A DNA stretch of 64,000 nt from Halorussus gelatinilyticus (GTDB lineage Archaea > Halobacteriota > Halobacteria > Halobacteriales > Haladaptataceae): positions 2,604,001-2,668,000 of the forward strand of contig NZ_CP096658.1 of NCBI RefSeq assembly GCF_023238445.1, in the 5' to 3' direction. A program made the translations under genes and the position numbers. The notes beneath the pieces are model-generated. The model was not told where the DNA came from, did no database searches, and saw only the letters and a list, made by a program, of their open reading frames with translations. Positions 1-64,000 of this stretch are shown here, piece after piece. The stretch's first letter is position 1. The number at the start of each line of letters is the position of its first letter.

Positions 1-1
1 G

Positions 2-379
2 GCGGGCGGACACACCCACCTCACCGGGTTCCGCGTCGCGTGGCTCCCGCCAGGATGGGGTCCGGCCCTGCTGTACTCGGGCGGCCTCGTGCAACTCACT
101 CTGATGCCGTACAAAGTGGTCGGCTACGTGACGCTGGCGTACCTCGTCTACGCCACGGTGCTGGAGACCGCGGGGTCGGCGGTGTCGGGCCTGCTCGGAC
201 TGGTCTCCTGCGTCAGCTGCACGTGGCCGGTAATCGCCACGCTCGCGGCCGGACTCGCGGGGTCGGGCACTGCTGTCGCGGCCGCGGCCAGCGAGTGGTC
301 CTACACGCTCGGCACACTCGCATTCGCCGTGACAGTCGTGTTGCTCCGCTGGCGACCGTCGATCCGAAGCTTCCGGTGA
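2..379 (+). CDS. Polytopic membrane protein, C-terminal part (5' end outside window)
   Basis: The reading frame is open from the window edge, so the N-terminus is missing; about 125 residues are visible. They contain three or four hydrophobic segments and a motif SCVSCTWP at the start of one of them, followed by a small-residue-rich helix and a short basic tail. I infer an integral membrane protein of unknown function. The two closely spaced cysteines could bind a metal or form a disulfide, but nothing visible proves that. A GTG inside the frame at 89 could be mistaken for a start; the upstream open frame keeps the same hydrophobic character. Confidence 0.7.
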   Translation, partial: AGGHTHLTGFRVAWLPPGWGPALLYSGGLVQLTLMPYKVVGYVTLAYLVYATVLETAGSAVSGLLGLVSCVSCTWPVIATLAAGLAGSGTAVAAAASEWSYTLGTLAFAVTVVLLRWRPSIRSFR

Positions 380-418
380 CCATCGAAGCGGATTATTATT
401 AGCGATAATTCGAGATAA

Positions 419-426
419 CTTTAATC
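419..426 (+). promoter_or_regulatory. TATA-like box for the PH/SHOCT gene
   Basis: CTTTAATC lies about 33 nt before the ATG at 455, in an A+T-rich stretch that contrasts with the surrounding coding DNA. The spacing predicts a very short leader. Confidence 0.5.
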
Positions 427-434
427 TGGTTCGA

Positions 435-452
435 GTCAGACGTACGTCTGAC
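435..452. promoter_or_regulatory. Perfect 18-bp palindrome, candidate operator
   Basis: GTCAGACGTACGTCTGAC reads identically on both strands. It lies between the TATA-like box at 419-426 and the ATG at 455, so it covers the expected transcription start. That is the usual place for a repressor site in archaea. No regulator is encoded beside it, so the factor is unknown. Confidence 0.5.
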
Positions 453-454
453 AC

Positions 455-1075
455 ATGTCGTTCCCCGGCGACGACGCCAGACGATACGCGTCGATGCTCA
501 CCGAGCGCGCCGACCACTGGTCGGTGACGACCGAGCGACTGGCGGGCACCGCGGACGCGGTCGCCGACCTCTCTGACGCGCTCGTCACCGCGCTCGCCGA
601 GGGCGAGCGCCCGAAGTTCTGCTTCGACGCCGACGAGACCGGCGTCGGCTTCGGCGACCCGGAGGCGACCGTCTCGCCCGAGCGCGGCGGGGTCTACCTG
701 TTGACCGACCGGCGGGTCTACCTCCGCTTGGGCGTCGGCGACGAGGACGAGTCGCTGAGTCTCCCGTACGCGGACATCGTCGGCGTGCGCCACCGTCACG
801 GACGGCGTCGCCACCGCATCGACCTCGCGGTGTCGGGGGCGAAATACTACCTCTGGATTCCCTCGCTGTTCGACGCCGACGACGTGATCGCCGCTACCGA
901 GTACGTCAACTACCGACACACCGCCGAGACGCCCGACTCGGGCGGGGGCGGTTCGTCGTCCGGCGAGCCACAGAGCATCCGCGACCGACTGGAGCGACTC
1001 GGCGACGCGAAGTCGCGGGGTCTCATCGACGAGGAGGAGTTCCAACGCCGCAAAGAGGAACTGCTCGGCGAGTGA
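455..1075 (+). CDS. PH-like and SHOCT domain protein
   Basis: 206 residues. The middle (about residues 80-150) has a bacterial-type PH-like fold signature: a YLLTDRRVYLR strand pair followed by a segment of alternating hydrophobic residues ending in KYYLWIPS. After a Gly/Ser-rich linker the last 32 residues form a SHOCT domain (RLGDAKSRGLIDEEEFQRRK). There is no signal peptide or membrane segment. SHOCT domains occur at the ends of many prokaryotic proteins and are thought to mediate oligomerisation; the PH part suggests membrane or protein binding. The biological role is unknown. The ATG at 455 fits the TATA box and palindrome just upstream. Confidence 0.85.
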   Translation: MSFPGDDARRYASMLTERADHWSVTTERLAGTADAVADLSDALVTALAEGERPKFCFDADETGVGFGDPEATVSPERGGVYLLTDRRVYLRLGVGDEDESLSLPYADIVGVRHRHGRRRHRIDLAVSGAKYYLWIPSLFDADDVIAATEYVNYRHTAETPDSGGGGSSSGEPQSIRDRLERLGDAKSRGLIDEEEFQRRKEELLGE

Positions 1076-1101
1076 GCCCGAGCGGCCGTCTCGCTTTCCG
1101 G

Positions 1102-1177
1102 GTCGGTATCACTTCCCCGAGTCGGGGTATTACTCCCCTCAGTCGGTATCGCTCTCCCCGCCGGTACTACTCTCCGA
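1102..1177. repeat. Degenerate ~20-nt tandem repeat between convergent genes
   Basis: Units begin at 1102, 1121, 1142, a shorter one at 1163, and a last one at 1178; each starts GTCGG(T/G) or GGTA and ends in a C-rich stretch. The array fills the gap between two convergent genes and runs into the 3' end of the minus-strand gene at 1167. It may act in termination or simply be slippage-derived. Confidence 0.5.
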
Positions 1178-1427
1178 GTCGGTACGCCTCGTCGTCAGCC
1201 GGACCGCCGACGTAACCGAGCACCCAGTTCCACTTCTCGGGCACGGCGTCGCCCTTCGGCGCGTCGGCCATGCGCTCGGCGATGAACGTCGGACTCCACT
1301 CGACGCCCGCCGATTCCCGGAGTTCGACGGCGGCGGCCGCGACGCGCTCGGCGTCGCGTTCGGCCCCGAACTCGGCGGCGACCTTGGTTTCGACCTCGGT
1401 CCTGAACTCGTCGGCTCCGTCGGTCAT
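1167..1427 (-). CDS. Small conserved hypothetical protein (86 aa)
   Basis: 86 residues, acidic, with no signal or membrane segment. The N-terminal half is an amphipathic, Ala/Glu-rich helix-forming region; the C-terminal half contains VEWSPTFIAERM and a hydrophobic, aromatic WNWVLGYVGG segment. I chose the ATG at 1427 because upstream extension reads into DNA of the divergent ABC transporter gene. I do not recognise a family with a known function. The gene lies head-to-head with the ABC-2 ATPase gene, about 84 nt apart. Confidence 0.7.
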   Translation of the reverse strand: MTDGADEFRTEVETKVAAEFGAERDAERVAAAAVELRESAGVEWSPTFIAERMADAPKGDAVPEKWNWVLGYVGGPADDEAYRLGE

Positions 1428-1511
1428 ACCCCGTCTATCCGACTTCCGACACAAGTAGTTGCCGGCGTCGGAACCGACGGGCTTAGGGCCGGACCGCCGC
1501 AAGTGCCCGAC

Positions 1512-2549
1512 ATGACCGAGCCACTCGTCGCCGAGGATCTGCGCAAGTCCTACGGCGACACCACGGCGCTCGACGGCGTCTCGCTGTCGGTCGGCGAGGG
1601 CGAGGTGTTCGGACTCATCGGCCCCAACGGCGCGGGCAAGACCACGCTCGTCCGGTCGCTGACCGGGACCACGGAACCGGACTCGGGGACCGTCTCGGTG
1701 TTCGGCACCGACCCCCAGTCCGCCGACCGCCAGCGCCTCGGGTTGCTCCCCCAAGCGTTCGACCCGCCCGAGCGACTGACCGCGCGCGAACTGGTCGCGT
1801 ACTACGCCGGACTGTACGACGAGGCGCGCGACCCCGACACCGTCCTCGCGGAGGTCGGTCTCGACGCCGCGGACGACACGTGGTACGAGAACCTCTCGGG
1901 CGGCCAGCAGCGCCGGACCTGCGTCGGGACGGCGCTGGTCAACGACCCCGACCTGCTCTTTCTGGACGAACCGACCACGGGCATCGACCCGGCCGGGCGG
2001 CGCGCGCTCTGGACGCTCGTGGAGGACCTCGCGGACCGGGGCACCACCGTCTTCCTCACCACCCACTCGATGGAGGAGGCCGAGCGACTCGCCGACCGCG
2101 TGGGCCTGCTGGCCGACGGCGAACTCGCGGCGGTCGGCCCACCGTCGGACCTCGTGGCCGAGTACGGCGGTCGGACGCGAATCGTGGTCGAGTTGGACGC
2201 CGACGCGGAATCGCCCGCCGATTCCGCCGACGGCCGACCCCCGTCTGCCCGCGCCGCGGACGCGCTCGCCGCCGCCGACTTCGAGGTTGAGGCCGCCGAG
2301 GGGCGACTCGTCGTGACGGGCGTCCTGCCCGAGGACATCGGCGCGGTCGTCGCGGCGCTGAACGACGGCGGCGTCGCGTACGACTCGCTGACGTGGACCG
2401 AACCCGACCTCGAAGACGCCTTCCTCCAGTTGACCGGCGAGTCGGTCGCGGCGGGTGAGGGCGTCGCGCTCGGGCGGCCGGCGGACGCGGTCCGCGGTGA
2501 GGACACCGGCGACGACGGCGAAACCGCGCTCGCGGGAGGTGACCGATGA
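1512..2549 (+). CDS. ABC-2 type exporter ATP-binding protein
   Basis: 345 residues. The N-terminal 220 residues are an ABC nucleotide-binding domain with Walker A GPNGAGKTT, signature LSGGQQRR, Walker B LLFLDEPT and switch histidine in TTHSMEE. A C-terminal extension (about residues 225-345) resembles the regulatory tail of CcmA/DrrA-type exporters and ends in an acidic, disordered stretch. It powers the permease encoded immediately downstream (4-nt ATGA overlap), forming a homodimer on the cytoplasmic side; substrate unknown. An in-frame GTG at 1503 is the alternative start, but the ATG at 1512 matches the family N-terminus better. Confidence 0.9.
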   Translation: MTEPLVAEDLRKSYGDTTALDGVSLSVGEGEVFGLIGPNGAGKTTLVRSLTGTTEPDSGTVSVFGTDPQSADRQRLGLLPQAFDPPERLTARELVAYYAGLYDEARDPDTVLAEVGLDAADDTWYENLSGGQQRRTCVGTALVNDPDLLFLDEPTTGIDPAGRRALWTLVEDLADRGTTVFLTTHSMEEAERLADRVGLLADGELAAVGPPSDLVAEYGGRTRIVVELDADAESPADSADGRPPSARAADALAAADFEVEAAEGRLVVTGVLPEDIGAVVAALNDGGVAYDSLTWTEPDLEDAFLQLTGESVAAGEGVALGRPADAVRGEDTGDDGETALAGGDR

Positions 2550-3346
2550 CGGCGACCGGTCGGGTCCGCGCGGAGGCCAGCGCGGCGTGGCGATCGTTCA
2601 CCCGGCGGCGAACCGCCGTCTTCTTCACGTTCTTCTTCCCGGTCATCCTCATCCTCATCTTCGCGGTGCTGGTCCAGACGAATCCGGGCGGCGGCGGCCT
2701 GTTCTCTCGACCGTCGGGCTACTACCTGCCGGGCTACCTCGCGGTCGTGGTGCTGTTCACGCCGCTCTCGCGGGTCGGCTCGGAGGTCGCGCGCCACCGC
2801 GAGGGCAACCGCTTCGAGAAGCTGGCGACGACGCCGCTCTCGCGGGCCGAGTGGCTGCTCGCGCACACGCTGGTCAACGTCGCAATCATCGGCATCGCGG
2901 GGCTGCTCATCCTCGTGTTGATGGCGCTGGTGACCGGCACCGCGTCGCTGTCGCTCGGTCCCGCGAATCTGGCGCTCGTGGCGGTGTTCGTCGCGTTCGC
3001 GGTCGCGTTGTTCTGCGGTCTCGGCGCGGTGTTGGGCGGTCTCGCCGACTCGCAAGACGGCGTCATCGCCGCGAGCAACGCCATCGCACTCCCGCTGCTG
3101 TTCCTCTCGGAGACGTTCGTCACGCCCGACCTGCTTCCGGAGTGGTTCCGGCCCGCCGTCAATCTCTCGCCACTGGCGTACTTCGCTCGCGGGGTTCGGG
3201 ACCTGACTTACCAACCGCAGACGAAGTACGCGTTTCCGCCCGCGGCGAGTCCGTTCACCGACTGGCCGACGCAACTCGCTGTCCTCGCGGTGCTGACGCT
3301 CGCGTTCTTCGTCGCCGGGACCTACGCGATTCCCCGGACGGACTGA
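2546..3346 (+). CDS. ABC-2 type transporter permease
   Basis: 266 residues with six predicted membrane helices: one near residues 25-45 after a cytoplasmic RSFTRRRTAVFF segment, and five more to the C-terminus. The ABC-2 pattern is visible in the long extracellular loop after helix 1, the GSEVARHREGNRFEKLATTPLSR coupling region and the late LPEWFRP...NLSPLAYFARGVR motif typical of drug/polysaccharide exporters. It overlaps the ATPase gene by 4 nt, so translation is probably coupled. Exported substrate cannot be deduced. Confidence 0.9.
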   Translation: MTATGRVRAEASAAWRSFTRRRTAVFFTFFFPVILILIFAVLVQTNPGGGGLFSRPSGYYLPGYLAVVVLFTPLSRVGSEVARHREGNRFEKLATTPLSRAEWLLAHTLVNVAIIGIAGLLILVLMALVTGTASLSLGPANLALVAVFVAFAVALFCGLGAVLGGLADSQDGVIAASNAIALPLLFLSETFVTPDLLPEWFRPAVNLSPLAYFARGVRDLTYQPQTKYAFPPAASPFTDWPTQLAVLAVLTLAFFVAGTYAIPRTD

Positions 3347-3457
3347 CCGGGTTTCGGACCGTCCGTTCGCCGAGGTTCCGTTTCGGTCCGAGCGAAAACG
3401 ACGCTACCGGGGTCGAACGTTCCGAGTACTGCGACCGCCGAGCCTCAGTCAGAAAAC

Positions 3458-3466
3458 ATTTACCGG
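3458..3466 (+). promoter_or_regulatory. TATA-like box of the lipoprotein gene
   Basis: ACATTTACC centred about 26 nt before the ATG at 3487, consistent with a leaderless transcript. Confidence 0.5.
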
Positions 3467-3486
3467 GGCTGGCCGGACCACGTGCC

Positions 3487-4044
3487 ATGCATTCGCGACC
3501 GCTAGCCGCCCTCTCGCTCGGCGTCCTCCTCGTCCTCGCGGGATGTGCGGGCAGTGGCTCCGCGCCCGGAGCGACCGACTCGCCGTCCGCGACTGCCGGC
3601 GTTGCGACGACCGACTCCGAAACCTCGTCCGTTACGTCCGCCACGTCCACCGCGTCTCCAACGACCGTCGCCGGGACCGAAACCACCACCCGAGCGTCCT
3701 GCTCGCTCGACGCGAACGCGACGCTCTCGTCGGTGTCGAAACCGGAGACGCTCTCCGAGGCGACGGCCCGTAGGGTCGCCGAGACAGTCGCCTCGCGCTA
3801 CCAGTCGGCCCGCGTGGACGAACACACGTACTTCAATCACCACACGACCGTTTCCAGCGTCGAACCGGCCGACGGCGGTTATCGGGTCGCCCTGCGAGGC
3901 GAACTCGACTACGACGAGCGCGGTGGCGAGAACGCGACGGTCGTCCACGTCCACCGACCGTACTCCGTCACCTACCGCGTGACCGACTGGGGCGTCGTCC
4001 GGCGCGGCGAGGCCGGGGCGACGGGTACCGTCGTCTGCTGGTAG
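3487..4044 (+). CDS. Haloarchaeal lipoprotein, unknown function
   Basis: 185 residues. The N-terminus has a Sec-like signal ending in a lipobox (VLAGC, cysteine at about residue 20), followed by a 45-residue Ser/Thr-rich, probably glycosylated linker and a folded domain from about residue 75. The domain contains alternating beta-strand-like segments (YRVALRGELDYDERG, TYRVTDWGVVRR) and ends in VVCW; a second cysteine near residue 77 may pair with the last one. Probably anchored to the outer face of the membrane by a lipid. No known family recognised; gene stands alone between the exporter pair and a convergent gene. Confidence 0.8.
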   Translation: MHSRPLAALSLGVLLVLAGCAGSGSAPGATDSPSATAGVATTDSETSSVTSATSTASPTTVAGTETTTRASCSLDANATLSSVSKPETLSEATARRVAETVASRYQSARVDEHTYFNHHTTVSSVEPADGGYRVALRGELDYDERGGENATVVHVHRPYSVTYRVTDWGVVRRGEAGATGTVVCW

Positions 4045-4079
4045 CGTCGCCGACTCGGAGTCGCACCGTTCACGTCGAT

Positions 4080-4619
4080 TCAATTCTCTTTTGCGAACAG
4101 TCGCTCCCGGAACCCGGCCGACTCGGGCGTCTCCGCGTCCGTCTTATCCGTCACGCGGACGCCCCGCAACCGCAGGATTTCGGCCGCGTCGTCGGCGTCG
4201 CGCTCGGTCGGCGTCTCGACCTCGAACGAGTCGCGGGCCTCGTCCTCGAAGCGGACGCGAAGTCGGTCGTCGCCCACGCGCTCGACGACTCGCACGTCGC
4301 GCAGTCGGGCCGTCTTCGTCCGCGTCGAGCGGTAGACGACGACGAGGAGAGCCAAGCAGGTGACACCGAAGACGACCAGCGAGAACGCGTCGGGCCGTCC
4401 GGTCAGCACGTCCCGAAACGCCCGCAGAATGCGCCCGAGGAACGACGCCGTGCCGAACAGCGAGACGACGAACAGCAACCGCCGACCGGTTTCGTTCCGC
4501 GTCCAGCCGTCGCGCCACTTCTCCCGTACCAGTCGGCCTGCGGACCCCGAGATTTCGAGGCGACCGTCGGCGACGGTCGCGATTCCGGAGTCGGTGCGGA
4601 ACGTCCACTCGTCTGTCAC
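4080..4619 (-). CDS. Two-helix membrane protein with soluble flanks
   Basis: About 179 residues from a GTG at 4619; no good ATG lies upstream before the fructosamine kinase stop, so the start is uncertain. The N-terminal part has strand-like segments (TFRTDSGIATVADGRLEIS), then two hydrophobic helices near residues 55-75 and 85-105, then a C-terminal domain RVRFEDEARDSFEVETPTE that resembles a PH-like strand set. I infer a membrane-attached protein with a cytoplasmic PH-like tail. It follows the fructosamine kinase gene on the same strand by about 75 nt and may be co-transcribed. Confidence 0.6.
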   Translation of the reverse strand: MTDEWTFRTDSGIATVADGRLEISGSAGRLVREKWRDGWTRNETGRRLLFVVSLFGTASFLGRILRAFRDVLTGRPDAFSLVVFGVTCLALLVVVYRSTRTKTARLRDVRVVERVGDDRLRVRFEDEARDSFEVETPTERDADDAAEILRLRGVRVTDKTDAETPESAGFRERLFAKEN

Positions 4620-4696
4620 GACTGTTCGGTCGTCGCCGAGCGTCTTATGTCGATTGGTCGAACCGAACGTCGCCGAAAATACTCGGCGGTTCCCCG

Positions 4697-5614
4697 TCAG
4701 TAGCCGAGGTCGGCCAGTCGCTCGCGGATGTCTGCGGCGTAGCGGTCGTCGCCGAAGTACAGCAGGTGTTCGAGGAGCGGAACGATTTGGTAGGCCCCGC
4801 GGCGCTCGTCCCAAAACCCGGCGTCGATACCGCGCTCGTCGTCGTACGTCTCGAAGAAGACGTCGCCGAACGACCCCGCGAAATCGACGTAGGCGAGTTC
4901 GACCTCCGCGTGGCCGAAGTAGCAAGTCGGGTCGAGGAACGCCCGGACCCGCCCGCCCCTCGCGATGACGTTGTTCGCCCACACGTCGCCGTGGAGCAGG
5001 GCTGGCGGCGGGTTTTCGGGGAGCAGCGAATCGAGGTCGGCCGCGAGCGCGTCGAGTCGGTCGGCGAGGGATGGCGTGAGCAGGCCCGCCTCGGAGGCCT
5101 TGCCCGCAAAGTAGCGGAGTCGCCGGTCGCGGAAGAACGCGACCCACGAGTCGGTCCACGGGTTCGGTTGGCGATACGGACCGGTCAGGGTGTCGCGCGG
5201 GAAGCCGTACCTCCTCGACGGGTCGCCGTTCGGTCCGTCCCGCCCCGTCGGGCGCTCGCCGTGGAGCGCCGCGAGGTGGCGGGCGGCGTCGCGCTCGACC
5301 GCCGGAGTGATTTCGCTGTCACCCTCGACGTACTCCAGAATCAGCAGGTCGTCGGCACGGTGGTACACCTCGGGCACCGGTAGTCCGCGGTCGGCCAGAA
5401 ATTCGAGCACGAACGCCTCGACGCGGAGGGGCGTCTCGCCGGTCTTGGCCGCCACGGTCCGGCCGTCCGCGAGTGTGACGCGGGCGACGCGGCCGACCTC
5501 GCCGCCGTCGAGTTCCGCGACGGATTCGACCGCAGTTCCGAGCGCGTCTGCGACGCGCTCTCGGAGCGAACGCGCCGGAGCGTCGTCCGACGCCCCGGCG
5601 CGGTCCCGACTCAT
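4697..5614 (-). CDS. Fructosamine/ketosamine-3-kinase family protein
   Basis: 305 residues, the usual length for the family. Seen: a strand-rich N-lobe with VAAKTGE (ATP-binding lysine), the hinge LLILEYVE, the catalytic loop HGDVWANN near residue 210, and the metal-binding LDPTCYFGHAEVELAY that replaces DFG. Family members phosphorylate fructosamines or ribulosamines on glycated amines, which destabilises and removes them; this is a protein or metabolite repair role in the cytoplasm. The start ATG at 5614 overlaps the stop of the upstream DUF420 gene (ATGA), so the two are coupled. Confidence 0.9.
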   Translation of the reverse strand: MSRDRAGASDDAPARSLRERVADALGTAVESVAELDGGEVGRVARVTLADGRTVAAKTGETPLRVEAFVLEFLADRGLPVPEVYHRADDLLILEYVEGDSEITPAVERDAARHLAALHGERPTGRDGPNGDPSRRYGFPRDTLTGPYRQPNPWTDSWVAFFRDRRLRYFAGKASEAGLLTPSLADRLDALAADLDSLLPENPPPALLHGDVWANNVIARGGRVRAFLDPTCYFGHAEVELAYVDFAGSFGDVFFETYDDERGIDAGFWDERRGAYQIVPLLEHLLYFGDDRYAADIRERLADLGY

Positions 5615-6228
5615 CGCCGCCCGGCGACGAGCGGTGCCAGCGCCATCGCGTACTTCTCGACGCCGTAGACGTGGTTGAGCAGGAGGTAGGTCACGATGCC
5701 GAGCGCGAGGCTGAGTCCCCACGCCGCGACCGCGATGCGGCCGACCTTCGCGTGGGCGGTATCCCGGAGTTCCGACGGGGTGTGGCTCAGTCCGAGGACG
5801 ACGGCGTGGACGACGACCGGGACCGACACCGCCGAGAGGACGATGTGGACGGCCAGCATCGCGATGTAGGCGTAGTAGGCCAGTCCGGCCGCGTCGATGT
5901 GCTTCTCGCCGCCCCCGCCGAGTTTCGTGAGGTAGAGGACGAGAAAGAGGATGATGAGCGAGAACGCGGTCAGCATCGCGGCCCGGTGCTTGCGAACGTC
6001 GCCCCGTCGTATCCAGCGCACGCCGAGGACGATGGCGGTCAGCGCGAACGTGTTCACGACCGCGATAGTGTGGCTCAGCAGGTCCACCGTCGCGCGTTCG
6101 AGTTCCGGGTAGATGGGCAAAACGCCCGCGAACGTCCCGAGAACGAGGACGTAGCCGAGTACCGAGAGGACCGCGGTCACGGCCCGCGGGTTGTCCCTGA
6201 CCCGCCGCTTCGCAGTCGAAGTAGCCAT
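5611..6228 (-). CDS. DUF420 family membrane protein
   Basis: 205 residues with five membrane helices. Conserved histidines sit at helix ends (DLLSHTIAVVNT, RKHRAAMLTAF, AMLAVHIVLSAV, VVHAVVLGL), a pattern characteristic of DUF420 (YozB-like) proteins, which are often near cytochrome oxidase assembly genes. The GDVRKHRAAM segment between helices is the family hallmark. Function is unproven; histidine spacing would suit heme or metal binding. It is the upstream partner of the fructosamine kinase gene (4-nt overlap). Confidence 0.85.
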   Translation of the reverse strand: MATSTAKRRVRDNPRAVTAVLSVLGYVLVLGTFAGVLPIYPELERATVDLLSHTIAVVNTFALTAIVLGVRWIRRGDVRKHRAAMLTAFSLIILFLVLYLTKLGGGGEKHIDAAGLAYYAYIAMLAVHIVLSAVSVPVVVHAVVLGLSHTPSELRDTAHAKVGRIAVAAWGLSLALGIVTYLLLNHVYGVEKYAMALAPLVAGRR

Positions 6229-6341
6229 GTCCGGGCGTTAGGACTACCGTCCCAAGTGTGTTCCTGTCCGCCCTCGGGGGCGCGGAGGTCTCGTCGCGCC
6301 CACTGCACCCGTTCCACCTGCCACAACCGGCCCACGCGAAC

Positions 6342-6350
6342 GTTTAAACC
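6342..6350 (+). promoter_or_regulatory. TATA box of the TctA-like permease gene
   Basis: CGTTTAAAC about 29 nt before the ATG at 6375; predicts a leaderless mRNA. Confidence 0.6.
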
Positions 6351-6374
6351 ACAGGCCGGGACGAAACTGCCTCG

Positions 6375-7616
6375 ATGGAGGCGCTCGGCGTCCGAATCGG
6401 TCTGTCTGTCGGCCCCTCAGCGGCGGCGCTCGCGTTCGTCCTCGGCGGAATCGCCCTCGGGACGCTGAGCGGTCTCACGCCCGGCCTCCACGTCAACAAT
6501 CTCGCGCTCCTGCTCGCGTCGGTCGCGCCCGCGGTGCCCGGCCCGCCGCGTCTCGTCGGCGCGGCGATGCTCGCGGCCGGGGTCGTCCACTCGTTCCTCG
6601 ACGCCGTGCCCGCGCTGGCGCTCGGGGTGCCCGACGCCGCGATGGCCGCGAGCGCCCTGCCCGCCCACCGACTCGTCATCGCCGGGAGGGGCCGCGAAGC
6701 GGTCAGGCTCTCGGCGCTCGGGAGCGGCCTCGCCGTCGCACTCGCAGTTCCCCTCGCGATTCCGGTCACCAGAGCGATGACGGTCGCCTACCCAGTCGTA
6801 CGCGCACACCTGCCGGTCGTCCTCGGTCTCGTCGTCGCGTTCCTCCTGCTCACGGAGGGGTCGCTCCGCGCCTTCTGCGGCGGGGCGGCCGGGTTCGCGG
6901 GGAGCGCCGCGCTCGGGCACGGCACCCTCGACCTGTCGCCCGCCGCGCCGCTCGACGCTGGCGGGATGCTCACGCCGCTGTTCGCCGGACTGTTCGGCGC
7001 GCCGGTCCTGCTGGAAGCCGTATCGGGGTCCGGCGTTCCCGAGCAGGACGACGCGACCGTCGCGGCCTCCCGGCGGACGGTCGGCCTGACTGCGGCGGCC
7101 GGGAGCCTCGCCGGAGCGGTCGTCGGCTACCTGCCGGGCGTCTCGTCCGCGGTCGCGGCGGTGCTCGCGCTCGCGCTGGTGCCGGGTTCGACCGACGCCC
7201 GCGGGTTCGTCGTGGCGACCAGCGGCGTCAACACGGCGAACACGATTTTCGCGCTCTTCGCGCTCTCGGCGCTCGGCACGCCTCGGACCGGCGTGATGGT
7301 CGCGCTACGGGAGGCGAACGCTCCCGTCAACCTGCCGCTGCTGCTCGCCGCGGCGGGAATCGCCGGCCTCGCGGGCTTCCTGCTCGTCCTCGCGCTCGGC
7401 GACCGCTACCTCCGAACGGTCGGGGCTATCGACCAGTTCCGCCTCTCGGTCGGCGTTCTCTGCCTGCTGGTCGGGCTGAGTTGGCTCTTCGCAGGGTGGG
7501 TCGGCGCGGCGGTGTTCGGCGTCGCCGCGCTGGTCGGCCTCGTGCCCGCCCGGTTCGATGCCCGGCGCGTCCACCTGATGGGTGTGTTGCTCGGGCCGCT
7601 GATGCTCGGCGCGTGA
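6375..7616 (+). CDS. TctA/COG1784-like transporter permease
   Basis: 413 residues, about 10-11 membrane helices. The N-terminal repeat contains GTLSGLTPGLHVNN and the second half VVGYLPGVSSAVAAV, the paired P-G motifs that define the archaeal TctA-related permease family. TctA proteins are the large subunit of tripartite tricarboxylate transporters, but no TctB or TctC-like protein is encoded nearby, which is usual for this archaeal branch. Substrate is unknown. The gene has its own promoter and is convergent with the SRPBCC gene 8 nt downstream. Confidence 0.85.
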   Translation: MEALGVRIGLSVGPSAAALAFVLGGIALGTLSGLTPGLHVNNLALLLASVAPAVPGPPRLVGAAMLAAGVVHSFLDAVPALALGVPDAAMAASALPAHRLVIAGRGREAVRLSALGSGLAVALAVPLAIPVTRAMTVAYPVVRAHLPVVLGLVVAFLLLTEGSLRAFCGGAAGFAGSAALGHGTLDLSPAAPLDAGGMLTPLFAGLFGAPVLLEAVSGSGVPEQDDATVAASRRTVGLTAAAGSLAGAVVGYLPGVSSAVAAVLALALVPGSTDARGFVVATSGVNTANTIFALFALSALGTPRTGVMVALREANAPVNLPLLLAAAGIAGLAGFLLVLALGDRYLRTVGAIDQFRLSVGVLCLLVGLSWLFAGWVGAAVFGVAALVGLVPARFDARRVHLMGVLLGPLMLGA

Positions 7617-7624
7617 CGGCGGTT

Positions 7625-8122
7625 TCACCGACCTCGACCGTCTTCGAGAGCCCGTTTGGTCCGGCGGTGACGGTCCCGAAACATCGGCTCGAAGCCGACC
7701 CACCCGAGCGGGCCGAACAGGTCGCCGACCACCGGGAGTCGATACTCCACCCGGTCGCGCACGAGCGTCCGGTCCTCGCCGTCGGCGTAGAAGTAGTGCG
7801 TGTGGTGCCACTCCGGGAACGGGCCGCCCTCCATGCGGTCCTCGAAGACGGCCGCCCCGTCGTTGGCCTCGCGGCGGACGATCTTCGAGGTCCACCGCTG
7901 GCGCGGACCCACGTCGAACGGGCGCATCGATAGCCGAATCGCAGTGCCGGGTTCCAACACCGCGCCGTCGCCGAGCGCGCTCCCGTCCGGACCGTCGATT
8001 CCCTCGACCCGGAGGTGCATCCAGTCGGGTGTAAGCGCCTCCAGTCCTTCGACTTTGGAGTGGAACGCCCACACCTCGTCGAGCGGCGCATCGACCCGGA
8101 CCTCGCGCTGGTAGGTGGCCAT
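7625..8122 (-). CDS. SRPBCC family protein
   Basis: 165 residues from the ATG at 8122 (MATYQREVRVDAPLDEVWAF). The opening strand followed by APLDEVWAFHSKVEGLEAL and the late FEDRMEGGPFPEWHHTHYF strands are typical of the START/Bet v1-like SRPBCC fold, a lipid- or cyclase-type hydrophobic pocket. Closest by style to haloarchaeal coenzyme Q-binding/cyclase-like proteins (cell division inhibitor SulA-associated 'polyketide cyclase' annotations). No partner gene reveals its ligand. An in-frame upstream ATG exists but would add a poor N-terminus. Confidence 0.85.
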   Translation of the reverse strand: MATYQREVRVDAPLDEVWAFHSKVEGLEALTPDWMHLRVEGIDGPDGSALGDGAVLEPGTAIRLSMRPFDVGPRQRWTSKIVRREANDGAAVFEDRMEGGPFPEWHHTHYFYADGEDRTLVRDRVEYRLPVVGDLFGPLGWVGFEPMFRDRHRRTKRALEDGRGR

Positions 8123-8189
8123 CGGTTCGGCGTAGGGACCGCAGAACCCCAATCCTTGCGGTCACCCGCGGCGAAGACGGTGGTCGCAC

Positions 8190-8375
8190 TCAGTCGCGGG
8201 CCAAGACGACGAACGCGCTGGTCAGCACAGCGGCGACCCCGAGCGCCGTCGCCGTCGCGTACGCACCGCGGAGGTAGCCGACCACTGCGACCCCGGCGAG
8301 CGCGATCGCGAGGACGAGCAGTGGCGACGCCGCCGCGCGAACTCGGCGGCCGAGTCGTCCGGGCCGGAGCGTCAT
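8190..8375 (-). CDS. 61-aa two-helix membrane protein coupled to the ABC ATPase
   Basis: 61 residues: a basic N-terminus (RPGRLGRRVR), then two hydrophobic helices separated by a short RGAYAT turn. Its ATG overlaps the stop of the ABC ATPase gene by 4 nt (ATGA), which implies translation from the same mRNA. I recognise no family. It could be an accessory subunit of the sugar importer, or an unrelated small protein riding on the operon. Confidence 0.65.
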   Translation of the reverse strand: MTLRPGRLGRRVRAAASPLLVLAIALAGVAVVGYLRGAYATATALGVAAVLTSAFVVLARD

Positions 8376-9499
8376 CGTTCGGTCGCCACGCGGTCTGTCG
8401 CGTCGGCGGTCTGCTCGGCGAAGGTCAGCGACTCGCCGGTTTCGGGGTCGAAGTAGTGGAGTTTCGACCGGTCGAACTCGATTCGGATCTCCTCGCCGAC
8501 CGTCACGACCTCGTCGGGTTCGACCGAGGCGTTCAGCGACCGGCCGTCGCCGACGGTGAGTTCGAGGACGGTCTTCTCGCCCTGCGGTTCGACCACTTCG
8601 ACCGTTGCGGGGTAGCCCCGCTGGGCGACCGAGACGTTCTCCGGACGGACCCCGAGCGCGACCCGTTCGCCGATGCGACGCTCGACGTTCGACCGGTGGG
8701 CTTCGGGAACCTCGTGTTCGAAGCCGCCGTAATCTACGACGAGTCCGCCCTCGCGCTGGCGCAGGGTGCCTTCGAGGAAGTTCATCGACGGGCTCCCGAG
8801 GAAGTCCGCGACGAACATGTTGCGCGGGTTGGCGTAGACGAACGTCGGTTCGCCGACCTGCTGGATCTCCCCGGCGTCCATCACCGCGATCTGGTCGGCC
8901 AGCGTCATCGCCTCTATCTGGTCGTGCGTGACGTAGACCGTGGTCGTGTCGAGTTCCTCGTGGAGTTTGTTGAGTTCCGCGCGCATCTGGACCCGCAACT
9001 TCGCGTCCAAGTTGCTCAGCGGTTCGTCCATCAGGAACACGTCGGGGTCCCGGACGATGGCCCGTCCCAAGGCGACGCGCTGTTGCTGGCCGCCCGACAG
9101 TTCGGACGGTCGGCGGTCGAGCAACTCCTCTATCTGGAGGAGTTCGGCCGCGTCGGCCACGCGCTCCTCGATAACGTCGTCGTCTGTTCCCTGCTGTTCG
9201 AGGCCGAATCGCATGTTCTCCTCGACCGACTTGTGGGGGTAGAGCGCGTAGTTCTGGAACACCATCGCGATGTTGCGCTCGTAGGCCCGCCGGTCGTTGA
9301 CTATCTCGTCGCCGATGGAGATCGTTCCGTCGGTCGCGCGTTCCAGTCCCGCGACGAGTCGCAGGGTCGTCGTCTTGCCACAGCCCGACGGTCCCACGAG
9401 GACCGTGAAGCTCTCGTCGGGGATGTCCAGCGAGACGTGGTCGACCGCGACCACGTCCTCGAACTCCTTGACCAGTTCGTCGAGCGTTACTTCGGCCAT
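8372..9499 (-). CDS. Carbohydrate ABC importer ATP-binding protein (MalK/UgpC type)
   Basis: 375 residues. NBD with Walker A GPSGCGKTT, signature LSGGQQQR, Walker B VFLMDEPLSNLDAKLR and H-loop VTHDQIEAM; the region from about residue 240 is the TOBE/OB regulatory domain (ALGVRPENVSV). It energises import through the two permeases encoded just upstream. The start is the ATG at 9499 because GAGGTG lies 6 nt before it; a GTG at 9508 is the alternative. One ATPase gene serving both permeases as a homodimer is the norm for this family. Confidence 0.93.
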   Translation of the reverse strand: MAEVTLDELVKEFEDVVAVDHVSLDIPDESFTVLVGPSGCGKTTTLRLVAGLERATDGTISIGDEIVNDRRAYERNIAMVFQNYALYPHKSVEENMRFGLEQQGTDDDVIEERVADAAELLQIEELLDRRPSELSGGQQQRVALGRAIVRDPDVFLMDEPLSNLDAKLRVQMRAELNKLHEELDTTTVYVTHDQIEAMTLADQIAVMDAGEIQQVGEPTFVYANPRNMFVADFLGSPSMNFLEGTLRQREGGLVVDYGGFEHEVPEAHRSNVERRIGERVALGVRPENVSVAQRGYPATVEVVEPQGEKTVLELTVGDGRSLNASVEPDEVVTVGEEIRIEFDRSKLHYFDPETGESLTFAEQTADATDRVATER

Positions 9500-9509
9500 G
9501 TGTAGCACC

Positions 9510-10430
9510 TCATTCTTTGACAGCTCCTTGGGTCAGTCCACTGACGATGTACCGCTGGAAGAACAGGCCGAACAGGATGCCCGGCAGGGCCGCGATCATC
9601 CCGCCCGCGGCCAAGTGCGCCCAATCGACGAAGTCGTCGGCGACGAACAGCGAGACGGCGATGGGCAGCGTCTGGGCCTGCTCCGAGGAGGTGAGGACGA
9701 GCGCGAAGACGAACTCGTTCCACGAGAAGATGAACGCGAGGATGGCGGTGGCCGCGATACCGGGCTTGGCGACCGGGAGGATGATCTTCACGAACCCCTC
9801 CCACTGCGAACAGCCGTCCACCTGCGCTTGCTCGTCGAGACTCTCGGGTACGCCGTCGAAGTAATTTTTCATTATCCACACCGCGAACGGGAGGTTGAAG
9901 AACGTGTACGTCAGGATGAGCGCGATCTTCGTGTCGTAGAGGCTCCCGGTCAACCCGCCGATTATCGGCGGACTCGACATGATGGAGAAGAACGGCACGA
10001 TGAGCGCGATGGGCGGAATCATCCGTGCGCCGACGATGGAGAGGAGCAACGCCTTGTTCCCCAAGAAGTCGTGGCGCGAGAACGTGTAGCCCGTGACCGT
10101 CCCCAGAGTGACGCAGATGAGCGTCGTCGTGCTGGCGACCACGAGGCTGTTGAACGTGTACAGCTCGAACGGTCGGTTGGCGAAGATGTCCACGTAGTTG
10201 CCGATGGTCGGCTGCTGCGGGATGAAGTTTATCGGGAGGCTCAGCACCTCCGAGGTCGGCTGAATGCTCGTGATGAGGATGTAGTAGATGGGGAACCACA
10301 CCACGAACACGTACACTCCGAGCAGGCCGTAGGCCACGAGTCGCTCCCGGACCACGCTCGGCCACTCGTTGTCCGTGTCGAGACCGAACCCGTCGGCGAT
10401 TCTGTCGAGGTAAGAGGTTCTCGTACTCAT
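9510..10430 (-). CDS. Carbohydrate ABC importer permease (MalG type)
   Basis: 306 residues, six membrane helices after a cytoplasmic N-terminus. The binding-protein-dependent permease loop (EAA motif) is visible as VPESLDEQAQVDGCSQWEGFVKIILPVAKPGI, about 90 residues from the C-terminus. It pairs with the MalF-type permease encoded 4 nt upstream to form the channel. Confidence 0.92.
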   Translation of the reverse strand: MSTRTSYLDRIADGFGLDTDNEWPSVVRERLVAYGLLGVYVFVVWFPIYYILITSIQPTSEVLSLPINFIPQQPTIGNYVDIFANRPFELYTFNSLVVASTTTLICVTLGTVTGYTFSRHDFLGNKALLLSIVGARMIPPIALIVPFFSIMSSPPIIGGLTGSLYDTKIALILTYTFFNLPFAVWIMKNYFDGVPESLDEQAQVDGCSQWEGFVKIILPVAKPGIAATAILAFIFSWNEFVFALVLTSSEQAQTLPIAVSLFVADDFVDWAHLAAGGMIAALPGILFGLFFQRYIVSGLTQGAVKE

Positions 10431-11359
10431 GTCGAATAGGGAGTTTCACCGAACACCTTGTACAGCACTGCGACGATGGCGAACGTGACCGCCAGCAGGA
10501 CGACGCCGAGGGCCGCTCCCTCGCCCGACCGCTGGAACACCATCGCGGTCCGATACAGCCACGAGGCCCAGACCTCCGTCGCCTTGCCGGGGCCGCCCTG
10601 AGTCATGACCCAGACGAGGTCGAGCGCGCGGATATCGAAGATGATGCGGATGGTCAGTGCGACTAGTATCGACGGCTTGAGGAACGGATAGGTGACGTTC
10701 CGGAACCGCGACCAGCGACTCGCGCCGTCCACCTCCGCGGCGTCGTACAACTGTTCGGGGACGTTCTGGAGCCCCGCGAGCAGGATGATGATGATGAACG
10801 GCGTGAACACCCACACGTCCGCGACGATGAGCGCCATCATCGCCAGCGTCCCGTCCGAGAGGAACGCTATCTTGCTGTCGATGAGACCCGACTGCACCAG
10901 AACGCCGTTGATCGCTCCGTACTGGGCCTGAAACATCCACCGCCACATCAGCCCGCTCATCACGTACGGCAGAATCCACGGCACGATTACCGCCGTCCGC
11001 AACCACCCCCGGCCCGCGAGGTCCTTGTTCAACAGGAGCGCGATACCCAAGCCCAACAGGAACGAGATGGTGACGCTGAACCCCACGTAGACGATGGTGT
11101 TCCACGTGAAGTTCACGAACGTCGGATTGAGGACGCCGAGCCAACCACCGGCGTCGCCGAACAGCAGGTCGACGAAGTTCTCGATGCCGACGAACTCCTT
11201 GGCCCCCGTGATGGGGTTGGTCCAGAACAGGCTCGACCAGAACAACTGGAGCGTCGGGTAGACGATGATGCCCGCTATCCAGAGAATCGTCGGCCCCACC
11301 GTGAGCGGAACGAACAGCCTGTCGAGCGTGCGGCGTAGCGATTGGTTCGATTGCGACAT
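10427..11359 (-). CDS. Carbohydrate ABC importer permease (MalF type)
   Basis: 310 residues, six membrane helices. The EAA loop reads VPEQLYDAAEVDGASRWSRFRNVTYPFLKP. The large periplasm-facing loop after helix 1 (FWTNPITGAKEFVGIENFVDL) is typical of MalF/UgpA. It overlaps the next gene by 4 nt, and starts about 16 nt after the binding-protein gene, so the order binding protein-permease-permease-ATPase-small membrane protein forms one operon. Confidence 0.92.
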   Translation of the reverse strand: MSQSNQSLRRTLDRLFVPLTVGPTILWIAGIIVYPTLQLFWSSLFWTNPITGAKEFVGIENFVDLLFGDAGGWLGVLNPTFVNFTWNTIVYVGFSVTISFLLGLGIALLLNKDLAGRGWLRTAVIVPWILPYVMSGLMWRWMFQAQYGAINGVLVQSGLIDSKIAFLSDGTLAMMALIVADVWVFTPFIIIILLAGLQNVPEQLYDAAEVDGASRWSRFRNVTYPFLKPSILVALTIRIIFDIRALDLVWVMTQGGPGKATEVWASWLYRTAMVFQRSGEGAALGVVLLAVTFAIVAVLYKVFGETPYST

Positions 11360-11375
11360 AAAAGAGGTGGCGCGG

Positions 11376-12629
11376 TTACAGGATGCCCAAGTTCTTGTAG
11401 AGCTGCCGGATGTTCTGCTCGGCGGTCTGTAGCGCCTGCTTCGGCGGCTTCTTCCCGAGCAGCGCCGGCGTTATCTGGTTCGAGAGGTAGTTGTCCACCT
11501 GCGGTTGGGCGCGGTAGGTCTCGCTCTTGGCGTGCGTGAGGTTGTACTGCTGGACGTCGAGCCACTTCTGCGGGAACTCCTGCTTGACCTCCGGCATGTC
11601 GTAGACTTCCGACACGGGCGCGGGGTTGCCCTCGGTCACCATGTCGGTCTTGAGCGACTCGGTGGTGGACATGAACTGGGCGAACCGCTTTGCGGCCTGC
11701 TTGTTCTGCGAGAACTTCGAGACGCCGATACCGTTGGTGTCTTGGAACGTCGCGCGGCTCTGCGGGCCTTTCGGCGGCTTGGCGACGCCGAGACGCTGTT
11801 GGCTCCAGTCGTCGGAGTCCCACGCGCGACTCGCCAGCGGGGTCCACGACTCGACGGTGGCCAGGCTCCCGCCGATGAACGCGTCGCCGACCGGTCCCTC
11901 GCCCATCGTGGAGATGCCGTCCGGGATGACGTTCTGCTTGCGGAGCGGCGTGAGCAGGTTGTTGAACACGTCGACGCCCTTGTTGACGAACGTCGGTTCG
12001 TTGTTGTCGTTGAACAGTTGACCGCCCGCCTGATAGAGGAACTGCTTGAACGTGAACACGTCCTTGTTCGCCCACGTGAACGCGAACCCGGACTGGTTCC
12101 CGTCGCTCATCTTCTTGCCCTTCTGGATAATCTGGTCCCAGTTCTGGGGCGGTTGCTGGATGTTGTTCTGCTGCAGCGCCTGCTTGTCGTACAGGTACGT
12201 GCCCCACTTGCCCAACTGCGGGGCCATGTACGCCTGTCCGTCGAACTGGATGAGTTCCTGCAGGTTCTTCGGGTACTTCGAGACGTGGTCGCTCGGTAGA
12301 TCGAGCGGGACAATCCAGTTGGCCGCCACGAAGTCGGCCAGCCACCACGTCGGCCCGTTGAACGCGTCGACCTCACTCCCCTGATTGCGCCACTGCGTGA
12401 TGAGCGACGTCTTGAGGTTCGACCACGGCACCTCGTTGACGTTGACCGTGATGCCCGTCTCCTCTTCGAATCGCTGAATGTTCTTCTCCGTACCGGGGTC
12501 GTACTGCAGGCTCCCGGCGTTGTAGAAGGTAATCGACTTGTTCTGAGCCAGTGCGGAGGCGCTCCCCGCCACACCGGCCACACCCGTTGCTCCCGTCGCT
12601 TTCAGAAAGCTTCTGCGTGTCTGTTTCAT
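11376..12629 (-). CDS. Extracellular carbohydrate-binding protein, Tat-exported
   Basis: 417 residues from the ATG at 12629. The N-terminus KQTRRSFLKATGATG is a twin-arginine signal; no lipobox cysteine follows, so anchoring is unclear. The mature part matches family 1 solute-binding proteins: ITFYNAGSLQYDPG..., VNEVPWSNLKTSLITQW, then a two-lobed alpha/beta layout ending in QLYKNLGIL. It collects the sugar for the importer encoded downstream. The sugar cannot be named from sequence. An upstream in-frame start would place residues ahead of the Tat motif, so I rejected it. Confidence 0.92.
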   Translation of the reverse strand: MKQTRRSFLKATGATGVAGVAGSASALAQNKSITFYNAGSLQYDPGTEKNIQRFEEETGITVNVNEVPWSNLKTSLITQWRNQGSEVDAFNGPTWWLADFVAANWIVPLDLPSDHVSKYPKNLQELIQFDGQAYMAPQLGKWGTYLYDKQALQQNNIQQPPQNWDQIIQKGKKMSDGNQSGFAFTWANKDVFTFKQFLYQAGGQLFNDNNEPTFVNKGVDVFNNLLTPLRKQNVIPDGISTMGEGPVGDAFIGGSLATVESWTPLASRAWDSDDWSQQRLGVAKPPKGPQSRATFQDTNGIGVSKFSQNKQAAKRFAQFMSTTESLKTDMVTEGNPAPVSEVYDMPEVKQEFPQKWLDVQQYNLTHAKSETYRAQPQVDNYLSNQITPALLGKKPPKQALQTAEQNIRQLYKNLGIL

Positions 12630-12667
12630 GACTGCCCCCAAATCCCACCCCCAATTCCGCATCCATG

Positions 12668-12705
12668 GTAATAAGAATCACGGCTACTGCCCACAATGAA
12701 CAGTA
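12668..12705 (-). promoter_or_regulatory. Promoter region of the sugar importer operon
   Basis: Read on the minus strand, TTCTTATTACC (12668-12678) is a TATA-like element about 43 nt before the ATG at 12629, leaving a leader of roughly 17 nt. Just upstream is a short dyad TACTG (12685-12689) / CAGTA (12701-12705). It does not have the spacing I know for the haloarchaeal TrmB site, so the regulator is open. Confidence 0.4.
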
Positions 12706-12752
12706 ATATTATCGGAGACGCGGCGCTACGGCATGAACATAATCATGGTTAA

Positions 12753-12786
12753 TGACAGTCGGTCGCCCGGCAAATACTGACTGTCA
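12753..12786. promoter_or_regulatory. Inverted repeat TGACAGTC-N18-GACTGTCA, candidate operator
   Basis: Two perfect 8-bp half sites at 12753-12760 and 12779-12786; the right arm ends 9 nt before the TATA box of the aminotransferase gene. The position suits an activator or repressor acting on that gene or on the divergent sugar operon. Confidence 0.4.
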
Positions 12787-12795
12787 CGTCGAAGC

Positions 12796-12803
12796 TTTAT
12801 ATA
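12796..12803 (+). promoter_or_regulatory. TATA box of the aminotransferase gene
   Basis: TTTATATA, a near-consensus archaeal TATA box, centred 27-28 nt before the ATG at 12827. This decides the start codon and predicts a leaderless mRNA. Confidence 0.75.
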
Positions 12804-12826
12804 CGCAGGGCCGTTCTCCACTGCAC

Positions 12827-13984
12827 ATGGTATCGGAGCGCGCGACGCGAACGACCCCGTTCGCCGCGATGGACGTTCTCGAACGGGCCAACCGCATGGA
12901 CGACGTGGTACACCTCGAAGTGGGCGAACCCGACTTCGACACGCCGGCAGCAGTCACAGATGCGGCAGTTGCAGCGCTCCGAGCGGGCGAGACCGGCTAC
13001 ACCTCCTCGAAGGGCAAACCCGAACTCCGGGAAGCTATCGCGGCGTACTACGACCGGCGCTACGGCGTGGACGTCTCGCCCGAGCGCATCGTCGTGACCT
13101 CCGGGTCTTCGCCCGCGCTCCTGCTGGCGTTCGCCGCGCTGGTGGACCCCGGCGACGAGGTAGTGCTGACCGACCCGTACTACGCCTGCTACCCGAACTT
13201 CGTGCGCCAGACCGGCGGGCGCATCTCGACGGTGCCGCTGTCGGCCGACGACGGGTTCCGGCCGCGCGTGGACGCCTTCGAGCGCACGGTGAGCGCCGAC
13301 ACGGAGGCGCTCTTGCTCAACTCGCCCGCGAACCCGACCGGCGCGGTACTCTCCGGTTCGACGCTCGACGAACTCGTCTCCGTCGCCGACCGAGCGGACG
13401 CCACGGTGGTCTCCGACGAGGTGTACCACGGCCTGACCTACGAGGGCGAAGACCACACCGTCTTGGAGTACACCGACGACGCCTTCGTCGTGGACGGCTT
13501 CTCGAAGCGGTTCGCCATGACGGGGTGGCGACTCGGCTGGATGGTCGCGCCCGAGGAGTACGTCGGCCACGTCAACCGCATCGCCCAGAACACGCTCATC
13601 TGCGCGCCGAACTTCGTCCAGTCGGGCGGCATCGCGGCGCTCGAATCCGGCGACGACTTCTTGGACGACGTTCGGGACACCTACCGGGAGCGCCGGGACT
13701 TCCTCGTGAGCGAAGTCGAGGACTGGGGCCTCAGCGTGGGGTACACGCCGGGAGGCGCGTACTACCTGCTGGTGGACGTCGGCGACCTGCCGGGCGACGC
13801 GTTCGACGCCGCGGACTTCTTCCTCGAAGAGGCGGGCGTGGCGATGACGCCCGGTCCGGACTTCGGAACCAACGCCGAGGAGTGTCTGCGCATCTCGTAC
13901 GCCAACAGCGCCGAGCGACTGGCCGAGGCGTCCGAACGGGTTCAGCGCGCACTCGAGAGCGTGGAGATTACGGCCGCCGACTGA
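12827..13984 (+). CDS. PLP-dependent aminotransferase, class I/II (AspC-like)
   Basis: 385 residues. Fold type I aminotransferase: N-terminal LEVGEPDFDTP, the cofactor-stacking YYACYPNFV segment, NSPANPTGAVL with the PLP-contacting asparagine, SDEVYHGLTY, the Schiff-base lysine in VDGFSKRFAMTGWRLGW, and the carboxylate-binding arginine in CLRISYANS. It transfers the amino group of aspartate or a similar donor to a 2-oxo acid. The Lrp-type regulator gene downstream on the opposite strand suggests amino-acid-responsive control. An upstream in-frame ATG near 12752 lies before the TATA box and is rejected. Confidence 0.9.
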   Translation: MVSERATRTTPFAAMDVLERANRMDDVVHLEVGEPDFDTPAAVTDAAVAALRAGETGYTSSKGKPELREAIAAYYDRRYGVDVSPERIVVTSGSSPALLLAFAALVDPGDEVVLTDPYYACYPNFVRQTGGRISTVPLSADDGFRPRVDAFERTVSADTEALLLNSPANPTGAVLSGSTLDELVSVADRADATVVSDEVYHGLTYEGEDHTVLEYTDDAFVVDGFSKRFAMTGWRLGWMVAPEEYVGHVNRIAQNTLICAPNFVQSGGIAALESGDDFLDDVRDTYRERRDFLVSEVEDWGLSVGYTPGGAYYLLVDVGDLPGDAFDAADFFLEEAGVAMTPGPDFGTNAEECLRISYANSAERLAEASERVQRALESVEITAAD

Positions 13985-14003
13985 CCCGCTTGCGGGCGGG
14001 TTT
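13985..14003 (+). terminator. Short hairpin after the aminotransferase gene
   Basis: CCCGC-TT-GCGGG immediately after the stop codon, followed by CGGGTTTGGG. The T-run is weak, so efficiency is doubtful. Confidence 0.35.
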
Positions 14004-14049
14004 GGGACACTTCTTCATTGTTTAGATGCCGATAGACGTTGGTTAGCTA

Positions 14050-14114
14050 CGGCGCGTCGCCGTGAGCGACGCGCCGACCGCGCGAGGTCTCGCTGAGCGG
14101 AGCGAAGCGAGACC
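14050..14114. repeat. Two consecutive perfect hairpins
   Basis: An 11-bp stem with a 5-nt loop (arms 14050-14060 and 14066-14076) is followed by a 9-bp stem with an 11-nt loop (arms 14086-14094 and 14106-14114, GGTCTCGCT/AGCGAGACC). They lie between convergent genes and could act as terminators or RNA stability elements for both. Confidence 0.45.
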
Positions 14115-14193
14115 CCGGAAGACGCGGGCCGTCTCCTCTCGAACGGACCTCTCGGTCATGCCCCACCCGAGACAGAAATCGTCCCGTACCGAC

Positions 14194-14622
14194 CTACTTC
14201 AGGCGCTCTTGGAGGAACGACGGATGCGCCGCGGTCACGCCCTCGATGTCCAGCATCTTCTCGCTGATGACCTCGCCGACGGCGTCGCCGTCCGCCGCGC
14301 GGACCTCCGCCATAAGCATGTGGTCGCCCGACGAGGAGTAGAGCGTCTCTACTTCGTCCAGCGCCTTCAGGTCGCGGGTCGCCTCGACGTACTTCTCGCT
14401 GGCGACGTCCATCCCGACGAGCGCGATGGACTTGCTGGAGAGTTTCTTTGGGTCGATTTCGGCCGAGTACCCCACGATGACGCCTTCGTCTTCGAGTTTT
14501 TCGATGTACTTTCGGACCGTGGGCTTCGAGACGTTCGCCCGGTCGGCGATTTCGGCGTAGGACGCTTGGGCGTCCTCTTCGAGGACCGAGAGGATTCGGT
14601 CTTCCGTAGACTGTGTACTCAT
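14194..14622 (-). CDS. Lrp/AsnC family transcriptional regulator
   Basis: 142 residues. Residues 1-50 form a winged helix-turn-helix (EDRILSVLEEDAQASYAEIADRANVSKPTVRKYIEKLEDEGVI split across helices 1-3); residues 65-135 form the RAM ligand-binding/oligomerisation domain (ALVGMDVASEKYVEATRDL ... SGDHMLMAEVRAADGDAVGE). Such proteins are octameric DNA-binding regulators responding to amino acids. The gene is convergent with the aminotransferase gene and has an inverted repeat around its own TATA element, which suggests autoregulation. Confidence 0.93.
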   Translation of the reverse strand: MSTQSTEDRILSVLEEDAQASYAEIADRANVSKPTVRKYIEKLEDEGVIVGYSAEIDPKKLSSKSIALVGMDVASEKYVEATRDLKALDEVETLYSSSGDHMLMAEVRAADGDAVGEVISEKMLDIEGVTAAHPSFLQERLK

Positions 14623-14629
14623 TACCAGT

Positions 14630-14666
14630 CTATTTCGGATACGGGAAAAAATACCTTCCGAATAGG
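14630..14666 (-). promoter_or_regulatory. Lrp gene promoter flanked by an inverted repeat
   Basis: CTATTTCGGAT (14630-14640) and TTCCGAATAGG (14656-14666) form an imperfect dyad on both sides of the minus-strand TATA-like GGTATTTTTT (14646-14655). Binding there would block the promoter, as expected for an autoregulated Lrp-type gene. Confidence 0.45.
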
Positions 14667-14854
14667 AAAACGGTTCGAGTGCTGACCGAACACTCTTTTG
14701 AAACCGGAATCGGCGGCGTACCGGTGGCCGTTCGAGGACCGGACGACGATGCCGAGCGGAAACGACTCGTTACCGACGTCGCTCCCGTGGCGACTCTTCG
14801 GGTTTCCCCGCGACGGCCACCTGCTTTTTCCCCGCTGACGGGGTAACGGAGGGC

Positions 14855-15073
14855 ATGGTACGACGTTCGCGCCGACGGTTCCTACAGGTCTCGCTCGCCG
14901 GAGTCGCCGCCGGTCTCGCGGGGTGCGGCATGCCCGGCGGTGGCGGCGAAGGCGGGGAAGGCGGAGAGGGTGGCGAAGGTGGAGAAGGCGGCGAAGGTGG
15001 GGAAGGCGGAGAGGGTGGCGAAGGTGGGGCGCTCGGTGGCGAAGGCGGTGAGGGCGGCGAAGAAGGCGGGTAG
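14855..15073 (+). CDS. Gly/Glu-repeat Tat lipoprotein (72 aa)
   Basis: 72 residues. N-terminal twin-arginine signal (RRSRRRFLQVSLAG) ending in a lipobox LAGC at residue 27; the entire mature part is about 45 residues of Gly-Gly-Glu repeats with one GALGG interruption. A TATA-like CTTTTTC and a CCCCG-CTGA-CGGGG hairpin (14830-14843) precede the ATG, with GGAGG 2-3 nt before it. The mature chain is acidic and has no hydrophobic residues, so it is probably a disordered, surface-tethered polyanion. I recognise no family. Confidence 0.65.
   Translation: MVRRSRRRFLQVSLAGVAAGLAGCGMPGGGGEGGEGGEGGEGGEGGEGGEGGEGGEGGALGGEGGEGGEEGG
14954..15027 (+). repeat. Exact 29-nt direct repeat inside the Gly/Glu gene
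   Basis: The same 29 nt occur at 14954-14982 and 14999-15027 (45-nt period), encoding part of the GGE array. This shows recent duplication rather than codon constraint alone. Confidence 0.75.
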
Positions 15074-15195
15074 ACGTCAAGTGAAGGCGAACGACGGGCG
15101 GACGCGTCGCTCGCTTCTCCCGCGGACGGCGAACCGGTCGCTCACGGACGAATCGTCGCCTCGAAAAAGCGGGAATCGCAGACGGCAAAGCGACG

Positions 15196-16131
15196 TTACT
15201 TGTGGCGTTCGAGCAGGTCGTAGCTGCGCTCCCACTCGTAGTCGTCGTCGAAGTACCGCTCGGCCAGCGGCTCCTCGGGCATGTCGCCCGTGGCCTGCTT
15301 CTCCTCCTGGTAGGACGGTCGGTCCTCGTCGTGGTAGAACCGACCCGTCAGAACCTCGCCCTCGTAGAGGGCGTTCTCGGCCTTCTGCATCATCTCCGAC
15401 GCCTCGCCGCGGTCGGTGATGTCGAAGTCGTAGTCGTCGCTGTCCTGCACGTCGATGTACGGGACGTACTGCTTGGCGTCCTTGTTCCACGTCGGGCACT
15501 GCGTGAGGAAGTCCACGTGCGCGAACCCGTCGTGTTCCATCGCCTCCGTCAGGATTTCCTTCGCCTGGTTCGGGTTGACCGCCGCGGTCCGGGCGACGTA
15601 CGAGGCCCCGGAGGTCAGCGCGAGCGACAGCGGTCGAATCGGCTGTTTCGCGCTCCCGTGGGGCTGGGTCTTCGACTTGTGGCCCTTCGGACTGGTCGGG
15701 GAAGTCTGACCCTTCGTCAGCCCGAAGATCTCGTTGTCGAAGACGATGTAGGTCATGTCGTGGTTCTCGCGGGCGGTGTGCATGAAGTGGTTCCCGCCGA
15801 TGCCGTAGCCGTCACCGTCGCCACCTGCGGCGATGACTTCGAGGTCGGGGTTGGCCATCTTCGCCGCGCGAGCGACCGGCAGCGCCCGGCCGTGGATGGA
15901 GTGGAACCCGTAGCTCTTGAAGTAGCTCGACAGCTTGCCCGAGCAGCCGATACCCGTGACCAGCAGGGTCTCCTCGGGGGTACGACCGACTTCGGGCATC
16001 GCCTGCTTCAGTGCCTTCAGGACGCCGAAGTCGCCACAGCCCGGACACCACGTCGCTTGCGGTTCGATTTCGGGCGTGAACTCGTCTCGGTCGATCTCTC
16101 GTTCCTCGCCGATTGCGTTGAATGCACTCAT
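15196..16131 (-). CDS. porB: 2-oxoacid:ferredoxin oxidoreductase, beta subunit
   Basis: 311 residues. Thiamine-diphosphate-binding beta subunit: WCPGCGDFG near residue 31, GIGCSGK, the ThDP/Mg motif GGDGDGYGIGGNH and IFGLTKGQTSPTS. With the alpha subunit it oxidises a 2-oxo acid to acyl-CoA and reduces ferredoxin; haloarchaea use this instead of NAD-linked dehydrogenase complexes. The length matches haloarchaeal PorB (pyruvate) better than the shorter KorB, but this assignment is by length only. The gene lies 2 nt after porA. Confidence 0.88.
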   Translation of the reverse strand: MSAFNAIGEEREIDRDEFTPEIEPQATWCPGCGDFGVLKALKQAMPEVGRTPEETLLVTGIGCSGKLSSYFKSYGFHSIHGRALPVARAAKMANPDLEVIAAGGDGDGYGIGGNHFMHTARENHDMTYIVFDNEIFGLTKGQTSPTSPKGHKSKTQPHGSAKQPIRPLSLALTSGASYVARTAAVNPNQAKEILTEAMEHDGFAHVDFLTQCPTWNKDAKQYVPYIDVQDSDDYDFDITDRGEASEMMQKAENALYEGEVLTGRFYHDEDRPSYQEEKQATGDMPEEPLAERYFDDDYEWERSYDLLERHK

Positions 16132-16133
16132 AA

Positions 16134-18032
16134 TTAGTCACCCGTTGCGGATTCGATGCGGACGTTGTACTGGCTCAGGTCGGCCTCCCCGCCGATTCGG
16201 CTCTCGAAGCCGGAGACGACTTCCCGAGGCTCGAAGGGGTTGCCGTCGTACTTGAGCAGGCTGTACAGTTTCTCGCCGAAGCGACCGAGTTGGCCCTGAA
16301 CGTGGCGGCGGAACTGCGCCGTCGCGTTCATCTCGACGACCAGCGCCTCGTCGACGCTCTCGAGGAACGCGGTCACCTCGTCCTTGGCGAACGGCATCAT
16401 GTCGCTGACGTTCATTGCCTTCACCGAGTGGCCCTGCTCGTTCAGTACGTCGACGGCCTCCTCGACGACGCCCTTGGTACTGCCCCAGCTGAGGATGCCG
16501 TACTCGGCGTCCTCGGGACCGTAGACCGTCTGATGGTCGGCGTTCTCCGCGAGTTCGTCGCGGATGGACTCGAGTTTCGACATCCGGCGGTTCATCTGGA
16601 GGACGCGGTTGTCCGGGTCCTCGCTGATGTGTCCGACCTCGTTGTGTTCGTTACCCGACGCGAGGAAGTTCCCGCCCTTCTGGCCGGGGATGGAGCGCGG
16701 ACTGACGCCGCCGCGCTCGCCCTCGTCGTCGTACATGTACCGCTTGAAGCGACCAGCCTCCTGTACGGCTTCTTCGAGGTCCTGCTCGGTCGTGACGCTG
16801 CCGATGTCGGGGTTCGGCTCTTGGTCGAAGACCTCCTCGGGGACGGTCTGGTGGCCGCCCGAGAGCTTCTGGTCGTAGATGACGATGGACGGAATTTGGT
16901 ACTCGTAGGCGATTTCGAACGCCTTTCGCGTCTGTCGGTAACACTCCGCGGCGTCACCCGGCGCGAACACGACGCGGTTCGAGTCGCCCTGACTCGTGTA
17001 CAGGACGTGTTCGAGGTCGCCCTGTTCGGGCTTGGTCGGCATCCCGGTCGAACCGCCGGCGCGCATCGACTCCACGAGGACGATGGGCGTCTCGGTCATC
17101 TCGGCGAGGCCGAGCGGTTCGGACATCAGCGCGAAGCCGCCGCCGGAGGACCCGGACATCGCCTTCGCGCCGGCGTGGCTCGCACCGATGGCGAGCGACG
17201 CCGCGGCGATTTCGTCTTCGACCTGCTCGGAGATGCCGCCCATCTCCGGCAGGTGCTGGGTCATGATGGTGAACACGTCGGTCCACGGGGTCATCGGGTA
17301 GCCCGAGATGAACCGACAGCCCTCGTCGAGCGACCCGTAGGCGATGCCGTGCGAGCCGGAGACGAGGACCTGCTCTTCGTCCTGCGTGCCGGTCGGGGCG
17401 CGCAGGTCGTGGGTGTGTTCGTAATCCTCGTTGACCGACTCGTAGGCCTCCTCGAGAATCTGGATGTTGGCCTCCAGCACGTCGCCGCTCATCGCGTCCG
17501 ACATCAGACCCTTGATGTGTTCGAGGTCCATGTCCAGCAGCGCCGCGGTCGCGCCCACGCCCGCCGTGTTACGCATAACCTCGCGGCCGTGTTCCTTAGC
17601 GAGTCCTCGCAGGTCGAGGTCGTAGACGTGCCAGTCGTTCTCCTCTGCGCGCTCGTCGAAGTTCTCGATCTCGCTGGCGTCGAGCAGTCCGGAGTCGTAG
17701 ACGATGACGCCGCCCTCGCGCAGTTCGTCGAGATTCTCGGTCAGCGGTTTGATCTCCTCGTTACCGTAGTAGGCTTCCTCCTGGGGGTTCCGCGCGAAGC
17801 TGTCGCCCAGCGCCAGCAGGAAGTTGTAGTTGTCTCCTCGGGACTTTACGGGCTCGTCCTTCGCCCGAATCTCTACGTACGTGTGGCCGCCGCGGATGCG
17901 CGACGGGTAGTGTCGGTGCGTGAAGACGTTCAGCCCCGAGCGCATCAGCGCCTTGGCAAAGTTCTGGCTCGTCGAGTCGATTCCGTCTCCGGAACCGCCT
18001 GCGATTCGCCAGATGAGTTCGTCATCAGTCAT
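16134..18032 (-). CDS. porA: 2-oxoacid:ferredoxin oxidoreductase, alpha subunit (gamma-alpha fusion)
   Basis: 632 residues. The N-terminal 180 residues are the gamma (CoA-binding) domain (WRIAGGSGDGIDSTSQNFAKAL); the pyrimidine-binding alpha domain follows (SGSHGIAYGSLDEGCRFISGYPMTPWT), and the C-terminal domain includes LSWGSTKGVVEEAVDVLNEQG. This domain order is usual for haloarchaeal enzymes, which lack the delta ferredoxin subunit. It forms a heterotetramer with the downstream beta subunit. Length favours pyruvate as substrate, but 2-oxoglutarate is not excluded. Confidence 0.88.
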   Translation of the reverse strand: MTDDELIWRIAGGSGDGIDSTSQNFAKALMRSGLNVFTHRHYPSRIRGGHTYVEIRAKDEPVKSRGDNYNFLLALGDSFARNPQEEAYYGNEEIKPLTENLDELREGGVIVYDSGLLDASEIENFDERAEENDWHVYDLDLRGLAKEHGREVMRNTAGVGATAALLDMDLEHIKGLMSDAMSGDVLEANIQILEEAYESVNEDYEHTHDLRAPTGTQDEEQVLVSGSHGIAYGSLDEGCRFISGYPMTPWTDVFTIMTQHLPEMGGISEQVEDEIAAASLAIGASHAGAKAMSGSSGGGFALMSEPLGLAEMTETPIVLVESMRAGGSTGMPTKPEQGDLEHVLYTSQGDSNRVVFAPGDAAECYRQTRKAFEIAYEYQIPSIVIYDQKLSGGHQTVPEEVFDQEPNPDIGSVTTEQDLEEAVQEAGRFKRYMYDDEGERGGVSPRSIPGQKGGNFLASGNEHNEVGHISEDPDNRVLQMNRRMSKLESIRDELAENADHQTVYGPEDAEYGILSWGSTKGVVEEAVDVLNEQGHSVKAMNVSDMMPFAKDEVTAFLESVDEALVVEMNATAQFRRHVQGQLGRFGEKLYSLLKYDGNPFEPREVVSGFESRIGGEADLSQYNVRIESATGD

Positions 18033-18235
18033 ATCTGTTGCTCACGGCCGTTAGGCCCAGTGGTTGAAAGTAAATCGGGGAATCAGTAAAGCCTTTGCTA
18101 TAGATTAGCAAGGAATGTTCATGAGGGATTGGCGGTAATGGCGGCTTCCTGACCTGTTTTCGCTCGTTCCGTTCGTTGCGCCGGTCGCTGGTGCATACGA
18201 CGACCCATCGTTCATTCCGAATAGTTACACATAAG

Positions 18236-18243
18236 TTTATAAG
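18236..18243 (+). promoter_or_regulatory. TATA box of the PKD surface-protein gene
   Basis: TTTATAAG within an A+T-rich stretch, centred about 27 nt before the ATG at 18267; predicts a leaderless mRNA and supports that start. Confidence 0.65.
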
Positions 18244-18266
18244 AAAAAGAAAGGCAAACCAACCGC

Positions 18267-21200
18267 ATGTCGAAGCCGACTTTGGTCGCTATCGCCGTTC
18301 TCCTCGTCGTAACGACCACTGCCGCCGGAACGCTCGCTACGAACGATACCGCGCCCGTGAACGACGCGACCTCCTCGAACGAAGCACCGCTCGCCGACGC
18401 AGGTCTCGACCAAGACGTACGGCGAGGTGCGACCGTCCTCTTAGACGCCACGGGGTCGCGCGACCCCGACGGTCGCATCGAACGCTACGAGTGGTCGATT
18501 CGAACGCCGGCCGGCGACGAGATTACGCCGGACTGCGCCGACTGCGCTCGGACGCGATTCACGCCCGCGGAGACCGGCCGCTATCGCGTCACGATAACCA
18601 TCACCGACGACGACGGTGCGACGCGTTCGGACACGCTTTACGTGGACGTGTCGCCCGGCGCGGCCCCAACCGTCTACGTCTCGGGACCGACGAGTCCCAC
18701 GAAAGGCTCCTCGGTGACCTACACTGCGAACGTCTCCGCCGGAGCCGCCGCACTCGATTACGTCGTCTGGCGAGTCTCCGGGAATCGAATCGCCAACCAT
18801 TCGCTCTCGGCCGGACAGACGACCGACACCGTATCGAAGTACTTTCCAACTGCCGGAAACCGCAACGTGACCGCCACCGTGTACGACGCGGACGGGCTGG
18901 CGGAGACGGGTTCGCTCGCCGTCGCGGTCCGGTCGGAGTCCGAATCATCCCCCGGACCACCTTCGGATTCGCCGACCTCCGGCGCGAAGACCGCCGACCG
19001 GAACTCACCACAGATTACTGGCGATCAACTCCTCACCGGTGCGAGACCGTTCCGCGGCCGATACAACGTTCGACTGGATGCCCCGAGCGGTGCCGTCGCG
19101 TCGGTGGAGTGGCGAGACGGCGCTGGTCGCATCGGCAGAGGCCACTCGTTGACTCGGACGTGGGAACCCGGCGATCACGAACTCTACGCCGTCGTTACGT
19201 ACGACGACGGCTCGACGAACGTCGCCACTTTCGCCGACGGAACGACGACGGTCACGGTTGACGCGGAACCGAACGTGTCTTTCGAGTCGCTCGGCCGGTA
19301 CAGTTCGATTTCGGGAACCGTCAAAGGACTCGACGAGTACGGAAACTTGAACGGACTCCGCGTCGAGGTAGATGGCGAAGTCGTCGCCGTGGCGGGGGCG
19401 ACCCTTCGGGGTAACCGCCTCCCCGAGTTCGGTCGCCAGCGGAAACTGCGTTTCTCCCACGACGATTTCACGCCTGGCGAGAAACACACCGTGACCGTGG
19501 TTGCTTCCGACGAGCGCGGCCAAACGGTCCGCGCTAGCCGTGAAATCGTCCCTGTCGAGAAACCCGAAATCGTCCGGTCTGAGTTCGTCAACGGACCGGT
19601 GGATTCGTATCACGAACGCATCGACCCCGATCGGTACACGGCACATCACGTCTTGGAGATTGATTTAAACGGAGTTGACCCTGAGAAGGTGGATGTTATG
19701 TTACAACCAAGTGATGATAAACTATCGAAATTGGGGACGGAGAAATATTCAGAAGAAACGTCTTATTCTATGGGTGAAATACTCATACATAGTTATTGGG
19801 CTGGAGCAATACCGAATACATATTATATAAATGCGAAGATGTCGATAAGGGGTTTCAGAGAGAATTCGAGCGGGAGTGTTACTCGATACAGCAAATTCCA
19901 AGTAACACCTAGCAAGCCAGAACTCCGCTTGAACGTCGTCAACGACGGGACGGAGAACTACATCACGAGAGACCACGGTATCTTGGTGAACGCGTCCGGG
20001 TCGTTCGATCCGGATCATACCGACCTCAAGTACATCTGGAAGTACGGTGCAGAACCGACGAAGCCCGACAATACGACGGCTAAGTTCCGCTCGTACGAAC
20101 GGGCCGCGAGTATCGTCGAGGATGAATACGACCTAAAATCGAAGCGGAATTTCGATTTCCTGAACTACTTCGTCCCGGACGTCTCTAACACGACGGTTCT
20201 GACCGAGAAGCCCTACTCCGACGAGGAGACGGTTCGGGTCCGCATAGCAACCGAGCCGTACCACTTCTCGAAGCAAACCTACTACGAGGACTTCTCGTTG
20301 GGAATTTCGGTATCGAACCCCGCAGCGGACGTGATAGAGTGGAAGACTGTCGAAGCAGAACAGAGCGGACACTCAGACGCGACAGAAATCCCGTACCGAT
20401 ACGTCGGCATTGTCGAGATTCCGACTGAAGCGCTCGCTTCGACTTCGTCGTCTCAGACGGTGACTGTCTACAACGAGGAGAACACCCGGAAAAAGGTCGA
20501 GATGAGTCTGCCGGAAATCGCCGTTTCGGGGGACAAGAAGTACTGGACCGACGTCACAGTCCAAGATCTCTCGTATCTGGTCGAGAAGCCTCGCACGAGG
20601 AAGGTGACGGTCGATACAGCGGAGAGGCGAAACGAGTATCTCAAGCAAGGATACCAAATTGAGCGCAAGAGCGAAGAGGCGAACTACGTCCTCGAGGAGC
20701 GTGTCAAGACTCGAGATGCGAAGTACGAAACCGAAACGCAAGAGTTCGACAGCCAGCGTCTCCGTGCGATGTTCTTGCAATCCTCGAACGAGTGGTACGC
20801 TTCGGGACGTTATCAGACCAGGGAAACGAGAACCGAGAACGCATCTAGATGGTATCCAGTTTCGGGAACGCCGTTCGAAAAGAAGTGGCACGACTCTAGC
20901 CCGTGGAACGGTGAACGAACCGGGAATATCCGTGAAGTGAAGGTCGAACCTGCCGAGTACCGCACGCAGCGCAAGTACCGTTACGAAAACGAGATCGAGA
21001 AGACGAAGACGATGACGGTTTGGCGGACCGGGACTCGTTGGGTCACGAAAACCGGGACGCGGACGGTAGAGCGTTGTAGTCTCAAATTCGGCTGCTACGA
21101 CGTCACCGAGCGATACACGTACAGGACGACGGAGACCTACACTTACCGGACGACGAAGACCTATACCTACACGATTACGGAAACTGAGAGGTACTGGGCG

Positions 21201-21755
21201 ACGTCGAAGTACGACCCCGACCATACGTTTACCGGAAAGACGAGACGGACAAAAATCTCGGACGCCGTCTACGAGACCCGATTCGAAGTGAAGTACAAAA
21301 GCCAGACGACAGAGACGGTGACCCACTACGAAGCAGCGCGTGAGAAGAAGGTTCACGGTGCAGTCTACGAGTGGCGAGGTAGGACCTCGACTACGGACCT
21401 CATGCTCGCTAGAAAGCAGGTTTCCGGCAGAGACGACTGGCGGATGATAGAAGATCGAACGACTACGTGGGTCCTCGTTCAGCAAGATGGAACGACGACG
21501 CTCTGGACGCCGATTTACGAAACGAAGAGCAACGTCGTCAAAACGAAAGCTGTCGTCGATGGAACAGTGGTTACCCAGTCCTACGACTCTGAGACGGGTA
21601 AATTCACGGAAAAGAGGAAGTCCGCCTCGGACGAATTCGTATTCGAAGGCATGAAGAGTAAAAACAATATAGAAGAAATCATAACTAACGGCGAGGGAAC
21701 CATCGACTGGTGTCGAGTGAAGGTCGCCTGTTCGTCGTCTAATGGAAGTAATTAA
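18267..21755 (+). CDS. Large secreted PKD-type surface protein (1162 aa)
   Basis: 1162 residues. Residues 1-24 are a Sec signal peptide. Residues 35-130 are a PKD domain (GLDQDVRRGATVLLDATGSRDPDG, TITDDDGATRSDTL); two or three more Ig/PKD-like beta domains follow to about residue 430, separated by a Ser/Pro-rich linker near 215-245. Residues 465-550 are encoded by unusually A+T-rich DNA. From about residue 730 the protein is rich in Tyr, Thr, Lys and Arg, with a threefold 8-residue repeat of TYTYRTTE type near residue 950. Cysteine pairs (CADC, CSLKFGC, CRVKVAC) may form disulfides. No membrane anchor is present; the next gene supplies a protein with one. Role unknown, probably surface adhesion or assembly. 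Confidence 0.85.
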   Translation: MSKPTLVAIAVLLVVTTTAAGTLATNDTAPVNDATSSNEAPLADAGLDQDVRRGATVLLDATGSRDPDGRIERYEWSIRTPAGDEITPDCADCARTRFTPAETGRYRVTITITDDDGATRSDTLYVDVSPGAAPTVYVSGPTSPTKGSSVTYTANVSAGAAALDYVVWRVSGNRIANHSLSAGQTTDTVSKYFPTAGNRNVTATVYDADGLAETGSLAVAVRSESESSPGPPSDSPTSGAKTADRNSPQITGDQLLTGARPFRGRYNVRLDAPSGAVASVEWRDGAGRIGRGHSLTRTWEPGDHELYAVVTYDDGSTNVATFADGTTTVTVDAEPNVSFESLGRYSSISGTVKGLDEYGNLNGLRVEVDGEVVAVAGATLRGNRLPEFGRQRKLRFSHDDFTPGEKHTVTVVASDERGQTVRASREIVPVEKPEIVRSEFVNGPVDSYHERIDPDRYTAHHVLEIDLNGVDPEKVDVMLQPSDDKLSKLGTEKYSEETSYSMGEILIHSYWAGAIPNTYYINAKMSIRGFRENSSGSVTRYSKFQVTPSKPELRLNVVNDGTENYITRDHGILVNASGSFDPDHTDLKYIWKYGAEPTKPDNTTAKFRSYERAASIVEDEYDLKSKRNFDFLNYFVPDVSNTTVLTEKPYSDEETVRVRIATEPYHFSKQTYYEDFSLGISVSNPAADVIEWKTVEAEQSGHSDATEIPYRYVGIVEIPTEALASTSSSQTVTVYNEENTRKKVEMSLPEIAVSGDKKYWTDVTVQDLSYLVEKPRTRKVTVDTAERRNEYLKQGYQIERKSEEANYVLEERVKTRDAKYETETQEFDSQRLRAMFLQSSNEWYASGRYQTRETRTENASRWYPVSGTPFEKKWHDSSPWNGERTGNIREVKVEPAEYRTQRKYRYENEIEKTKTMTVWRTGTRWVTKTGTRTVERCSLKFGCYDVTERYTYRTTETYTYRTTKTYTYTITETERYWATSKYDPDHTFTGKTRRTKISDAVYETRFEVKYKSQTTETVTHYEAAREKKVHGAVYEWRGRTSTTDLMLARKQVSGRDDWRMIEDRTTTWVLVQQDGTTTLWTPIYETKSNVVKTKAVVDGTVVTQSYDSETGKFTEKRKSASDEFVFEGMKSKNNIEEIITNGEGTIDWCRVKVACSSSNGSN
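21111..21182 (+). repeat. Three 24-nt tandem units encoding a Tyr/Thr octapeptide
   Basis: Units at 21111-21134, 21135-21158 and 21159-21182 encode RYTYRTTE, TYTYRTTK and TYTYTITE. The DNA copies have diverged at several positions while the Tyr-x-Tyr alternation is kept, so selection on the protein pattern (exposed beta-strand) is likely. Confidence 0.65.
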
Positions 21756-21761
21756 ACCGAA

Positions 21762-22694
21762 ATGAGATACCGAAATTTGTACGTCGCTTTCGGGGTACTC
21801 CTCGTGGTCAGTATGTCGATTTCCACGGGGATTGTCGCCGCTGAAGCGATGCAAGTCGGGAACGAAAACCGGAAAGTTGAGTCTGCCACGAACGCCAAGT
21901 ACGCGGTTTCGTTCGACGAGGGGGCATCGACACTCGAAGTTGTGATGAGAAATCCGACTGACAGAGAAATTCAACATGGTCGATATGTAGTCACAGTAGA
22001 CAAAAAACGGGTTTATGCGGAGAATCTAAACCTCTCTGAAGGTGAACGACGAACGAAGCACATCAACATCACGGACGGGATAAACGTCAATCGAGATAAT
22101 CACACCGTCGTGTTCTCGACCTACGGCGCACACACGCAGTTCAACTTCACGCGAAAGATCGACTCGGCAAATTCGGGACCAATCCCGACACCGTACATCG
22201 CCGATGTGGAAGTTACGGAGGGAACCATCGACGGTGAACCGTCCACGGTCGCCAACGTGACGCTCGTGAACCCATCGGACCAGATCTACAGCACGAAGCT
22301 CATGGTCCACACGGTCGGAACCGACGGTAGTCGCTATCCCGCCTCGGTTCGGCCAGGAGACACCCGGACGATTACCGTCGAGTTGCTCGACGACCGCGGT
22401 GCAAAGATCGCGGGAGAGGCCCGGCTCTACACGGACAATCTCACCGACCCGTCCAGCGGAATCGATCAAGTGGAGTTCGCTGGCCAAGTCGGGACGGAGA
22501 CGCGAGTCTGGAACGCCTCGTACGAACCCGTGCGACCGACGTGGATGCAGAACAACTACGAGTATCACAACGACAGTTACGCTCCCGGTCCCGCGACGAA
22601 GCTTAGCGGCGGGCACGAACTCGCCGGAGTCCCGGTGGTGTATCTCCTCGTCGGCGTCCTGTTCGGACTGTTCGCGTTTCGGAAGCTCCGCTGA
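21762..22694 (+). CDS. Secreted protein with C-terminal membrane anchor, partner of the PKD protein
   Basis: 310 residues. Signal peptide at residues 1-28; extracellular beta-rich body of two repeated-looking halves (VVMRNPTDREIQHGRYVV and VANVTLVNPSDQIYSTKLMV); a single hydrophobic helix VYLLVGVLFGLFAF at the very end followed by RKLR, the layout of archaeal C-terminally anchored surface proteins. It starts 6 nt after the PKD gene, so they share an mRNA. I infer that it tethers or caps the PKD protein. No known family recognised. Confidence 0.8.
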   Translation: MRYRNLYVAFGVLLVVSMSISTGIVAAEAMQVGNENRKVESATNAKYAVSFDEGASTLEVVMRNPTDREIQHGRYVVTVDKKRVYAENLNLSEGERRTKHINITDGINVNRDNHTVVFSTYGAHTQFNFTRKIDSANSGPIPTPYIADVEVTEGTIDGEPSTVANVTLVNPSDQIYSTKLMVHTVGTDGSRYPASVRPGDTRTITVELLDDRGAKIAGEARLYTDNLTDPSSGIDQVEFAGQVGTETRVWNASYEPVRPTWMQNNYEYHNDSYAPGPATKLSGGHELAGVPVVYLLVGVLFGLFAFRKLR

Positions 22695-22700
22695 GGAGAC

Positions 22701-22913
22701 TTACGACTCTTTCGTGCGGATGATTTCTCGCATGTTCAGGTAGATGTCCCGCGGCGTAGTCTCCTCGTCGGGGTCGTAAAGGTCGCTGATGCGGTAGAGA
22801 ATGGCAGCGACCATCCTGCTTTCGGAGCTTTCGGCGCGGATGTCGTCGGCAATCTCTCGGAGCGTCTCGACGCGCTCCGGGTCGGTCTCGCTCGTCGCTT
22901 CGTCGTCGGACAT
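22701..22913 (-). CDS. Small acidic conserved hypothetical protein (70 aa)
   Basis: 70 residues, acidic N-terminus then two predicted helices (RVETLREIADDIRAESSESRMVAAILYRISDLYD) and a final YLNMREIIRTKES. No signal or membrane segment. It starts 3 nt after the mrp stop on the same strand, so it is probably co-transcribed with mrp. Function unknown; similar-looking short acidic helical proteins are common in haloarchaea. Confidence 0.75.
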   Translation of the reverse strand: MSDDEATSETDPERVETLREIADDIRAESSESRMVAAILYRISDLYDPDEETTPRDIYLNMREIIRTKES

Positions 22914-22916
22914 GTC

Positions 22917-23951
22917 TTAGCGTTGCTGGCGTCGTTTGATAACTCCGACGTTGTTGGCGACGTTCTCGGTCAGCACGCGGAACGCGTCGCCCGTGTCCTC
23001 GTCTTCGTCCAGCACGATGGGTCTGCCCTCGTCGCCCCCGGTCCGAACCGACGGGTCGATGGGGACCGAGCCGAGGAACGGCATGTCGTTGTCCTCGGCG
23101 AACTTCGCGCCGCCGCCGCGGCCGAAGATGTCGTGTTCGCCGCCGCAGTCAGGGCACTTGAACGTGGACATGTTCTCGGCGATGCCCAGCACCGGCGTGT
23201 CGTGTTTGCCGAACATCCGCAGGCCCTTGCGGGCGTCGTCGATGGCGACGTCTTGGGGCGTCGTTACGATGACTGCGCCCGTGACCGGGACGCTCTGGAG
23301 GAGCGTGAGCTGCGCGTCGCCGGTGCCGGGCGGGAGGTCAACGACCATGTAGTCGAGGTGGCCCCACTCGACGTCCTCCCAGAGTTGGGTGAGGACCTTG
23401 TGGACCATCGGGCCCCGCCAGATGACGGGGTCGTCCTCGCCGACGAGGAAGGCCATGCTCATGAGTTTCACGCCGAACTGCTCGGGCGGAATCATGGTCT
23501 CGTCCTCGGTGGCCGTGGGTACCTCGTCGGCGTCCACCATCCGGGGGACGTTCGGGCCGTACACGTCGGCGTCGAAGAGACCGACGCGGGCGCCCAACTG
23601 AGAGAGACCGGCCGCGATGTTGACCGCGACGGTCGATTTGCCGACGCCGCCTTTTCCCGAGGCGACCGCGATGATGTTCTCGACGTTCGGCAGGACCTGC
23701 TCGTCGGCGGAGACGTCGTCGTCCACGCGGGCCGAGAGGTCGGCGTCGAGACCGTGGTCGCTCAGGACTTCGCGGACTCGGTTGGCGATCTCCGTCTCGT
23801 GGGGCGAGTACGGCGCGCCCAGCGCCAGCGAGATGGTCGCTGTGTCGCCTTCGACAGACAGGTCGTTGACGAGACCGAGCGAGACGATGTCGTCGCCGAG
23901 GTCCGGGTCTTCGACTTCCCGGAGCAAGTCGCGTACCTCTGATGCGTCCAT
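22917..23951 (-). CDS. mrp: Mrp/NBP35 family Fe-S cluster carrier ATPase
   Basis: 344 residues. Residues 1-85 are an MIP18/DUF59 domain (VRDLLREVEDPDLGDDIVSLGLV); the rest is a deviant-Walker P-loop ATPase with SGKGGVGKST at about 98-107, FDADVYGPNVPRMV and VDLPPGTGDAQLTL. KCPDCGG near residue 265 supplies the CxxC that bridges a 4Fe-4S cluster in the homodimer. It loads Fe-S clusters onto apoproteins in the cytoplasm. The adjacent MoaA and PorAB are Fe-S-related clients or neighbours, but no functional link is proven. Confidence 0.93.
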   Translation of the reverse strand: MDASEVRDLLREVEDPDLGDDIVSLGLVNDLSVEGDTATISLALGAPYSPHETEIANRVREVLSDHGLDADLSARVDDDVSADEQVLPNVENIIAVASGKGGVGKSTVAVNIAAGLSQLGARVGLFDADVYGPNVPRMVDADEVPTATEDETMIPPEQFGVKLMSMAFLVGEDDPVIWRGPMVHKVLTQLWEDVEWGHLDYMVVDLPPGTGDAQLTLLQSVPVTGAVIVTTPQDVAIDDARKGLRMFGKHDTPVLGIAENMSTFKCPDCGGEHDIFGRGGGAKFAEDNDMPFLGSVPIDPSVRTGGDEGRPIVLDEDEDTGDAFRVLTENVANNVGVIKRRQQR

Positions 23952-24082
23952 AGCCGGGGGTACGGGCCGAAGCGTCGATAAGCCTTGTCAACTTCCGAGT
24001 CGGGCTCGGCGCGACGGGACAGCGGTCGAAGCCGCCACGTATCCACCGAATACTTAATCGTCAGTGGGTCGTTTCGCGGTGC

Positions 24083-24358
24083 ATGGCAGACCGCGAGACT
24101 GCTCCGGTCAGCGTCGGAGAGCGGTACTCGGTCGAAATCGAGGACCTCGGGAGCGAAGGCGACGGCGTGGCTCGCATCGAATCGTTCGTGGTGTTCGTCC
24201 CCGGCGCGGACCTCGGGGAGCGAGTCGACATCCGCATCGAGGAGGTCGGCGGAAGTCACGCCGTCGCATCGGTGGTCGAGGAGTCGGAGGTCGAGAACGA
24301 GGGGCGGGGCTCCGCAGACGACGGAGAAGCGAGTGAGCGAGGCAAGTCGAGCGAGTAG
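24083..24358 (+). CDS. TRAM domain protein
   Basis: 91 residues. Residues 8-65 form a TRAM domain (GERYSVEIEDLGSEGDGVARIESFVVFVPGADLGERVDIRIE split over five strands), an OB-like RNA-binding fold; the C-terminal 25 residues are acidic and disordered. Free-standing TRAM proteins of archaea bind RNA and are proposed to act as cold-shock-like RNA chaperones. A TATA-like TACTTAATC lies about 29 nt before the ATG at 24083. Confidence 0.9.
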   Translation: MADRETAPVSVGERYSVEIEDLGSEGDGVARIESFVVFVPGADLGERVDIRIEEVGGSHAVASVVEESEVENEGRGSADDGEASERGKSSE

Positions 24359-24393
24359 CGGAACCGAGTCGAACGGCGCGACCGACCGAGTTC

Positions 24394-24411
24394 GTAACCG
24401 AATTCGGTTAC
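24394..24411. promoter_or_regulatory. Perfect 18-bp palindrome upstream of moaA, candidate operator
   Basis: GTAACCGAATTCGGTTAC is identical on both strands and ends 23 nt before the moaA TATA box. It also lies 36 nt after the TRAM gene stop, so a terminator role is possible, but it lacks a T-tract. Confidence 0.5.
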
Positions 24412-24434
24412 AATAGACCGGAAATCGACAGCGG

Positions 24435-24440
24435 TTTTAA
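24435..24440 (+). promoter_or_regulatory. TATA box of moaA
   Basis: TTTTAA centred about 29 nt before the ATG at 24467; predicts a leaderless transcript. Confidence 0.6.
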
Positions 24441-24466
24441 GCACTCGCACGCGAAAGGTCCGAACC

Positions 24467-25456
24467 ATGCTGGAGGACGATTTCGGGCGCGAGGTCTCCG
24501 GGGTGCGGGTCTCGCTCACCGACCGGTGTAACTTCGACTGCGTCTACTGCCACAACGAGGGACTGGGCGACACGCGCGGGCCGATGGACCCTCAAGACGA
24601 CGAGATGAGCGCCGACGAGGTGGTCAGATTTCTGGAGGTCGCCCGCGAGTTCGGCGTCGAGAAGGTGAAGTTCACGGGCGGCGAGCCGATGCTCCGACAG
24701 GACCTCGAAGAGATTATCCGGCGGACGCCCGACGGGATGGAGGTCTCGATGACGACCAACGGGACCTTCCTGCCGGGGCGCGCGCCCGACCTCGTAGACG
24801 CCGGACTGGAGCGCGTGAACGTCTCCCAAGACGCGCTCGACCCCGAGGCGTTCGCCGAGGTCACCCAGAGCGGAGCCTACGACAAGGTCATCGAGGGCGT
24901 CGAGGCCGCGCTCGACGCCGGTCTCGACCCGGTGAAGCTCAACATGGTCGTGTTCGAGCACACCGCGGGCTACGTCGAGGAGATGGTCGAACACGTCGCG
25001 GAGAATGCCGGTCTCCAGCTCCAACTCATCCAGTACATGCCCGAACTCACCGGCAAGCCCGAGTGGAACATCGACATCCAGCGCGTCCACGACTGGCTGG
25101 CCGACATCGCCGAGGAGGTCGAGACCCGCGAGATGCACCACCGGAATCGCTACTGGGTCGGCGGGACCGCCGACGACCCCGAGGGCGGGATGGTCGAAAT
25201 CGTGGACCCCGTCGAGAACCCCCAGTTCTGCGCGAACTGCCACCGCGTGCGCGTCACGCACGAAGGATACCTCAAGGGGTGTCTGAACCGCAACGACGAC
25301 CTCCGGTCGATGGGCGAGATGACCCGCGACGAGATTCGAGAGACGTTCCGGGAGACGGTCACGAATCGGGTGCCGTACTACGGCGAGTACATGGTGCGGG
25401 GCGACGACGGCGAGTGGGAGATCAACGACGAGTACGTCAACAACGTCGAAGCGTAG
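24467..25456 (+). CDS. moaA: GTP 3',8-cyclase (molybdenum cofactor biosynthesis)
   Basis: 329 residues. Radical SAM domain with CNFDCVYC near residue 22, GGEP, and a C-terminal second cluster motif CANC...GCL with the CX2CX13C spacing of MoaA. The first step of molybdopterin synthesis converts GTP to 3',8-cyclo-H2GTP using two 4Fe-4S clusters in the cytoplasm. Odd point: the chain ends NNVEA and lacks the C-terminal Gly-Gly tail important in bacterial and human MoaA. No other moa gene is in the window. Confidence 0.92.
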
Positions 25457-25495
25457 TCGTCGCGTCCGACAGGTCGTCCTCCCGACCGGTTCCCG

Positions 25496-25539
25496 TTTTT
25501 CACGCGCGCTGGCGCGACGCGGACGTCGCGCCAGCGCGC
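25496..25539 (+). terminator. T-tract plus perfect 16-bp hairpin after moaA
   Basis: TTTTT at 25496-25500, typical of archaeal termination, is followed by a 16-bp perfect G+C-rich inverted repeat (arms 25504-25519 and 25524-25539, loop CGGA). Confidence 0.55.
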
Positions 25540-25584
25540 CGAGCGCGAAACAAAATAATCCTGTCACGTACTAACTCGGACGCG

Positions 25585-25629
25585 TCTGACATCTCTCGCT
25601 CGGTCGCATCCGATGTCAGATGCGACCGA
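25585..25629. repeat. Interleaved inverted repeats A-B-A'-B'
   Basis: A (25585-25593, TCTGACATC) pairs with A' (25612-25620); B (25600-25610, TCGGTCGCATC) pairs with B' (25619-25629). The arms alternate, which gives a pseudoknot topology or two mutually exclusive hairpins; A' and B' share 2 nt. The element lies upstream of the TATA-like CGCTTAAC near 25646 of the next gene. Confidence 0.5.
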
Positions 25630-25677
25630 CCTACTGCGGCCCGCACGCTTAACCGCAATTCCGACGAACCCCGAGAC

Positions 25678-26004
25678 ATGACCGAGCACGAACTGGCCGA
25701 ACGACTGGGGGCCGCCGAGGTGGGCGACCACGTGACGGTGGACCTCGCGGACGGCACCTCCTTCGAGGGACCGGCGAGTCCGATCGACTACGTGCCCGAC
25801 GAGTCGCTCCGCGTCGAAGTCCGGCCCGAGGGCGGCACGACCGAGCGATACGAACTCCGCGCCGAGTACGACGGGGAGTGGAGCGACCTGTCGGTCCGAC
25901 ACGTGGACATCGCCGACGGCGACGCGGAGTGGGAACCGCTGGGGGACGTCGAGCGCATCGAGGTCCGGGCCGACGACGAGGAGTGGGAGTGGGGTCCCTC
26001 GTAG
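25678..26004 (+). CDS. Small acidic haloarchaeal protein (108 aa)
   Basis: 108 residues, very acidic. MTEHELAERLGAAEVGDHVTVDLADGTSFEGPASPI opens like an Sm-like or small beta-barrel fold, with more strands in RVEVRPEGGTTERYELRAEYDG and a tail rich in Trp and acidic residues (EEWEWGPS). No catalytic motif. ATG at 25678 fits a TATA-like element about 28 nt upstream (leaderless). Function unknown; RNA binding would be a guess. Confidence 0.75.
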   Translation: MTEHELAERLGAAEVGDHVTVDLADGTSFEGPASPIDYVPDESLRVEVRPEGGTTERYELRAEYDGEWSDLSVRHVDIADGDAEWEPLGDVERIEVRADDEEWEWGPS

Positions 26005-26080
26005 CGACGACGAGGCGAAGGTGGTACTGCGAGCGTCCGAGAGGGGTGAGACGCCGGGACGAGGAGCCGGCGTTTCGTTG

Positions 26081-26093
26081 TATTTATATATGG
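26081..26093 (+). promoter_or_regulatory. Promoter (TATA box) of the tRNA-Ser/ribosomal cluster
   Basis: TATTTATATATGG, the strongest TATA-like sequence in the window. Transcription should start near 26110, giving a leader of about 60 nt before the tRNA-Ser. Confidence 0.65.
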
Positions 26094-26170
26094 CCGCCCA
26101 GTACGTTGAGTTGCAAACCTGTAGGGGCGCCGGGTCCCGAGTCCGAGAGGGCGACAGTGAATGCAAGCGT

Positions 26171-26255
26171 GTCGAGGTAGCCTAGTCTGGCCCACGGCGC
26201 AGGGTTGCTAACTCTGTGGCGTCAAGCCTCGAGGGTTCGAATCCCTCCCTCGACG
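26171..26255 (+). tRNA. tRNA-Ser (GCT)
   Basis: 85 nt with discriminator G at 26255. Acceptor GTCGAGG pairs with CCTCGAC; anticodon stem CAGGG/CTCTG encloses loop TTGCTAA with anticodon GCT; a long variable arm (GGC...GCC) marks a class II tRNA; T arm GAGGG-TTCGAAT-CCCTC. No intron. It lies 18 nt upstream of rps13 and is probably transcribed with it. Confidence 0.93.
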
Positions 26256-26273
26256 CTTTCCAGTATCCAAACC

Positions 26274-26792
26274 ATGAGTACGGAAGAACCACAGGAGGAA
26301 GACGAGGACCTCCGCTATTTCGTCCGCATCGGGCAAACCGACCTCGATGGGACGAAGTCCGTCGAACGATCCCTCAGCGAACTGAACGGGATCGGTCGCC
26401 GAGCGGCGCGGATTATCGCCGACAAATCCGGCGTAGACCGCACGGCGACGTTCGGACGCCTCGAAGACGACGAGATCGACTCCGTCGTCGAGGCCGTCGA
26501 GAACTTCGCCGACGAGGTCCCTGAATGGCTCGCGAACCACCGCAACGAGTACTTCTCCGGCGAGACGACCCACCAGACGGGCAACGACCTGAACATGACC
26601 CGTCGGCAGGACATCAACCGGATGAAGATGATCGACTCGTACAAGGGCGTCCGCCACAAGCGTGGCCAGAAGGTCCGCGGACAGCGCACCCGTTCGACGG
26701 GGCGTACCGAGGGCACCATCGGCGTCAACGTCGAGGAGATCAAAGAGGAGCAGGCCGCCGAAGAGGCCGCCGAAGAGGGTGGTGAAGAATAA
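26274..26792 (+). CDS. rps13: 30S ribosomal protein S13
   Basis: 172 residues. Acidic N-terminal extension, then [20 protein letters not shown], the helix-two-turn-helix [17 protein letters not shown], and the C-terminal [23 protein letters not shown] that contacts rRNA and tRNA; an acidic tail follows. It sits in the head of the small subunit. Starts after the tRNA; ends in TAATG shared with rps4. Confidence 0.97.
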
Positions 26793-27316
26793 TGGCGCTC
26801 GGACAGAACACCAAGTTCTACGAGACGCCGAACCACCCGTATCAGGGCGAGCGCATCTCCGAAGAGCGCAGTCTGCTCGACCGTTACGGCCTGCAGAACA
26901 AGGAAGAACTCTGGCGCGCGCAGTCGAAGCTTCGCGGCTACCGCCGCGAGGCCCGGAACATCCTCGCGCAGCGAGCGCAGGGTGACACCGAGGCGACCGA
27001 GGGCGAAGAGTTCGTCACGGCGCTCCAGCGAATCGGCGTCCTCGACGAGGGCGACGAGCTGGACGACGTGCTGCTGCTCGACGTGACCGACGTGCTGGAG
27101 CGCCGCCTCCAGACGGTCGCCTACCGCAAAGGTCTGGGCAACACGCCGAATCAGGCCCGTCAGTTCGTCGTCCACGGACACGTCACCGTGGACGGCCAGC
27201 GCGTGCAGGCTCCCTCGTACAAGGTCGAAGTGGCCGAGGAGTCCACTGTCCAGTTCGAGGAGAACAGTCCGCTGTCGGACGAACTCCATCCCGAACGAGC
27301 GGAGGGTAACGAATGA
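26792..27316 (+). CDS. rps4: 30S ribosomal protein S4
   Basis: 174 residues. N-terminal [20 protein letters not shown], central helices, and an S4 RNA-binding domain in the C-terminal half ([36 protein letters not shown]). Archaeal S4 is equivalent to eukaryotic S9/uS4 and is an early assembly protein. Overlaps rps13 by 1 nt and rps11 by 4 nt. Confidence 0.97.
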
Positions 27317-27705
27317 GCGCAAACGACGACGAGAAATGGGGCGTAGCCCACGTTCACGCATCGTTCAACAACACCATCATCACGGTCACTGACCTGACCG
27401 GTGCCGAGACTATCGCCAAATCCAGCGGCGGGACGGTCGTCAAGCAGAACCGCGACGAGTCCTCGCCGTACGCCGCGATGCAGATGGCCGAGACGGTCGC
27501 CGAGGAAGTCAAGGCGGCGGGAATCGAGGGCGTTCACGTCAACGTGCGCGGTCCCGGCGGGAATCTCCAGCAGAACCCCGGACCGGGTGCGCAGGCGACG
27601 ATTCGAGCCCTGGCTCGCGCCGGACTCGAAATCGGTCGCATCGAGGACGTGACCCCGATTCCGCACGACGGCACCCGTGCCCCCAAGGGCAAGAGTGGAT
27701 TCTAA
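27313..27705 (+). CDS. rps11: 30S ribosomal protein S11
   Basis: 130 residues, full length. [22 protein letters not shown] and the C-terminal [15 protein letters not shown] are diagnostic. It lies on the platform of the small subunit near the mRNA exit. Between rps4 (4-nt overlap) and rpoD (3-nt gap). Confidence 0.97.
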
Positions 27706-27708
27706 CCC

Positions 27709-28458
27709 ATGACAGAAGACTACGAGGTTGAGTTCATCGAACGCGGGGACCGACAGTCGCGGTTCCTCGTTCGAGGCGTGACCCCGGCGTTCGCCAACGG
27801 GATTCGCCGCGCCATCATCGCGGACGTGCCGACGCTGTCTATCGACACGGTCCGGATGGTCGAGAACTCGTCGGTGATGTTCGACGAGCAGATCGGTCTG
27901 CGGCTCGGTCTCGTCCCCCTCAGCACGCCGCTCGGCGAGTTCGAGGAGGGCGACACCGTCACGCTCAGCCTCGACGTCTCGGGTCCGGGGACCGCCTACT
28001 CCGGCGACCTCGTGAGTTCCGACGGGATGGTCCAGCCGGCCGACGACAACGTCCCCATCATCGACTTGAAGGACGACCAGCGGCTCGAACTCGAAGCCGA
28101 CGCCGTCCTCTCGACGGGGAAGGACCACGCCAAACATCAGGGCGGCGTGGCCGTCGGCTACCGACACCTCCAGCGCGTGGAGGTCGTCGGGGACCGCGAC
28201 GAGTACGACGAGGAAGAAGAGACCCGAATCCTCCGCGGTGTAATAGAGGACGACGGCGAACTCGTCTCTACCGAGGAGTTCGACCACGACCTCACGAACC
28301 GGTACCCCGGCAAGGAGATCGAGGTCCACGACGTGGACAACGCGTTCGTCTTCCACGTCGAGACCGACGGGTCGCTGTCCATCGACGAACTCGTCACGGA
28401 AGCGGCCGCCTCGATTAGCGACCGCGCGGACGAACTCGAACAAGCTGTACAACTGTAG
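27709..28458 (+). CDS. rpoD: DNA-directed RNA polymerase subunit D (Rpo3)
   Basis: 249 residues. Alpha-like subunit: dimerisation segment [30 protein letters not shown], then an insert domain with a strongly acidic stretch near residue 170. There are no cysteines at all, so the Fe-S cluster found in this insert in some archaea cannot form. It nucleates polymerase assembly with Rpo11, Rpo10 and Rpo12. The rps13-rps4-rps11-rpoD order is ancestral in archaea. Confidence 0.97.
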
Positions 28459-28619
28459 AACCATGCAGGGCACTTCAGACCACGTTTCGGCGCTTGCCCG
28501 TCTCGGCCAGCGACGCAATCGCAAGCCGGGAGCGCGATTCGGAAGTCAGACCGAAAGTGGTTTGAAGGGCCACCCACAACACACTGTTGCCCGCGACGGG
28601 CTGCACGTGTGTTCTACGT

Positions 28620-28704
28620 GCAGGGATAGCCAAGTCAGGCCAACGGCGCAGCGTTCAGGGCGCTGTCTCGTAGGAGTCCGCAGGTTCAAATCCTGCTCCC
28701 TGCA
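28620..28704 (+). tRNA. tRNA-Leu (CAG)
   Basis: 85 nt with discriminator A. Acceptor GCAGGGA pairs with TCCCTGC; anticodon stem CAGCG/CGCTG with loop TTCAGGG (anticodon CAG); long variable arm of class II; T arm GCAGG-TTCAAAT-CCTGC. A 7-bp inverted repeat TGCACGT/ACGTGCA overlaps the 5' end and may aid processing. It lies inside the ribosomal/polymerase cluster. Confidence 0.93.
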
Positions 28705-28724
28705 CTGCAATTTTCATTCCCATC

Positions 28725-28730
28725 AGGAGG
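28725..28730 (+). promoter_or_regulatory. Ribosome binding site of rpl18e
   Basis: AGGAGG, 7 nt before the ATG at 28738. A true Shine-Dalgarno site, unlike the many leaderless genes here, which fits an internal operon gene released by tRNA processing. Confidence 0.6.
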
Positions 28731-28737
28731 AAGTATT

Positions 28738-29091
28738 ATGAGCAAGACGAATCCGAGGCTCACCAGTCTCATCGCTGATCTGAAGTCGGAGTCCCGCGAT
28801 TCGGACGCCGACGTGTGGAGTACTGTTGCGGACCGCCTCGAGAAGCCCCGGAGCACCTACGCGGAAGTCAACCTCGGTCGCATCGAGCGATACGCCGAGG
28901 AGGACGAGACCGTCATCGTGCCCGGCAAGGTTCTCGGGAGTGGAGTCCTGCAGAAGACCGTCACCGTCGCCGCCGTGGACTTCTCGTCCACCGCGGAGAC
29001 GAAGATTCAGCAAGCGGACGGTGAGGCTCTCGATCTCGAACAGGCGATAGAACAGAACCCCGAGGGCTCGAACGTACGGGTGATCCGATGA
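28738..29091 (+). CDS. rpl18e: 50S ribosomal protein L18e
   Basis: 117 residues. [35 protein letters not shown] and [25 protein letters not shown] are characteristic of eL18, related to bacterial L15. Overlaps rpl13 by 4 nt. Confidence 0.96.
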
Positions 29092-29525
29092 GTCTCGCAG
29101 AATTCGACGCAGACGTCGTAGTGGACGCTCGCGACTGCATCCTCGGTCGCGTGGCGAGTCAGGTCGCACAGCGTGCCCTCGACGGCGAGCGCGTCGCGGT
29201 GGTCAACGCCGAGGACGCGGTCATCACGGGACGCGAGGAAGACGTGATGGAGACCTACGAGAAGCGCGCGGAACTGGGTTCGGACAGCGGTCCGTACTAC
29301 CCCAAGCGCCCCGACATGATCTTCAAGCGGACCATCCGCGGGATGGTTCCCTACAAGGAGGACCGCGGTCGGGAAGCCTTCGAGAACGTCCGCGTCTACG
29401 TCGGGAACCCCCACGACGAGGACGGAAAGGTCCTCGACGGGACCTCGCTGGACCGACTCTCGAACATTCGTTTCGTCCAGTTGGGCGAAATCAGCAAGAA
29501 TCTGGGTGCTAACGTCACATGGTAA
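29088..29525 (+). CDS. rpl13: 50S ribosomal protein L13
   Basis: 145 residues. [21 protein letters not shown] at the N-terminus, [19 protein letters not shown] in the middle, and a short C-terminus LGANVTW. Early-assembling large-subunit protein. Overlaps rps9 by 7 nt. Confidence 0.96.
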
Positions 29526-29917
29526 CCAACACGAGTGGCAAGAAGAAGACGGCCATCGCCCGCGCCACCGTCACGGAAGGCGAGGGGCGAGTGCGAATCA
29601 ACTCCCAGCCCGTCGAGCTGGTCGAACCGGAGACGGCACAGCTGAAGATGCTGGAGCCGTTCCGCATCGCCGGCGACGACGCCCGCGACGGCGTGGACGT
29701 GGAGGTATCCGTGCAGGGCGGCGGCATCAGCGGACAGGCCGACGCGGTCCGGACCGCCATCGCGCGCGGTCTGGTGCAGTACACCAACGACGCCGAGTTG
29801 CGCGACGCGTTCATCGAGTTCGACCGGTCGCTGCTGGTCAACGACTCGCGGCGTTCCGAACCGAAGAAGTGGGGCGGCCCCGGCGCTCGCGCCCGCTACC
29901 AGAAATCCTACCGCTGA
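29519..29917 (+). CDS. rps9: 30S ribosomal protein S9
   Basis: 132 residues. [21 protein letters not shown] start and the C-terminal [17 protein letters not shown] tail, whose last arginine contacts P-site tRNA. The linker to rpoN is 47 nt. Confidence 0.97.
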
Positions 29918-29964
29918 TTACCATGACAGGAAACCCGCGGTCCACGACGGAGGCACGATAACCC

Positions 29965-30165
29965 ATGATGGTACCAGTCCGCTGTTTCACGTGCGGTATG
30001 GTCGTCGGGGAGTACTGGGAAGAGTTCAAAGCACGGTCGGCGACGAAGGAGGGCGACGAGAACCCCGAGAAGGTCCTCGACGAACTCGGCGTCGAACGAC
30101 AGTGCTGTCGCCGAATGCTCGTCTCGCACAAGGACCTCGTCGATATCGTCGCTCCCTACCAGTAA
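29965..30165 (+). CDS. rpoN: DNA-directed RNA polymerase subunit N (Rpo10)
   Basis: 66 residues from the first of two adjacent ATGs (29965, 29968). Zinc-binding CFTCG near the N-terminus and CCRR near residue 47 are the invariant Rpo10 signature. It bridges Rpo3 and Rpo11 in the assembly platform. Shares the TAATG junction with rpoK. Confidence 0.97.
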
Positions 30166-30344
30166 TGGCTCAGCAACGCTACTCCCGCTACGAGAAGGCT
30201 CGCATCATCGGGGCGCGCGCCCTGCAAGTGTCGTACGGCGCGCCCGTGCTGACCGACACCGAAGAGACCGAGCCGATACTCATCGCGGCCGACGAGTACG
30301 ACGCCGGCGTCCTGCCGTTCACGGTTCGCCGAGGTGAGCGATGA
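30165..30344 (+). CDS. rpoK: DNA-directed RNA polymerase subunit K (Rpo6)
   Basis: 59 residues. [25 protein letters not shown] is the omega/RPB6 core; the C-terminus ends RRGER. It clamps the largest subunit. Overlaps rpoN by 1 nt and eno by 4 nt. Confidence 0.96.
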
Positions 30345-31552
30345 CCCTCGTCAGCGAGATTCGGCTCCGACAGGTGCTGGACTCTCGAGGCAATCGAACC
30401 GTCGAGGCCGACGTCGTCACCGAAAGCGGCGGCTTCGGCCGCGCGGCGGCCCCGAGCGGGGCCTCGACCGGCGAGTACGAGGCCATCGAACTCGACCCGA
30501 GTGAGGCCATCGCCAGCGCCCGCGAACACGCCGTTCCGCGACTGGAGGGCAAGGTCTTCGTCGGCGACCAGCGCGACGTGGACCGGACGCTCCGGGCGGC
30601 CGACGGCACGGACGACTTCTCGGAGATCGGTGCCAACAGCGCGGTCGCAATCAGTATGGCCGCCTCGAAGGCGGCCGCCGACGTGACCGGCGCACCGCTC
30701 TACCAGCATCTCGGCGGCGCGTTCCGCGGCGAGGAGTTCCCGACGCCGCTCGGTAACGTCATCGGCGGCGGCGAACACGCCGCGGACGCGACCGCGATTC
30801 AGGAGTTCCTCGCGGTACCCGTCGGCGCGCCGAGCGTCCAAGACGCGGTGTTCGCCAACGCCGCGGTCCATCAGGAGGTCCACGACCTGCTGGCCGAGCG
30901 CGACATCGCCGCCGGGAAAGGCGACGAGGGCGCGTGGGCACCGTCCATCGAGGACGACGAGGCCTTCGAACTGATGGCCGAAGCGACCGACGCGGTGGCC
31001 GACGAGGTCGGCTTCGACATCAAGTTCGGTCTCGACGTCGCTGGCGCGGAGATGTACGACGAGGACGACGAGGAGTACGTCTACCGCGAGACGACTCGCT
31101 CGACCGACGAGCAGATCGAGTACATCGCCGACCTCGTCGAGGAGTACGAACTCGCGTACGTCGAAGACCCGCTGGACGAGGACGACTATTCGGGCTTCGC
31201 GGAGCTGACCGAGAAGGTCGGCGACCGGACGCTCGTTTGCGGTGACGACCTGTTCGTCACCAACGTCGAGCGACTGGCGACGGGCATCGAGCAGGGCGCT
31301 GGCAACAGCATCTTGGTCAAGCCCAACCAGATCGGCACGCTCAGCGACGCCGTCGACGCGGTCGAACTCGCCGTCGAGAACGGCTACGAGCCGGTCATCT
31401 CCCACCGGAGCGGAGAGACCGAGGACACGACCATCGCACACCTCGCCGTGGCGACCGGTGCCCCGTACATCAAGACGGGCGCGGTCGGCGGCGAGCGAAC
31501 CGCCAAGCTCAACGAACTCATTCGTATCGAGCAAAACGTATCACGACTATGA
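30341..31552 (+). CDS. eno: Enolase
   Basis: 403 residues. Interconverts 2-phosphoglycerate and phosphoenolpyruvate. Seen: substrate loop [14 protein letters not shown], metal and acid residues in VEDPLDE and CGDDLFVTN, catalytic lysine in [11 protein letters not shown], and [21 protein letters not shown]. Located inside the ribosomal/polymerase operon (4-nt overlaps both sides), an arrangement shared by many archaea. Acidic surface insertions are visible near residue 245. Confidence 0.97.
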
Positions 31553-32331
31553 GCGAAAACGACCCCGAACAGGTAGACGACGAAGGCCTCGACGCCGCAG
31601 AATCGGAGATCGACCCAGAACCCGAGGGCGAATCCGGTGCGGAACCGTCGGTCGACCCCGACGAGGACGTTGCAGCCGAGGCTGACGACGACGAAACGAC
31701 CGAAGACGAGGGACCGAACCTCGACGAGAACGTCATGGAGAACCAAGAGGAGGCCGACCTCCTCATCCCCGTCGAGGACTACCTCGGCGCTGGCGTTCAC
31801 ATCGGTACCCAGCAGAAGACCCAGGACATGGAGCGGTTCATCCACCGCGTCCGAACCGACGGGCTGTACGTCCTCGACGTGTCGAAGACTGACGGCCGCA
31901 TCCGCACGGCCGCGGACTTCCTGTCGAACTACAGTCCCGAGCAGATTCTGGTCACCTCTTCGCGCCAGTACGGCCGCTTCCCCGCCGAGAAGTTCGCGGA
32001 CGCGGTCGGCGCGCGCGCCCGGACCGGCCGGTTCATCCCCGGCACGCTGACCAACCCCAAGTACGACGGCTACATCGAGCCGGACGTGCTGGTCGTCACC
32101 GACCCCATCGGCGACGCCCAAGCGGTCAAGGAAGCCATCACGGTCGGCATCCCGGTCATCGCCATGTGCGACTCCAACAACAACACCAGCAACGTGGACC
32201 TCGTGGTCCCGACGAACAACAAGGGTCGCAAGGCGCTGTCGGTCGTCTACTGGCTGCTGGCCAACGAGACGCTCGACCGCCGCGGTGCCGAACCCGCCTA
32301 CTCGCTCGACGACTTCGAGAGCGACATTTAA
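31549..32331 (+). CDS. rps2: 30S ribosomal protein S2
   Basis: 260 residues. A 60-residue very acidic N-terminal extension, typical of haloarchaeal S2, precedes the core: [46 protein letters not shown] and [28 protein letters not shown]. Last gene of the cluster. Confidence 0.96.
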
Positions 32332-32430
32332 GCTCGCTGGATTTCGCGTTTTCGGAAGACGGACCTTTTCTGTGACGTTCGTTCGAAGAGCGGCGACGTT
32401 CCCTGCGTCCGCGTTCCGACGGCGACGCCG

Positions 32431-32640
32431 CTATCGTTCTCGGGGGTCTAACGCGTAGTAGAGTATCGTGAGCGTGAGACCCATCCCTATCGCGCCGCCG
32501 ATGGCGAACTCCCCGAAGAAGCTCCCGACGAGCAGATAGCTACAGAAGGCGAGGCCACCCGTCAACACTGCGTACCCGGTCCGAGAGAGACTCCTCGTCC
32601 ACCCGTCGAGACGCCGGTACCAACGTCGTAACCGAGTCAC
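32431..32640 (-). CDS. Small two-helix membrane protein (69 aa)
   Basis: 69 residues from a GTG at 32640. Basic N-terminus (TRLRRWYRRLDGWTRSLS), helix YAVLTGGLAFCSYLLVG, short loop, helix IGGAIGMGLTLTILYYAL, tail DPRER. The TATA-like TTTAATT at 32665-32671 is about 28 nt upstream, which supports the GTG as a leaderless start. Conserved-looking but no known role. Confidence 0.75.
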   Translation of the reverse strand: MTRLRRWYRRLDGWTRSLSRTGYAVLTGGLAFCSYLLVGSFFGEFAIGGAIGMGLTLTILYYALDPRER

Positions 32641-32757
32641 GTGTGGTCGTACGGATGCATTTCGTTTAATTCCGCGGTGACGCGACCGGAGTCGAGTCCG
32701 AGGGTCCGCACGAGTCTCGGACGAGAGCAGCGAGCAGGCCGGCCAACGGAAGCGAAG

Positions 32758-33828
32758 CTACTCTTCGAGGCAGTCTTCGAGCGGTTCGATGATTTCGTCG
32801 GCGACCGAGTAGGGGTCGGTCTCGCGGTCGAGGACCTGCTGGGCGAACGCCTCGATGCCGTCCTGCCGCTCGATTTCGGACTCTAAAAGCGTCCCCACGT
32901 CGTCGCGGAGCAGGTTTCGAATCTCCTCGGCGTAGCGCATCCGGGCCTTCTCCTCGAGGAGGCCCGAGGCGTCGAGGTAGTCGGCGTGGTCCGCGAGCGT
33001 CCCGACCAGTTCTTCGACGCCCTCGCCGTCCTTGGCGACCGTCTCCACGATTGTGGGCTCCCAGCTCTCGGTTTCGTCCTCGTCGTCCGCGTCGGCGTCG
33101 GACTCCTCGTCCGCGCCGCGGCCGCCGGTCGCGCCCGCGCCGTGGTGGCCGGTTGCGAGGTTGGCCGTGTTGTCCTGTTGCATGTGGACCATCTCTCGCA
33201 GCTCTTGGACCGTGCGGTCCGCGCCGTCGAGGTCGGCCTTGTTGACGACGAACACGTCGGCGATTTCGAGGATACCCGCCTTGAGCATCTGCACGTCGTC
33301 GCCGCTCCCCGGCGGGACCAACACGGCGACCGTGTCGGCGGACTTCACGATGTCTATCTCGTTCTGCCCCGCACCGACCGTCTCGATGATGATCTTGTCC
33401 TTGCCGAACGCGTCGAGGGCCTTCACCGCGTCCGTGGTCGCGGTCGAGAGACCGCCCAGCGTCCCGCGGGCGGACATCGACCGGAAGAACACGTCCATGT
33501 CGCCGACGTTGCTCGCCATCCGGATGCGGTCGCCCAGCACGGCACCGCCGGTGAACGGCGAGGAGGGGTCCACCGCGATGACCCCGACCGTCTCGCCCCG
33601 CTCGCGGTAGTAGTTGGCCATCTTGTCCACGAGCGTCGATTTGCCCGCGCCGGGGCTCCCCGTGATACCGATTACGTCCGCGTCGCCGGTGTGTTGGTGG
33701 AGTTGCGAGACCAAATCGCGGTAGCCCGGCGCGCGGTTCTCGATTTTGGTGATGGTGCGGGCCAGCGCGCGGTGTTTGCCCGCCAGCAACTCCTCGACCA
33801 GTTCGGCGTAGTCCGAGTCGGCGCTCAT
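32758..33828 (-). CDS. meaB: Methylmalonyl-CoA mutase-associated GTPase MeaB
   Basis: 356 residues. G3E-family P-loop GTPase: Walker A GSPGAGKST near residue 57, VDPSSPFTGGAVLGDRIRM, ETVGAGQNE and VNKADLDGADR specificity motif. It protects and reloads methylmalonyl-CoA mutase with adenosylcobalamin. Odd: an acidic, Gly-rich insertion at about residues 220-260 before SWEPTIVETVA. It overlaps the B12-subunit gene by 4 nt, which confirms the pairing. Confidence 0.94.
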   Translation of the reverse strand: MSADSDYAELVEELLAGKHRALARTITKIENRAPGYRDLVSQLHQHTGDADVIGITGSPGAGKSTLVDKMANYYRERGETVGVIAVDPSSPFTGGAVLGDRIRMASNVGDMDVFFRSMSARGTLGGLSTATTDAVKALDAFGKDKIIIETVGAGQNEIDIVKSADTVAVLVPPGSGDDVQMLKAGILEIADVFVVNKADLDGADRTVQELREMVHMQQDNTANLATGHHGAGATGGRGADEESDADADDEDETESWEPTIVETVAKDGEGVEELVGTLADHADYLDASGLLEEKARMRYAEEIRNLLRDDVGTLLESEIERQDGIEAFAQQVLDRETDPYSVADEIIEPLEDCLEE

Positions 33829-34241
33829 CGCTTCGGGGCGTTCTCGCGGACGAACTCGATGGTCTCCTCCATCGGCGTGCCGGGACCGAACACCTCGGCG
33901 ACGCCCAACTCCTTGAGTTCGGCCTTGTCGTCGTCGGGGACGACTCCGCCGACGAGGATGAGAGTGTCCTCGAAGGCGTCGTACTCTTTCAGGCCGTCGA
34001 TGATCTTGGGGACGAGCGTGTTGTGGGCACCCGAGAGGATGGAGATGCCGAGGACGTTCACGTCCTCTTGGACGGCGGCCTGCACGATTTCGTCGGGGGC
34101 GTTGTGGAGACCCGAGTAGATGACCTCGAAGCCGGCGTCGCGGAACGCCCGCGCGATGACGTGCGCGCCGCGGTCGTGACCGTCGAGTCCGACTTTTGCG
34201 ACGAGACAGCGAATCGACTGCTGTTCCTGATCTGCGCTCAT
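33825..34241 (-). CDS. mcmA2: Methylmalonyl-CoA mutase, cobalamin-binding subunit
   Basis: 138 residues. Free-standing B12-binding domain with the base-off motif DGHDRG (DxHxxG, residues 19-24 region), GISILSGAH and GGVVPDDD. It forms the mutase with a separate catalytic subunit encoded elsewhere; converts methylmalonyl-CoA and succinyl-CoA in propionate metabolism. ATG at 34241 chosen; a TTG at 34250 is possible. Confidence 0.94.
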   Translation of the reverse strand: MSADQEQQSIRCLVAKVGLDGHDRGAHVIARAFRDAGFEVIYSGLHNAPDEIVQAAVQEDVNVLGISILSGAHNTLVPKIIDGLKEYDAFEDTLILVGGVVPDDDKAELKELGVAEVFGPGTPMEETIEFVRENAPKR

Positions 34242-34372
34242 GGGTGTCAATTCTTGCCGTCAGACTTTGACCCTTACGGAAACTTCACTGAAAGTTCATT
34301 TGGGTTCGTGAAAGCGTGGTTGCCGTGCCGGCGTGGACTCCTCGGTCGCGTCACGGGGCGGTACCGTTCACA

Positions 34373-34442
34373 CTCACCGTCGGCGACGGTGAGACGCTAC
34401 CCAGTCGAGCGGACGATGCACCGGTCGCTACCCGGTCGAGCG
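34373..34442. repeat. Hairpin and 17-nt direct repeats downstream of rpl12
   Basis: A 9-bp perfect hairpin CTCACCGTC-GGC-GACGGTGAG (34373-34393) is followed by two 17-nt direct repeats with one mismatch (34395-34411 and 34426-34442, CGCTACCC(A/G)GTCGAGCG). The stretch lies after the rpl12 stop on the minus strand and before the mcmA2 promoter, so it may end the L1-L10-L12 transcript. Confidence 0.45.
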
Positions 34443-34478
34443 CGAAAGAAAAATTCGGTTCTGAAGTGGAGTGGCGAG

Positions 34479-34829
34479 TTATCCGAAGAGTTCGCCGAGA
34501 CCTTCGCCGCTGGCGTCCTCGTCCTCGTCGTCGTCGTCGCCCTCGTCTTCGGCGGCCTCTTCCTCTTCGTCGCCGCCCTCGTCGGCGGACTCTTCGTCGG
34601 CACCGCCCTCGGCGGCGCCACCGGCGGCACCGCCCGCGCCGCCCGCGGGCACGGCCGCAGCCTGCTCGACTGCCTCGTCGATGTCGACGTCCTCCAGCGC
34701 GGCGACGAGCGCCTTGACGCGGGATTCCTCGACATCGACGCCGGCGGCGTCGAGGACGTTGGTGAGGTTGTCTTCGTTGATTTCTTCGCCCGATTCGTTC
34801 AGGATGAGTGCAGCGTAAACGTATTCCAT
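34479..34829 (-). CDS. rpl12: 50S ribosomal protein L12 (P1)
   Basis: 116 residues. N-terminal dimerisation domain [42 protein letters not shown] (split), Ala/Gly-rich hinge, long acidic stretch, and the conserved GLGELFG C-terminus that recruits elongation factors. Stalk protein of the large subunit. 21 nt after rpl10. Confidence 0.97.
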
Positions 34830-34850
34830 TGTTAGTAGTTGAGTGGTTGG

Positions 34851-35891
34851 TTATCCGAACATCGCGCCGAGCGCGTCGCCGCCGTCGTCGTCGTCTTCCT
34901 CCTCGTCGTCTTCGGCGTCGGCGTCCTCGGTCTCGGTGTCGGATTCGGTTTCTTCGTCGGTCGATTCCTCGTCGGCGGCACCTGCGGCGGGAGCCTCCAC
35001 GTCAGACAGCCCCTCGGGCAGTGCCTCCTCGTCGTCGATCTGCGCGGCGAGCGCGCGAACCTGTCCATCCGCCTTGCTCACGAGATCCGGCACGACGTCC
35101 GGACTCTCGATTTCGGCCTGCAGACCGAGGCTCTTTGCCTCGCCCTCGGCCTTCTGGACGAGCGCCGGCGTGGTCTGGGCGGTCGGGTAGACCGCGTTGA
35201 CCGAGAGGTTGCGGGCGCGGGCCGCGGCGGCCTCGACGTCGGCGCGGTACTCCTCGACGTCGATGGCCAGTTCGTCGGCCTCGAACAGGACGCCGTCGGA
35301 GAACACGCCTTTGAGGTCCAGCCCCACTTCCTTCGGCTCCATGCCGAGTTCCGCGAGGACGTTGGCGACCTCTTCGGACACCTCGTCGCCTTCCTCGGCG
35401 ACGACGCTGTCCTCGGTGACGTGGATGGACCCTTCCATGATGCGTGCGGCGGCACCGATGGACTGGAGTTCGCCCACGAACGGACCCGGGTCGACGCCCG
35501 TGTCACCCTCGGGGATGAGGATGTCGTTGGGCGCGACCTCGCCGGCTCCGATGGGTGCCGGACTCTTCGAGGCTTCGAGTTCCTGATACAGGCCGAACGG
35601 GTTGTCGTTCGTGCCGATGAGTCCGACCTCGCCGGAGACGTACTGTTTCAGCTCTTCGATGCCCTCGTCCACTTCGTCGAGGGCGCGTTCGAGCAGCGTG
35701 TTCCGGCTGATGCGGAGTTCGGCGCTCCCGTGGAGGTTACGCCGCATCGTCTGAAGCTGGCGCGACGGGATGCCCGTCACGTTGACGATGCCGACGCTGC
35801 TGTACCCTTCGATGAGGTCCACGATGTCGTCGACCTCTTCTTGCTTCCACTGGGGAATAGTTTCGGTCTTACGTTCGGCTTCGGCCGACAT
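34851..35891 (-). CDS. rpl10: 50S ribosomal protein L10 (P0)
   Basis: 346 residues. N-terminal rRNA-binding domain ([37 protein letters not shown] across several strands), middle translation-factor domain, helical spine near residues 215-300 that carries L12 dimers, and an acidic tail ending ALGAMFG like L12. 1 nt after rpl1. Confidence 0.97.
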
Positions 35892-35892
35892 G

Positions 35893-36531
35893 TTAGGCTA
35901 CCTCCACGGACGGTCCCATCGTGGTCTTGACGTAGACGTTGTCGATGTTGAGCGGACCCTTCTCCAAGTTGGAGTGAAGTCGCCGGAGGATAACGTCGAT
36001 GTTGTCCGAGATATCCTCCGCGCTCATGTCCTCCGCGCCGACGCGGGTGTGGAAGGTCCGCCGGTCGCCGCTCCGAAGCTGGACCGTGTTCTTCATCCGG
36101 TTGACCACTTCGACCACGTCGTCGTCGGGCTGAAGCGGTTCCGGCATCTTCCCTCGCGGACCGAGGATAGTACCGAGATACCGACCGATGTCTTGCATCA
36201 TCGACGCTTCGGCGATGAAGAAGTCGGTCTCGTCGGCGAGGTCCTTCGCCTCGTCGTCGTCGTCGCCGAGGTCTTCCAGTTCGTCGGCGTCGAAGACCTC
36301 GTCGGCGACGTCTTCGGCGCGCAGGGCGGTCTCGCCCTCCGCGAACACGACGATCTTCGTCTCCTGTCCGGTACCGGACGGCAGGACGATACTTTCGTCT
36401 ACGCGGTTCGACGGTTCGTTCAAATCGAGATCGCGCAAGTTGATCGCGAGGTCCACCGTTTCGCGGAAGTTCCGCTCGGGTGCATCCTCGAGTGCGCGAG
36501 AGACTGCTTGCTCTATCTCCTGATCTGCCAT
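35893..36531 (-). CDS. rpl1: 50S ribosomal protein L1
   Basis: 212 residues. [32 protein letters not shown] start, [12 protein letters not shown] and the NDxx segments of the rRNA-binding face. L1 binds the mobile stalk of 23S rRNA and, in several archaea, its own mRNA. GGAGGTGA lies 5 nt before the ATG. First gene of the L1-L10-L12 operon; L11 is not adjacent in this window. Confidence 0.97.
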
Positions 36532-36578
36532 TGTTCACCTCCGTAGTACGCAGGACGCTCCTACGGGTTTTCAGTGAC

Positions 36579-36628
36579 ACAGGCTACGCCTGTCTCGGTC
36601 GAAACGAGGGTCATGAATAACTTAAACC
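36579..36628 (-). promoter_or_regulatory. Promoter and leader hairpin of the rpl1 operon
   Basis: On the minus strand TTTAAGT (36621-36628) is a TATA box; transcription should start near 36598, giving a leader of about 65 nt. The leader holds a 6-bp hairpin ACAGGC-TAC-GCCTGT (36579-36593) and the GGAGGTGA site. Published work on halobacterial L1 operons describes an L1-binding mimic of 23S rRNA in this leader; whether this hairpin is that site is inference. Confidence 0.5.
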
Positions 36629-36706
36629 CGTCGAAGCACTGCGAGCGCCGACGTGACGCCCCGTCGGGGCCGTAACTCGTTACTCCGGGCGAACCGAACC
36701 CTCGGC

Positions 36707-37450
36707 GTGGTCGAACCGACCTCTCCTTCGACGCTCGTGACGGCGGTCGCAGTCGCCCTCGCGGTCGTTCACCTGTTCGCAGGTCGCCTCCGTCTGCGAG
36801 CGATTCCGCGAAGCGTCTGGCTCTCGGGTGCCGGGGGCGTCTCCGTGGCGTACGTCTTCGTCCACCTCCTGCCGGAGTTAGAGGAGCGCCAGCACGCGTT
36901 CGCCGGCGGCGTCGTCGGCTTCCTCGAACACCACGTCTACCTGCTCGCACTGGTCGGATTCGCCGCGTTCTACGGTCTCGAACACGCCGCCCGACGGTCG
37001 CGCGACCGGGACGGCGGCGAGGTCGCCGGCGCGGAGACCGCCACTTCGCCGGGCGTCTTCTGGCTCCACGTCGGGTCGTTCGCGGCGTACAACGCGCTCG
37101 TCGGCTACCTGCTCGTCCATCGCGAGGAGGCCGGGCTGGCGAGCCTCGGCTTCTTCGCGGTGGCGATGGCGCTCCACTTCCTCGTCAACGACCACGGACT
37201 CCGCGACCACCACCGCGCGGCGTACGACCGCGTCGGCCGGTGGCTCCTCGCTGGCGGCGTCCTCGTCGGGTTCGCGGTCGGGTGGGCGACCGCGGTGGAG
37301 GAGACGCTGGTCTCCGCGCTGTTCGCGTTCCTCGCCGGCGGGGTCGTCCTCAACGTCGTCAAGGAGGAACTGCCCGAGGAGCGCCGGAGCAACTTCTGGG
37401 CGTTCGGCGCCGGGTCGGCGGCGTACGCGGCGCTGTTGCTCCTCGTCTGA
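36707..37450 (+). CDS. ZIP-like polytopic membrane protein
   Basis: About 247 residues from a GTG at 36707; a GTG at 36653 is the longer alternative. Seven to eight helices. HLLPELEE in an early helix, FLEHHVYLLALVGF and FLVNDHGLRDHH place histidines and acids in membrane-facing positions, and the late VVKEELPEERRSNFWAFGAG resembles ZIP-family helix V. I infer a divergent ZIP-like metal transporter or sensor; substrate unknown. Confidence 0.75.
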   Translation: MVEPTSPSTLVTAVAVALAVVHLFAGRLRLRAIPRSVWLSGAGGVSVAYVFVHLLPELEERQHAFAGGVVGFLEHHVYLLALVGFAAFYGLEHAARRSRDRDGGEVAGAETATSPGVFWLHVGSFAAYNALVGYLLVHREEAGLASLGFFAVAMALHFLVNDHGLRDHHRAAYDRVGRWLLAGGVLVGFAVGWATAVEETLVSALFAFLAGGVVLNVVKEELPEERRSNFWAFGAGSAAYAALLLLV

Positions 37451-37542
37451 CGGGTCGCTCGCCGAGACCGACCCGCCTTCGCCGCGGGCGATTTCTCGGC
37501 CAGCCGGAAGCTTTACGCCGTGTTCGTCCTAATTTCGCCACC

Positions 37543-38079
37543 GTGGACAGCGTCGAACTCAGCACCGTCGTCTACGTGCCGCCCGAGGAAGCCTACGACT
37601 TCTTGGTCGATTTTCCGGGCTACGCGAACTACTCGAAGCACCTCGAACGAGTCGAGCGCCACGGCGACGGCGGTCCCGGCACGGAGTACGACATCCACCT
37701 CCAGTGGTGGAAACTGAACTACGTCGTCCGCTCGGAGGTGACGGAGTTCGACCGCCCCGAGCGAATCGGCTGGCGCATCACCAAGGACCTCCACGCGCAC
37801 GGGGAGTGGCTGGTCGAACCCGACCCCGACCTGGACGCCACGCCGGCGGACCGCGAAAGCGCCTCGCGAGTCCGTCTCGTCATCGAGTTCGACGCCGACT
37901 CGGCGAGTTCCGACATGTTGGACTTGCCGCGACTCGTCTCGCTCGACTGGGTCATCGACAAGGTGAAACCCCTCGTCCTGAAGGAGGCCGAGCGCGTGGT
38001 CGAACGCATCGTGGCGGACCTCGAAGGCGAGCGCCGCGAAGTCGAGTTGACGCTCCACGAGTCGCCCGACACGGTGTAA
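37543..38079 (+). CDS. SRPBCC family protein (coenzyme-Q-binding type)
   Basis: 178 residues from GTG at 37543. VELSTVVYVPPEEAYDFLVDFPGYANYSKHLERVERHGDGGPG is the typical opening of the SRPBCC/COQ10-like fold: strand, two short helices, then strands; a long C-terminal helix ends the fold (IDKVKPLVLKEAERVVERIVADLEGE). It probably binds a hydrophobic ligand such as a quinone. A TATA-like CTTTACG about 30 nt upstream supports the GTG. Confidence 0.85.
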   Translation: MDSVELSTVVYVPPEEAYDFLVDFPGYANYSKHLERVERHGDGGPGTEYDIHLQWWKLNYVVRSEVTEFDRPERIGWRITKDLHAHGEWLVEPDPDLDATPADRESASRVRLVIEFDADSASSDMLDLPRLVSLDWVIDKVKPLVLKEAERVVERIVADLEGERREVELTLHESPDTV

Positions 38080-38119
38080 CGTCGAAAAATCGGAAAAGCG
38101 AATTCGGAGCGATGACGTC

Positions 38120-38686
38120 CTATTCGACCTGTCCGTAGTCGCCGCCGTACTTCATGAAGAAGTACGCGAGACCGAGCGTGAACACCAGCGCCGCGGTCGT
38201 GGCGATGCCGAGGGTCTTCGCGCTGCTCGGGATGGCCGGCCCACCGCCGCCGCTCGACGCACCGCCCTCTTGGACGGTGATGCTAGCGGTCATTCCGGCG
38301 GTCTCGTGAGGCTGGCAGTAGTACTCGTAGGTTCCGGTGGCCTGGAACGTGTGGGAGTACTCGTGACCCGTGTTGTACGTCTTGCTCGGTGGGCCGTCGG
38401 TGCCCTGCCAGCTCGCAGCCTCGGGCTGGCTGCTCACTACGATGTTGTGGTTGTCCGACTCCCAGACCCAGTTCACCGTCGTTCCGGGAGCGATGGTCAA
38501 CTCGGCGGGCTCGAACACGAGGCTTCCGCCGGGACCGACGAGGACTTCTTGGCTTCCGCCGCCACCGCCGCTTCCTTCTTGGCTCTCGGCAGCGGCCGTT
38601 CCGGCCGCACCCGCGGCCGCTGCGGTACCCGTGGCGGCCCGCATGAACCCGCGCCGCGTGACCGACTCGCTTCCTTCCGTGCTCAT
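38120..38686 (-). CDS. Plastocyanin/azurin-type blue copper protein (halocyanin-like)
   Basis: 188 residues from ATG at 38686. Tat signal (VTRRGFMRAATG), Gly/Ser linker, then a cupredoxin domain at about residues 50-145 with copper ligands His in SDNHNIVV, Cys in YYCQPHE, His in QPHE and Met in AGM. A Gly-rich spacer and a C-terminal helix anchor it to the membrane. It likely carries electrons on the outer face, for example to the terminal oxidase. TATA-like AAGTATAG is about 29 nt upstream (leaderless). Confidence 0.92.
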   Translation of the reverse strand: MSTEGSESVTRRGFMRAATGTAAAAGAAGTAAAESQEGSGGGGGSQEVLVGPGGSLVFEPAELTIAPGTTVNWVWESDNHNIVVSSQPEAASWQGTDGPPSKTYNTGHEYSHTFQATGTYEYYCQPHETAGMTASITVQEGGASSGGGGPAIPSSAKTLGIATTAALVFTLGLAYFFMKYGGDYGQVE

Positions 38687-38921
38687 ACTCGGGGCTAGCG
38701 GTGGCGGGTACTCTATACTTTCGATACCGACCCACCTTTTTTCGTCGTCGAGTGTCCTCGCTTGCTCCCTGCCGTCGCTCGCTGTGGGCACCACTCCTCG
38801 AACAAATGTGGATCAAAAAAGGGCCGCTCGCTCCTCGCGTCGCGCGGCGCTCGCGGTAGGATTGCTGGCGAGTCGGTGGAAAGACGTTCCGAGCGTGAGA
38901 ATCGAGAGGGTCGGACTCGCA

Positions 38922-39965
38922 CTACAGGCTGTAGTCGTGGTCGCCGGTCTCGGTGTCGAGGAACGCCGTCAGGAGGTCGATTGTCGCCTCCACGTCGGCG
39001 TGGTGGACGCTCTCGGTGACGGTGTGCAGGTAGCGCGTCGGGACCGAAATCGCGCCGACCGGCTTCGCGCCGTGGGTGTTCTGGAACCCCGAGGTGTCGG
39101 TCGCGCCAGAGGGAAGCACCTCCAGTTGGTGGTCGATACCTCGGTCCTCGGCGACCGAGCGCATCCGGCGGTGGACCTTCGGGGTCGTTACGACGCTGGA
39201 GTCTTTGAGCTTTATCGCTGCGCCGTCGCCCAGTTCTGTGACGTACTTGCCTTCGTCCTCGCTGACCGCGGGCACGTCGTTGGCGACGGTCACGTCGAGC
39301 GCGACCGCGAGGTTCGGGTCGAGGTCCACCCCGAGGGCGGGCGCGCCCCGGACGCCTAACTCCTCTTGGACCGTCGCGCAGAAGTGAATCGTCACGTCGG
39401 GGTCCTCGATTCGCGTCGCGGCTTCGAGCATGGCGAACAGACACACCCGGTCGTCCAGCGCCTTGCCGGTCACGTTGTCGCCGATTCGCTCGGTCGTCTG
39501 CTCCATGCTCACGAGGTCGCCGACCGAGACGCGCTCCTCGACTTCCTTGGCGGGCAGTCCGAGGTCGATGGTCACGTCTTCGACGGAGAACTCCTCGCCG
39601 TCGCCCTTGACGTGGGTCGGAACCGACCCGATGACGCCGGTCAGGTCCTCGTCCTCGGCGTGGACGGTCACGCGCTGAGCGCGGAGGACGTCGGGGTCCC
39701 ACCCGCCGAGCGTGTCGATGCGGAGGAAGCCGTCCTCGGTGACGTGCTTCACCATGAAGCCGATCTCGTCCATGTGGGCGGCGACGACGACCGAGTAGTC
39801 GGCGTCGCCCTCCACGGTCCCGACGACGTTGCCCATCGCGTCGGTGCGAACCGAGTCGGCGACGCCCTCGAACTCCCGGCGCACGAGGTCTCGAATCCGG
39901 TCCTCGTAGCCGGGCACGCCGCTGGTCTCGGTGAGTTCGCGCAGGAGTTCGAAGTCGAAGTTCAT
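38922..39965 (-). CDS. M42 family metallopeptidase (tetrahedral aminopeptidase type)
   Basis: 347 residues from ATG at 39965. Metal ligands visible: His/Asp in AAHMDEIGFMV, Asp in KALDDRVCLF, Glu-Glu in TVQEELGVRG, Asp in VALDVTVANDVP and His in QNTHGAKPVG. These enzymes form large tetrahedral dodecamers that degrade peptides in the cytoplasm. No signal peptide. A TATA-like TTTTAAAG sits about 28 nt upstream. Confidence 0.93.
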   Translation of the reverse strand: MNFDFELLRELTETSGVPGYEDRIRDLVRREFEGVADSVRTDAMGNVVGTVEGDADYSVVVAAHMDEIGFMVKHVTEDGFLRIDTLGGWDPDVLRAQRVTVHAEDEDLTGVIGSVPTHVKGDGEEFSVEDVTIDLGLPAKEVEERVSVGDLVSMEQTTERIGDNVTGKALDDRVCLFAMLEAATRIEDPDVTIHFCATVQEELGVRGAPALGVDLDPNLAVALDVTVANDVPAVSEDEGKYVTELGDGAAIKLKDSSVVTTPKVHRRMRSVAEDRGIDHQLEVLPSGATDTSGFQNTHGAKPVGAISVPTRYLHTVTESVHHADVEATIDLLTAFLDTETGDHDYSL

Positions 39966-40000
39966 GCCGTAGAGTGAGACCCCGCCCGCTTTAAAATCGA

Positions 40001-40903
40001 CTATCGCCCGCCGACGGCCGCTTCCGCGGTCATCGGGACGCCCGCGGGGACCCGACTCGTGTCGGCGTCGTACCCCCAGCGCGTGTTCTCCGAGATGATT
40101 TCCGGATTTCCGGCTCTGCCGTCCTGTTCGACTCCGGCGGGCGAACCGCCGACGTCCGAGTCCGTCACCTCGACCGGTCCCCACCACGCCCAGACGCCTC
40201 TACTGGTGGTCGTACCCGGCGCGGAGCACCCGACGCCGCAGGGGCGCGTATCCCCTCCCTTCACGACGCAGTTCTCGACGTGGCAGGTCCGGCCGTCGGG
40301 GGACCCGACCCGGACGTTCGAGACGTTGTTGCTGTCGAAGTAACTGTCGTGGACGTTCACGACGCCGCCCCGTCGCCCGCGGTAGGAGTAACCGTGGTCG
40401 GTGCCGTGGAGTCCGTTGTCGATGAAATGCGCGACGTGAACGTTGTGGACGTTCAGCGTGCCGTAGTGGTCCCGGCCGTTGACCCGGATAGCGCCCTTGC
40501 CCGACCGCGCGGTCTGGCCGTCGCCCATGTAGAGATTCTCGACCCTCGCGGTGCCGCCCGTCGAGACCGCGGGCGTGAACAGGTAGTGGCCGCCGGGGTG
40601 GTTGCCCGCGAAGGCGACGTTCCGGACCGTCCAGTCGTCGCCGCTCGCGTCTATCCTCGCCGACGCGCCCTCCGCGGTCATGTCGATGAGGGCGTTCTCG
40701 AACGTCTGGCCGCTCCCGACGCTGAACGTCCGGGTCTCGCCCGCCGGAACCGTAATCGTCCGGTAGTCCGTCGCGTCCGCGACGCCGGCCGCCAGCACAC
40801 TGACGCCGAACACACCGACGATGCCCGCGCCGGCCGCCCCGAGGAAGGACCGCCGGTTTACCGCCCGCGTCCCGCAATCGCGTGCCGTCTTCTCGCGTGC
40901 CAT
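40001..40903 (-). CDS. Tat-exported right-handed beta-helix protein
   Basis: 300 residues. Tat signal NRRSFLGAAGAG at about residues 16-40; the mature part shows successive short strands with stacked Asn/Val/His (RVENLYMGD, TLNVHNVHVAHFIDNGLHG, VVNVHDSYFDSNNVSNVRVGS, CHVENCVVKGG) typical of parallel beta-helices of pectate-lyase type. Four cysteines near residues 200-220 may form disulfides. Probably a secreted polysaccharide-binding or -cleaving protein; no catalytic set identified. Confidence 0.8.
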   Translation of the reverse strand: MAREKTARDCGTRAVNRRSFLGAAGAGIVGVFGVSVLAAGVADATDYRTITVPAGETRTFSVGSGQTFENALIDMTAEGASARIDASGDDWTVRNVAFAGNHPGGHYLFTPAVSTGGTARVENLYMGDGQTARSGKGAIRVNGRDHYGTLNVHNVHVAHFIDNGLHGTDHGYSYRGRRGGVVNVHDSYFDSNNVSNVRVGSPDGRTCHVENCVVKGGDTRPCGVGCSAPGTTTSRGVWAWWGPVEVTDSDVGGSPAGVEQDGRAGNPEIISENTRWGYDADTSRVPAGVPMTAEAAVGGR

Positions 40904-41169
40904 AGTATCTTCATCGGAAGAACACTATCTTACAAGCGTTACGGTTCGATTCAATAGAGAATTTCTTATTTATGTATGTACTCTAATCAGACGGAGACGA
41001 ACCGACTACCGACGAGTCTCGTCTGCCTCAGCGCACGGATTCGACTGCGGACGGTGGGCTCGTTCCTATGCCTCGCTCGGCCGAGAGCAAGCGACGGGTT
41101 GAAGAAACGGTCAACGAGTTCTGCGTTGTTCCGGAACGTTTTTGCCCGAAACGACACACATCACGGGAT

Positions 41170-41433
41170 ATGGTAGACGAAGAAACCGAAGCCGAACTCC
41201 GCGAACAGTTCACCGACGCGTTCGAAGGTGCAGACTACCCCGTCAGCAACCCGATGGACCTCGTCCCCGCGCTCCCGAACGGGCCGGGCACGCGCTTCGA
41301 GGCCGGCGACGTGAGCTTCACCGCGATGGAACTGTCCACGAAGATGTCCGACACGCAGGACTTCCCGTACGACGACGTGGACTCCCTCGTGGACGACCTC
41401 GTCGAGGGACTGAAGCAGAAGGATATGATTTAA
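41170..41433 (+). CDS. MTH865 family protein
   Basis: 87 residues from ATG at 41170. LREQFTDAFEGADYPVSNPMDLVPALPNGPGTRFEAGDVSFTAMEL is the MTH865 family pattern: a small helical fold first seen by NMR in Methanothermobacter, function unknown. No signal or membrane segment. Convergent with the following minus-strand gene, the two stops abutting. Confidence 0.85.
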   Translation: MVDEETEAELREQFTDAFEGADYPVSNPMDLVPALPNGPGTRFEAGDVSFTAMELSTKMSDTQDFPYDDVDSLVDDLVEGLKQKDMI

Positions 41434-41694
41434 CTACTCTTCTTCGTCCTCGTCCTCGTCGGGAAGCGCGACCAGTAGCACTTCCCACACGTCGTACTGC
41501 TCGTTGAAGTGACTGTCGAGGACGCGGTCCTTCTCGCCGATGGGAATCGGCTGTTGGGGATGTGACACTTCGAGCCACGTCACGGTCGGCTCTGTGATGT
41601 CCATCTCCGCGATATCGTCTGGCTGGTCGGCGGCCTCGACCGATTCGTTCGCGCTACGCTCCCCCGGACCTGTCGGTGTACCTTGACGTTCCAC
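41434..41694 (-). CDS. Small acidic hypothetical protein (~86 aa)
   Basis: 86 residues if the GTG at 41694 is used; a shorter version starts at ATG 41604 (MDITEPTVTWLEVSHPQ). The conserved-looking part is the C-terminal half: VTWLEVSHPQQPIPIGEKDRVLDSHFNEQYDVWEVLLVALPDEDEDEEE split into strand-like segments. The N-terminal 30 residues look disordered. A TATA-like TTTTATGG near 41731-41737 is compatible with a start upstream of 41694. Function unknown. Confidence 0.6.
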   Translation of the reverse strand: MERQGTPTGPGERSANESVEAADQPDDIAEMDITEPTVTWLEVSHPQQPIPIGEKDRVLDSHFNEQYDVWEVLLVALPDEDEDEEE

Positions 41695-41830
41695 GTGACT
41701 CTCCCCGTCGCCTCGTACCACATCGCTCCATAAAACTGTGCTGGGCCGCCCGGCGACCGGCCGGGCGTTCTCGTCGCTCTCGCCTCCGCGGTCCGGAAGC
41801 GACAAGTTCCGACCGGCCCAAGGTCCACCG

Positions 41831-43225
41831 ATGAAACGGTCGAACGTCCGACTCCGCACGCGCGCTGCGCTCGCGCTCGTCGCGGGGACGCTCCTCGCCG
41901 GGACCGCGTTCAGCGGGACCGCCGCGGGCCACGGTGGCGGCCTGCGCGCGGCCGCTGGAAGCCTCTCGGTTCCGACGTGGCTGTTCCTGCTGACCGGCGG
42001 CGGCGTCGTCGGCGCGTCGTTCCTGCTCGCCAGCTTCGTCACCGACCGGGCGTTCATCCGCGCGGTCCACGGCTGGCGTCGGGTCGCCGACGCACCGGTC
42101 GCCACCGCCACGACGCTGACGCGCGTCGTCTCGGTCGCGGCGCTGGTCGGCATTATCGCGGTCGGCTTCCTCGGCCCGGAGACGATGTTCCGCAACGCCG
42201 CGATTCTGGCCGTCTGGGTCGGCTGGTGGGCGGGCTACGTCGCCACCGTCTACCTCGTCGGTAACAGTTGGCCCGCGCTGAACCCGTGGCGCGCGGTCGC
42301 CGAGTGGGTGCCGACGCTCGACTACGAGTACCCCGAGCGACTGGGCGCGTGGCCGAGCGTCGCCGGTCTCCTCGCGCTCGTCTGGCTGGAGGTCGTCAGT
42401 CCGCTGGCCGACGACCCGCGCCTGCTGGCGTGGGTCGTCGTCGGCTACTCGGTCGCCACGCTCGCCGGCGCGTTCGTCTTCGGCCCGGACTCGTGGTTCG
42501 GTTCGGTGGACCCCGTCGCGCGACTCTTCCGGTACTACGGCCGGGTCGCGCCGCTCCAGCGAGCCGAGAGCGGCGGTCTCGAACTCCGACCGCCCGGCGC
42601 GGCGCTGACCGACCCCCTGCCCGACGACGGGCGCGACGGGGTGGCGTTCGTGGTGGCGATTCTCTGGGTCACGACCTACGACGGGTTCGTCGGCACCCCG
42701 GTCTGGGTGGCGATAGCGGAGAGCCTCGTCGGTCTCGGCGTGCCCCCGGTCGTCCTCTACCCGGCCGCGCTGCTGGCCGGCTACGCGCTCTTCGTCGGCG
42801 CGTGGTGGCTCGCGTCCCGACTGGCGCGCGGGACCGCCGACACCTACCTGACGCCCGAGGCCATCGCGCGTCGGTTCGCGGCGTCGCTGTTGCCCATCGC
42901 GGCGGGCTACCACCTCGCGCACTTCCTCGGACTGTTCGTCACGCTGTCGCCCGCGCTGGTCGCCGCGCTGTCGAACCCGCTCTCCCCGCCCATCAACCCC
43001 TCCGTCGTCGCGCTTCCGGGCTGGTTCGGGATGCTCGCGGTGGCCTTCGTCCTGCTCGGGCACCTGCTCGCGGTCTGGGGCGCACACGCGAGCGCGTACG
43101 AGGTGTTCCCGGGGCGGTTACAAGCGGTCCGGAGCCAGTACCCCTTCGTCGTCGTGATGGTCCTCTACACCATGACGAGCCTCTGGATAGTGTCCGCACC
43201 GAGCGCCGCACCGCCGTTCGTCTGA
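41831..43225 (+). CDS. Large polytopic membrane protein (464 aa)
   Basis: 464 residues. A signal-like first helix ending in GTAAGHGGG, then about 11 membrane helices: VPTWLFLLTGGGVVGASFLL, then regular helices with short loops and WRAVAEWVPTLDYEYP and ARGTADTYLTPEAIARRF segments between. A late helix pair contains HLAHFLGLF and GHLLAVWGAHASAYEVFP with four histidines. I do not recognise a characterised family; histidines in helices suggest heme or metal. It is followed 11 nt later by a zinc-ribbon membrane protein and then the oxidase cluster. Confidence 0.85.
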   Translation: MKRSNVRLRTRAALALVAGTLLAGTAFSGTAAGHGGGLRAAAGSLSVPTWLFLLTGGGVVGASFLLASFVTDRAFIRAVHGWRRVADAPVATATTLTRVVSVAALVGIIAVGFLGPETMFRNAAILAVWVGWWAGYVATVYLVGNSWPALNPWRAVAEWVPTLDYEYPERLGAWPSVAGLLALVWLEVVSPLADDPRLLAWVVVGYSVATLAGAFVFGPDSWFGSVDPVARLFRYYGRVAPLQRAESGGLELRPPGAALTDPLPDDGRDGVAFVVAILWVTTYDGFVGTPVWVAIAESLVGLGVPPVVLYPAALLAGYALFVGAWWLASRLARGTADTYLTPEAIARRFAASLLPIAAGYHLAHFLGLFVTLSPALVAALSNPLSPPINPSVVALPGWFGMLAVAFVLLGHLLAVWGAHASAYEVFPGRLQAVRSQYPFVVVMVLYTMTSLWIVSAPSAAPPFV

Positions 43226-43236
43226 CCGAGCTCACC

Positions 43237-43551
43237 ATGACCGACCGACCGACTCCGACCTACGAGACCGACGTTCCGCCGGGCGAATCGACCGCCGAGT
43301 GTCCCCACTGCGGTCGCCCGCTGGAGAGCGACCGACTGCTGGTCCTCCACGAGGGCATCGACCACTGGGAGCGACTCGACGACGAGCGCCGCGAGGAGTT
43401 CCGCGAGGCCTACCGGCGGGAGAACGACGACCTGCGCACCTTCCGCCTGAAGACGCTCGGACTGCTCGTAATCGTGTACTTCGCGTTCCTGTTCGTCTAC
43501 TCGGTGCAGACCGAGGACCCCTACAGCGTGCTGACGCTGGTTCCAATCTGA
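43237..43551 (+). CDS. Zinc-ribbon protein with C-terminal membrane helix
   Basis: 104 residues. ECPHCGRPLESDRLLVLHEGIDH near residue 20 gives two cysteines and two histidines in C2H2-like order; an acidic/basic helix (DDERREEFREAYRRENDDLRTF) links to a membrane helix (LGLLVIVYFAFLFVYSV). The soluble part probably faces the cytoplasm. It starts 11 nt after the large membrane protein, so it is likely co-transcribed. Function unknown. Confidence 0.85.
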   Translation: MTDRPTPTYETDVPPGESTAECPHCGRPLESDRLLVLHEGIDHWERLDDERREEFREAYRRENDDLRTFRLKTLGLLVIVYFAFLFVYSVQTEDPYSVLTLVPI

Positions 43552-43644
43552 GTTTCCGTCGCGGCGAAGACGTTCGGACGACGGCTTAAGCCTCCGCGAT
43601 TGCGTAGCGGTGCCCTTTAGTCGCTACTCCCCCGAGTCGTGAGT

Positions 43645-44004
43645 ATGGACGAGCAACCCGGGCTGAGCGACGAGTACCGCAAGGCGAGTCCGTGGCCGCT
43701 GTTCGTCGCCTTCGGTCTCGCCATCTTCGAGGTCGGCATCGTCTGGCCGCTGTTCCCCGTCGCCGTCGGCGGACTCATGCTGTTCGTCGGAAGCGTCGTC
43801 GGTATCCTCCGCGAATCGGGGTACATCGCCGACCCGTGGAAGGGACTGGTCACCGCGTCGGTGCTGTGTCTCGCGGTAGGCGGCGTCATCACGTACTTCA
43901 CGACCGGTTCGGTTCACCTCCGCGGAATCGCCATCCTCGTCGGCGGCGTCATCTTCCTCGTCGGCGGTATCTTCGGGTCGTTCTGGCAACCGAAGGCGGT
44001 GTGA
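43645..44004 (+). CDS. Four-helix membrane protein of the oxidase cluster
   Basis: 119 residues from ATG at 43645. Short hydrophilic start (DEQPGLSDEYRKASPWP), then four helices with Gly-rich faces (FPVAVGGLMLFVGSVVGIL; GIAILVGGVIFLVGGIFGSFW). Small proteins of this kind precede the subunit I gene in haloarchaeal oxidase clusters and may be accessory subunits; I base this on position. TATA-like CTTTAGT about 28 nt upstream. Confidence 0.8.
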   Translation: MDEQPGLSDEYRKASPWPLFVAFGLAIFEVGIVWPLFPVAVGGLMLFVGSVVGILRESGYIADPWKGLVTASVLCLAVGGVITYFTTGSVHLRGIAILVGGVIFLVGGIFGSFWQPKAV

Positions 44005-44104
44005 CGCGACCCCGACCGGAGGACGAGCAGACGCGGCGTAGCGCGGTCCGCGCGGCCGACTCGAATCGGCAACCTATTTGAGACCCCCGTGGCTAACGTC
44101 GTCT

Positions 44105-44335
44105 ATGGCAACCCCCATCTTCGAACGGGAGACGTGGCTCGACATCTCGGTCAACATCATCCCGCTCTGCATCATCGGCTTCTTCGTCGTGTTGTTCACC
44201 GTCAACTCGCCGTGGCCCATCGAAGGACTGACCTCCGCCGTCGGATTCGCGCTGTTGGTCGTTCCCTTCCTCCTGCTCGCGTACCTGACCTACATCGCGG
44301 CCGACCTCATCGAGTCCGCCGAGTCCGGCGAGTAA
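44105..44335 (+). CDS. Small two-helix membrane protein (DUF6684-like)
   Basis: 76 residues. MATPIFERETWLDISVNIIPLCIIGFF start with the first helix, a loop NSPWPIEGLTS and a second helix, then an acidic tail ADLIESAESGE. Resembles DUF6684 proteins found next to haloarchaeal cytochrome oxidase genes. TATA-like CTATTTG about 27 nt before the ATG implies a leaderless mRNA. Probable accessory subunit or assembly protein. Confidence 0.8.
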   Translation: MATPIFERETWLDISVNIIPLCIIGFFVVLFTVNSPWPIEGLTSAVGFALLVVPFLLLAYLTYIAADLIESAESGE

Positions 44336-44452
44336 GTCGGTCGATTCTCTCGACGTGTACGCCGATTCACGACAGTTTCTCTACCGTTTCCTGCGAAGTT
44401 TGCGACTGATTATCACGAAACTACCCGACGTCCCGGCGGCGTATCCTAACCT

Positions 44453-44460
44453 TTCTTTAC
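44453..44460 (+). promoter_or_regulatory. TATA-like box of ctaD
   Basis: TTTCTTTACC region about 27 nt before the ATG at 44483; leaderless start supported. Confidence 0.5.
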
Positions 44461-44482
44461 CTTGTAGTCCTGACCGACGCGT

Positions 44483-46253
44483 ATGGTAGAAGCCGGGCAA
44501 ATCGCACTCACCGTCGTCATGGGGCTCCTCCTGTTCGGGGTCGCCACGTTCCTCTCGCAGTTGGAGGACTGGCGCTCCTACACGCCCCTCGGGGGCGGCG
44601 GGTACGTCGGCGAAAAGACTGGGCAGGCTCACAGCGAGAAGCCTGCCGGAATCGTGCGCTGGCTAACGACGGTCGACCACAAGGACATCGGTATCCTCTA
44701 CGGGCTGTACGGTCTCGTCGCGTTCTCGTGGGGCGGCATCGCCGTCCTGCTGATGCGCGCCGAACTGGCCGCGCCCGCGGAGAACTTCATCGGGGCGAAC
44801 TTCTACAACGCCCTGTTGACGACTCACGGCATCACGATGCTGTTCCTGTTCGGGACGCCCATCATCGCGGCGTTCGGCAACTACTTCGTGCCGCTACTCA
44901 TCGGCGCGGACGACATGGCGTTCCCCCGAATCAACGCCATCGCGTTCTGGTTGCTCCCGCCCGCGGCCATCCTCATCTGGGCGGGCTTCCCGCTGGCGTC
45001 GCTGACCGAGACCATCGACCCGGCCCAGACCGCGTGGACGATGTACACGCCGCTGTCGGTCGAACAGACCAACCCCGGCGTGGACCTGATGTTGCTCGGG
45101 TTGCACCTCTCGGGGGTTTCGGCGACGATGGGTGCCATCAACTTCATCGCCACCATCTTCACCGAGCGCGGCGAGGACGTCGGCTGGGAGAACCTCGACA
45201 TCTTCTCGTGGACGATGATCACCCAGTCGGGCCTCATCCTGTTCTCGTTCCCGCTGCTCGGGAGCGCGCTGGTGATGCTCCTGCTGGACCGTAACTTCGG
45301 CACGATGTTCTTCGCGGTCGAAGGCGGCGGTCCCATCCTCTGGCAACACCTGTTCTGGTTCTTCGGCCACCCCGAGTGTACATCCTCGTGTTACCGCCGA
45401 TGGGTCTCGTGAGCCTCATCCTGCCGCGGTTCTCGGGCCGGAAACTGTTCGGATTCAAGTTCGTCGTCTACTCGACGCTCGCCATCGGCGTCCTCTCGTT
45501 CGGCGTGTGGGCCCACCACATGTTCTCGACGGGCATCGACCCCCGAATCCGCGCGAGCTTCATGGCGGTCTCGTTGGCGATTGCAGTGCCGAGTGCGGTC
45601 AAGACGTTCAACTGGATTACGACGATGTGGAACGGGAGGTTGCGCCTGACCGCGCCGATGCTGTTCTGCATCGGGTTCGTCAGAACTTCATCATCGGCGG
45701 CGTGACCGGCGTCTTCCTCGCGTCCATCCCCGTGGACCTGGTGCTCCACGACACCTACTACGTCGTCGGGCACTTCCACTTCATCGTCATGGGCGCTATC
45801 GCCGTCGCCGGCTTCGCGGGCATCTACTACTGGTTCCCGCTGTACACCGGCCGGATGTACCAGCGCACCCTCGCCAAGTGGCACTTCTGGCTGACGATGA
45901 TCGGCAGTAACGTCACGTTCATCGCCATGCTCATCCTCGGCTACGGCGGGATGCCCCGGCGCTACGCGACCTACGTCTTCAGCGACCCGAAGTTGGTCTC
46001 GATGTTCACCGACCTCCACCTCATCGCCACGGTCGGCGCGTTCATCATGGGCTTCGGCCAACTCATCTTCGTCTACAACCTGCTGACCTCGTGGCTCGAA
46101 GGTCCGCACGTGGGTAGCGGCGACCCGTGGGACCTCGAAGACGACGGCATGAAGACCAAGGAGTGGGCGTGGTTCGAGCGCAAGCGCGAGACGGCGCTCA
46201 CCGACGGCGGCGAGGAGGTCGCTACCGACGGCGGCGAGTCGAGCGACGAGTAA
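44483..46253 (+). pseudogene. ctaD: Cytochrome c oxidase subunit I, broken by two 1-nt frameshifts
   Basis: Three consecutive frames together encode a complete 590-residue subunit I. Segment 1 (44483-45376) carries DHKDIGILYG, the heme ligand in TTHGITMLFLFG and ends WFFGHPE. Segment 2 (45379-45681) continues [10 protein letters not shown] and contains the CuB ligands VWAHHMF. Segment 3 (45684-46250) continues [10 protein letters not shown] and [16 protein letters not shown]. One base is missing between 45374 and 45379 (GAG-GTG-TAC expected) and one near 45682 (GTC-CAG-AAC expected). All catalytic residues are intact, so sequencing or assembly error is at least as likely as true decay. The enzyme reduces O2 and pumps protons; subunits II and III are not in the window. 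Confidence 0.9.
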
Positions 46254-46274
46254 CGCAGAATCGATAGCAGTCAG

Positions 46275-46316
46275 TTTTCCGTTCTTTTTCGCCGGATAGC
46301 GCTCGCTGTCCGGCGA
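46275..46316 (+). terminator. T-tracts and hairpin between ctaD and the NmrA-type gene
   Basis: TTTTCCGTTCTTTTT (46275-46289) follows ctaD and adjoins an 8-bp inverted repeat TCGCCGGA/TCCGGCGA (46289-46296, 46309-46316). For ctaD the T-tracts are archaeal-type terminators. Confidence 0.5.
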
Positions 46317-46326
46317 AGCCTCCGCT

Positions 46327-47256
46327 TTACCGCCGGAACTCGTCGGCGTAGTCGGCGACGTACTCCCGGAGCGTCCGCGGTTCCCGACCCAGCACGCGCG
46401 CGGCGTCGTCGGTCACGCGGTCCGCGAGACCGAGCCGGGCGGTGGTGTAGATGCCGACCATCACGGCGACGTACGACCAGTCGAACCCCCGTCGGCGCAT
46501 GCGCCACGCGAACTCGGGAATCGAGGGGTCGGCGTACTCGATGCGTCGGTCTAAGACCGCGCTGAACACTCGGGCGACCTGTCGGTAGGTGAGTGCCGCG
46601 GGGCCGGTCACGTCGTATGAGCGGTCGCCGTGGCCCGGTTCGGTCAGCGCGACGGCGGCGACTTCGCCCACGTCGCGGGCGTCCACGAAACTCGTCGCAC
46701 CGCCGCCCGCGGGGACGAATATCTCGTCGCGTTCGACGATCTCCTCGCGGTGGACCTCGTTCAGGTTCTGCATGAAGAAGGAGGCTCGCAGGAACGTGGA
46801 GGACGCGTCGGCCGATTCGAGGTGTCGCTCGACTCTCCGGTGGGGAAGCAGCGGGTTCTTCTCCGCGCCGACCACCGAGAGGTAGACGACGCGTTCGACG
46901 CCGGTCCGGACCGCGGCGTCCACGAACGGCGTGATGTGGCGCTTCACGTCCGAGACCGCGGGCGGACGCATCAGGAAGAGTCGGTCCGCGCCCGCCAGCG
47001 CCTCGCCCCACGTCTCGGGGCGCTCGAAGTCGAACTCCGCGAGTTCCACGTCGGCGGCGAATCGGTCGGCGGCGCTCGCGGGGTCGCGCACGCCTGCCCG
47101 GACCGTCACGCCGCCGTCGGCGTCTGCGGTGCTCGAATCTGTGGCGTCCGAGTCGTCGGAAACGTCGTCTCGGTTCGCGAGCGCGCTCACGACGTGCGAC
47201 CCGACGGTCCCGGTCGCGCCCGTCACGAGGATGCAAGGAGACTCGTCGCGGGTCAC
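46327..47256 (-). CDS. NmrA-like NAD(P)-binding protein (atypical SDR)
   Basis: 309 residues. N-terminal nucleotide-binding LVTGATGTVGSHVVSAL, then VRDPASAADRFAADVELAEFDFERPETW and the NmrA-type substrate domain (RASFFMQNLNEVHREEIV; SFVDARDVGEVAAVALTE). NmrA-like proteins bind NAD(P) and act as redox sensors or reductases. The active-site YxxxK of classical SDRs is not obvious. Start is the GTG at 47256, which overlaps the stop of a 28-aa microprotein gene (GTGA), so translation is coupled. Confidence 0.88.
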   Translation of the reverse strand: MTRDESPCILVTGATGTVGSHVVSALANRDDVSDDSDATDSSTADADGGVTVRAGVRDPASAADRFAADVELAEFDFERPETWGEALAGADRLFLMRPPAVSDVKRHITPFVDAAVRTGVERVVYLSVVGAEKNPLLPHRRVERHLESADASSTFLRASFFMQNLNEVHREEIVERDEIFVPAGGGATSFVDARDVGEVAAVALTEPGHGDRSYDVTGPAALTYRQVARVFSAVLDRRIEYADPSIPEFAWRMRRRGFDWSYVAVMVGIYTTARLGLADRVTDDAARVLGREPRTLREYVADYADEFRR

Positions 47257-47339
47257 GTCACCGCCAGTACGATGCCCATCGTGAACATCAGCACGGCGAT
47301 ACCCCCGAGGATGTAGGCCAACATGTCCTTCTCGGTCAT
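47253..47339 (-). CDS. 28-aa single-helix microprotein
   Basis: 28 codons: MTEKDMLAYILGG followed by a hydrophobic stretch (IAVLMFTMGIVLAV) and a final Thr. A short acidic/basic start plus one membrane helix is a plausible membrane microprotein. Its TGA overlaps the GTG start of the NmrA-type gene, the close coupling typical of real haloarchaeal operons. Evidence is the ORF shape and coupling only. Confidence 0.55.
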   Translation of the reverse strand: MTEKDMLAYILGGIAVLMFTMGIVLAVT

Positions 47340-47399
47340 ACCGGAGGTTAGGTCGTCCGGATGAAAAGGCTAATCCTTCCGCCGCTCCGACCTTCGTCC

Positions 47400-47669
47400 G
47401 TGAGCGAGACGTTCCGCGGACGGTCGTTCGTCGTCGGGTTCTATCTCACCATCGTCGCTCTCACCGGCGCTATCGGCGCGGTCCTCGGCGCGGTCGGCCC
47501 GGAGGACCTGACCCCGGTGAAGCTCCTCGGAGTGGTCACGCTCCAGCCGACGCCGCTCGGTCTCGCCGTCTACGGCGTCGTGACGGTGGGCATCGCGCTG
47601 GGGATTCCGCTCGCGCTGGTCGTCGTCGTCTCGGAAGTGGCCGACGCCGAGAGCGCCGAAGAGACCTGA
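47400..47669 (+). CDS. Two-helix membrane protein (~89 aa)
   Basis: 89 residues from GTG at 47400; an ATG at 47361 would add 13 residues (KRLILPPLRPSS), which look non-coding. SETFRGRSFVVGFYLTIVALTGAIGAVLGA is the first helix, LGLAVYGVVTVGIALGIPLALVVVVSEV the second; acidic tail. Similar small proteins occur near haloarchaeal oxidase genes. Function unknown. Confidence 0.75.
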   Translation: MSETFRGRSFVVGFYLTIVALTGAIGAVLGAVGPEDLTPVKLLGVVTLQPTPLGLAVYGVVTVGIALGIPLALVVVVSEVADAESAEET

Positions 47670-47848
47670 CCGGCGCAAGCGAATCCTCGGCGTGTTCTAT
47701 CGCGGCGGCCTTCGCCGACGCCGTCGTTCTCGTCGTCCTCTCGCCGGGACTCGTCGTCTCGGTTCGTCTCCACCCCGCACCCCTATTTGTAATCGTGTTT
47801 TCATTTATGGGCCGAACATCTAAGACCGCGTTCGCCGTCGGTACGACC

Positions 47849-48247
47849 ATGTACCACGTCGTCATCGCCGTGGACGAGGAGACCGACCGGGCGCGAAGAC
47901 AGGCCAGCGCGGTCGCCGACCTCCCGAACGCCGCCGAGGAGGTCCGCGCGACCCTGCTCCACGTCTTCACCGAGAACCCCGGCGGCGCGTCGGCGACGCA
48001 GGTAGGGTCGGTCCGCCGCGCCGAGGAACTGCTCGAAAGCGAGGGCGTCGAAGTCGATATCGCCGAGCGGTCGGGTAACCCCGCCGCGGCGGTGCTCGAC
48101 TTCGCCGAGTCGGAGGGCGCCGACTGCATCTGCGTCGGCGGTCGAAGTCGCTCGCCCGCTGGCAAGGCCATCTTCGGGAGCGTCTCGCAGTCGGTCATCC
48201 TGCAATCGGACCGACCGGTCCTCGTGACGGGTGGCGAGACGGAGTAA
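47849..48247 (+). CDS. Universal stress protein family
   Basis: 132 residues from ATG at 47849 (YHVVIAVDEETDRARRQ). Rossmann-like UspA fold; ATP-binding signature GGRSRSPAGKAIFGSVSQSV near the C-terminus matches G-2X-G-9X-G(S/T). Likely an ATP-binding dimer in stress response. TATA-like CATTTATGG at 47802-47810 predicts a short leader. Confidence 0.92.
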   Translation: MYHVVIAVDEETDRARRQASAVADLPNAAEEVRATLLHVFTENPGGASATQVGSVRRAEELLESEGVEVDIAERSGNPAAAVLDFAESEGADCICVGGRSRSPAGKAIFGSVSQSVILQSDRPVLVTGGETE

Positions 48248-48554
48248 CTTCTCGTCGGATTTTCCGGGTTCCGAAGCGGTCGGTGCGAAGTCGTAGCGGG
48301 GACCGCGACGGTCGGGAGTTCCGGAAAGGAGTCTCGGAAAGCCCCCGCCCGCTTGCGGTCTCTGACCGACGTATCTTCGGCTCACCTCCGGTTCGCCTGA
48401 GATAGGGGCCGGTCAGACGACCACGGGCCTCCGGCCCGCGAGTGGGCGGCCCCTTTCAGTCCACCCAGACGTGTCGGCCGTGGAGCGAAGTGCGTCCCGG
48501 TGGTCGGTGTCATCAAGCTCGCCCTCGTGGAAAGCGAGTCTGCTCGAAGACGAG
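48248..48554. other. Gene-free stretch with structured elements
   Basis: About 307 nt between the stress-protein gene and the end of the pilus operon. I see no credible coding frame. It holds the structured element at 48404-48454, a TATCT/AGATA-bounded inverted repeat upstream of it (about 48372-48404), and a 5-bp hairpin GCTCG-AAGA-CGAGC (48542-48555) over the stop of the minus-strand platform gene. Confidence 0.5.
48404..48454 (-). ncRNA. Candidate structured RNA or 3'-end element
   Basis: A 7-bp outer stem AGGGGCC (48404-48410) / GGCCCCT (48448-48454) encloses a hairpin GGTC-AGAC-GACC and a hairpin CGGGCC-TCC-GGCCCG, so a compact three-way junction can form. The minus strand adds GGTGGACTGAAAGGGGC next to it, a motif I associate with repeated haloarchaeal intergenic sequences. 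It could be an ncRNA, a dispersed repeat or the 3' UTR of the pilus operon. Confidence 0.35.
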
Positions 48555-50744
48555 CTACGGCAGGAACAGAAACACCGCGTAAGCGACCGTCAGCAGGACC
48601 GTCGCGTGCTTCGCGCCGTTCCGGACGCTCCCCTCGCCCATCTGCCCGGCGACCAGCCCCGAACAGACCGCCTGCACCAGCGAGGTGTGGAAGAACAGGA
48701 GCGTGTAGGCCTCGACGTTCACGCTGGAGATGTCCGAGAGCGGGCCGCCGCTGACCGGGCCGCCCGCGGGCACGGCGGCGTCGGTCGGCAGGTTCGGGAT
48801 GAGGATGCTGTTGAGCGCGCCGACGATGACGAGGAAGACGACGAACGAGAGGTAGATGATGACGAGGTAGGTCAGCATCTCCTGGCGGCGCTTGCGCTTG
48901 AGTCGCCTGGTATCTTGAGCGTCGTCGGCCGCGATGCGGAGGACGCGCGCGATGTCGCCGCTGGCGTGCATCGCGTTGGCGATGAGCGTGACCGTCCGCG
49001 TGATGGTCGGGGTGTCGAGCCGGTCCTCGAAGCGGTAGAGCGCGGTCTCGGCGTCCACGCCCCACTCCACGTCGGTCCAGAGCTTCCGGACCTCGGGGTT
49101 TAACGCCCCGAGGTCGCTTTTGGCGACGCGCTCGAAGCTCTCGACCACCGACATCCCCGCCTCGTTCACGCTGGCGAGGCGGTCGAGGAAGTCCGGGACG
49201 GCGGCCTCTATCGCGGCGATGCGCCGCCGGTGGAGTTCCTGCACGACCGCGAACGACCCGACGACGAACAGCGCGGCCTGCACCGCGAAGTCGTCGAAGA
49301 CCCGGAGCGTGAGCGTCCCGCTGGCGAAGTGGGGCCACGACCGGAGCAGAATCGAGAGCAGGCCGAGCGGGAGCGTCGCGTAGAGGACCACGTCGGGGTT
49401 GTTCCGCAGGGTCCGAACCGGGTCCGACAGCGCCGCTCGGAGCCAGCGCACGTTCTCGAACGCGTCGAGGCGCTCGAAGTTCGAGACGGCGGAGTCGGCC
49501 TCTGGCGGGGCCGCGGCGTCGCCGACGGTCGCGTCGGCGACGCCGCCTCCGCCGTCCGAGAGCGCCGGAGTCTCGGCCGCGGCCCCTGCGGCGTCTCCCG
49601 GCGGTCGCTCGACGCCCGACCGCTCGGCCGTGGGGGCGTCAGTGCGACGGACGCCGGCGAGCGCCGCGGCCGCGAGGTCGATGTCGCGGTCCTCCCGACT
49701 CGCGCGGAGCGACTCCGTGATGCTGTCTAAGTAGACCACGAAGCCGACGTTCGCCAGCGGGATGGCGAAGTACGCCAGCATCCGGAGGACCGGCAGGGTA
49801 TCGCCGAGCGCCATCAGCCCCATGATGACGAGGATGGTGATGAAGAGCAGCGGCGCGACGACGAACACCGAGACGTACCCCTCCGCGAGCGTGGCGAGCA
49901 GTTCGAGGAACGACTCCTGCTGGGCCTCGGCGTCCTCCTGATACCGCTGGTACTGGGTGTCGAGGTACGACGAGATGCTCTGGCCGCTCTGGAGGACGCT
50001 GGCGAGGTTGTCGGCGAACTCGCCGAACTTCTCGCTGGGCGTGCGGTCGGCGAGGCGCTCGATGGCCGAGAGCATGTCGAGTCCCGCGTAGTCCATCGCC
50101 TTGACCGCGACCGCGACCTCCGCCGCGGCCTCGCCGAACACGTCCCGGTTCCCGGCCAGCGTCCGTAGAATCTCGGGGAACGGCATCCCGGACCGCGAGA
50201 GCGCGTAGACGAACGCGACGGTCCGGGCGAGACTCTCGTCTATCTTGCGCCCGCGGGCGTTCGCCCGGTACGAGAGGTTCTCCCACCGGAGCCAGTAGGT
50301 CAGCACGCCCGAGGCGACCCCGAGGGTCGCGCTACTCGCCAGCAGGAGCGCGAACAGTTGCGCGAGCGAGAGGTCCGGGAGGACGAGCAGGCCCGCCAGG
50401 AAGTGGAGTTGGTTCGGGAGGGTCGCGCGCATCGTCTCGGGCGAGACGCGCAGTATCGCCAGCACGCCCGCGACGACGTAGACGCCGGCGATGCTCCCAA
50501 CCACCGCGGCGTAGCCGGCGTACAGCAGGGTCTTGGCCGCGAACGTCCGGTAGGTCTCGCCGGAGTGGACCGACTGGAGGAGTCGCCGGCGGGCCGTCCG
50601 CCGTCTGCCGCGCTCGGCGACCCACTCGCCGAAGCCGGTCAGCGCGAGGAAGCCCAGCAGTCGGTCGGCCCGGCGCGAGACCGGCGCGAGCGCGACCGGG
50701 GCCGAGAACACGAGGACCACGACGAGCGGCAGGAACCCCCACAT
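48555..50744 (-). CDS. Type IV pilus-type membrane platform protein (double T2SSF domain)
   Basis: 729 residues from ATG at 50744. Two type II secretion F domains: the first about residues 140-360 (VYALSRSGMPFPEILRTLAGNRDVFGEAAAEV, SISSYLDTQYQRYQEDAEAQQ), the second about 510-700 (RLASVNEAGMSVVESFERVA, ALYRFEDRLDTPTITRTVTLIANAMHASGDIARVL), each followed by paired helices; nine or so helices in all. An acidic, Ala/Pro-rich linker (about 430-490) separates them. It is the TadC/PilC-like platform that works with the ATPase encoded just upstream (stop and start share one nucleotide). Confidence 0.9.
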   Translation of the reverse strand: MWGFLPLVVVLVFSAPVALAPVSRRADRLLGFLALTGFGEWVAERGRRRTARRRLLQSVHSGETYRTFAAKTLLYAGYAAVVGSIAGVYVVAGVLAILRVSPETMRATLPNQLHFLAGLLVLPDLSLAQLFALLLASSATLGVASGVLTYWLRWENLSYRANARGRKIDESLARTVAFVYALSRSGMPFPEILRTLAGNRDVFGEAAAEVAVAVKAMDYAGLDMLSAIERLADRTPSEKFGEFADNLASVLQSGQSISSYLDTQYQRYQEDAEAQQESFLELLATLAEGYVSVFVVAPLLFITILVIMGLMALGDTLPVLRMLAYFAIPLANVGFVVYLDSITESLRASREDRDIDLAAAALAGVRRTDAPTAERSGVERPPGDAAGAAAETPALSDGGGGVADATVGDAAAPPEADSAVSNFERLDAFENVRWLRAALSDPVRTLRNNPDVVLYATLPLGLLSILLRSWPHFASGTLTLRVFDDFAVQAALFVVGSFAVVQELHRRRIAAIEAAVPDFLDRLASVNEAGMSVVESFERVAKSDLGALNPEVRKLWTDVEWGVDAETALYRFEDRLDTPTITRTVTLIANAMHASGDIARVLRIAADDAQDTRRLKRKRRQEMLTYLVIIYLSFVVFLVIVGALNSILIPNLPTDAAVPAGGPVSGGPLSDISSVNVEAYTLLFFHTSLVQAVCSGLVAGQMGEGSVRNGAKHATVLLTVAYAVFLFLP

Positions 50745-52402
50745 CAGTCGAACCCGGTCGAGACCTCGGCGTCCAACTCGATGGTGTCCAGCACGCGCTC
50801 GGGGTGGGAGTAGTACTCGTTTATCATCGCGGTGAACCGACGGTAGTCCGAGACGCCTCGCTCGCGGAGGTACTGGAGGACGCGCTCGCGGTTGCGGAGT
50901 TCTTTGAGGAGGTCGCTCCGGGACCACCCGCGTTCGTCCTGAATCTCGTCCAGGACGGTGCTGTCGTTGTTCCGGAAGGTGTCCTCGGTCGCGTTCCACG
51001 AGAAGGTCGTCGAGTAGTCGAGGTCGCCGGTCCGCTGGTCGATGCCCTCTATCTCTGCCAGCACGCGGTTGCGGCGCACGCGCTCCTCGCCGACGTAGGT
51101 CAGCGTCTGGACCGACAGGATGTCGAGGCTCTGAATCATCGACCGCGGGACGTTGATGGGTTCGTTTTCGAGTCGGTTGATGACCGTCTGGACCGAGTCG
51201 GCGTGCATCGTCGAGTAGGTCGTGTGGCCCGTGTTCATCGCCTGAAACAGCGTCATCGCCTCCTCGCCGCGGACCTCGCCCACGACGATGTACTCGGGGC
51301 GGTGGCGAAGGGCCGACCGCAACAGGTCGTACATCGTGATGTCGGCGCTCTCGCCCCGGCGCTCGCGCGTGACCGACGACAGCCAGTTGTCGTGGTAGAG
51401 CGCCAACTCGCGGGTGTCCTCGATGGTCAGCACCTTCGAGCGCGGCGGGATGAACATCGAGATGGCGTTCATCGAGGTGGTCTTGCCCGAGGCGGTCCCG
51501 CCCGCGAAGACCAGCGACTTGTTCGACTCGATGGCGAGCCAGAGGTACGCCATCTGGTCGAGGCTGAAGGTCCCGTACTCCACCAAATCGATGGGCGTGA
51601 ACGGCTCGTCGGCGTACTTCCGGATGGTGAACGCCGAACCGCGGGGCGTGACCTCCTCGCCGAGCGCCAACTCCGCGCGCGACCCGTCCGGGAGCGTAGT
51701 CTCGACCACGGGGTCGCCGATGCTGACGTGGCGGCCCGACTGCTGGGCGAGGCGCACGACGAGGTTGTCCAACTCCTCCTCGGCGTAGACGACGTTGGTC
51801 TCGATGTCGGTGTACTCGTCGTGGTAGACGAACAGCGGCAGGTCGTAACCGTCACAGGAGATGTCCTCGATGTGCGGGTCCGCCATCAGCGGGTCCAGCT
51901 TCCCGAACCCGCGGAACGACCGGAAGAGGTAGTAAAAGAGCCGGTAGAAGCTCGCGGCGTCGACCTCGACGCCGTACATCGAGAGGAGTTCTTCGAGTTC
52001 GTCTTTCAGCACGGCCTCGGCGGTGGCCGCGTCGTCGGTGTTTGCACGCGTTTCCCGACGGTGGATGAGCGAGTCGCGGATGTCCGAGAACAGGCGGTCG
52101 AGCAGTTCGGTTTCGAGGTCGTCCAACTCGGGTTCCACGACGTGATACAGGTACTCGTTTTCCGCGTCGTCGTAGTTGATGGAGACGAACGCGAACGGCG
52201 CGTCCACCCAGTAGCGTTCGACCTCCTCGTAGCCCGACAGTCCGGAGAACGTCACCAGCGGCCCGTGTTCGCTGGGGTCGTACTCGTCGGCGTCGATGGT
52301 GGTCCCCCGCAACACCTCGGCGGTCCGACGGAGCGTTCGCTGGAACTCCCGGATTCGAACCCGCACGTCGTCGGTCCACTCGGAGAGAGGCGACTGGGAC
52401 AT
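50744..52402 (-). CDS. Type II/IV secretion system ATPase (pilus assembly, GspE/PilB type)
   Basis: 552 residues from ATG at 52402. N-terminal helical domain to about residue 165, then IEDISCDGYDLPLFVYH, ISIGDPVVETTLPDGSRAEL, Walker A GGTASGKTT at 301-309, Asp box LTIEDTREL and Walker B/His box EYIVVGEVRGEEAMTLFQAMNTGHTTYSTMHAD. It is a hexameric cytoplasmic motor for pilin polymerisation, paired with the downstream double-F protein as in haloarchaeal PilB-PilC loci. No pilin gene is visible beside it. Confidence 0.92.
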   Translation of the reverse strand: MSQSPLSEWTDDVRVRIREFQRTLRRTAEVLRGTTIDADEYDPSEHGPLVTFSGLSGYEEVERYWVDAPFAFVSINYDDAENEYLYHVVEPELDDLETELLDRLFSDIRDSLIHRRETRANTDDAATAEAVLKDELEELLSMYGVEVDAASFYRLFYYLFRSFRGFGKLDPLMADPHIEDISCDGYDLPLFVYHDEYTDIETNVVYAEEELDNLVVRLAQQSGRHVSIGDPVVETTLPDGSRAELALGEEVTPRGSAFTIRKYADEPFTPIDLVEYGTFSLDQMAYLWLAIESNKSLVFAGGTASGKTTSMNAISMFIPPRSKVLTIEDTRELALYHDNWLSSVTRERRGESADITMYDLLRSALRHRPEYIVVGEVRGEEAMTLFQAMNTGHTTYSTMHADSVQTVINRLENEPINVPRSMIQSLDILSVQTLTYVGEERVRRNRVLAEIEGIDQRTGDLDYSTTFSWNATEDTFRNNDSTVLDEIQDERGWSRSDLLKELRNRERVLQYLRERGVSDYRRFTAMINEYYSHPERVLDTIELDAEVSTGFD

Positions 52403-52850
52403 AGTGGTGAATCGCGGGCGGGCACGACCGTTCTCCCGCCCGCGAAGGTTCACGCGCCACGTCACAGCGACGCTACTTAAATTATCGGTCACGCGACGAC
52501 TGGAACGAGGCATCTTTCGGCAGGCTCGACTTCTCCATCCCGGCGCGTGCGGGCGCGGCGCGAACGCGCCGCGTCCTTCCGCGCGAGGGACGAGTAGCGC
52601 AGCGAAGCGAGCAACGCAGGCGGTTGGGGAGGACGAGGTGCGGTCGCGGTGCGGTTGCGGTGCTGTGCGGTTGCGGTAACTCCTGTGTTCAAGCCTGAAG
52701 CTAGCTTCCTCGACGTAGCTGACTCTGTTCCGAAGGAAGCAATTCCCCTAACCCTCGTCACGAACTTCCGTTCCGATTCCCGACCTACGAACCACCCGAC
52801 CTCTCGCCCGTCCCGGTAGTTTTTACTCCCCCGCTTTCGGTGTCTCGCGC
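52403..52850. other. 448-nt gene-free stretch with repeats
   Basis: No credible gene. It contains a 9-bp inverted repeat CGCGGCGCG-AA-CGCGCCGCG (52554-52573) and a degenerate TGCGGT-type repeat (52639-52677) in which a 12-nt unit TGCGGTTGCGGT occurs twice. The promoter of the next gene lies near 52819-52826 (TTTTTAC). Confidence 0.5.
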
Positions 52851-53351
52851 ATGGTATGGGTTCGGTCCGAGTACGCGGGCGAGTTGGCCGTGGTAGCGGC
52901 GTGGCTCTCGGCGCTCCTCCCGTGGAACGTCACCTACTCGACGCTCTCGGGCATCGGGAGCGTCCTGTTCGTCCGCTTCCCGTTCTTTCAGGTCCGGTAC
53001 GTCTTCGGCATCTCCATCTCGAAGGGCGTCGCGGTCCAGACGCCGCTCGGTGCGATGGCGTATCAGGAGGGCCACTCCATCGTCGCCGCGTATCAGGCGT
53101 GGACCGTCGGCGCGGTACTCGTCGGCGCGGCGGTGGCGCTGAGTCTCGCCCTCTATCGGTTCGAGGAGCGCGTCGAGTCGCTCACCGACCCGGTGCGCGC
53201 GATGGGCGGCCTGCTCGCGCTCGCGGCCGTCGTCCTCTCGGCGGCGACGTGGTTGCTCTGGACCGGGCCGTTCCCCGGCCTGCCGATTCCGGTCGGCGTC
53301 GCGTTCCTCTACCTGTTCGGCGGGACGCTCCTCCTCGCGCGCCGGGAGTGA
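52851..53351 (+). CDS. TIGR04206-type membrane protein
   Basis: 166 residues with four helices. VRSEYAGELAVVAAWLSALLPWNVTYS start, an extracellular-looking loop ending in VRYVFG, then three more helices and a basic ending LLLARRE. The pattern matches a haloarchaea-only family of unknown function (TIGR04206). TATA-like TTTTTAC about 28 nt before the ATG supports a leaderless start. Confidence 0.8.
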   Translation: MVWVRSEYAGELAVVAAWLSALLPWNVTYSTLSGIGSVLFVRFPFFQVRYVFGISISKGVAVQTPLGAMAYQEGHSIVAAYQAWTVGAVLVGAAVALSLALYRFEERVESLTDPVRAMGGLLALAAVVLSAATWLLWTGPFPGLPIPVGVAFLYLFGGTLLLARRE

Positions 53352-53441
53352 GTTCCGGCCGGTCGGCGGTCGGCGAGCGCGCCGCTCCGTGACGGAGGAT
53401 TCGGTTGACGGCCCGGCGAGTGGCGAGGGGGTGCAGAAAAC

Positions 53442-53447
53442 TTATAT
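53442..53447 (+). promoter_or_regulatory. TATA box of the 50-aa protein gene
   Basis: TTATAT, about 27 nt before the ATG at 53471; leaderless start likely. Confidence 0.6.
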
Positions 53448-53470
53448 CAGTGACAGTTGACCGCCCGAAC

Positions 53471-53623
53471 ATGGACGGAGACGGCAGCGGCGGATTCGGC
53501 GGGATGGACGGCGACATCACCGGAGAGAACAACTCGCCGCTGTTGACCGACGGCCTGAAGGCGATACTGGTCCTCGTTGGATTTCTCGTGGTCTTCTTCC
53601 TCCTGCTCGTCCTGCTGGGGTAG
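53471..53623 (+). CDS. 50-aa single-helix membrane protein
   Basis: 50 residues: Gly/Asp-rich N-terminus (DGDGSGGFGGMDGDITGENNS) and one long C-terminal helix (ILVLVGFLVVFFLLLVLLG). Strong TATA box at the leaderless distance. Typical of short haloarchaeal tail-anchored proteins; function unknown. Confidence 0.75.
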   Translation: MDGDGSGGFGGMDGDITGENNSPLLTDGLKAILVLVGFLVVFFLLLVLLG

Positions 53624-53799
53624 CGCGGCGACCGTTCGAGCCTGACGACCCTTTCGAGCGGGGGCTGACGCGAGGAGCACGCCGAGATATAACCGAATCG
53701 ACTGGTTTCCGGCAGGGTAATTCGGACTTTCTTCGAGCGGTCCGCGTCCTGCCAGTGGCGTTACGTTCATGACGCGCCGGACCGTAGGTGGGGTACGGA

Positions 53800-54273
53800 A
53801 TGAGGCGCGACTACTTCACGCTGGATGTCCGGAACGTTGATTGGGTCGAGGAGGACGCCGAAGCCAAGAAACCGACGGTAATCATCGACTTCGAGGGTCC
53901 CTCTTCGACGCTCCGCGAGCGCCTCACGGGGACAGACGACGAACTGCTCGACGCCGAGGAGACCGACGTGGCCTTCCGGCTTCAGGGTCCCGTGGACGAC
54001 GACGACACCACGGGCGTCGTCAGCGTCACGAACCGCATTACGGGTGACTTCGTGCTCGAACTCAACGAGGACGCCGACGACGTGCTGAAGTTCATCACCG
54101 CGGCCCGCGAGTACGGGAAATCGACCGGGGACATGGACGGGCGCTACCACGTCGAAATCAGCATCAACGGCGACGACCTCGTGGAGTACGACAAGAGTAC
54201 CTTCCTCGTCTACAACGACGAGGGGAACCTCCTGCGCCAGCACAGTCTCATCCCGAGCGGCGTCGAACTCTGA
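53800..54273 (+). CDS. DUF5793 family protein
   Basis: 157 residues from ATG at 53800. RRDYFTLDVRNVDWVEEDAEAKKPTVIIDFEGPSSTL, then acidic strand-rich segments and a conserved-looking core FVLELNEDADDVLKFITAAREYG. No signal, membrane segment or catalytic motif. DUF5793 is restricted to haloarchaea; function unknown. Confidence 0.85.
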   Translation: MRRDYFTLDVRNVDWVEEDAEAKKPTVIIDFEGPSSTLRERLTGTDDELLDAEETDVAFRLQGPVDDDDTTGVVSVTNRITGDFVLELNEDADDVLKFITAAREYGKSTGDMDGRYHVEISINGDDLVEYDKSTFLVYNDEGNLLRQHSLIPSGVEL

Positions 54274-54362
54274 GTCCCCGCCGCGCCGCTCGTCGGCGAC
54301 TCGTACCTCCACCTGACCACTTCGGAATCGACGACTCGATAGCTCTCGGTCCGCCGAACTGC

Positions 54363-54476
54363 TCAGAACGACCCGAACAGCAGCATGAACGCGAGACCGA
54401 TGGCGGCTAGCAGTATGATTCCCCAGAGAACGATGTCGAACAACCCTTGCGGGTCGGTGATGTCCGGAAACTCCAT
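54363..54476 (-). CDS. 37-aa single-helix microprotein
   Basis: 37 codons: MEFPDITDPQGLFDIVLWG then a hydrophobic helix (IILLAAIGLAFMLLFGSF). A TATA-like TATACT lies about 26-28 nt before the ATG on the minus strand, the leaderless layout of many genes here. Acidic N-terminus and Trp at the helix start are typical of membrane microproteins. Confidence 0.6.
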   Translation of the reverse strand: MEFPDITDPQGLFDIVLWGIILLAAIGLAFMLLFGSF

Positions 54477-54587
54477 ACTTTGAGGTATGTCGGACGGGAG
54501 TATATCTTTCCTTGGGATTCGACCGAGCGGTTCGAGCGCCGTATCGAATCGCGGAAAGCTAAGTGTCCGCGGGCGTCACGTCTCGGT

Positions 54588-55949
54588 ATGAGTCTCTTCG
54601 GGACCGCGGGCATCCGCGGGAGCGCAGTCGAGACGGTGACGCCGGAACTCGCGCTGGCGGTCGGCCGGGCCGCCGGCCGCGACGGGGCGGAGTTCGTCGT
54701 CGCCCGAGACGGACGTGAGACGGGAACCGCCCTCGCGGCCGCGATGGAGGCCGGACTCGAAAGCGCGGGCGCGGACGTCCGCCGGGCGGGCCAGCTCCCG
54801 ACCCCGGCGCTGGCGTTCGCTTCGCAGGGTCGTCGGGGCGCGATGCTGACCGCGAGTCACAACCCGCCGACCGACAACGGCATCAAACTCTTCGCCGACG
54901 GCGAGGAGTACGACCGCGACGCCGAGCGGACCGTCGATTCGCGCGTCGAGGCCGACGACCCGCCGGTCGCGTGGGACCGGTGGGGAGACAGCGAGCGCGT
55001 GAGCGTCCTCGACGACTACCGCGACGCAGTGGTCGCGTACGCGCAGCAACAGGGCGCGCCCCTCGACGGACTGCGCGTCGTGGTCGATTGCGGCAACGGG
55101 ATGGCCGCCGTGGCGACCCCGCAGGTCCTCCGGGCGCTCGGCGCGGAGGTCGTCACTCTGAACGCGAACGTGGACGGTCACTTCCCCGGCCGCGATAGCA
55201 AGCCGACCCCCGAGACGCTCGAAGACCTCCGGGAGTTCCTCCGCGCGGACCCCGAGGCGGACCTCGGCATCGGGCACGACGGCGACGCCGACCGCATCGT
55301 AATCGTGGACGCGGACGGCGACGTCGTCCACGAGGACACCGTGGTCGCGGTTCTCGCGGCCCACTACACCGACCGGAGCGACGCGGGCGACCCCGTGGTC
55401 GTGACGACACCGAACGCCTCGGGGCGAATCGACGAGCGGGTCGAGGAGTCGGGGGGTCGCGTCGAGCGCGTCCGGCTCGGGGCGCTCCACGAGGGCATCG
55501 CCGCGGCGCGCGCCGACGGCGACGACGACACCGAGGTCGTCTTCGCGGCCGAACCGTGGAAGCACGTCCACACCCAGTTCGGCGGGTGGATAGACGGCGT
55601 GACTAGCGCCGCGGTCATCTCCCGACTCGTCGCCGACGCGGGCGGTCTCGCACCCCTCCGCGAACCCGTCACCGAGCGCCCCTACCGGAAGGTCAGCGTC
55701 TCGTGTCCCGACGACGCGAAGGCGGCCGTGATGGAGCGACTGGAGACAACGATTCCCGAGACGTTCCCCGACGCCGAGGTGGCGACCGAGTACGGCGTCC
55801 GGGCGACCCTGCCCGACGCGTCGTGGGTGCTGGTCCGGCCGAGCGGGACCGAACCCTACGTTCGCATCTACGCCGAGAGCGACGATGTGGACGCGCTGGT
55901 GGCGACGGCGAGCGACGCCGTGGAGGAAGCGGTTGACGCGGAGTCCTGA
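54588..55949 (+). CDS. glmM: Phosphoglucosamine/phosphopentomutase family protein
   Basis: 453 residues from ATG at 54588. Four-domain alpha-D-phosphohexomutase: catalytic serine in TASHNPPTDNG near residue 90, metal loop GHDGDADRI near 225, sugar-binding loop AAEPWKHVH near 320 and phosphate loop RPSGTEPYVRIY near 415. Isomerises sugar 1- and 6-phosphates; archaeal members may act on glucosamine or pentose phosphates. The nucleoside-import genes downstream make a phosphopentomutase role for ribose 1-phosphate possible. Confidence 0.88.
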   Translation: MSLFGTAGIRGSAVETVTPELALAVGRAAGRDGAEFVVARDGRETGTALAAAMEAGLESAGADVRRAGQLPTPALAFASQGRRGAMLTASHNPPTDNGIKLFADGEEYDRDAERTVDSRVEADDPPVAWDRWGDSERVSVLDDYRDAVVAYAQQQGAPLDGLRVVVDCGNGMAAVATPQVLRALGAEVVTLNANVDGHFPGRDSKPTPETLEDLREFLRADPEADLGIGHDGDADRIVIVDADGDVVHEDTVVAVLAAHYTDRSDAGDPVVVTTPNASGRIDERVEESGGRVERVRLGALHEGIAAARADGDDDTEVVFAAEPWKHVHTQFGGWIDGVTSAAVISRLVADAGGLAPLREPVTERPYRKVSVSCPDDAKAAVMERLETTIPETFPDAEVATEYGVRATLPDASWVLVRPSGTEPYVRIYAESDDVDALVATASDAVEEAVDAES

Positions 55950-56077
55950 GGGAAACGACGACGCAACGTTCCGAGAGAGCTGTCCGTACGGAGGCGGAAA
56001 ACCGAGGGCTTCGCCGGCGAAACCTTGGATGAGAGTCACTTCTGTCCGTATTTTCCATGGTTTTTGATTTTGAAGCG

Positions 56078-56087
56078 ACGGTTTTAT
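56078..56087 (+). promoter_or_regulatory. TATA box of the first BMP gene
   Basis: GGTTTTATCA about 33 nt before the ATG at 56116; predicts a leader of a few nt. Confidence 0.55.
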
Positions 56088-56115
56088 CACGAACTGCCGA
56101 ACTGAATACGGTAAG

Positions 56116-57216
56116 ATGGAGAAAATCGACGCGGGTAGACGGCGGATGCTCAAAGTAGGCGGCGCTGGCCTGCTCGGAACCGGACTCGCAGGTTGCATCG
56201 GCGGCGGTGGCGGCGGCGGTGGCGGTTCGACGACCAACGTCGGCATGGTGTACGCGACGGGCGGTCTCGGCGACAACTCCTTCAACGACATGGCCCACAA
56301 GGGCGTTACGCGCGCCGAAGAGGAGTTCTCGGTCAAGTCGAAGGACACCGAGCCGTCGAGTCCGAGCGACGTGGCGGCGCTCCAGAAGAAGCTCGCCCGG
56401 TCGACCAACCCTGACTACGAACTCATCTCCTGCATCGGCTTCGTGCAGACGACCGCGCTGAAGAAGAACGCCAAGAATTTCTCCGACCAGAAGTTCATGG
56501 TCGTGGACTCGGTCGTCGAGCAGGACAACGTGTCGAGCTACACGTTCAAGGAACACCAAGGCTCGTTCCAGGTCGGTCACCTCGCGGGTCTGCTGACCTC
56601 GAAGGACTTCCAGACCACGGCGTCCGCGGAGGGAACCGAGGTCAAGGCCTCGACCAACGGCGACCTGAAGGTCGGGTTCGTCGGCGGCAAAGAGGTCCCG
56701 CTCATCAAGAAGTTCGAGGCGGGATTCAAGGCCGGCGTCAAGCACGCCAACTCGGACGTGAAGGTCACCTCCGCGTACGTGGGCGGGTGGAGCGACCCCG
56801 GCAAGGGCCAGTCCATCGCCAACTCGATGTACGAGAGCGGTGCCGACATCGTTTACCACTCCGCGGGCGGCAGCGGTAACGGCGTCTTCAAGGCGGCCCA
56901 GAACAAGGGTCGCTACGCCATCGGCGTGGACTCCGACCAGTCCAAGAGCCTCCCGAAGTACAGCAACGTCGTCCTCGCCAGCATGGTCAAGCACGTGGAC
57001 AACGCCGTCTACCGGTCGGTCAAGCGCACCGTCAACGGGAACTTCGACGGCGGTTCGATTCACAGCCTCGGTCTGAAGAAGGACGGCGTCGAGGCCGTCT
57101 ACGGGAACAAGATCGGCTCCGAGATTCCCGACTCCGTCAAGTCGAAACTCGACTCCTCGCGGAAGAAGATCGTGAACGGCGACATCACGGTCCCGACCAA
57201 GCCCAAGAACGTCTGA
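56116..57216 (+). CDS. BMP family substrate-binding lipoprotein
   Basis: 366 residues. Tat-like RRRMLKVGG signal with lipobox LAGC at residue 27, a poly-Gly spacer, then the basic membrane protein (PnrA/Med-like) fold: VGMVYATGGLGDNSFNDMAHKGV, ISCIGFVQTTALKKNAKNF, VGFVGGKEVPLIKKFEAGFKAGVKH and IGVDSDQSK. These proteins bind nucleosides for ABC importers. It is a close paralog of the protein encoded next. Confidence 0.92.
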   Translation: MEKIDAGRRRMLKVGGAGLLGTGLAGCIGGGGGGGGGSTTNVGMVYATGGLGDNSFNDMAHKGVTRAEEEFSVKSKDTEPSSPSDVAALQKKLARSTNPDYELISCIGFVQTTALKKNAKNFSDQKFMVVDSVVEQDNVSSYTFKEHQGSFQVGHLAGLLTSKDFQTTASAEGTEVKASTNGDLKVGFVGGKEVPLIKKFEAGFKAGVKHANSDVKVTSAYVGGWSDPGKGQSIANSMYESGADIVYHSAGGSGNGVFKAAQNKGRYAIGVDSDQSKSLPKYSNVVLASMVKHVDNAVYRSVKRTVNGNFDGGSIHSLGLKKDGVEAVYGNKIGSEIPDSVKSKLDSSRKKIVNGDITVPTKPKNV

Positions 57217-57304
57217 AACCAGACGTATCGACGCTCTTCTTTCGGTTTCCGTTCGGAGTGCGGGCAAGAAAGCATCGCATTCATCACCCTCGACGCTGAA
57301 CGTG

Positions 57305-58384
57305 ATGGGTATGCGGGGGAACAACAAACGGCGACGTCGGTTTCTGCAAGCAGTGGGCGGGGCGGCCGCGTTCGGGACGGTCGGACGCTTACAGGACCCG
57401 ACCAACGTCGGGATGGTGTACGCCACCGGCGGACTGGGGGACAACTCGTTCAACGACATGGCCCACAACGGGGTCCAGCGGGCGGCCGAGAACTTCGCGG
57501 TGAAGTTCCAGAACGCGGAACCGGGGAGTCCGAGCGACGTGGCGACGCTCCAGCGGCGGTTCGCTCGCTCGCGGAACCCCGACTACGAACTCATCTGTTG
57601 CATCGGCTTCGTGCAGGCCGAGGCGCTCCGGCGCAACGCACAGCGGTTCTCCGACCAGAAGTTCATGGTCGTGGACACCGTGGTCGAGCGCCCGAACGTC
57701 GCCAGTTACGTCTTCAAGGAGCATCTGGGGTCGTTCCAGGTCGGCCACCTCGCGGGGCTGATGACGACGATGGACTTCAGCGCGGGCGGCGGACGGACCA
57801 ACGACCAGACCACGGTCGGGTTCGTCGGCGGCAAGGAGATTCCGCTCATCAAGAAGTTCGAGGCGGGGTATCTGGCGGGCGTCCAGCACGCGAACCCGGA
57901 CGTGAACGTCCTCACGGCGTACGCCGGCGCGTGGAGCGACCCGGCGCAGGGCCAGTCCATCGCCAACTCGATGTACCAGAACGGCGCCGACATCATCTAC
58001 CACGCCGCGGGCGGCACCGGGACGGGCGTGTTCAAGGCGGCCCAGAGCAACGAGCGCTACGCCATCGGCGTGGACGCCGACCAGTCCAGAAGCCTGCCGA
58101 AGTACGCCGACGTGATTCTGGCGAGCATGGTCAAGCACGTGGACGAGGCCGTCTTCCGGTCCATCCGGCGGGTCACGAACGGCAACTTCCAAGGCGGAAC
58201 CGTCAACGAACTCGGTCTCGAACGGAACGGCGTCGAAGCCGTCTACAGCAAGGCGCTGGAGTCCCAGATTCCACAGGAGGTCAAGTCGGCGCTCCAGCAG
58301 TCCGAGCGGAAGATCGTGAACGGCGAAATCGAGGTGCCGACGAAGCCGTCGAACGTCGGGCAGGCGACGACCACCACCCAGTAG
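57305..58384 (+). CDS. BMP family substrate-binding protein, paralog without lipobox
   Basis: 359 residues from ATG at 57305 (GTG 57302 and ATG 57311 also possible). Strongly similar to the preceding protein throughout (VYATGGLGDNSFNDMAHNGVQRA; VGFVGGKEIPLIKKFEAGYLAGVQHANPDV), but its signal KRRRRFLQAVGGAAAFG has no cysteine, so it may be released or held by another means. Substrate probably a nucleoside. It has its own intergenic region (88 nt). Confidence 0.9.
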   Translation: MGMRGNNKRRRRFLQAVGGAAAFGTVGRLQDPTNVGMVYATGGLGDNSFNDMAHNGVQRAAENFAVKFQNAEPGSPSDVATLQRRFARSRNPDYELICCIGFVQAEALRRNAQRFSDQKFMVVDTVVERPNVASYVFKEHLGSFQVGHLAGLMTTMDFSAGGGRTNDQTTVGFVGGKEIPLIKKFEAGYLAGVQHANPDVNVLTAYAGAWSDPAQGQSIANSMYQNGADIIYHAAGGTGTGVFKAAQSNERYAIGVDADQSRSLPKYADVILASMVKHVDEAVFRSIRRVTNGNFQGGTVNELGLERNGVEAVYSKALESQIPQEVKSALQQSERKIVNGEIEVPTKPSNVGQATTTTQ

Positions 58385-58478
58385 CGCCGACCGGAGTTCG
58401 ACGCGGTGAACGGGAGAAACGCCGAATTACGGCTTCGAGAACACGTATTCTCCCTGAAATCTCTTTCACAAATCCGGG

Positions 58479-58487
58479 TCGCTTAAA
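58479..58487 (+). promoter_or_regulatory. TATA box of the nucleoside ABC transporter operon
   Basis: CGCTTAAAC about 32 nt before the ATG at 58515, so the ATPase-permease operon probably has its own transcript separate from the BMP genes. Confidence 0.5.
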
Positions 58488-58514
58488 CGGGCAGGCGAAG
58501 AACACCGACGCAAG

Positions 58515-60071
58515 ATGAGCGTAGCCGTCCACCTACAGGGGATCACCAAGCGATTCCCCGGCGTCGTCGCCAACGACGAGGTCGATCTCGAAGTCGGGGA
58601 GGGGAGCGTCCACGCCCTCCTCGGCGAAAACGGCGCTGGTAAGACGACGCTGATGAACGTACTGTACGGTCTCTATCAACCGGAGGGAGGGACCGTCCAC
58701 CTTCACGGCGAACCTCGGGAGTTCCACACCCCGCGGGACGCCATCGACGCCGGAATCGGGATGATACACCAGCACTTCATGCTGGTCGATACCCTGACCA
58801 CGGCCGAGAACATCGTCCTCGGACACGAACCCCGCAAGTGGGGCGGACTCGCCATGGACCGCAAGCAGGCCCGAGAGGACGTCCGGGAGTTGAGCGAACG
58901 GTACGGCTTCGACGTGGACCCGACCGCCCGCATCGAGGACGTTGGCGTCGGCGTCCAACAGCGCGTCGAAATCCTGAAGGCGCTGTACGGCGGCGCGGAC
59001 GTGCTGATTCTCGACGAACCGACCGCGGTGCTGACGCCCCAAGAAGTCGAGGACCTGTTCGGCGTGTTCGACGAGTTGGCGGCCGAGGACAAGACCATCA
59101 TCTTCATCACGCACAAGTTGGGCGAGGCGATGGAGGCCGCAGACGACATCACCGTCCTCCGGGACGGCAAGAACGTCGGGACCGTGGACGCCGACGCGAC
59201 GACCCGCGAGGAACTCGCCGAACTGATGGTCGGCCGGGAGGTCCTGCTGGAGGCCGAGAAGGACCGCGTGGAACGGGGCGACGTGGGCCTGTCGGTGTCG
59301 AACCTCCGGGTCACCGACGACCGGGGCGTCGAGCAGGTCGGCGGCGTGGACCTGACCGCCCGCGAGGGCGAGGTGTTCGGCATCGCGGGCGTGGACGGCA
59401 ACGGCCAGTCGGAACTCGTGGAAGCCGTCACCGGTCTCAGGACGCCGGAGGAGGGGACGGTCTCGCTCCACGGCCGGGACGTGACCGACCTCTCGCGGCG
59501 CGAGCGCATCGACGCCGGGATGGCCTACGTACCCGAGGACCGCCAAGCGCGCGGCCTCGTCATGGAGTTCGACCTCGTCGAGAACGGCCTGCTCGGGAGC
59601 CAGCACACCGCGGAGTTCGCCGAGGGCGGGCGCATCGACTGGGACCGCACCCGCGGCCACGCCGAGGACATCATCGAGGAGTACGACGTGCGCCCGCCGA
59701 ACGCCGACGCCGACGCCGAGTCGCTGTCGGGGGGAAACCAGCAGAAGTTCGTCGTCGGCCGGGAGTTCGCCCGCGACCCGGAGGTCGTGGTCGCGTCGCA
59801 CCCGACCCGCGGCGTGGACGTGGGGAGCATCGAGTTCATCCACGAGCGCATCCTCGACCTGCGGCGCGAGGGCAAGTCCATCCTGCTGGTCTCCTCGAAA
59901 CTCGACGAGGTCCAACAGCTCTCGGACCGCCTCGGCGTGATGTACGAGGGCGAAATCGTGGACGTGGTGGACCCCGACCGCGTGACCGAGGAGGAACTCG
60001 GTCTGCTGATGGCGGGCCAGACGCCCGAGGACGCCCCGAGCATCGCCGACGCCCCCGGAGGTGAGCGATGA
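58515..60071 (+). CDS. ABC importer ATPase with two NBDs (nucleoside type)
   Basis: 518 residues. First NBD: Walker A GENGAGKTT near residue 38, Q-loop HQHFMLVDT, VGVQQRVEILKAL in place of a canonical signature, ILDEPTAVLTP. Second NBD: degenerate Walker A GVDGNGQSE and a good signature LSGGNQQK. This asymmetric RbsA-like layout is typical for BMP-linked nucleoside importers. Overlaps the first permease gene by 4 nt. Confidence 0.93.
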   Translation: MSVAVHLQGITKRFPGVVANDEVDLEVGEGSVHALLGENGAGKTTLMNVLYGLYQPEGGTVHLHGEPREFHTPRDAIDAGIGMIHQHFMLVDTLTTAENIVLGHEPRKWGGLAMDRKQAREDVRELSERYGFDVDPTARIEDVGVGVQQRVEILKALYGGADVLILDEPTAVLTPQEVEDLFGVFDELAAEDKTIIFITHKLGEAMEAADDITVLRDGKNVGTVDADATTREELAELMVGREVLLEAEKDRVERGDVGLSVSNLRVTDDRGVEQVGGVDLTAREGEVFGIAGVDGNGQSELVEAVTGLRTPEEGTVSLHGRDVTDLSRRERIDAGMAYVPEDRQARGLVMEFDLVENGLLGSQHTAEFAEGGRIDWDRTRGHAEDIIEEYDVRPPNADADAESLSGGNQQKFVVGREFARDPEVVVASHPTRGVDVGSIEFIHERILDLRREGKSILLVSSKLDEVQQLSDRLGVMYEGEIVDVVDPDRVTEEELGLLMAGQTPEDAPSIADAPGGER

Positions 60072-61390
60072 GCGACTCCTCGGGCGACGGTCGCGACACG
60101 CCGAGCGACGACTCGGAATCGTGGCAGGACCGCGCGGACCGCGCGCTCGGCCGCCTCGTGGACGCCTCGGCGGCCGAACGAATCCTCATCAGCTTCGCGG
60201 CGCTCGGTCTCTCGGTGGTCGTCGGCGCGCTCATCGTCATCGTGTCGGGGTGGGTGGCGACCTGCGACTCGCCGTTCGTCGCGCTGGCCGGCGTCGGGTC
60301 GTTCTGCTACGACCCCATCTCGGTGTACCGAGTCATGCTGGTCGGCGCGGTGTGGCCGCCGTACAACTTCGCTATCACGCTCAAGGAGACGACGCTGTTG
60401 CTGTTCACCGGTCTCTCGGTCGCGGTCGCGTTCCGGGCCGGGATGTTCAACATCGGGACGCAGGGCCAACTCCTGTTGGGCGCGCTCGGGACCGCGCTGT
60501 CGGTCCTCTGGGTCGCGCCGTTCGTCCCTGTGAGCGTCCTCGGCGGACTGCTTCTCATCGCTATCGGCCTGCTGGTCGGCGCGCTAATCGGCGGGCTGTG
60601 GGGCGCGCTTCCCGGCGCGCTGAAGGCCTACGCCGACGCCAACGAGGTCATCACGACCATCATGCTCAACTTTGTGGCGACCGGCATCGCGTTCACGCTG
60701 GTCTCGGAGGTGTTCAAAGACCCCCAGAGTCAGACGGTCCAGACGCGGTCGATTCCGGCCTTCGCGCAGTTGCAGGCGGTCTTCTTCGACAGCACGGTCT
60801 TCTCGACGTTCGCGCTGGTCGGCGCGCTCGCGCTGGTCGGTGGCGTCTACTGGATGCTCAACGGGACGTCGTTCGGCTTCGACCTGCGGACCAGCGGCGT
60901 CCAACCCGACGCCGCCGAGTACGGCGGCGTCGATTCCAAGCGGATGATGGTCTCCAGCATGACCGTCTCGGGCGCGCTCGCGGGCCTCGGTGGCGCGGTC
61001 TACGTGCTGATGGTCGCCTCGCGCTGGCAGACCGGCATCCCGTCGCTGGGCTTCGACGGCATCACGGTCTCCATCCTCGCGGGCAACAACCCGCTGGGCG
61101 TGATTCCGGCGGCGCTGTTGTTCGGCGCGCTGAAGACCGGGAGCCTCGCCATTGAGTTCCAACTCGCGGTCCCCAAGGAACTGGTCGGGGTCCTGCGCGG
61201 ACTCATCATCCTCTTCATCGCCATGCCGGAGTTCTTCCGGATGGTCGGTGCGCGCTTGGGGTTGGGCGACGAGCGACGGACGGTCGCGGCCGACGGCGGC
61301 GAGACGGGTCGAGCGAACGACGGTGGCTCGGAGACCGACGAGACGACAGACGGAACTACCGTCGGGGACGAAGGAGGTGACGAGCGATGA
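60068..61390 (+). CDS. Nucleoside ABC importer permease 1
   Basis: 440 residues, about ten helices. Branched-chain/ribose-type permease core with GMFNIGTQGQLLLGALG, ANEVITTIMLNFVATGIAF and GAVYVLMVASRWQTGIPSLGFDGITVSILAGNNPLGV. Long acidic N- and C-terminal tails. Forms the channel with the second permease (4-nt overlap). Confidence 0.92.
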   Translation: MSDSSGDGRDTPSDDSESWQDRADRALGRLVDASAAERILISFAALGLSVVVGALIVIVSGWVATCDSPFVALAGVGSFCYDPISVYRVMLVGAVWPPYNFAITLKETTLLLFTGLSVAVAFRAGMFNIGTQGQLLLGALGTALSVLWVAPFVPVSVLGGLLLIAIGLLVGALIGGLWGALPGALKAYADANEVITTIMLNFVATGIAFTLVSEVFKDPQSQTVQTRSIPAFAQLQAVFFDSTVFSTFALVGALALVGGVYWMLNGTSFGFDLRTSGVQPDAAEYGGVDSKRMMVSSMTVSGALAGLGGAVYVLMVASRWQTGIPSLGFDGITVSILAGNNPLGVIPAALLFGALKTGSLAIEFQLAVPKELVGVLRGLIILFIAMPEFFRMVGARLGLGDERRTVAADGGETGRANDGGSETDETTDGTTVGDEGGDER

Positions 61391-62421
61391 GTTACGCCGA
61401 ACCCTCTCGCAAACAGCGGTGGCTCGCCGGTGCCGCGGTGTTGATAGTCGCCGCGCTCCTCGCGGTCGAACTCTTCTTCCCCGAGAGTCCGGTCTCGGAG
61501 ATCGTCCGCATCGTGGACGCCAACTACGTCCGGTCGGTCCTGCGTCTCGCGGTGCCCATCGCGTTCGCGGCGCTCGGCGGTATCTTCGCCGAGAAGAGCG
61601 GCGTCATCAACATCGGGCTGGAGGGCCTGCTCATCATCTCGGCGTTCACCTCCATCGCGGTGGCCGGGACCATCAGCGGCGGGAACCCGACGCAACTGCA
61701 GTTGTGGATCGGGTTCTTCGCCGCGGTGCTGGCGAGCGTGCTGTTCGCGCTGCTGTTCGCGGTGGTCTGCATCGAGTTCAAGGCCGACCAGATCATCGCG
61801 GGGCTGGCGGTCTGGCTCATCGCGCTCGGCGTCGCGCCGTTCGCCAGTAAGGTCATCTGGGGGCAGGTCAACAGTCCGCCGGTCGCCACGCTGAACAACT
61901 TCGACTTCGTGGTCTTCGAGGCGAACCCGCCGGTCGTGATGATGCTGATTTCGGTCCCGGCGGCGTGGTGGGCGCTCAACCGGACCGCGTTCGGACGCTG
62001 GATAGAGGCCAGCGGCGAGAACCCGAAGGCGCTGGACACGGTGGGCGTGGACGTGCGGAAGGTCCGCTACTCGGGCGTTCTACTGTCCGGATTCTTCTCG
62101 GGACTCGGCGGTGCCGGCCTCGCCCTGGGGCGCGTCGGCCAGTTCATCGGCGGCGGCGAGACGATGATAAGCGGCCGGGGCTGGATCGGCATCACGGCCT
62201 ACCTGTTCGGCAACTACAACCCGCTGGGCGCGTTCGGCGCGTCGTTCCTGTTCGCCAGTCTGGACGCGCTCCAGATTCGCCTCCAGCAACTGGGTTACTC
62301 CATTCCGAGCGAACTCATCGGCATCATTCCCTACGTGACGGTCATCGTCGTGCTGGCGTTCGTCGGCCGCACCCGGATTCCGGACGCGGCGGGCGACCAC
62401 TACGAGTCCGGCGAGGAGTAG
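61387..62421 (+). CDS. Nucleoside ABC importer permease 2
   Basis: 344 residues, about nine helices. GIFAEKSGVINIGLEGLLIISAF, FKADQIIAGLAVWLIALGVAPF, GRWIEASGENPKALDTVGVDVRKVRYSGVLLSG and GRGWIGITAYLFGNYNPLGA are characteristic of the partner permease in BMP-dependent nucleoside importers. Confidence 0.92.
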   Translation: MSYAEPSRKQRWLAGAAVLIVAALLAVELFFPESPVSEIVRIVDANYVRSVLRLAVPIAFAALGGIFAEKSGVINIGLEGLLIISAFTSIAVAGTISGGNPTQLQLWIGFFAAVLASVLFALLFAVVCIEFKADQIIAGLAVWLIALGVAPFASKVIWGQVNSPPVATLNNFDFVVFEANPPVVMMLISVPAAWWALNRTAFGRWIEASGENPKALDTVGVDVRKVRYSGVLLSGFFSGLGGAGLALGRVGQFIGGGETMISGRGWIGITAYLFGNYNPLGAFGASFLFASLDALQIRLQQLGYSIPSELIGIIPYVTVIVVLAFVGRTRIPDAAGDHYESGEE

Positions 62422-62515
62422 CGAACCGCGTCGGCGAACGCTTCGGCTTCTGTTCTCCGGATTCCGGCGTGAATCTCGATGACGGGCTTTACTATCGTGG
62501 GACCGTACTACCGTT

Positions 62516-62806
62516 GTGAAAGTCGAATCAGCGATGCGTCGCGTCCGCGACGCCGACGACGCCGACCCCACGGAGGCCGACGACCGCGACCAGCAGTACG
62601 AGATGTACCGGAAGACGTTCCGGGCGCTCGAAGACGTGACGCCCGACGACGACGACGAGGGAATCGCGGTCGTCGCCGACTGGATTATCGAACGACTGGA
62701 GACGGGTGACGGACGACCGAGTTCGAAGGCGGTGCGTCAACGAGCGCAGAAGTACTGCCGACAGAACGGCTACGAGGTGTCGAACAACGACTGGATGGGT
62801 CGGTAA
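62516..62806 (+). CDS. Small acidic hypothetical protein (96 aa)
   Basis: 96 residues from GTG at 62516; TATA-like TTTACTAT about 28 nt upstream supports it, ATG 62534 is the shorter alternative. Mostly helical: EADDRDQQYEMYRKTFRALEDVT, EGIAVVADWIIERLETGDGRPSSKAVRQRAQKYCRQNG. The second half looks like a small helix-turn-helix or winged fold (SSKAVRQRAQKYCRQNGY). Function unknown. Confidence 0.7.
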   Translation: MKVESAMRRVRDADDADPTEADDRDQQYEMYRKTFRALEDVTPDDDDEGIAVVADWIIERLETGDGRPSSKAVRQRAQKYCRQNGYEVSNNDWMGR

Positions 62807-62941
62807 CGGGCCGACCCGAACCGCTCGGACCGACGCGAACCGCTCGCTGGCCCAACTCGCCGCGCTCGCCGGACCAGGTCGACGCTCGTTCCTCCGAGAC
62901 GAACGAGCGACCGCGCCGTCGCGCGTCGTGGCGTCCGGGCG

Positions 62942-63343
62942 CTACTCCAGCATCTCCTCGGTGATGGTGTTGGGCAGGAGTTCGCCGAGGGCGTACTCGC
63001 TCGTCTCGTCGCCCCCTTCGTCGCAGACCACCGGCAGGTCGTCGTCGCAGAACTCCGCGAGCGTCTGGCGGCACATTCCGCAGGGAGTCACGCCGTCTCG
63101 CGCGCCGGAGCTGACCGCCAGCTCCGAGAAGTCGCGGTGGCCCTCCTTGACCGCCTCGGCGATAGCGACCTCCTCGGCGTGGAGCGAGTTACTGTAGTTG
63201 GCGTTCTCGATGTTACAGCCGACGTAGACGCTCCCGTCGGCCGTCCGGAGCGCCGCGCCGACCGTGTAATCCGAGTACGGGACGTGAGCCCGCTCCTGCA
63301 CCTCGCGGGCGGCCTCGATGAGTTCGTCCATCGTGGCGGCCAT
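62942..63343 (-). CDS. cdd: Cytidine deaminase
   Basis: 133 residues from ATG at 63343; ATG at 63331 is an alternative given a TATA-like GATATTTG at about 63360. Substrate segment VGCNIENANYSNSLHAEEVAI carries the zinc histidine and catalytic Glu; CGMCRQTL carries the two zinc cysteines. Converts cytidine and deoxycytidine to uridines; homotetramer of the small type. Its place after the nucleoside importer (on the other strand) supports a nucleoside salvage module. Confidence 0.93.
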   Translation of the reverse strand: MAATMDELIEAAREVQERAHVPYSDYTVGAALRTADGSVYVGCNIENANYSNSLHAEEVAIAEAVKEGHRDFSELAVSSGARDGVTPCGMCRQTLAEFCDDDLPVVCDEGGDETSEYALGELLPNTITEEMLE

Positions 63344-64000
63344 TGACGGCCGCCGGTCAAATATCTCCCGTCTGCGTGCGGCGGTGTCGTCTCCGTTTTG
63401 CACTTTCGGGCGGCTTCATCCGCAGACACCCGACGGCGGACCGCCTCGACCCCGACCCGAAGGTTCAAATCCGAAGCTGGGACGAACCCCGCTCGGACGT
63501 TTCGCGCCGTTGCGGGCCAGATAGCTGGCGAGTCAGTCAGCAGTGTCGCTCGGCCGTACCGTCGTTCGCTGGCGGGACGACGATACTGCCCCATCCCGTA
63601 ACGGCCAGTCCGACTACCCTGAGAGAGGGCTGTACCACGCAAGAAAATCGGGTCGCGGTGACGGAGCAACGTCGCCGCGACGCTAAGAGGGACCGTTTCC
63701 GGGCGGACCGCGAGAGGCTTGTCTGACCACCGGCCGGACAGTGACCACCGAACTGAACTGCCACTGCCGACTGCACAACGACCACCGACCGCGCTGAAGC
63801 CGACTCCGAGGAGTCACCGCACGGCACCCGCAACCGCTCCGCGACGGCTACCGCGAGCCTCACGCCTCCCCAGCCTCGCGGCCACATCCGCGGCCGCCGT
63901 CCACCGTCGGAAGCGAGTTCCGACGAGCCGTGCGCTCACGTCCGTTCGCACAGACCTCGCGCAGATGGGCGCGTCGCCAGCGGCGACGCACCCGCACGCG
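63344..64000. other. Gene-free window end
   Basis: About 650 nt in which I see no credible gene: open frames are short, Arg/Ser-rich and without start context. It contains GGTTCAAATCC at 63462-63472, which resembles a T-loop but has no tRNA around it, and a perfect 8-bp hairpin GCGTCGCC-AGC-GGCGACGC at 63971-63989. Confidence 0.5.

Follow-up and report, generated by a model that had tools for sequence, protein, structure and literature searches.

To our knowledge, the means by which haloarchaea retain accessory proteins outside the S-layer are little understood beyond anchoring by archaeosortase or by a lipobox. Within a window of 64,000 nucleotides of Halorussus gelatinilyticus, which is the whole stretch of DNA analysed here, a large secreted protein with no visible anchor is encoded immediately upstream of a smaller protein with a C-terminal membrane helix, and the question raised by this locus is whether the two form a complex tethered to the cell surface, as a preliminary description had proposed. 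No publication on this gene pair was found in the literature searched, and the pair is probably an undescribed two-part cell-surface structure.

Gene organization of the locus

The two genes and the element preceding them are as follows.

18236..18242, + strand: TATA-like box TTTATAA, ~27 nt upstream of the ATG of the large gene (basis: sequence)
18267..21755, + strand: large gene, 1162 aa, secreted, without anchor (basis: ORF, homologues, hydropathy)
21762..22694, + strand: partner gene, 310 aa, membrane-anchored (basis: ORF, homologues)

Both open reading frames lie where they had been reported, in the same frame, with 6 nt (ACCGAA) between the stop codon TAA of the first and the start of the second. 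Most of 20 upstream regions of homologues likewise contain an AT-rich element resembling a TATA box around positions -30 to -40. The upstream neighbour (16134-18032, - strand), presumably KorA judging from its translated sequence, diverges from the pair, while a 70-aa ORF (MSDDEATSETDPERVETLREIADD...) on the - strand in the region 22698-22913 converges on the 3' end of the partner gene, followed by a further gene on the - strand (22917-23951), which we take from its translation to be Mrp. Given the divergent gene upstream and the convergent ORF downstream, the pair is regarded as a stand-alone two-gene unit. Homologues aligned from more than seven genera share 33-75% identity with the large protein and 27-78% with the partner, and this conservation of both proteins across genera excludes chance ORFs.

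Domain architecture of the large protein

The following features were assigned to the N-terminal and middle parts of the large protein.

18267..18338, + strand: Sec-type signal peptide, about residues 1-24 (sequence, hydropathy)
18378..18650, + strand: PKD domain 1, residues 38-128 (Pfam PF18911, 48.9 bits against a cut-off of 27)
18657..20516, + strand: Ig/PKD/FN3-like beta sandwiches, about residues 131-750 (AlphaFold2 strands, mostly pLDDT 75-90)
19584..19679, + strand: best-conserved stretch FVNxPVDSYHxRIDPxRYxAHHVxxIDLNG, residues 440-471 (window conservation)
19947..20186, + strand: second PKD-like domain, residues ~561-640, with SFDPD (profile match to the ColH PKD domain, E=1.3e-4)

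In the hydropathy profile the N-terminal signal alone stands out, and no C-terminal helix, PGF-CTERM or lipobox was found in the protein, in agreement with its description as secreted and anchorless. In the full-length loci examined, a C-terminal anchor is absent from every large homologue and present in every partner.

The region of residues ~37-750 is modelled by AlphaFold2 as a succession of Ig/PKD-like sandwiches, and the cysteine pair C90-x2-C93 of PKD domain 1 is kept in most aligned homologues. Foldseek matches this string to the multi-Ig chains DSCAM, Robo2 and Sidekick and to the S-layer chains EA1 and SbsB, all of which share tandem Ig-like sandwiches with it (probability 1.0); however, whole-chain TM-scores are low and the long-strand domain described below is lacking in these chains, so that the likeness is one of fold class and domain string, not of homology. 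Foldseek matches to alpha-2-macroglobulin, complement and transglutaminase were set aside as reflecting the generic Ig fold because their TM-scores are 0.05-0.2, and a search of viral structures with a model of the C-terminal half and partner returned low-TM matches of Ig/PKD type and nothing else.

Window conservation reaches its maximum, 0.90, at residue 445, where the best-conserved 15-mer of the protein, VDSYHERIDPDRYTA, is located. The second PKD-like domain follows; its region is weakly matched by PF21027 in 17 of 20 members, and Pfam Sde0182_C is recorded at residues 573-611 barely above its cut-off (27.6 vs 27 bits). Residues 430-1162 had been described as matching no family, which holds from residue ~756 onward and fails at ~561-640, where the ColH profile match identifies a PKD-like domain.

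In secreted hydrolases, PKD and Ig modules often serve as spacers, and the weak matches to the cellulose-binding Sde0182_C and to the collagenase PKD domain could suggest an extracellular enzyme or ligand-binding complex, with PKD/Ig spacers, a substrate-binding C-terminal domain and the partner serving as membrane receptor. This explanation is considered improbable, since no catalytic domain was found in any library searched and the weak matches are limited to the Ig-like fold.

The C-terminal long-strand domain and its hairpin

Beyond the sandwich string, the large protein is of a different character.

20532..21647, + strand: C-terminal long-strand domain, residues ~756-1127 (AlphaFold2; composition)
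20958..21194, + strand: beta hairpin, ~40 residues long, residues 898-976 (arm lengths, octad repeat, Thr face, AlphaFold2)
21075..21095, + strand: C937-x5-C943 at the tip of the hairpin, presumably disulfide-bonded (51 of 61 sequences have C-x(4-5)-C)

From residue ~756 onward, strands of 20-42 residues dominate the AlphaFold2 model. Residues ~756-1127 have no match in Pfam, NCBIfam or PDB sequences, and among 146 genomes of the order the domain is confined to this protein. In composition it is rich in Thr and Tyr, with 13-20% Lys/Arg. Its net charge across homologues is about -16 to +23, whereas that of the N-terminal part is -12 to -53, and such a near-neutral to cationic domain is unusual in the acid-rich proteome of a halophile.

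In the AlphaFold2 model, strands 897-938 and 942-978 are paired around C937 and C943. The hairpin fold is supported apart from this model because its arms vary in length only jointly. Arm lengths were counted between anchors fixed by alignment, Y898 and the first Cys for the left arm, the second Cys and Y976 for the right arm; so measured, 51 homologues fall into the classes 39/33 (36 sequences), 23/17 (11), 37/31 (3) and 25/19 (1), with a difference of 6 in all 51 and r=1.0; an earlier automated measure with floating anchors had given no correlation, and the fixed anchors give a perfect one. As judged from this length covariation, residues 898-976 form a hairpin. On a tree of residues 38-775, the arm-length classes require at least six changes, with class 23/17 appearing in three separate places. 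Every step in arm length is even, and the strand faces are therefore preserved. One face of the hairpin carries Thr at 45% of positions in the left arm and 64% in the right arm, while the opposite face is chiefly Tyr, Val, Arg, Lys or Glu. Both arms contain an 8-residue (octad) repeat, reached by 10/5000 and 0/5000 parity-preserving column shuffles, and the commonest arm-length step, 16, equals two such repeats. Opposite-charge pairing between the arms was sought, and no clear register emerged.

The hairpin is wholly or mostly lost in five homologues (G049, G179, G213, G276 and L080, the last with 15 residues between the hairpin anchors), the partner being retained in all five of these genomes, and the Cys pair is missing from four further homologues. 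The hairpin offers a clean natural length series (left arm of 39, 37, 25 or 23 residues, or absent) for studies of the evolution and reach of beta ribbons.

The partner protein

The partner comprises four recognizable elements.

21762..21842, + strand: signal peptide, about residues 1-27 (sequence, hydropathy)
21864..22151, + strand: Ig-like beta sandwich 1, residues ~35-130 (AlphaFold2, mostly pLDDT 76-93)
22194..22517, + strand: Ig-like beta sandwich 2, residues ~145-252 (AlphaFold2, alignment)
22635..22688, + strand: C-terminal membrane helix and basic end FRKLR (hydropathy, helix in the model)

The alignment contains a conserved juxtamembrane stretch, WNxSYEPVRPTWMxxxYxYxN, after the second sandwich, and the C-terminal helix is present in every full-length partner homologue inspected. 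Hydropathy and the terminal FRKLR confirm the signal peptide and the single C-terminal helix with a basic tail that had been attributed to this protein. No curated family cut-off is reached by the partner in any library searched, and no PGF motif was found in it; it is absent from the 17 PGF-CTERM matches of the genome. Neither PADLOC (defence) nor PHROGs (phage) yielded a match for the pair. A viral or plasmid origin was considered for the two genes and found to be unsupported, with no occurrence in viral contigs and no PHROGs match.

Conservation, co-occurrence and joint loss

Co-occurrence was examined in 391 genomes of the class with a profile of large-protein residues 428-890, scored as present above 200 bits, and a profile of the partner. 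The large core is patchily distributed, being found in 49 of the 391 genomes, which span at least 17 genera in seven families, and the partner is adjacent in all 49, in one of them (G009) across a contig break. In 48 of the 49, a strong partner match lies just downstream on the same strand; the remaining genome, G272, was considered as a case of a large gene without partner and rejected after an ORF scan yielded a divergent partner (44.9 bits). Among the 391 genomes there is no convincing case of a partner without the large gene: an extra partner copy in G238 was dismissed as an orphan since it lies 338 bp from a contig end, and ten partner-profile matches near E=1e-3 sit within unrelated frames of 788-1389 aa. 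The pair is likewise adjacent in 20 of 20 named loci, with relatives including Haladaptatus, Halomicrococcus, Halegenticoccus, Halomarina, Haloprofundus, Halorubellus and Haloparvum. Routine separation of the two genes, one of two results that the preliminary description had named as refuting it, was thus encountered neither in the class sample (49/49 adjacent) nor in the named genomes (20/20). The other such result, membership of the C-terminal half in a known family, was obtained for the PKD-like stretch ~561-640 only. Outside Halobacteriales, no match for the pair was found among 393 genomes of the phylum.

Spacing between the two genes varies across loci: at one end the reading frames overlap slightly, often by the ATGA of 4 nt that is typical of translational coupling, and at the other they lie ~60 nt apart. 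A search for natural fusions of the pair found none, a 639-aa frame in G404 proving to be merely a long open frame. The kor/mrp neighbourhood is common to ~14 of the loci. In one Halorussus relative (G007), both genes are missing between flanks that are 93-94% identical, and a remnant of the partner gene, its final 43 codons (L115:9216-9344), persists between korA and mrp; as read from these sequences, the large and partner genes were lost together in a joint deletion, and the pair is dispensable. The divergence of the large protein correlates with that of the partner when KorA is taken into account (mirror-tree of 14 taxa, partial r 0.68), a modest value drawn from 91 non-independent pairs of related taxa. 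By these sequence comparisons the two genes are inherited as one unit, in obligate pairing, and the pair stands as a surface unit of two genes, strictly conserved, whose beta domain is unusual and uncharacterised.

In two genomes the large gene appears damaged, being interrupted by an in-frame TGA in L116 (G193) and apparently frame-shifted in its tail in L067 (Haladaptatus litoreus), either of which may reflect decay or sequencing error.

Proposed association of the two proteins at the cell surface

A tethered complex is suggested by the adjacency of the genes, their overlapping reading frames, their joint loss and their correlated divergence. The C-terminal half and the partner were modelled by AlphaFold2 as a fused chain, translated from the DNA of the window straight through the TAA, which was rendered as Gln; the model has a low pTM of 0.35 with good domain-level confidence, and it came without a pair-error map. 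Alternatively, the proteins might be co-expressed for one surface process and not bind each other. The large protein, for instance an adhesin or a protein that binds polymers, would then pass into the medium or into the matrix of the S-layer, and the partner would act separately as a membrane receptor or assembly factor. Many haloarchaeal operons contain proteins that do not touch, and adjacency and co-transcription are also compatible with such a process; moreover, the large protein itself lacks an anchor, and neither the sequences nor the fused model reveal an interface. This alternative is nevertheless judged unlikely, as the strict pairing and joint loss seen across seven families, together with correlated divergence, speak for a pair that is physical or, at the least, obligate.

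The preferred reading, to which we assign a probability of roughly 0.55, is that the pair constitutes an accessory, membrane-tethered surface structure of haloarchaea. A Sec signal is present in both proteins and a membrane helix in the partner alone; the partner would stay in the membrane by this C-terminal helix, its two Ig-like domains holding the large protein on the cell surface beside the normal S-layer. The large protein would form a rod of about seven Ig/PKD-like sandwiches ending in a rigid beta domain, rich in Thr and Tyr and near-neutral to cationic in charge, from which the disulfide-capped hairpin would project by up to ~40 residues (~13 nm). The hairpin is probably the outward or ligand-facing tip because several lineages have shortened or lost it while keeping the partner. 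A length-variable, dispensable element is an unlikely docking site, and the docking site is therefore placed in the conserved middle, probably around residues 440-560. As judged from architecture, composition and fold class, the pair is likely to serve adhesion or surface architecture by touching acidic polymers of the surface or adjacent cells. More tentatively, and with the odds somewhat against it, the pair may be a two-component haloarchaeal surface system whose effector is a new beta fold, with an octad-repeat, disulfide-capped hairpin lengthened or shortened on both arms at once, in steps of 16 or other even numbers, as a telescoping finger that sets the reach beyond the S-layer.

Comparison with known surface proteins

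The closest analogy is offered by SlaA/SlaB, the S-layer of Sulfolobales, in which a big, beta-rich, unanchored secreted protein is combined with a smaller, Ig-like anchor with a C-terminal helix (PMC10903991). The pair might accordingly be a second S-layer of this two-component type, with the large protein as canopy lattice and the partner as membrane stalk, given the same division of labour, the Ig-like anchor domains, the beta-rich outer protein and the comparable sizes (1162 + 310 aa against 1424 + 475 aa; PMC10903991); the S-layer chains EA1 and SbsB are also among the Foldseek matches. Several differences make this explanation very doubtful. No SlaA or SlaB chains were returned by PDB sequence searches with either protein or with the profiles; the long coiled-coil stalk of the anchor is lacking, the partner model containing, ahead of the C-terminus, an 18-residue helix only (fused model 1030-1047); the pair has PKD domains and a unique long hairpin domain; and it is patchy (49/391 genomes), dispensable and coexistent with a canonical haloarchaeal S-layer gene. 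Since no sequence homology was detected, the coiled coil is absent and a canonical S-layer candidate is encoded elsewhere in the genome, the pair is taken to work like SlaA/SlaB without being a member of that system.

This candidate is a 704-aa frame outside the window (G000, C1 2365560-2367521) with halo_sig_pep and PGF-CTERM, likely the S-layer glycoprotein; a further PGF-CTERM frame (711 aa) ends near 2364992, just upstream of it. Replacement of the canonical S-layer by the pair was rejected because this candidate is present. The csg S-layer glycoprotein is, like the pair, a haloarchaeal secreted surface protein, but it is a single self-anchored protein (TIGR04207 + PGF-CTERM TIGR04126) processed by archaeosortase A, whereas here an anchorless large protein is accompanied by a partner without PGF. 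Neither halo_sig_pep (TIGR04207) nor PGF-CTERM (TIGR04126) was found in the pair, the genome-wide matches lying elsewhere. A conserved pair of secreted protein and anchor would represent a third anchoring arrangement, and one open to tests in genera that can be cultured, Halorussus and Haladaptatus among them.

Other haloarchaeal surface proteins with PKD domains, such as those of L144 and L147, resemble the large protein in PKD domain 1 and the next domain (43-51% identity) but differ in their C-terminal parts and have no partner gene. The same module is also N-terminal in large haloarchaeal proteins of L144, L145, L146 and L148, whose C-terminal parts are unrelated. In L147 (894-3620; G040), a 908-aa protein with the N-terminal PKD module ends in a Tyr/Thr-rich tail of its own that contains a C..C loop, and downstream of its gene (~3729-4478) a CAP-domain-like protein with a lipobox is encoded, perhaps another anchoring partner.
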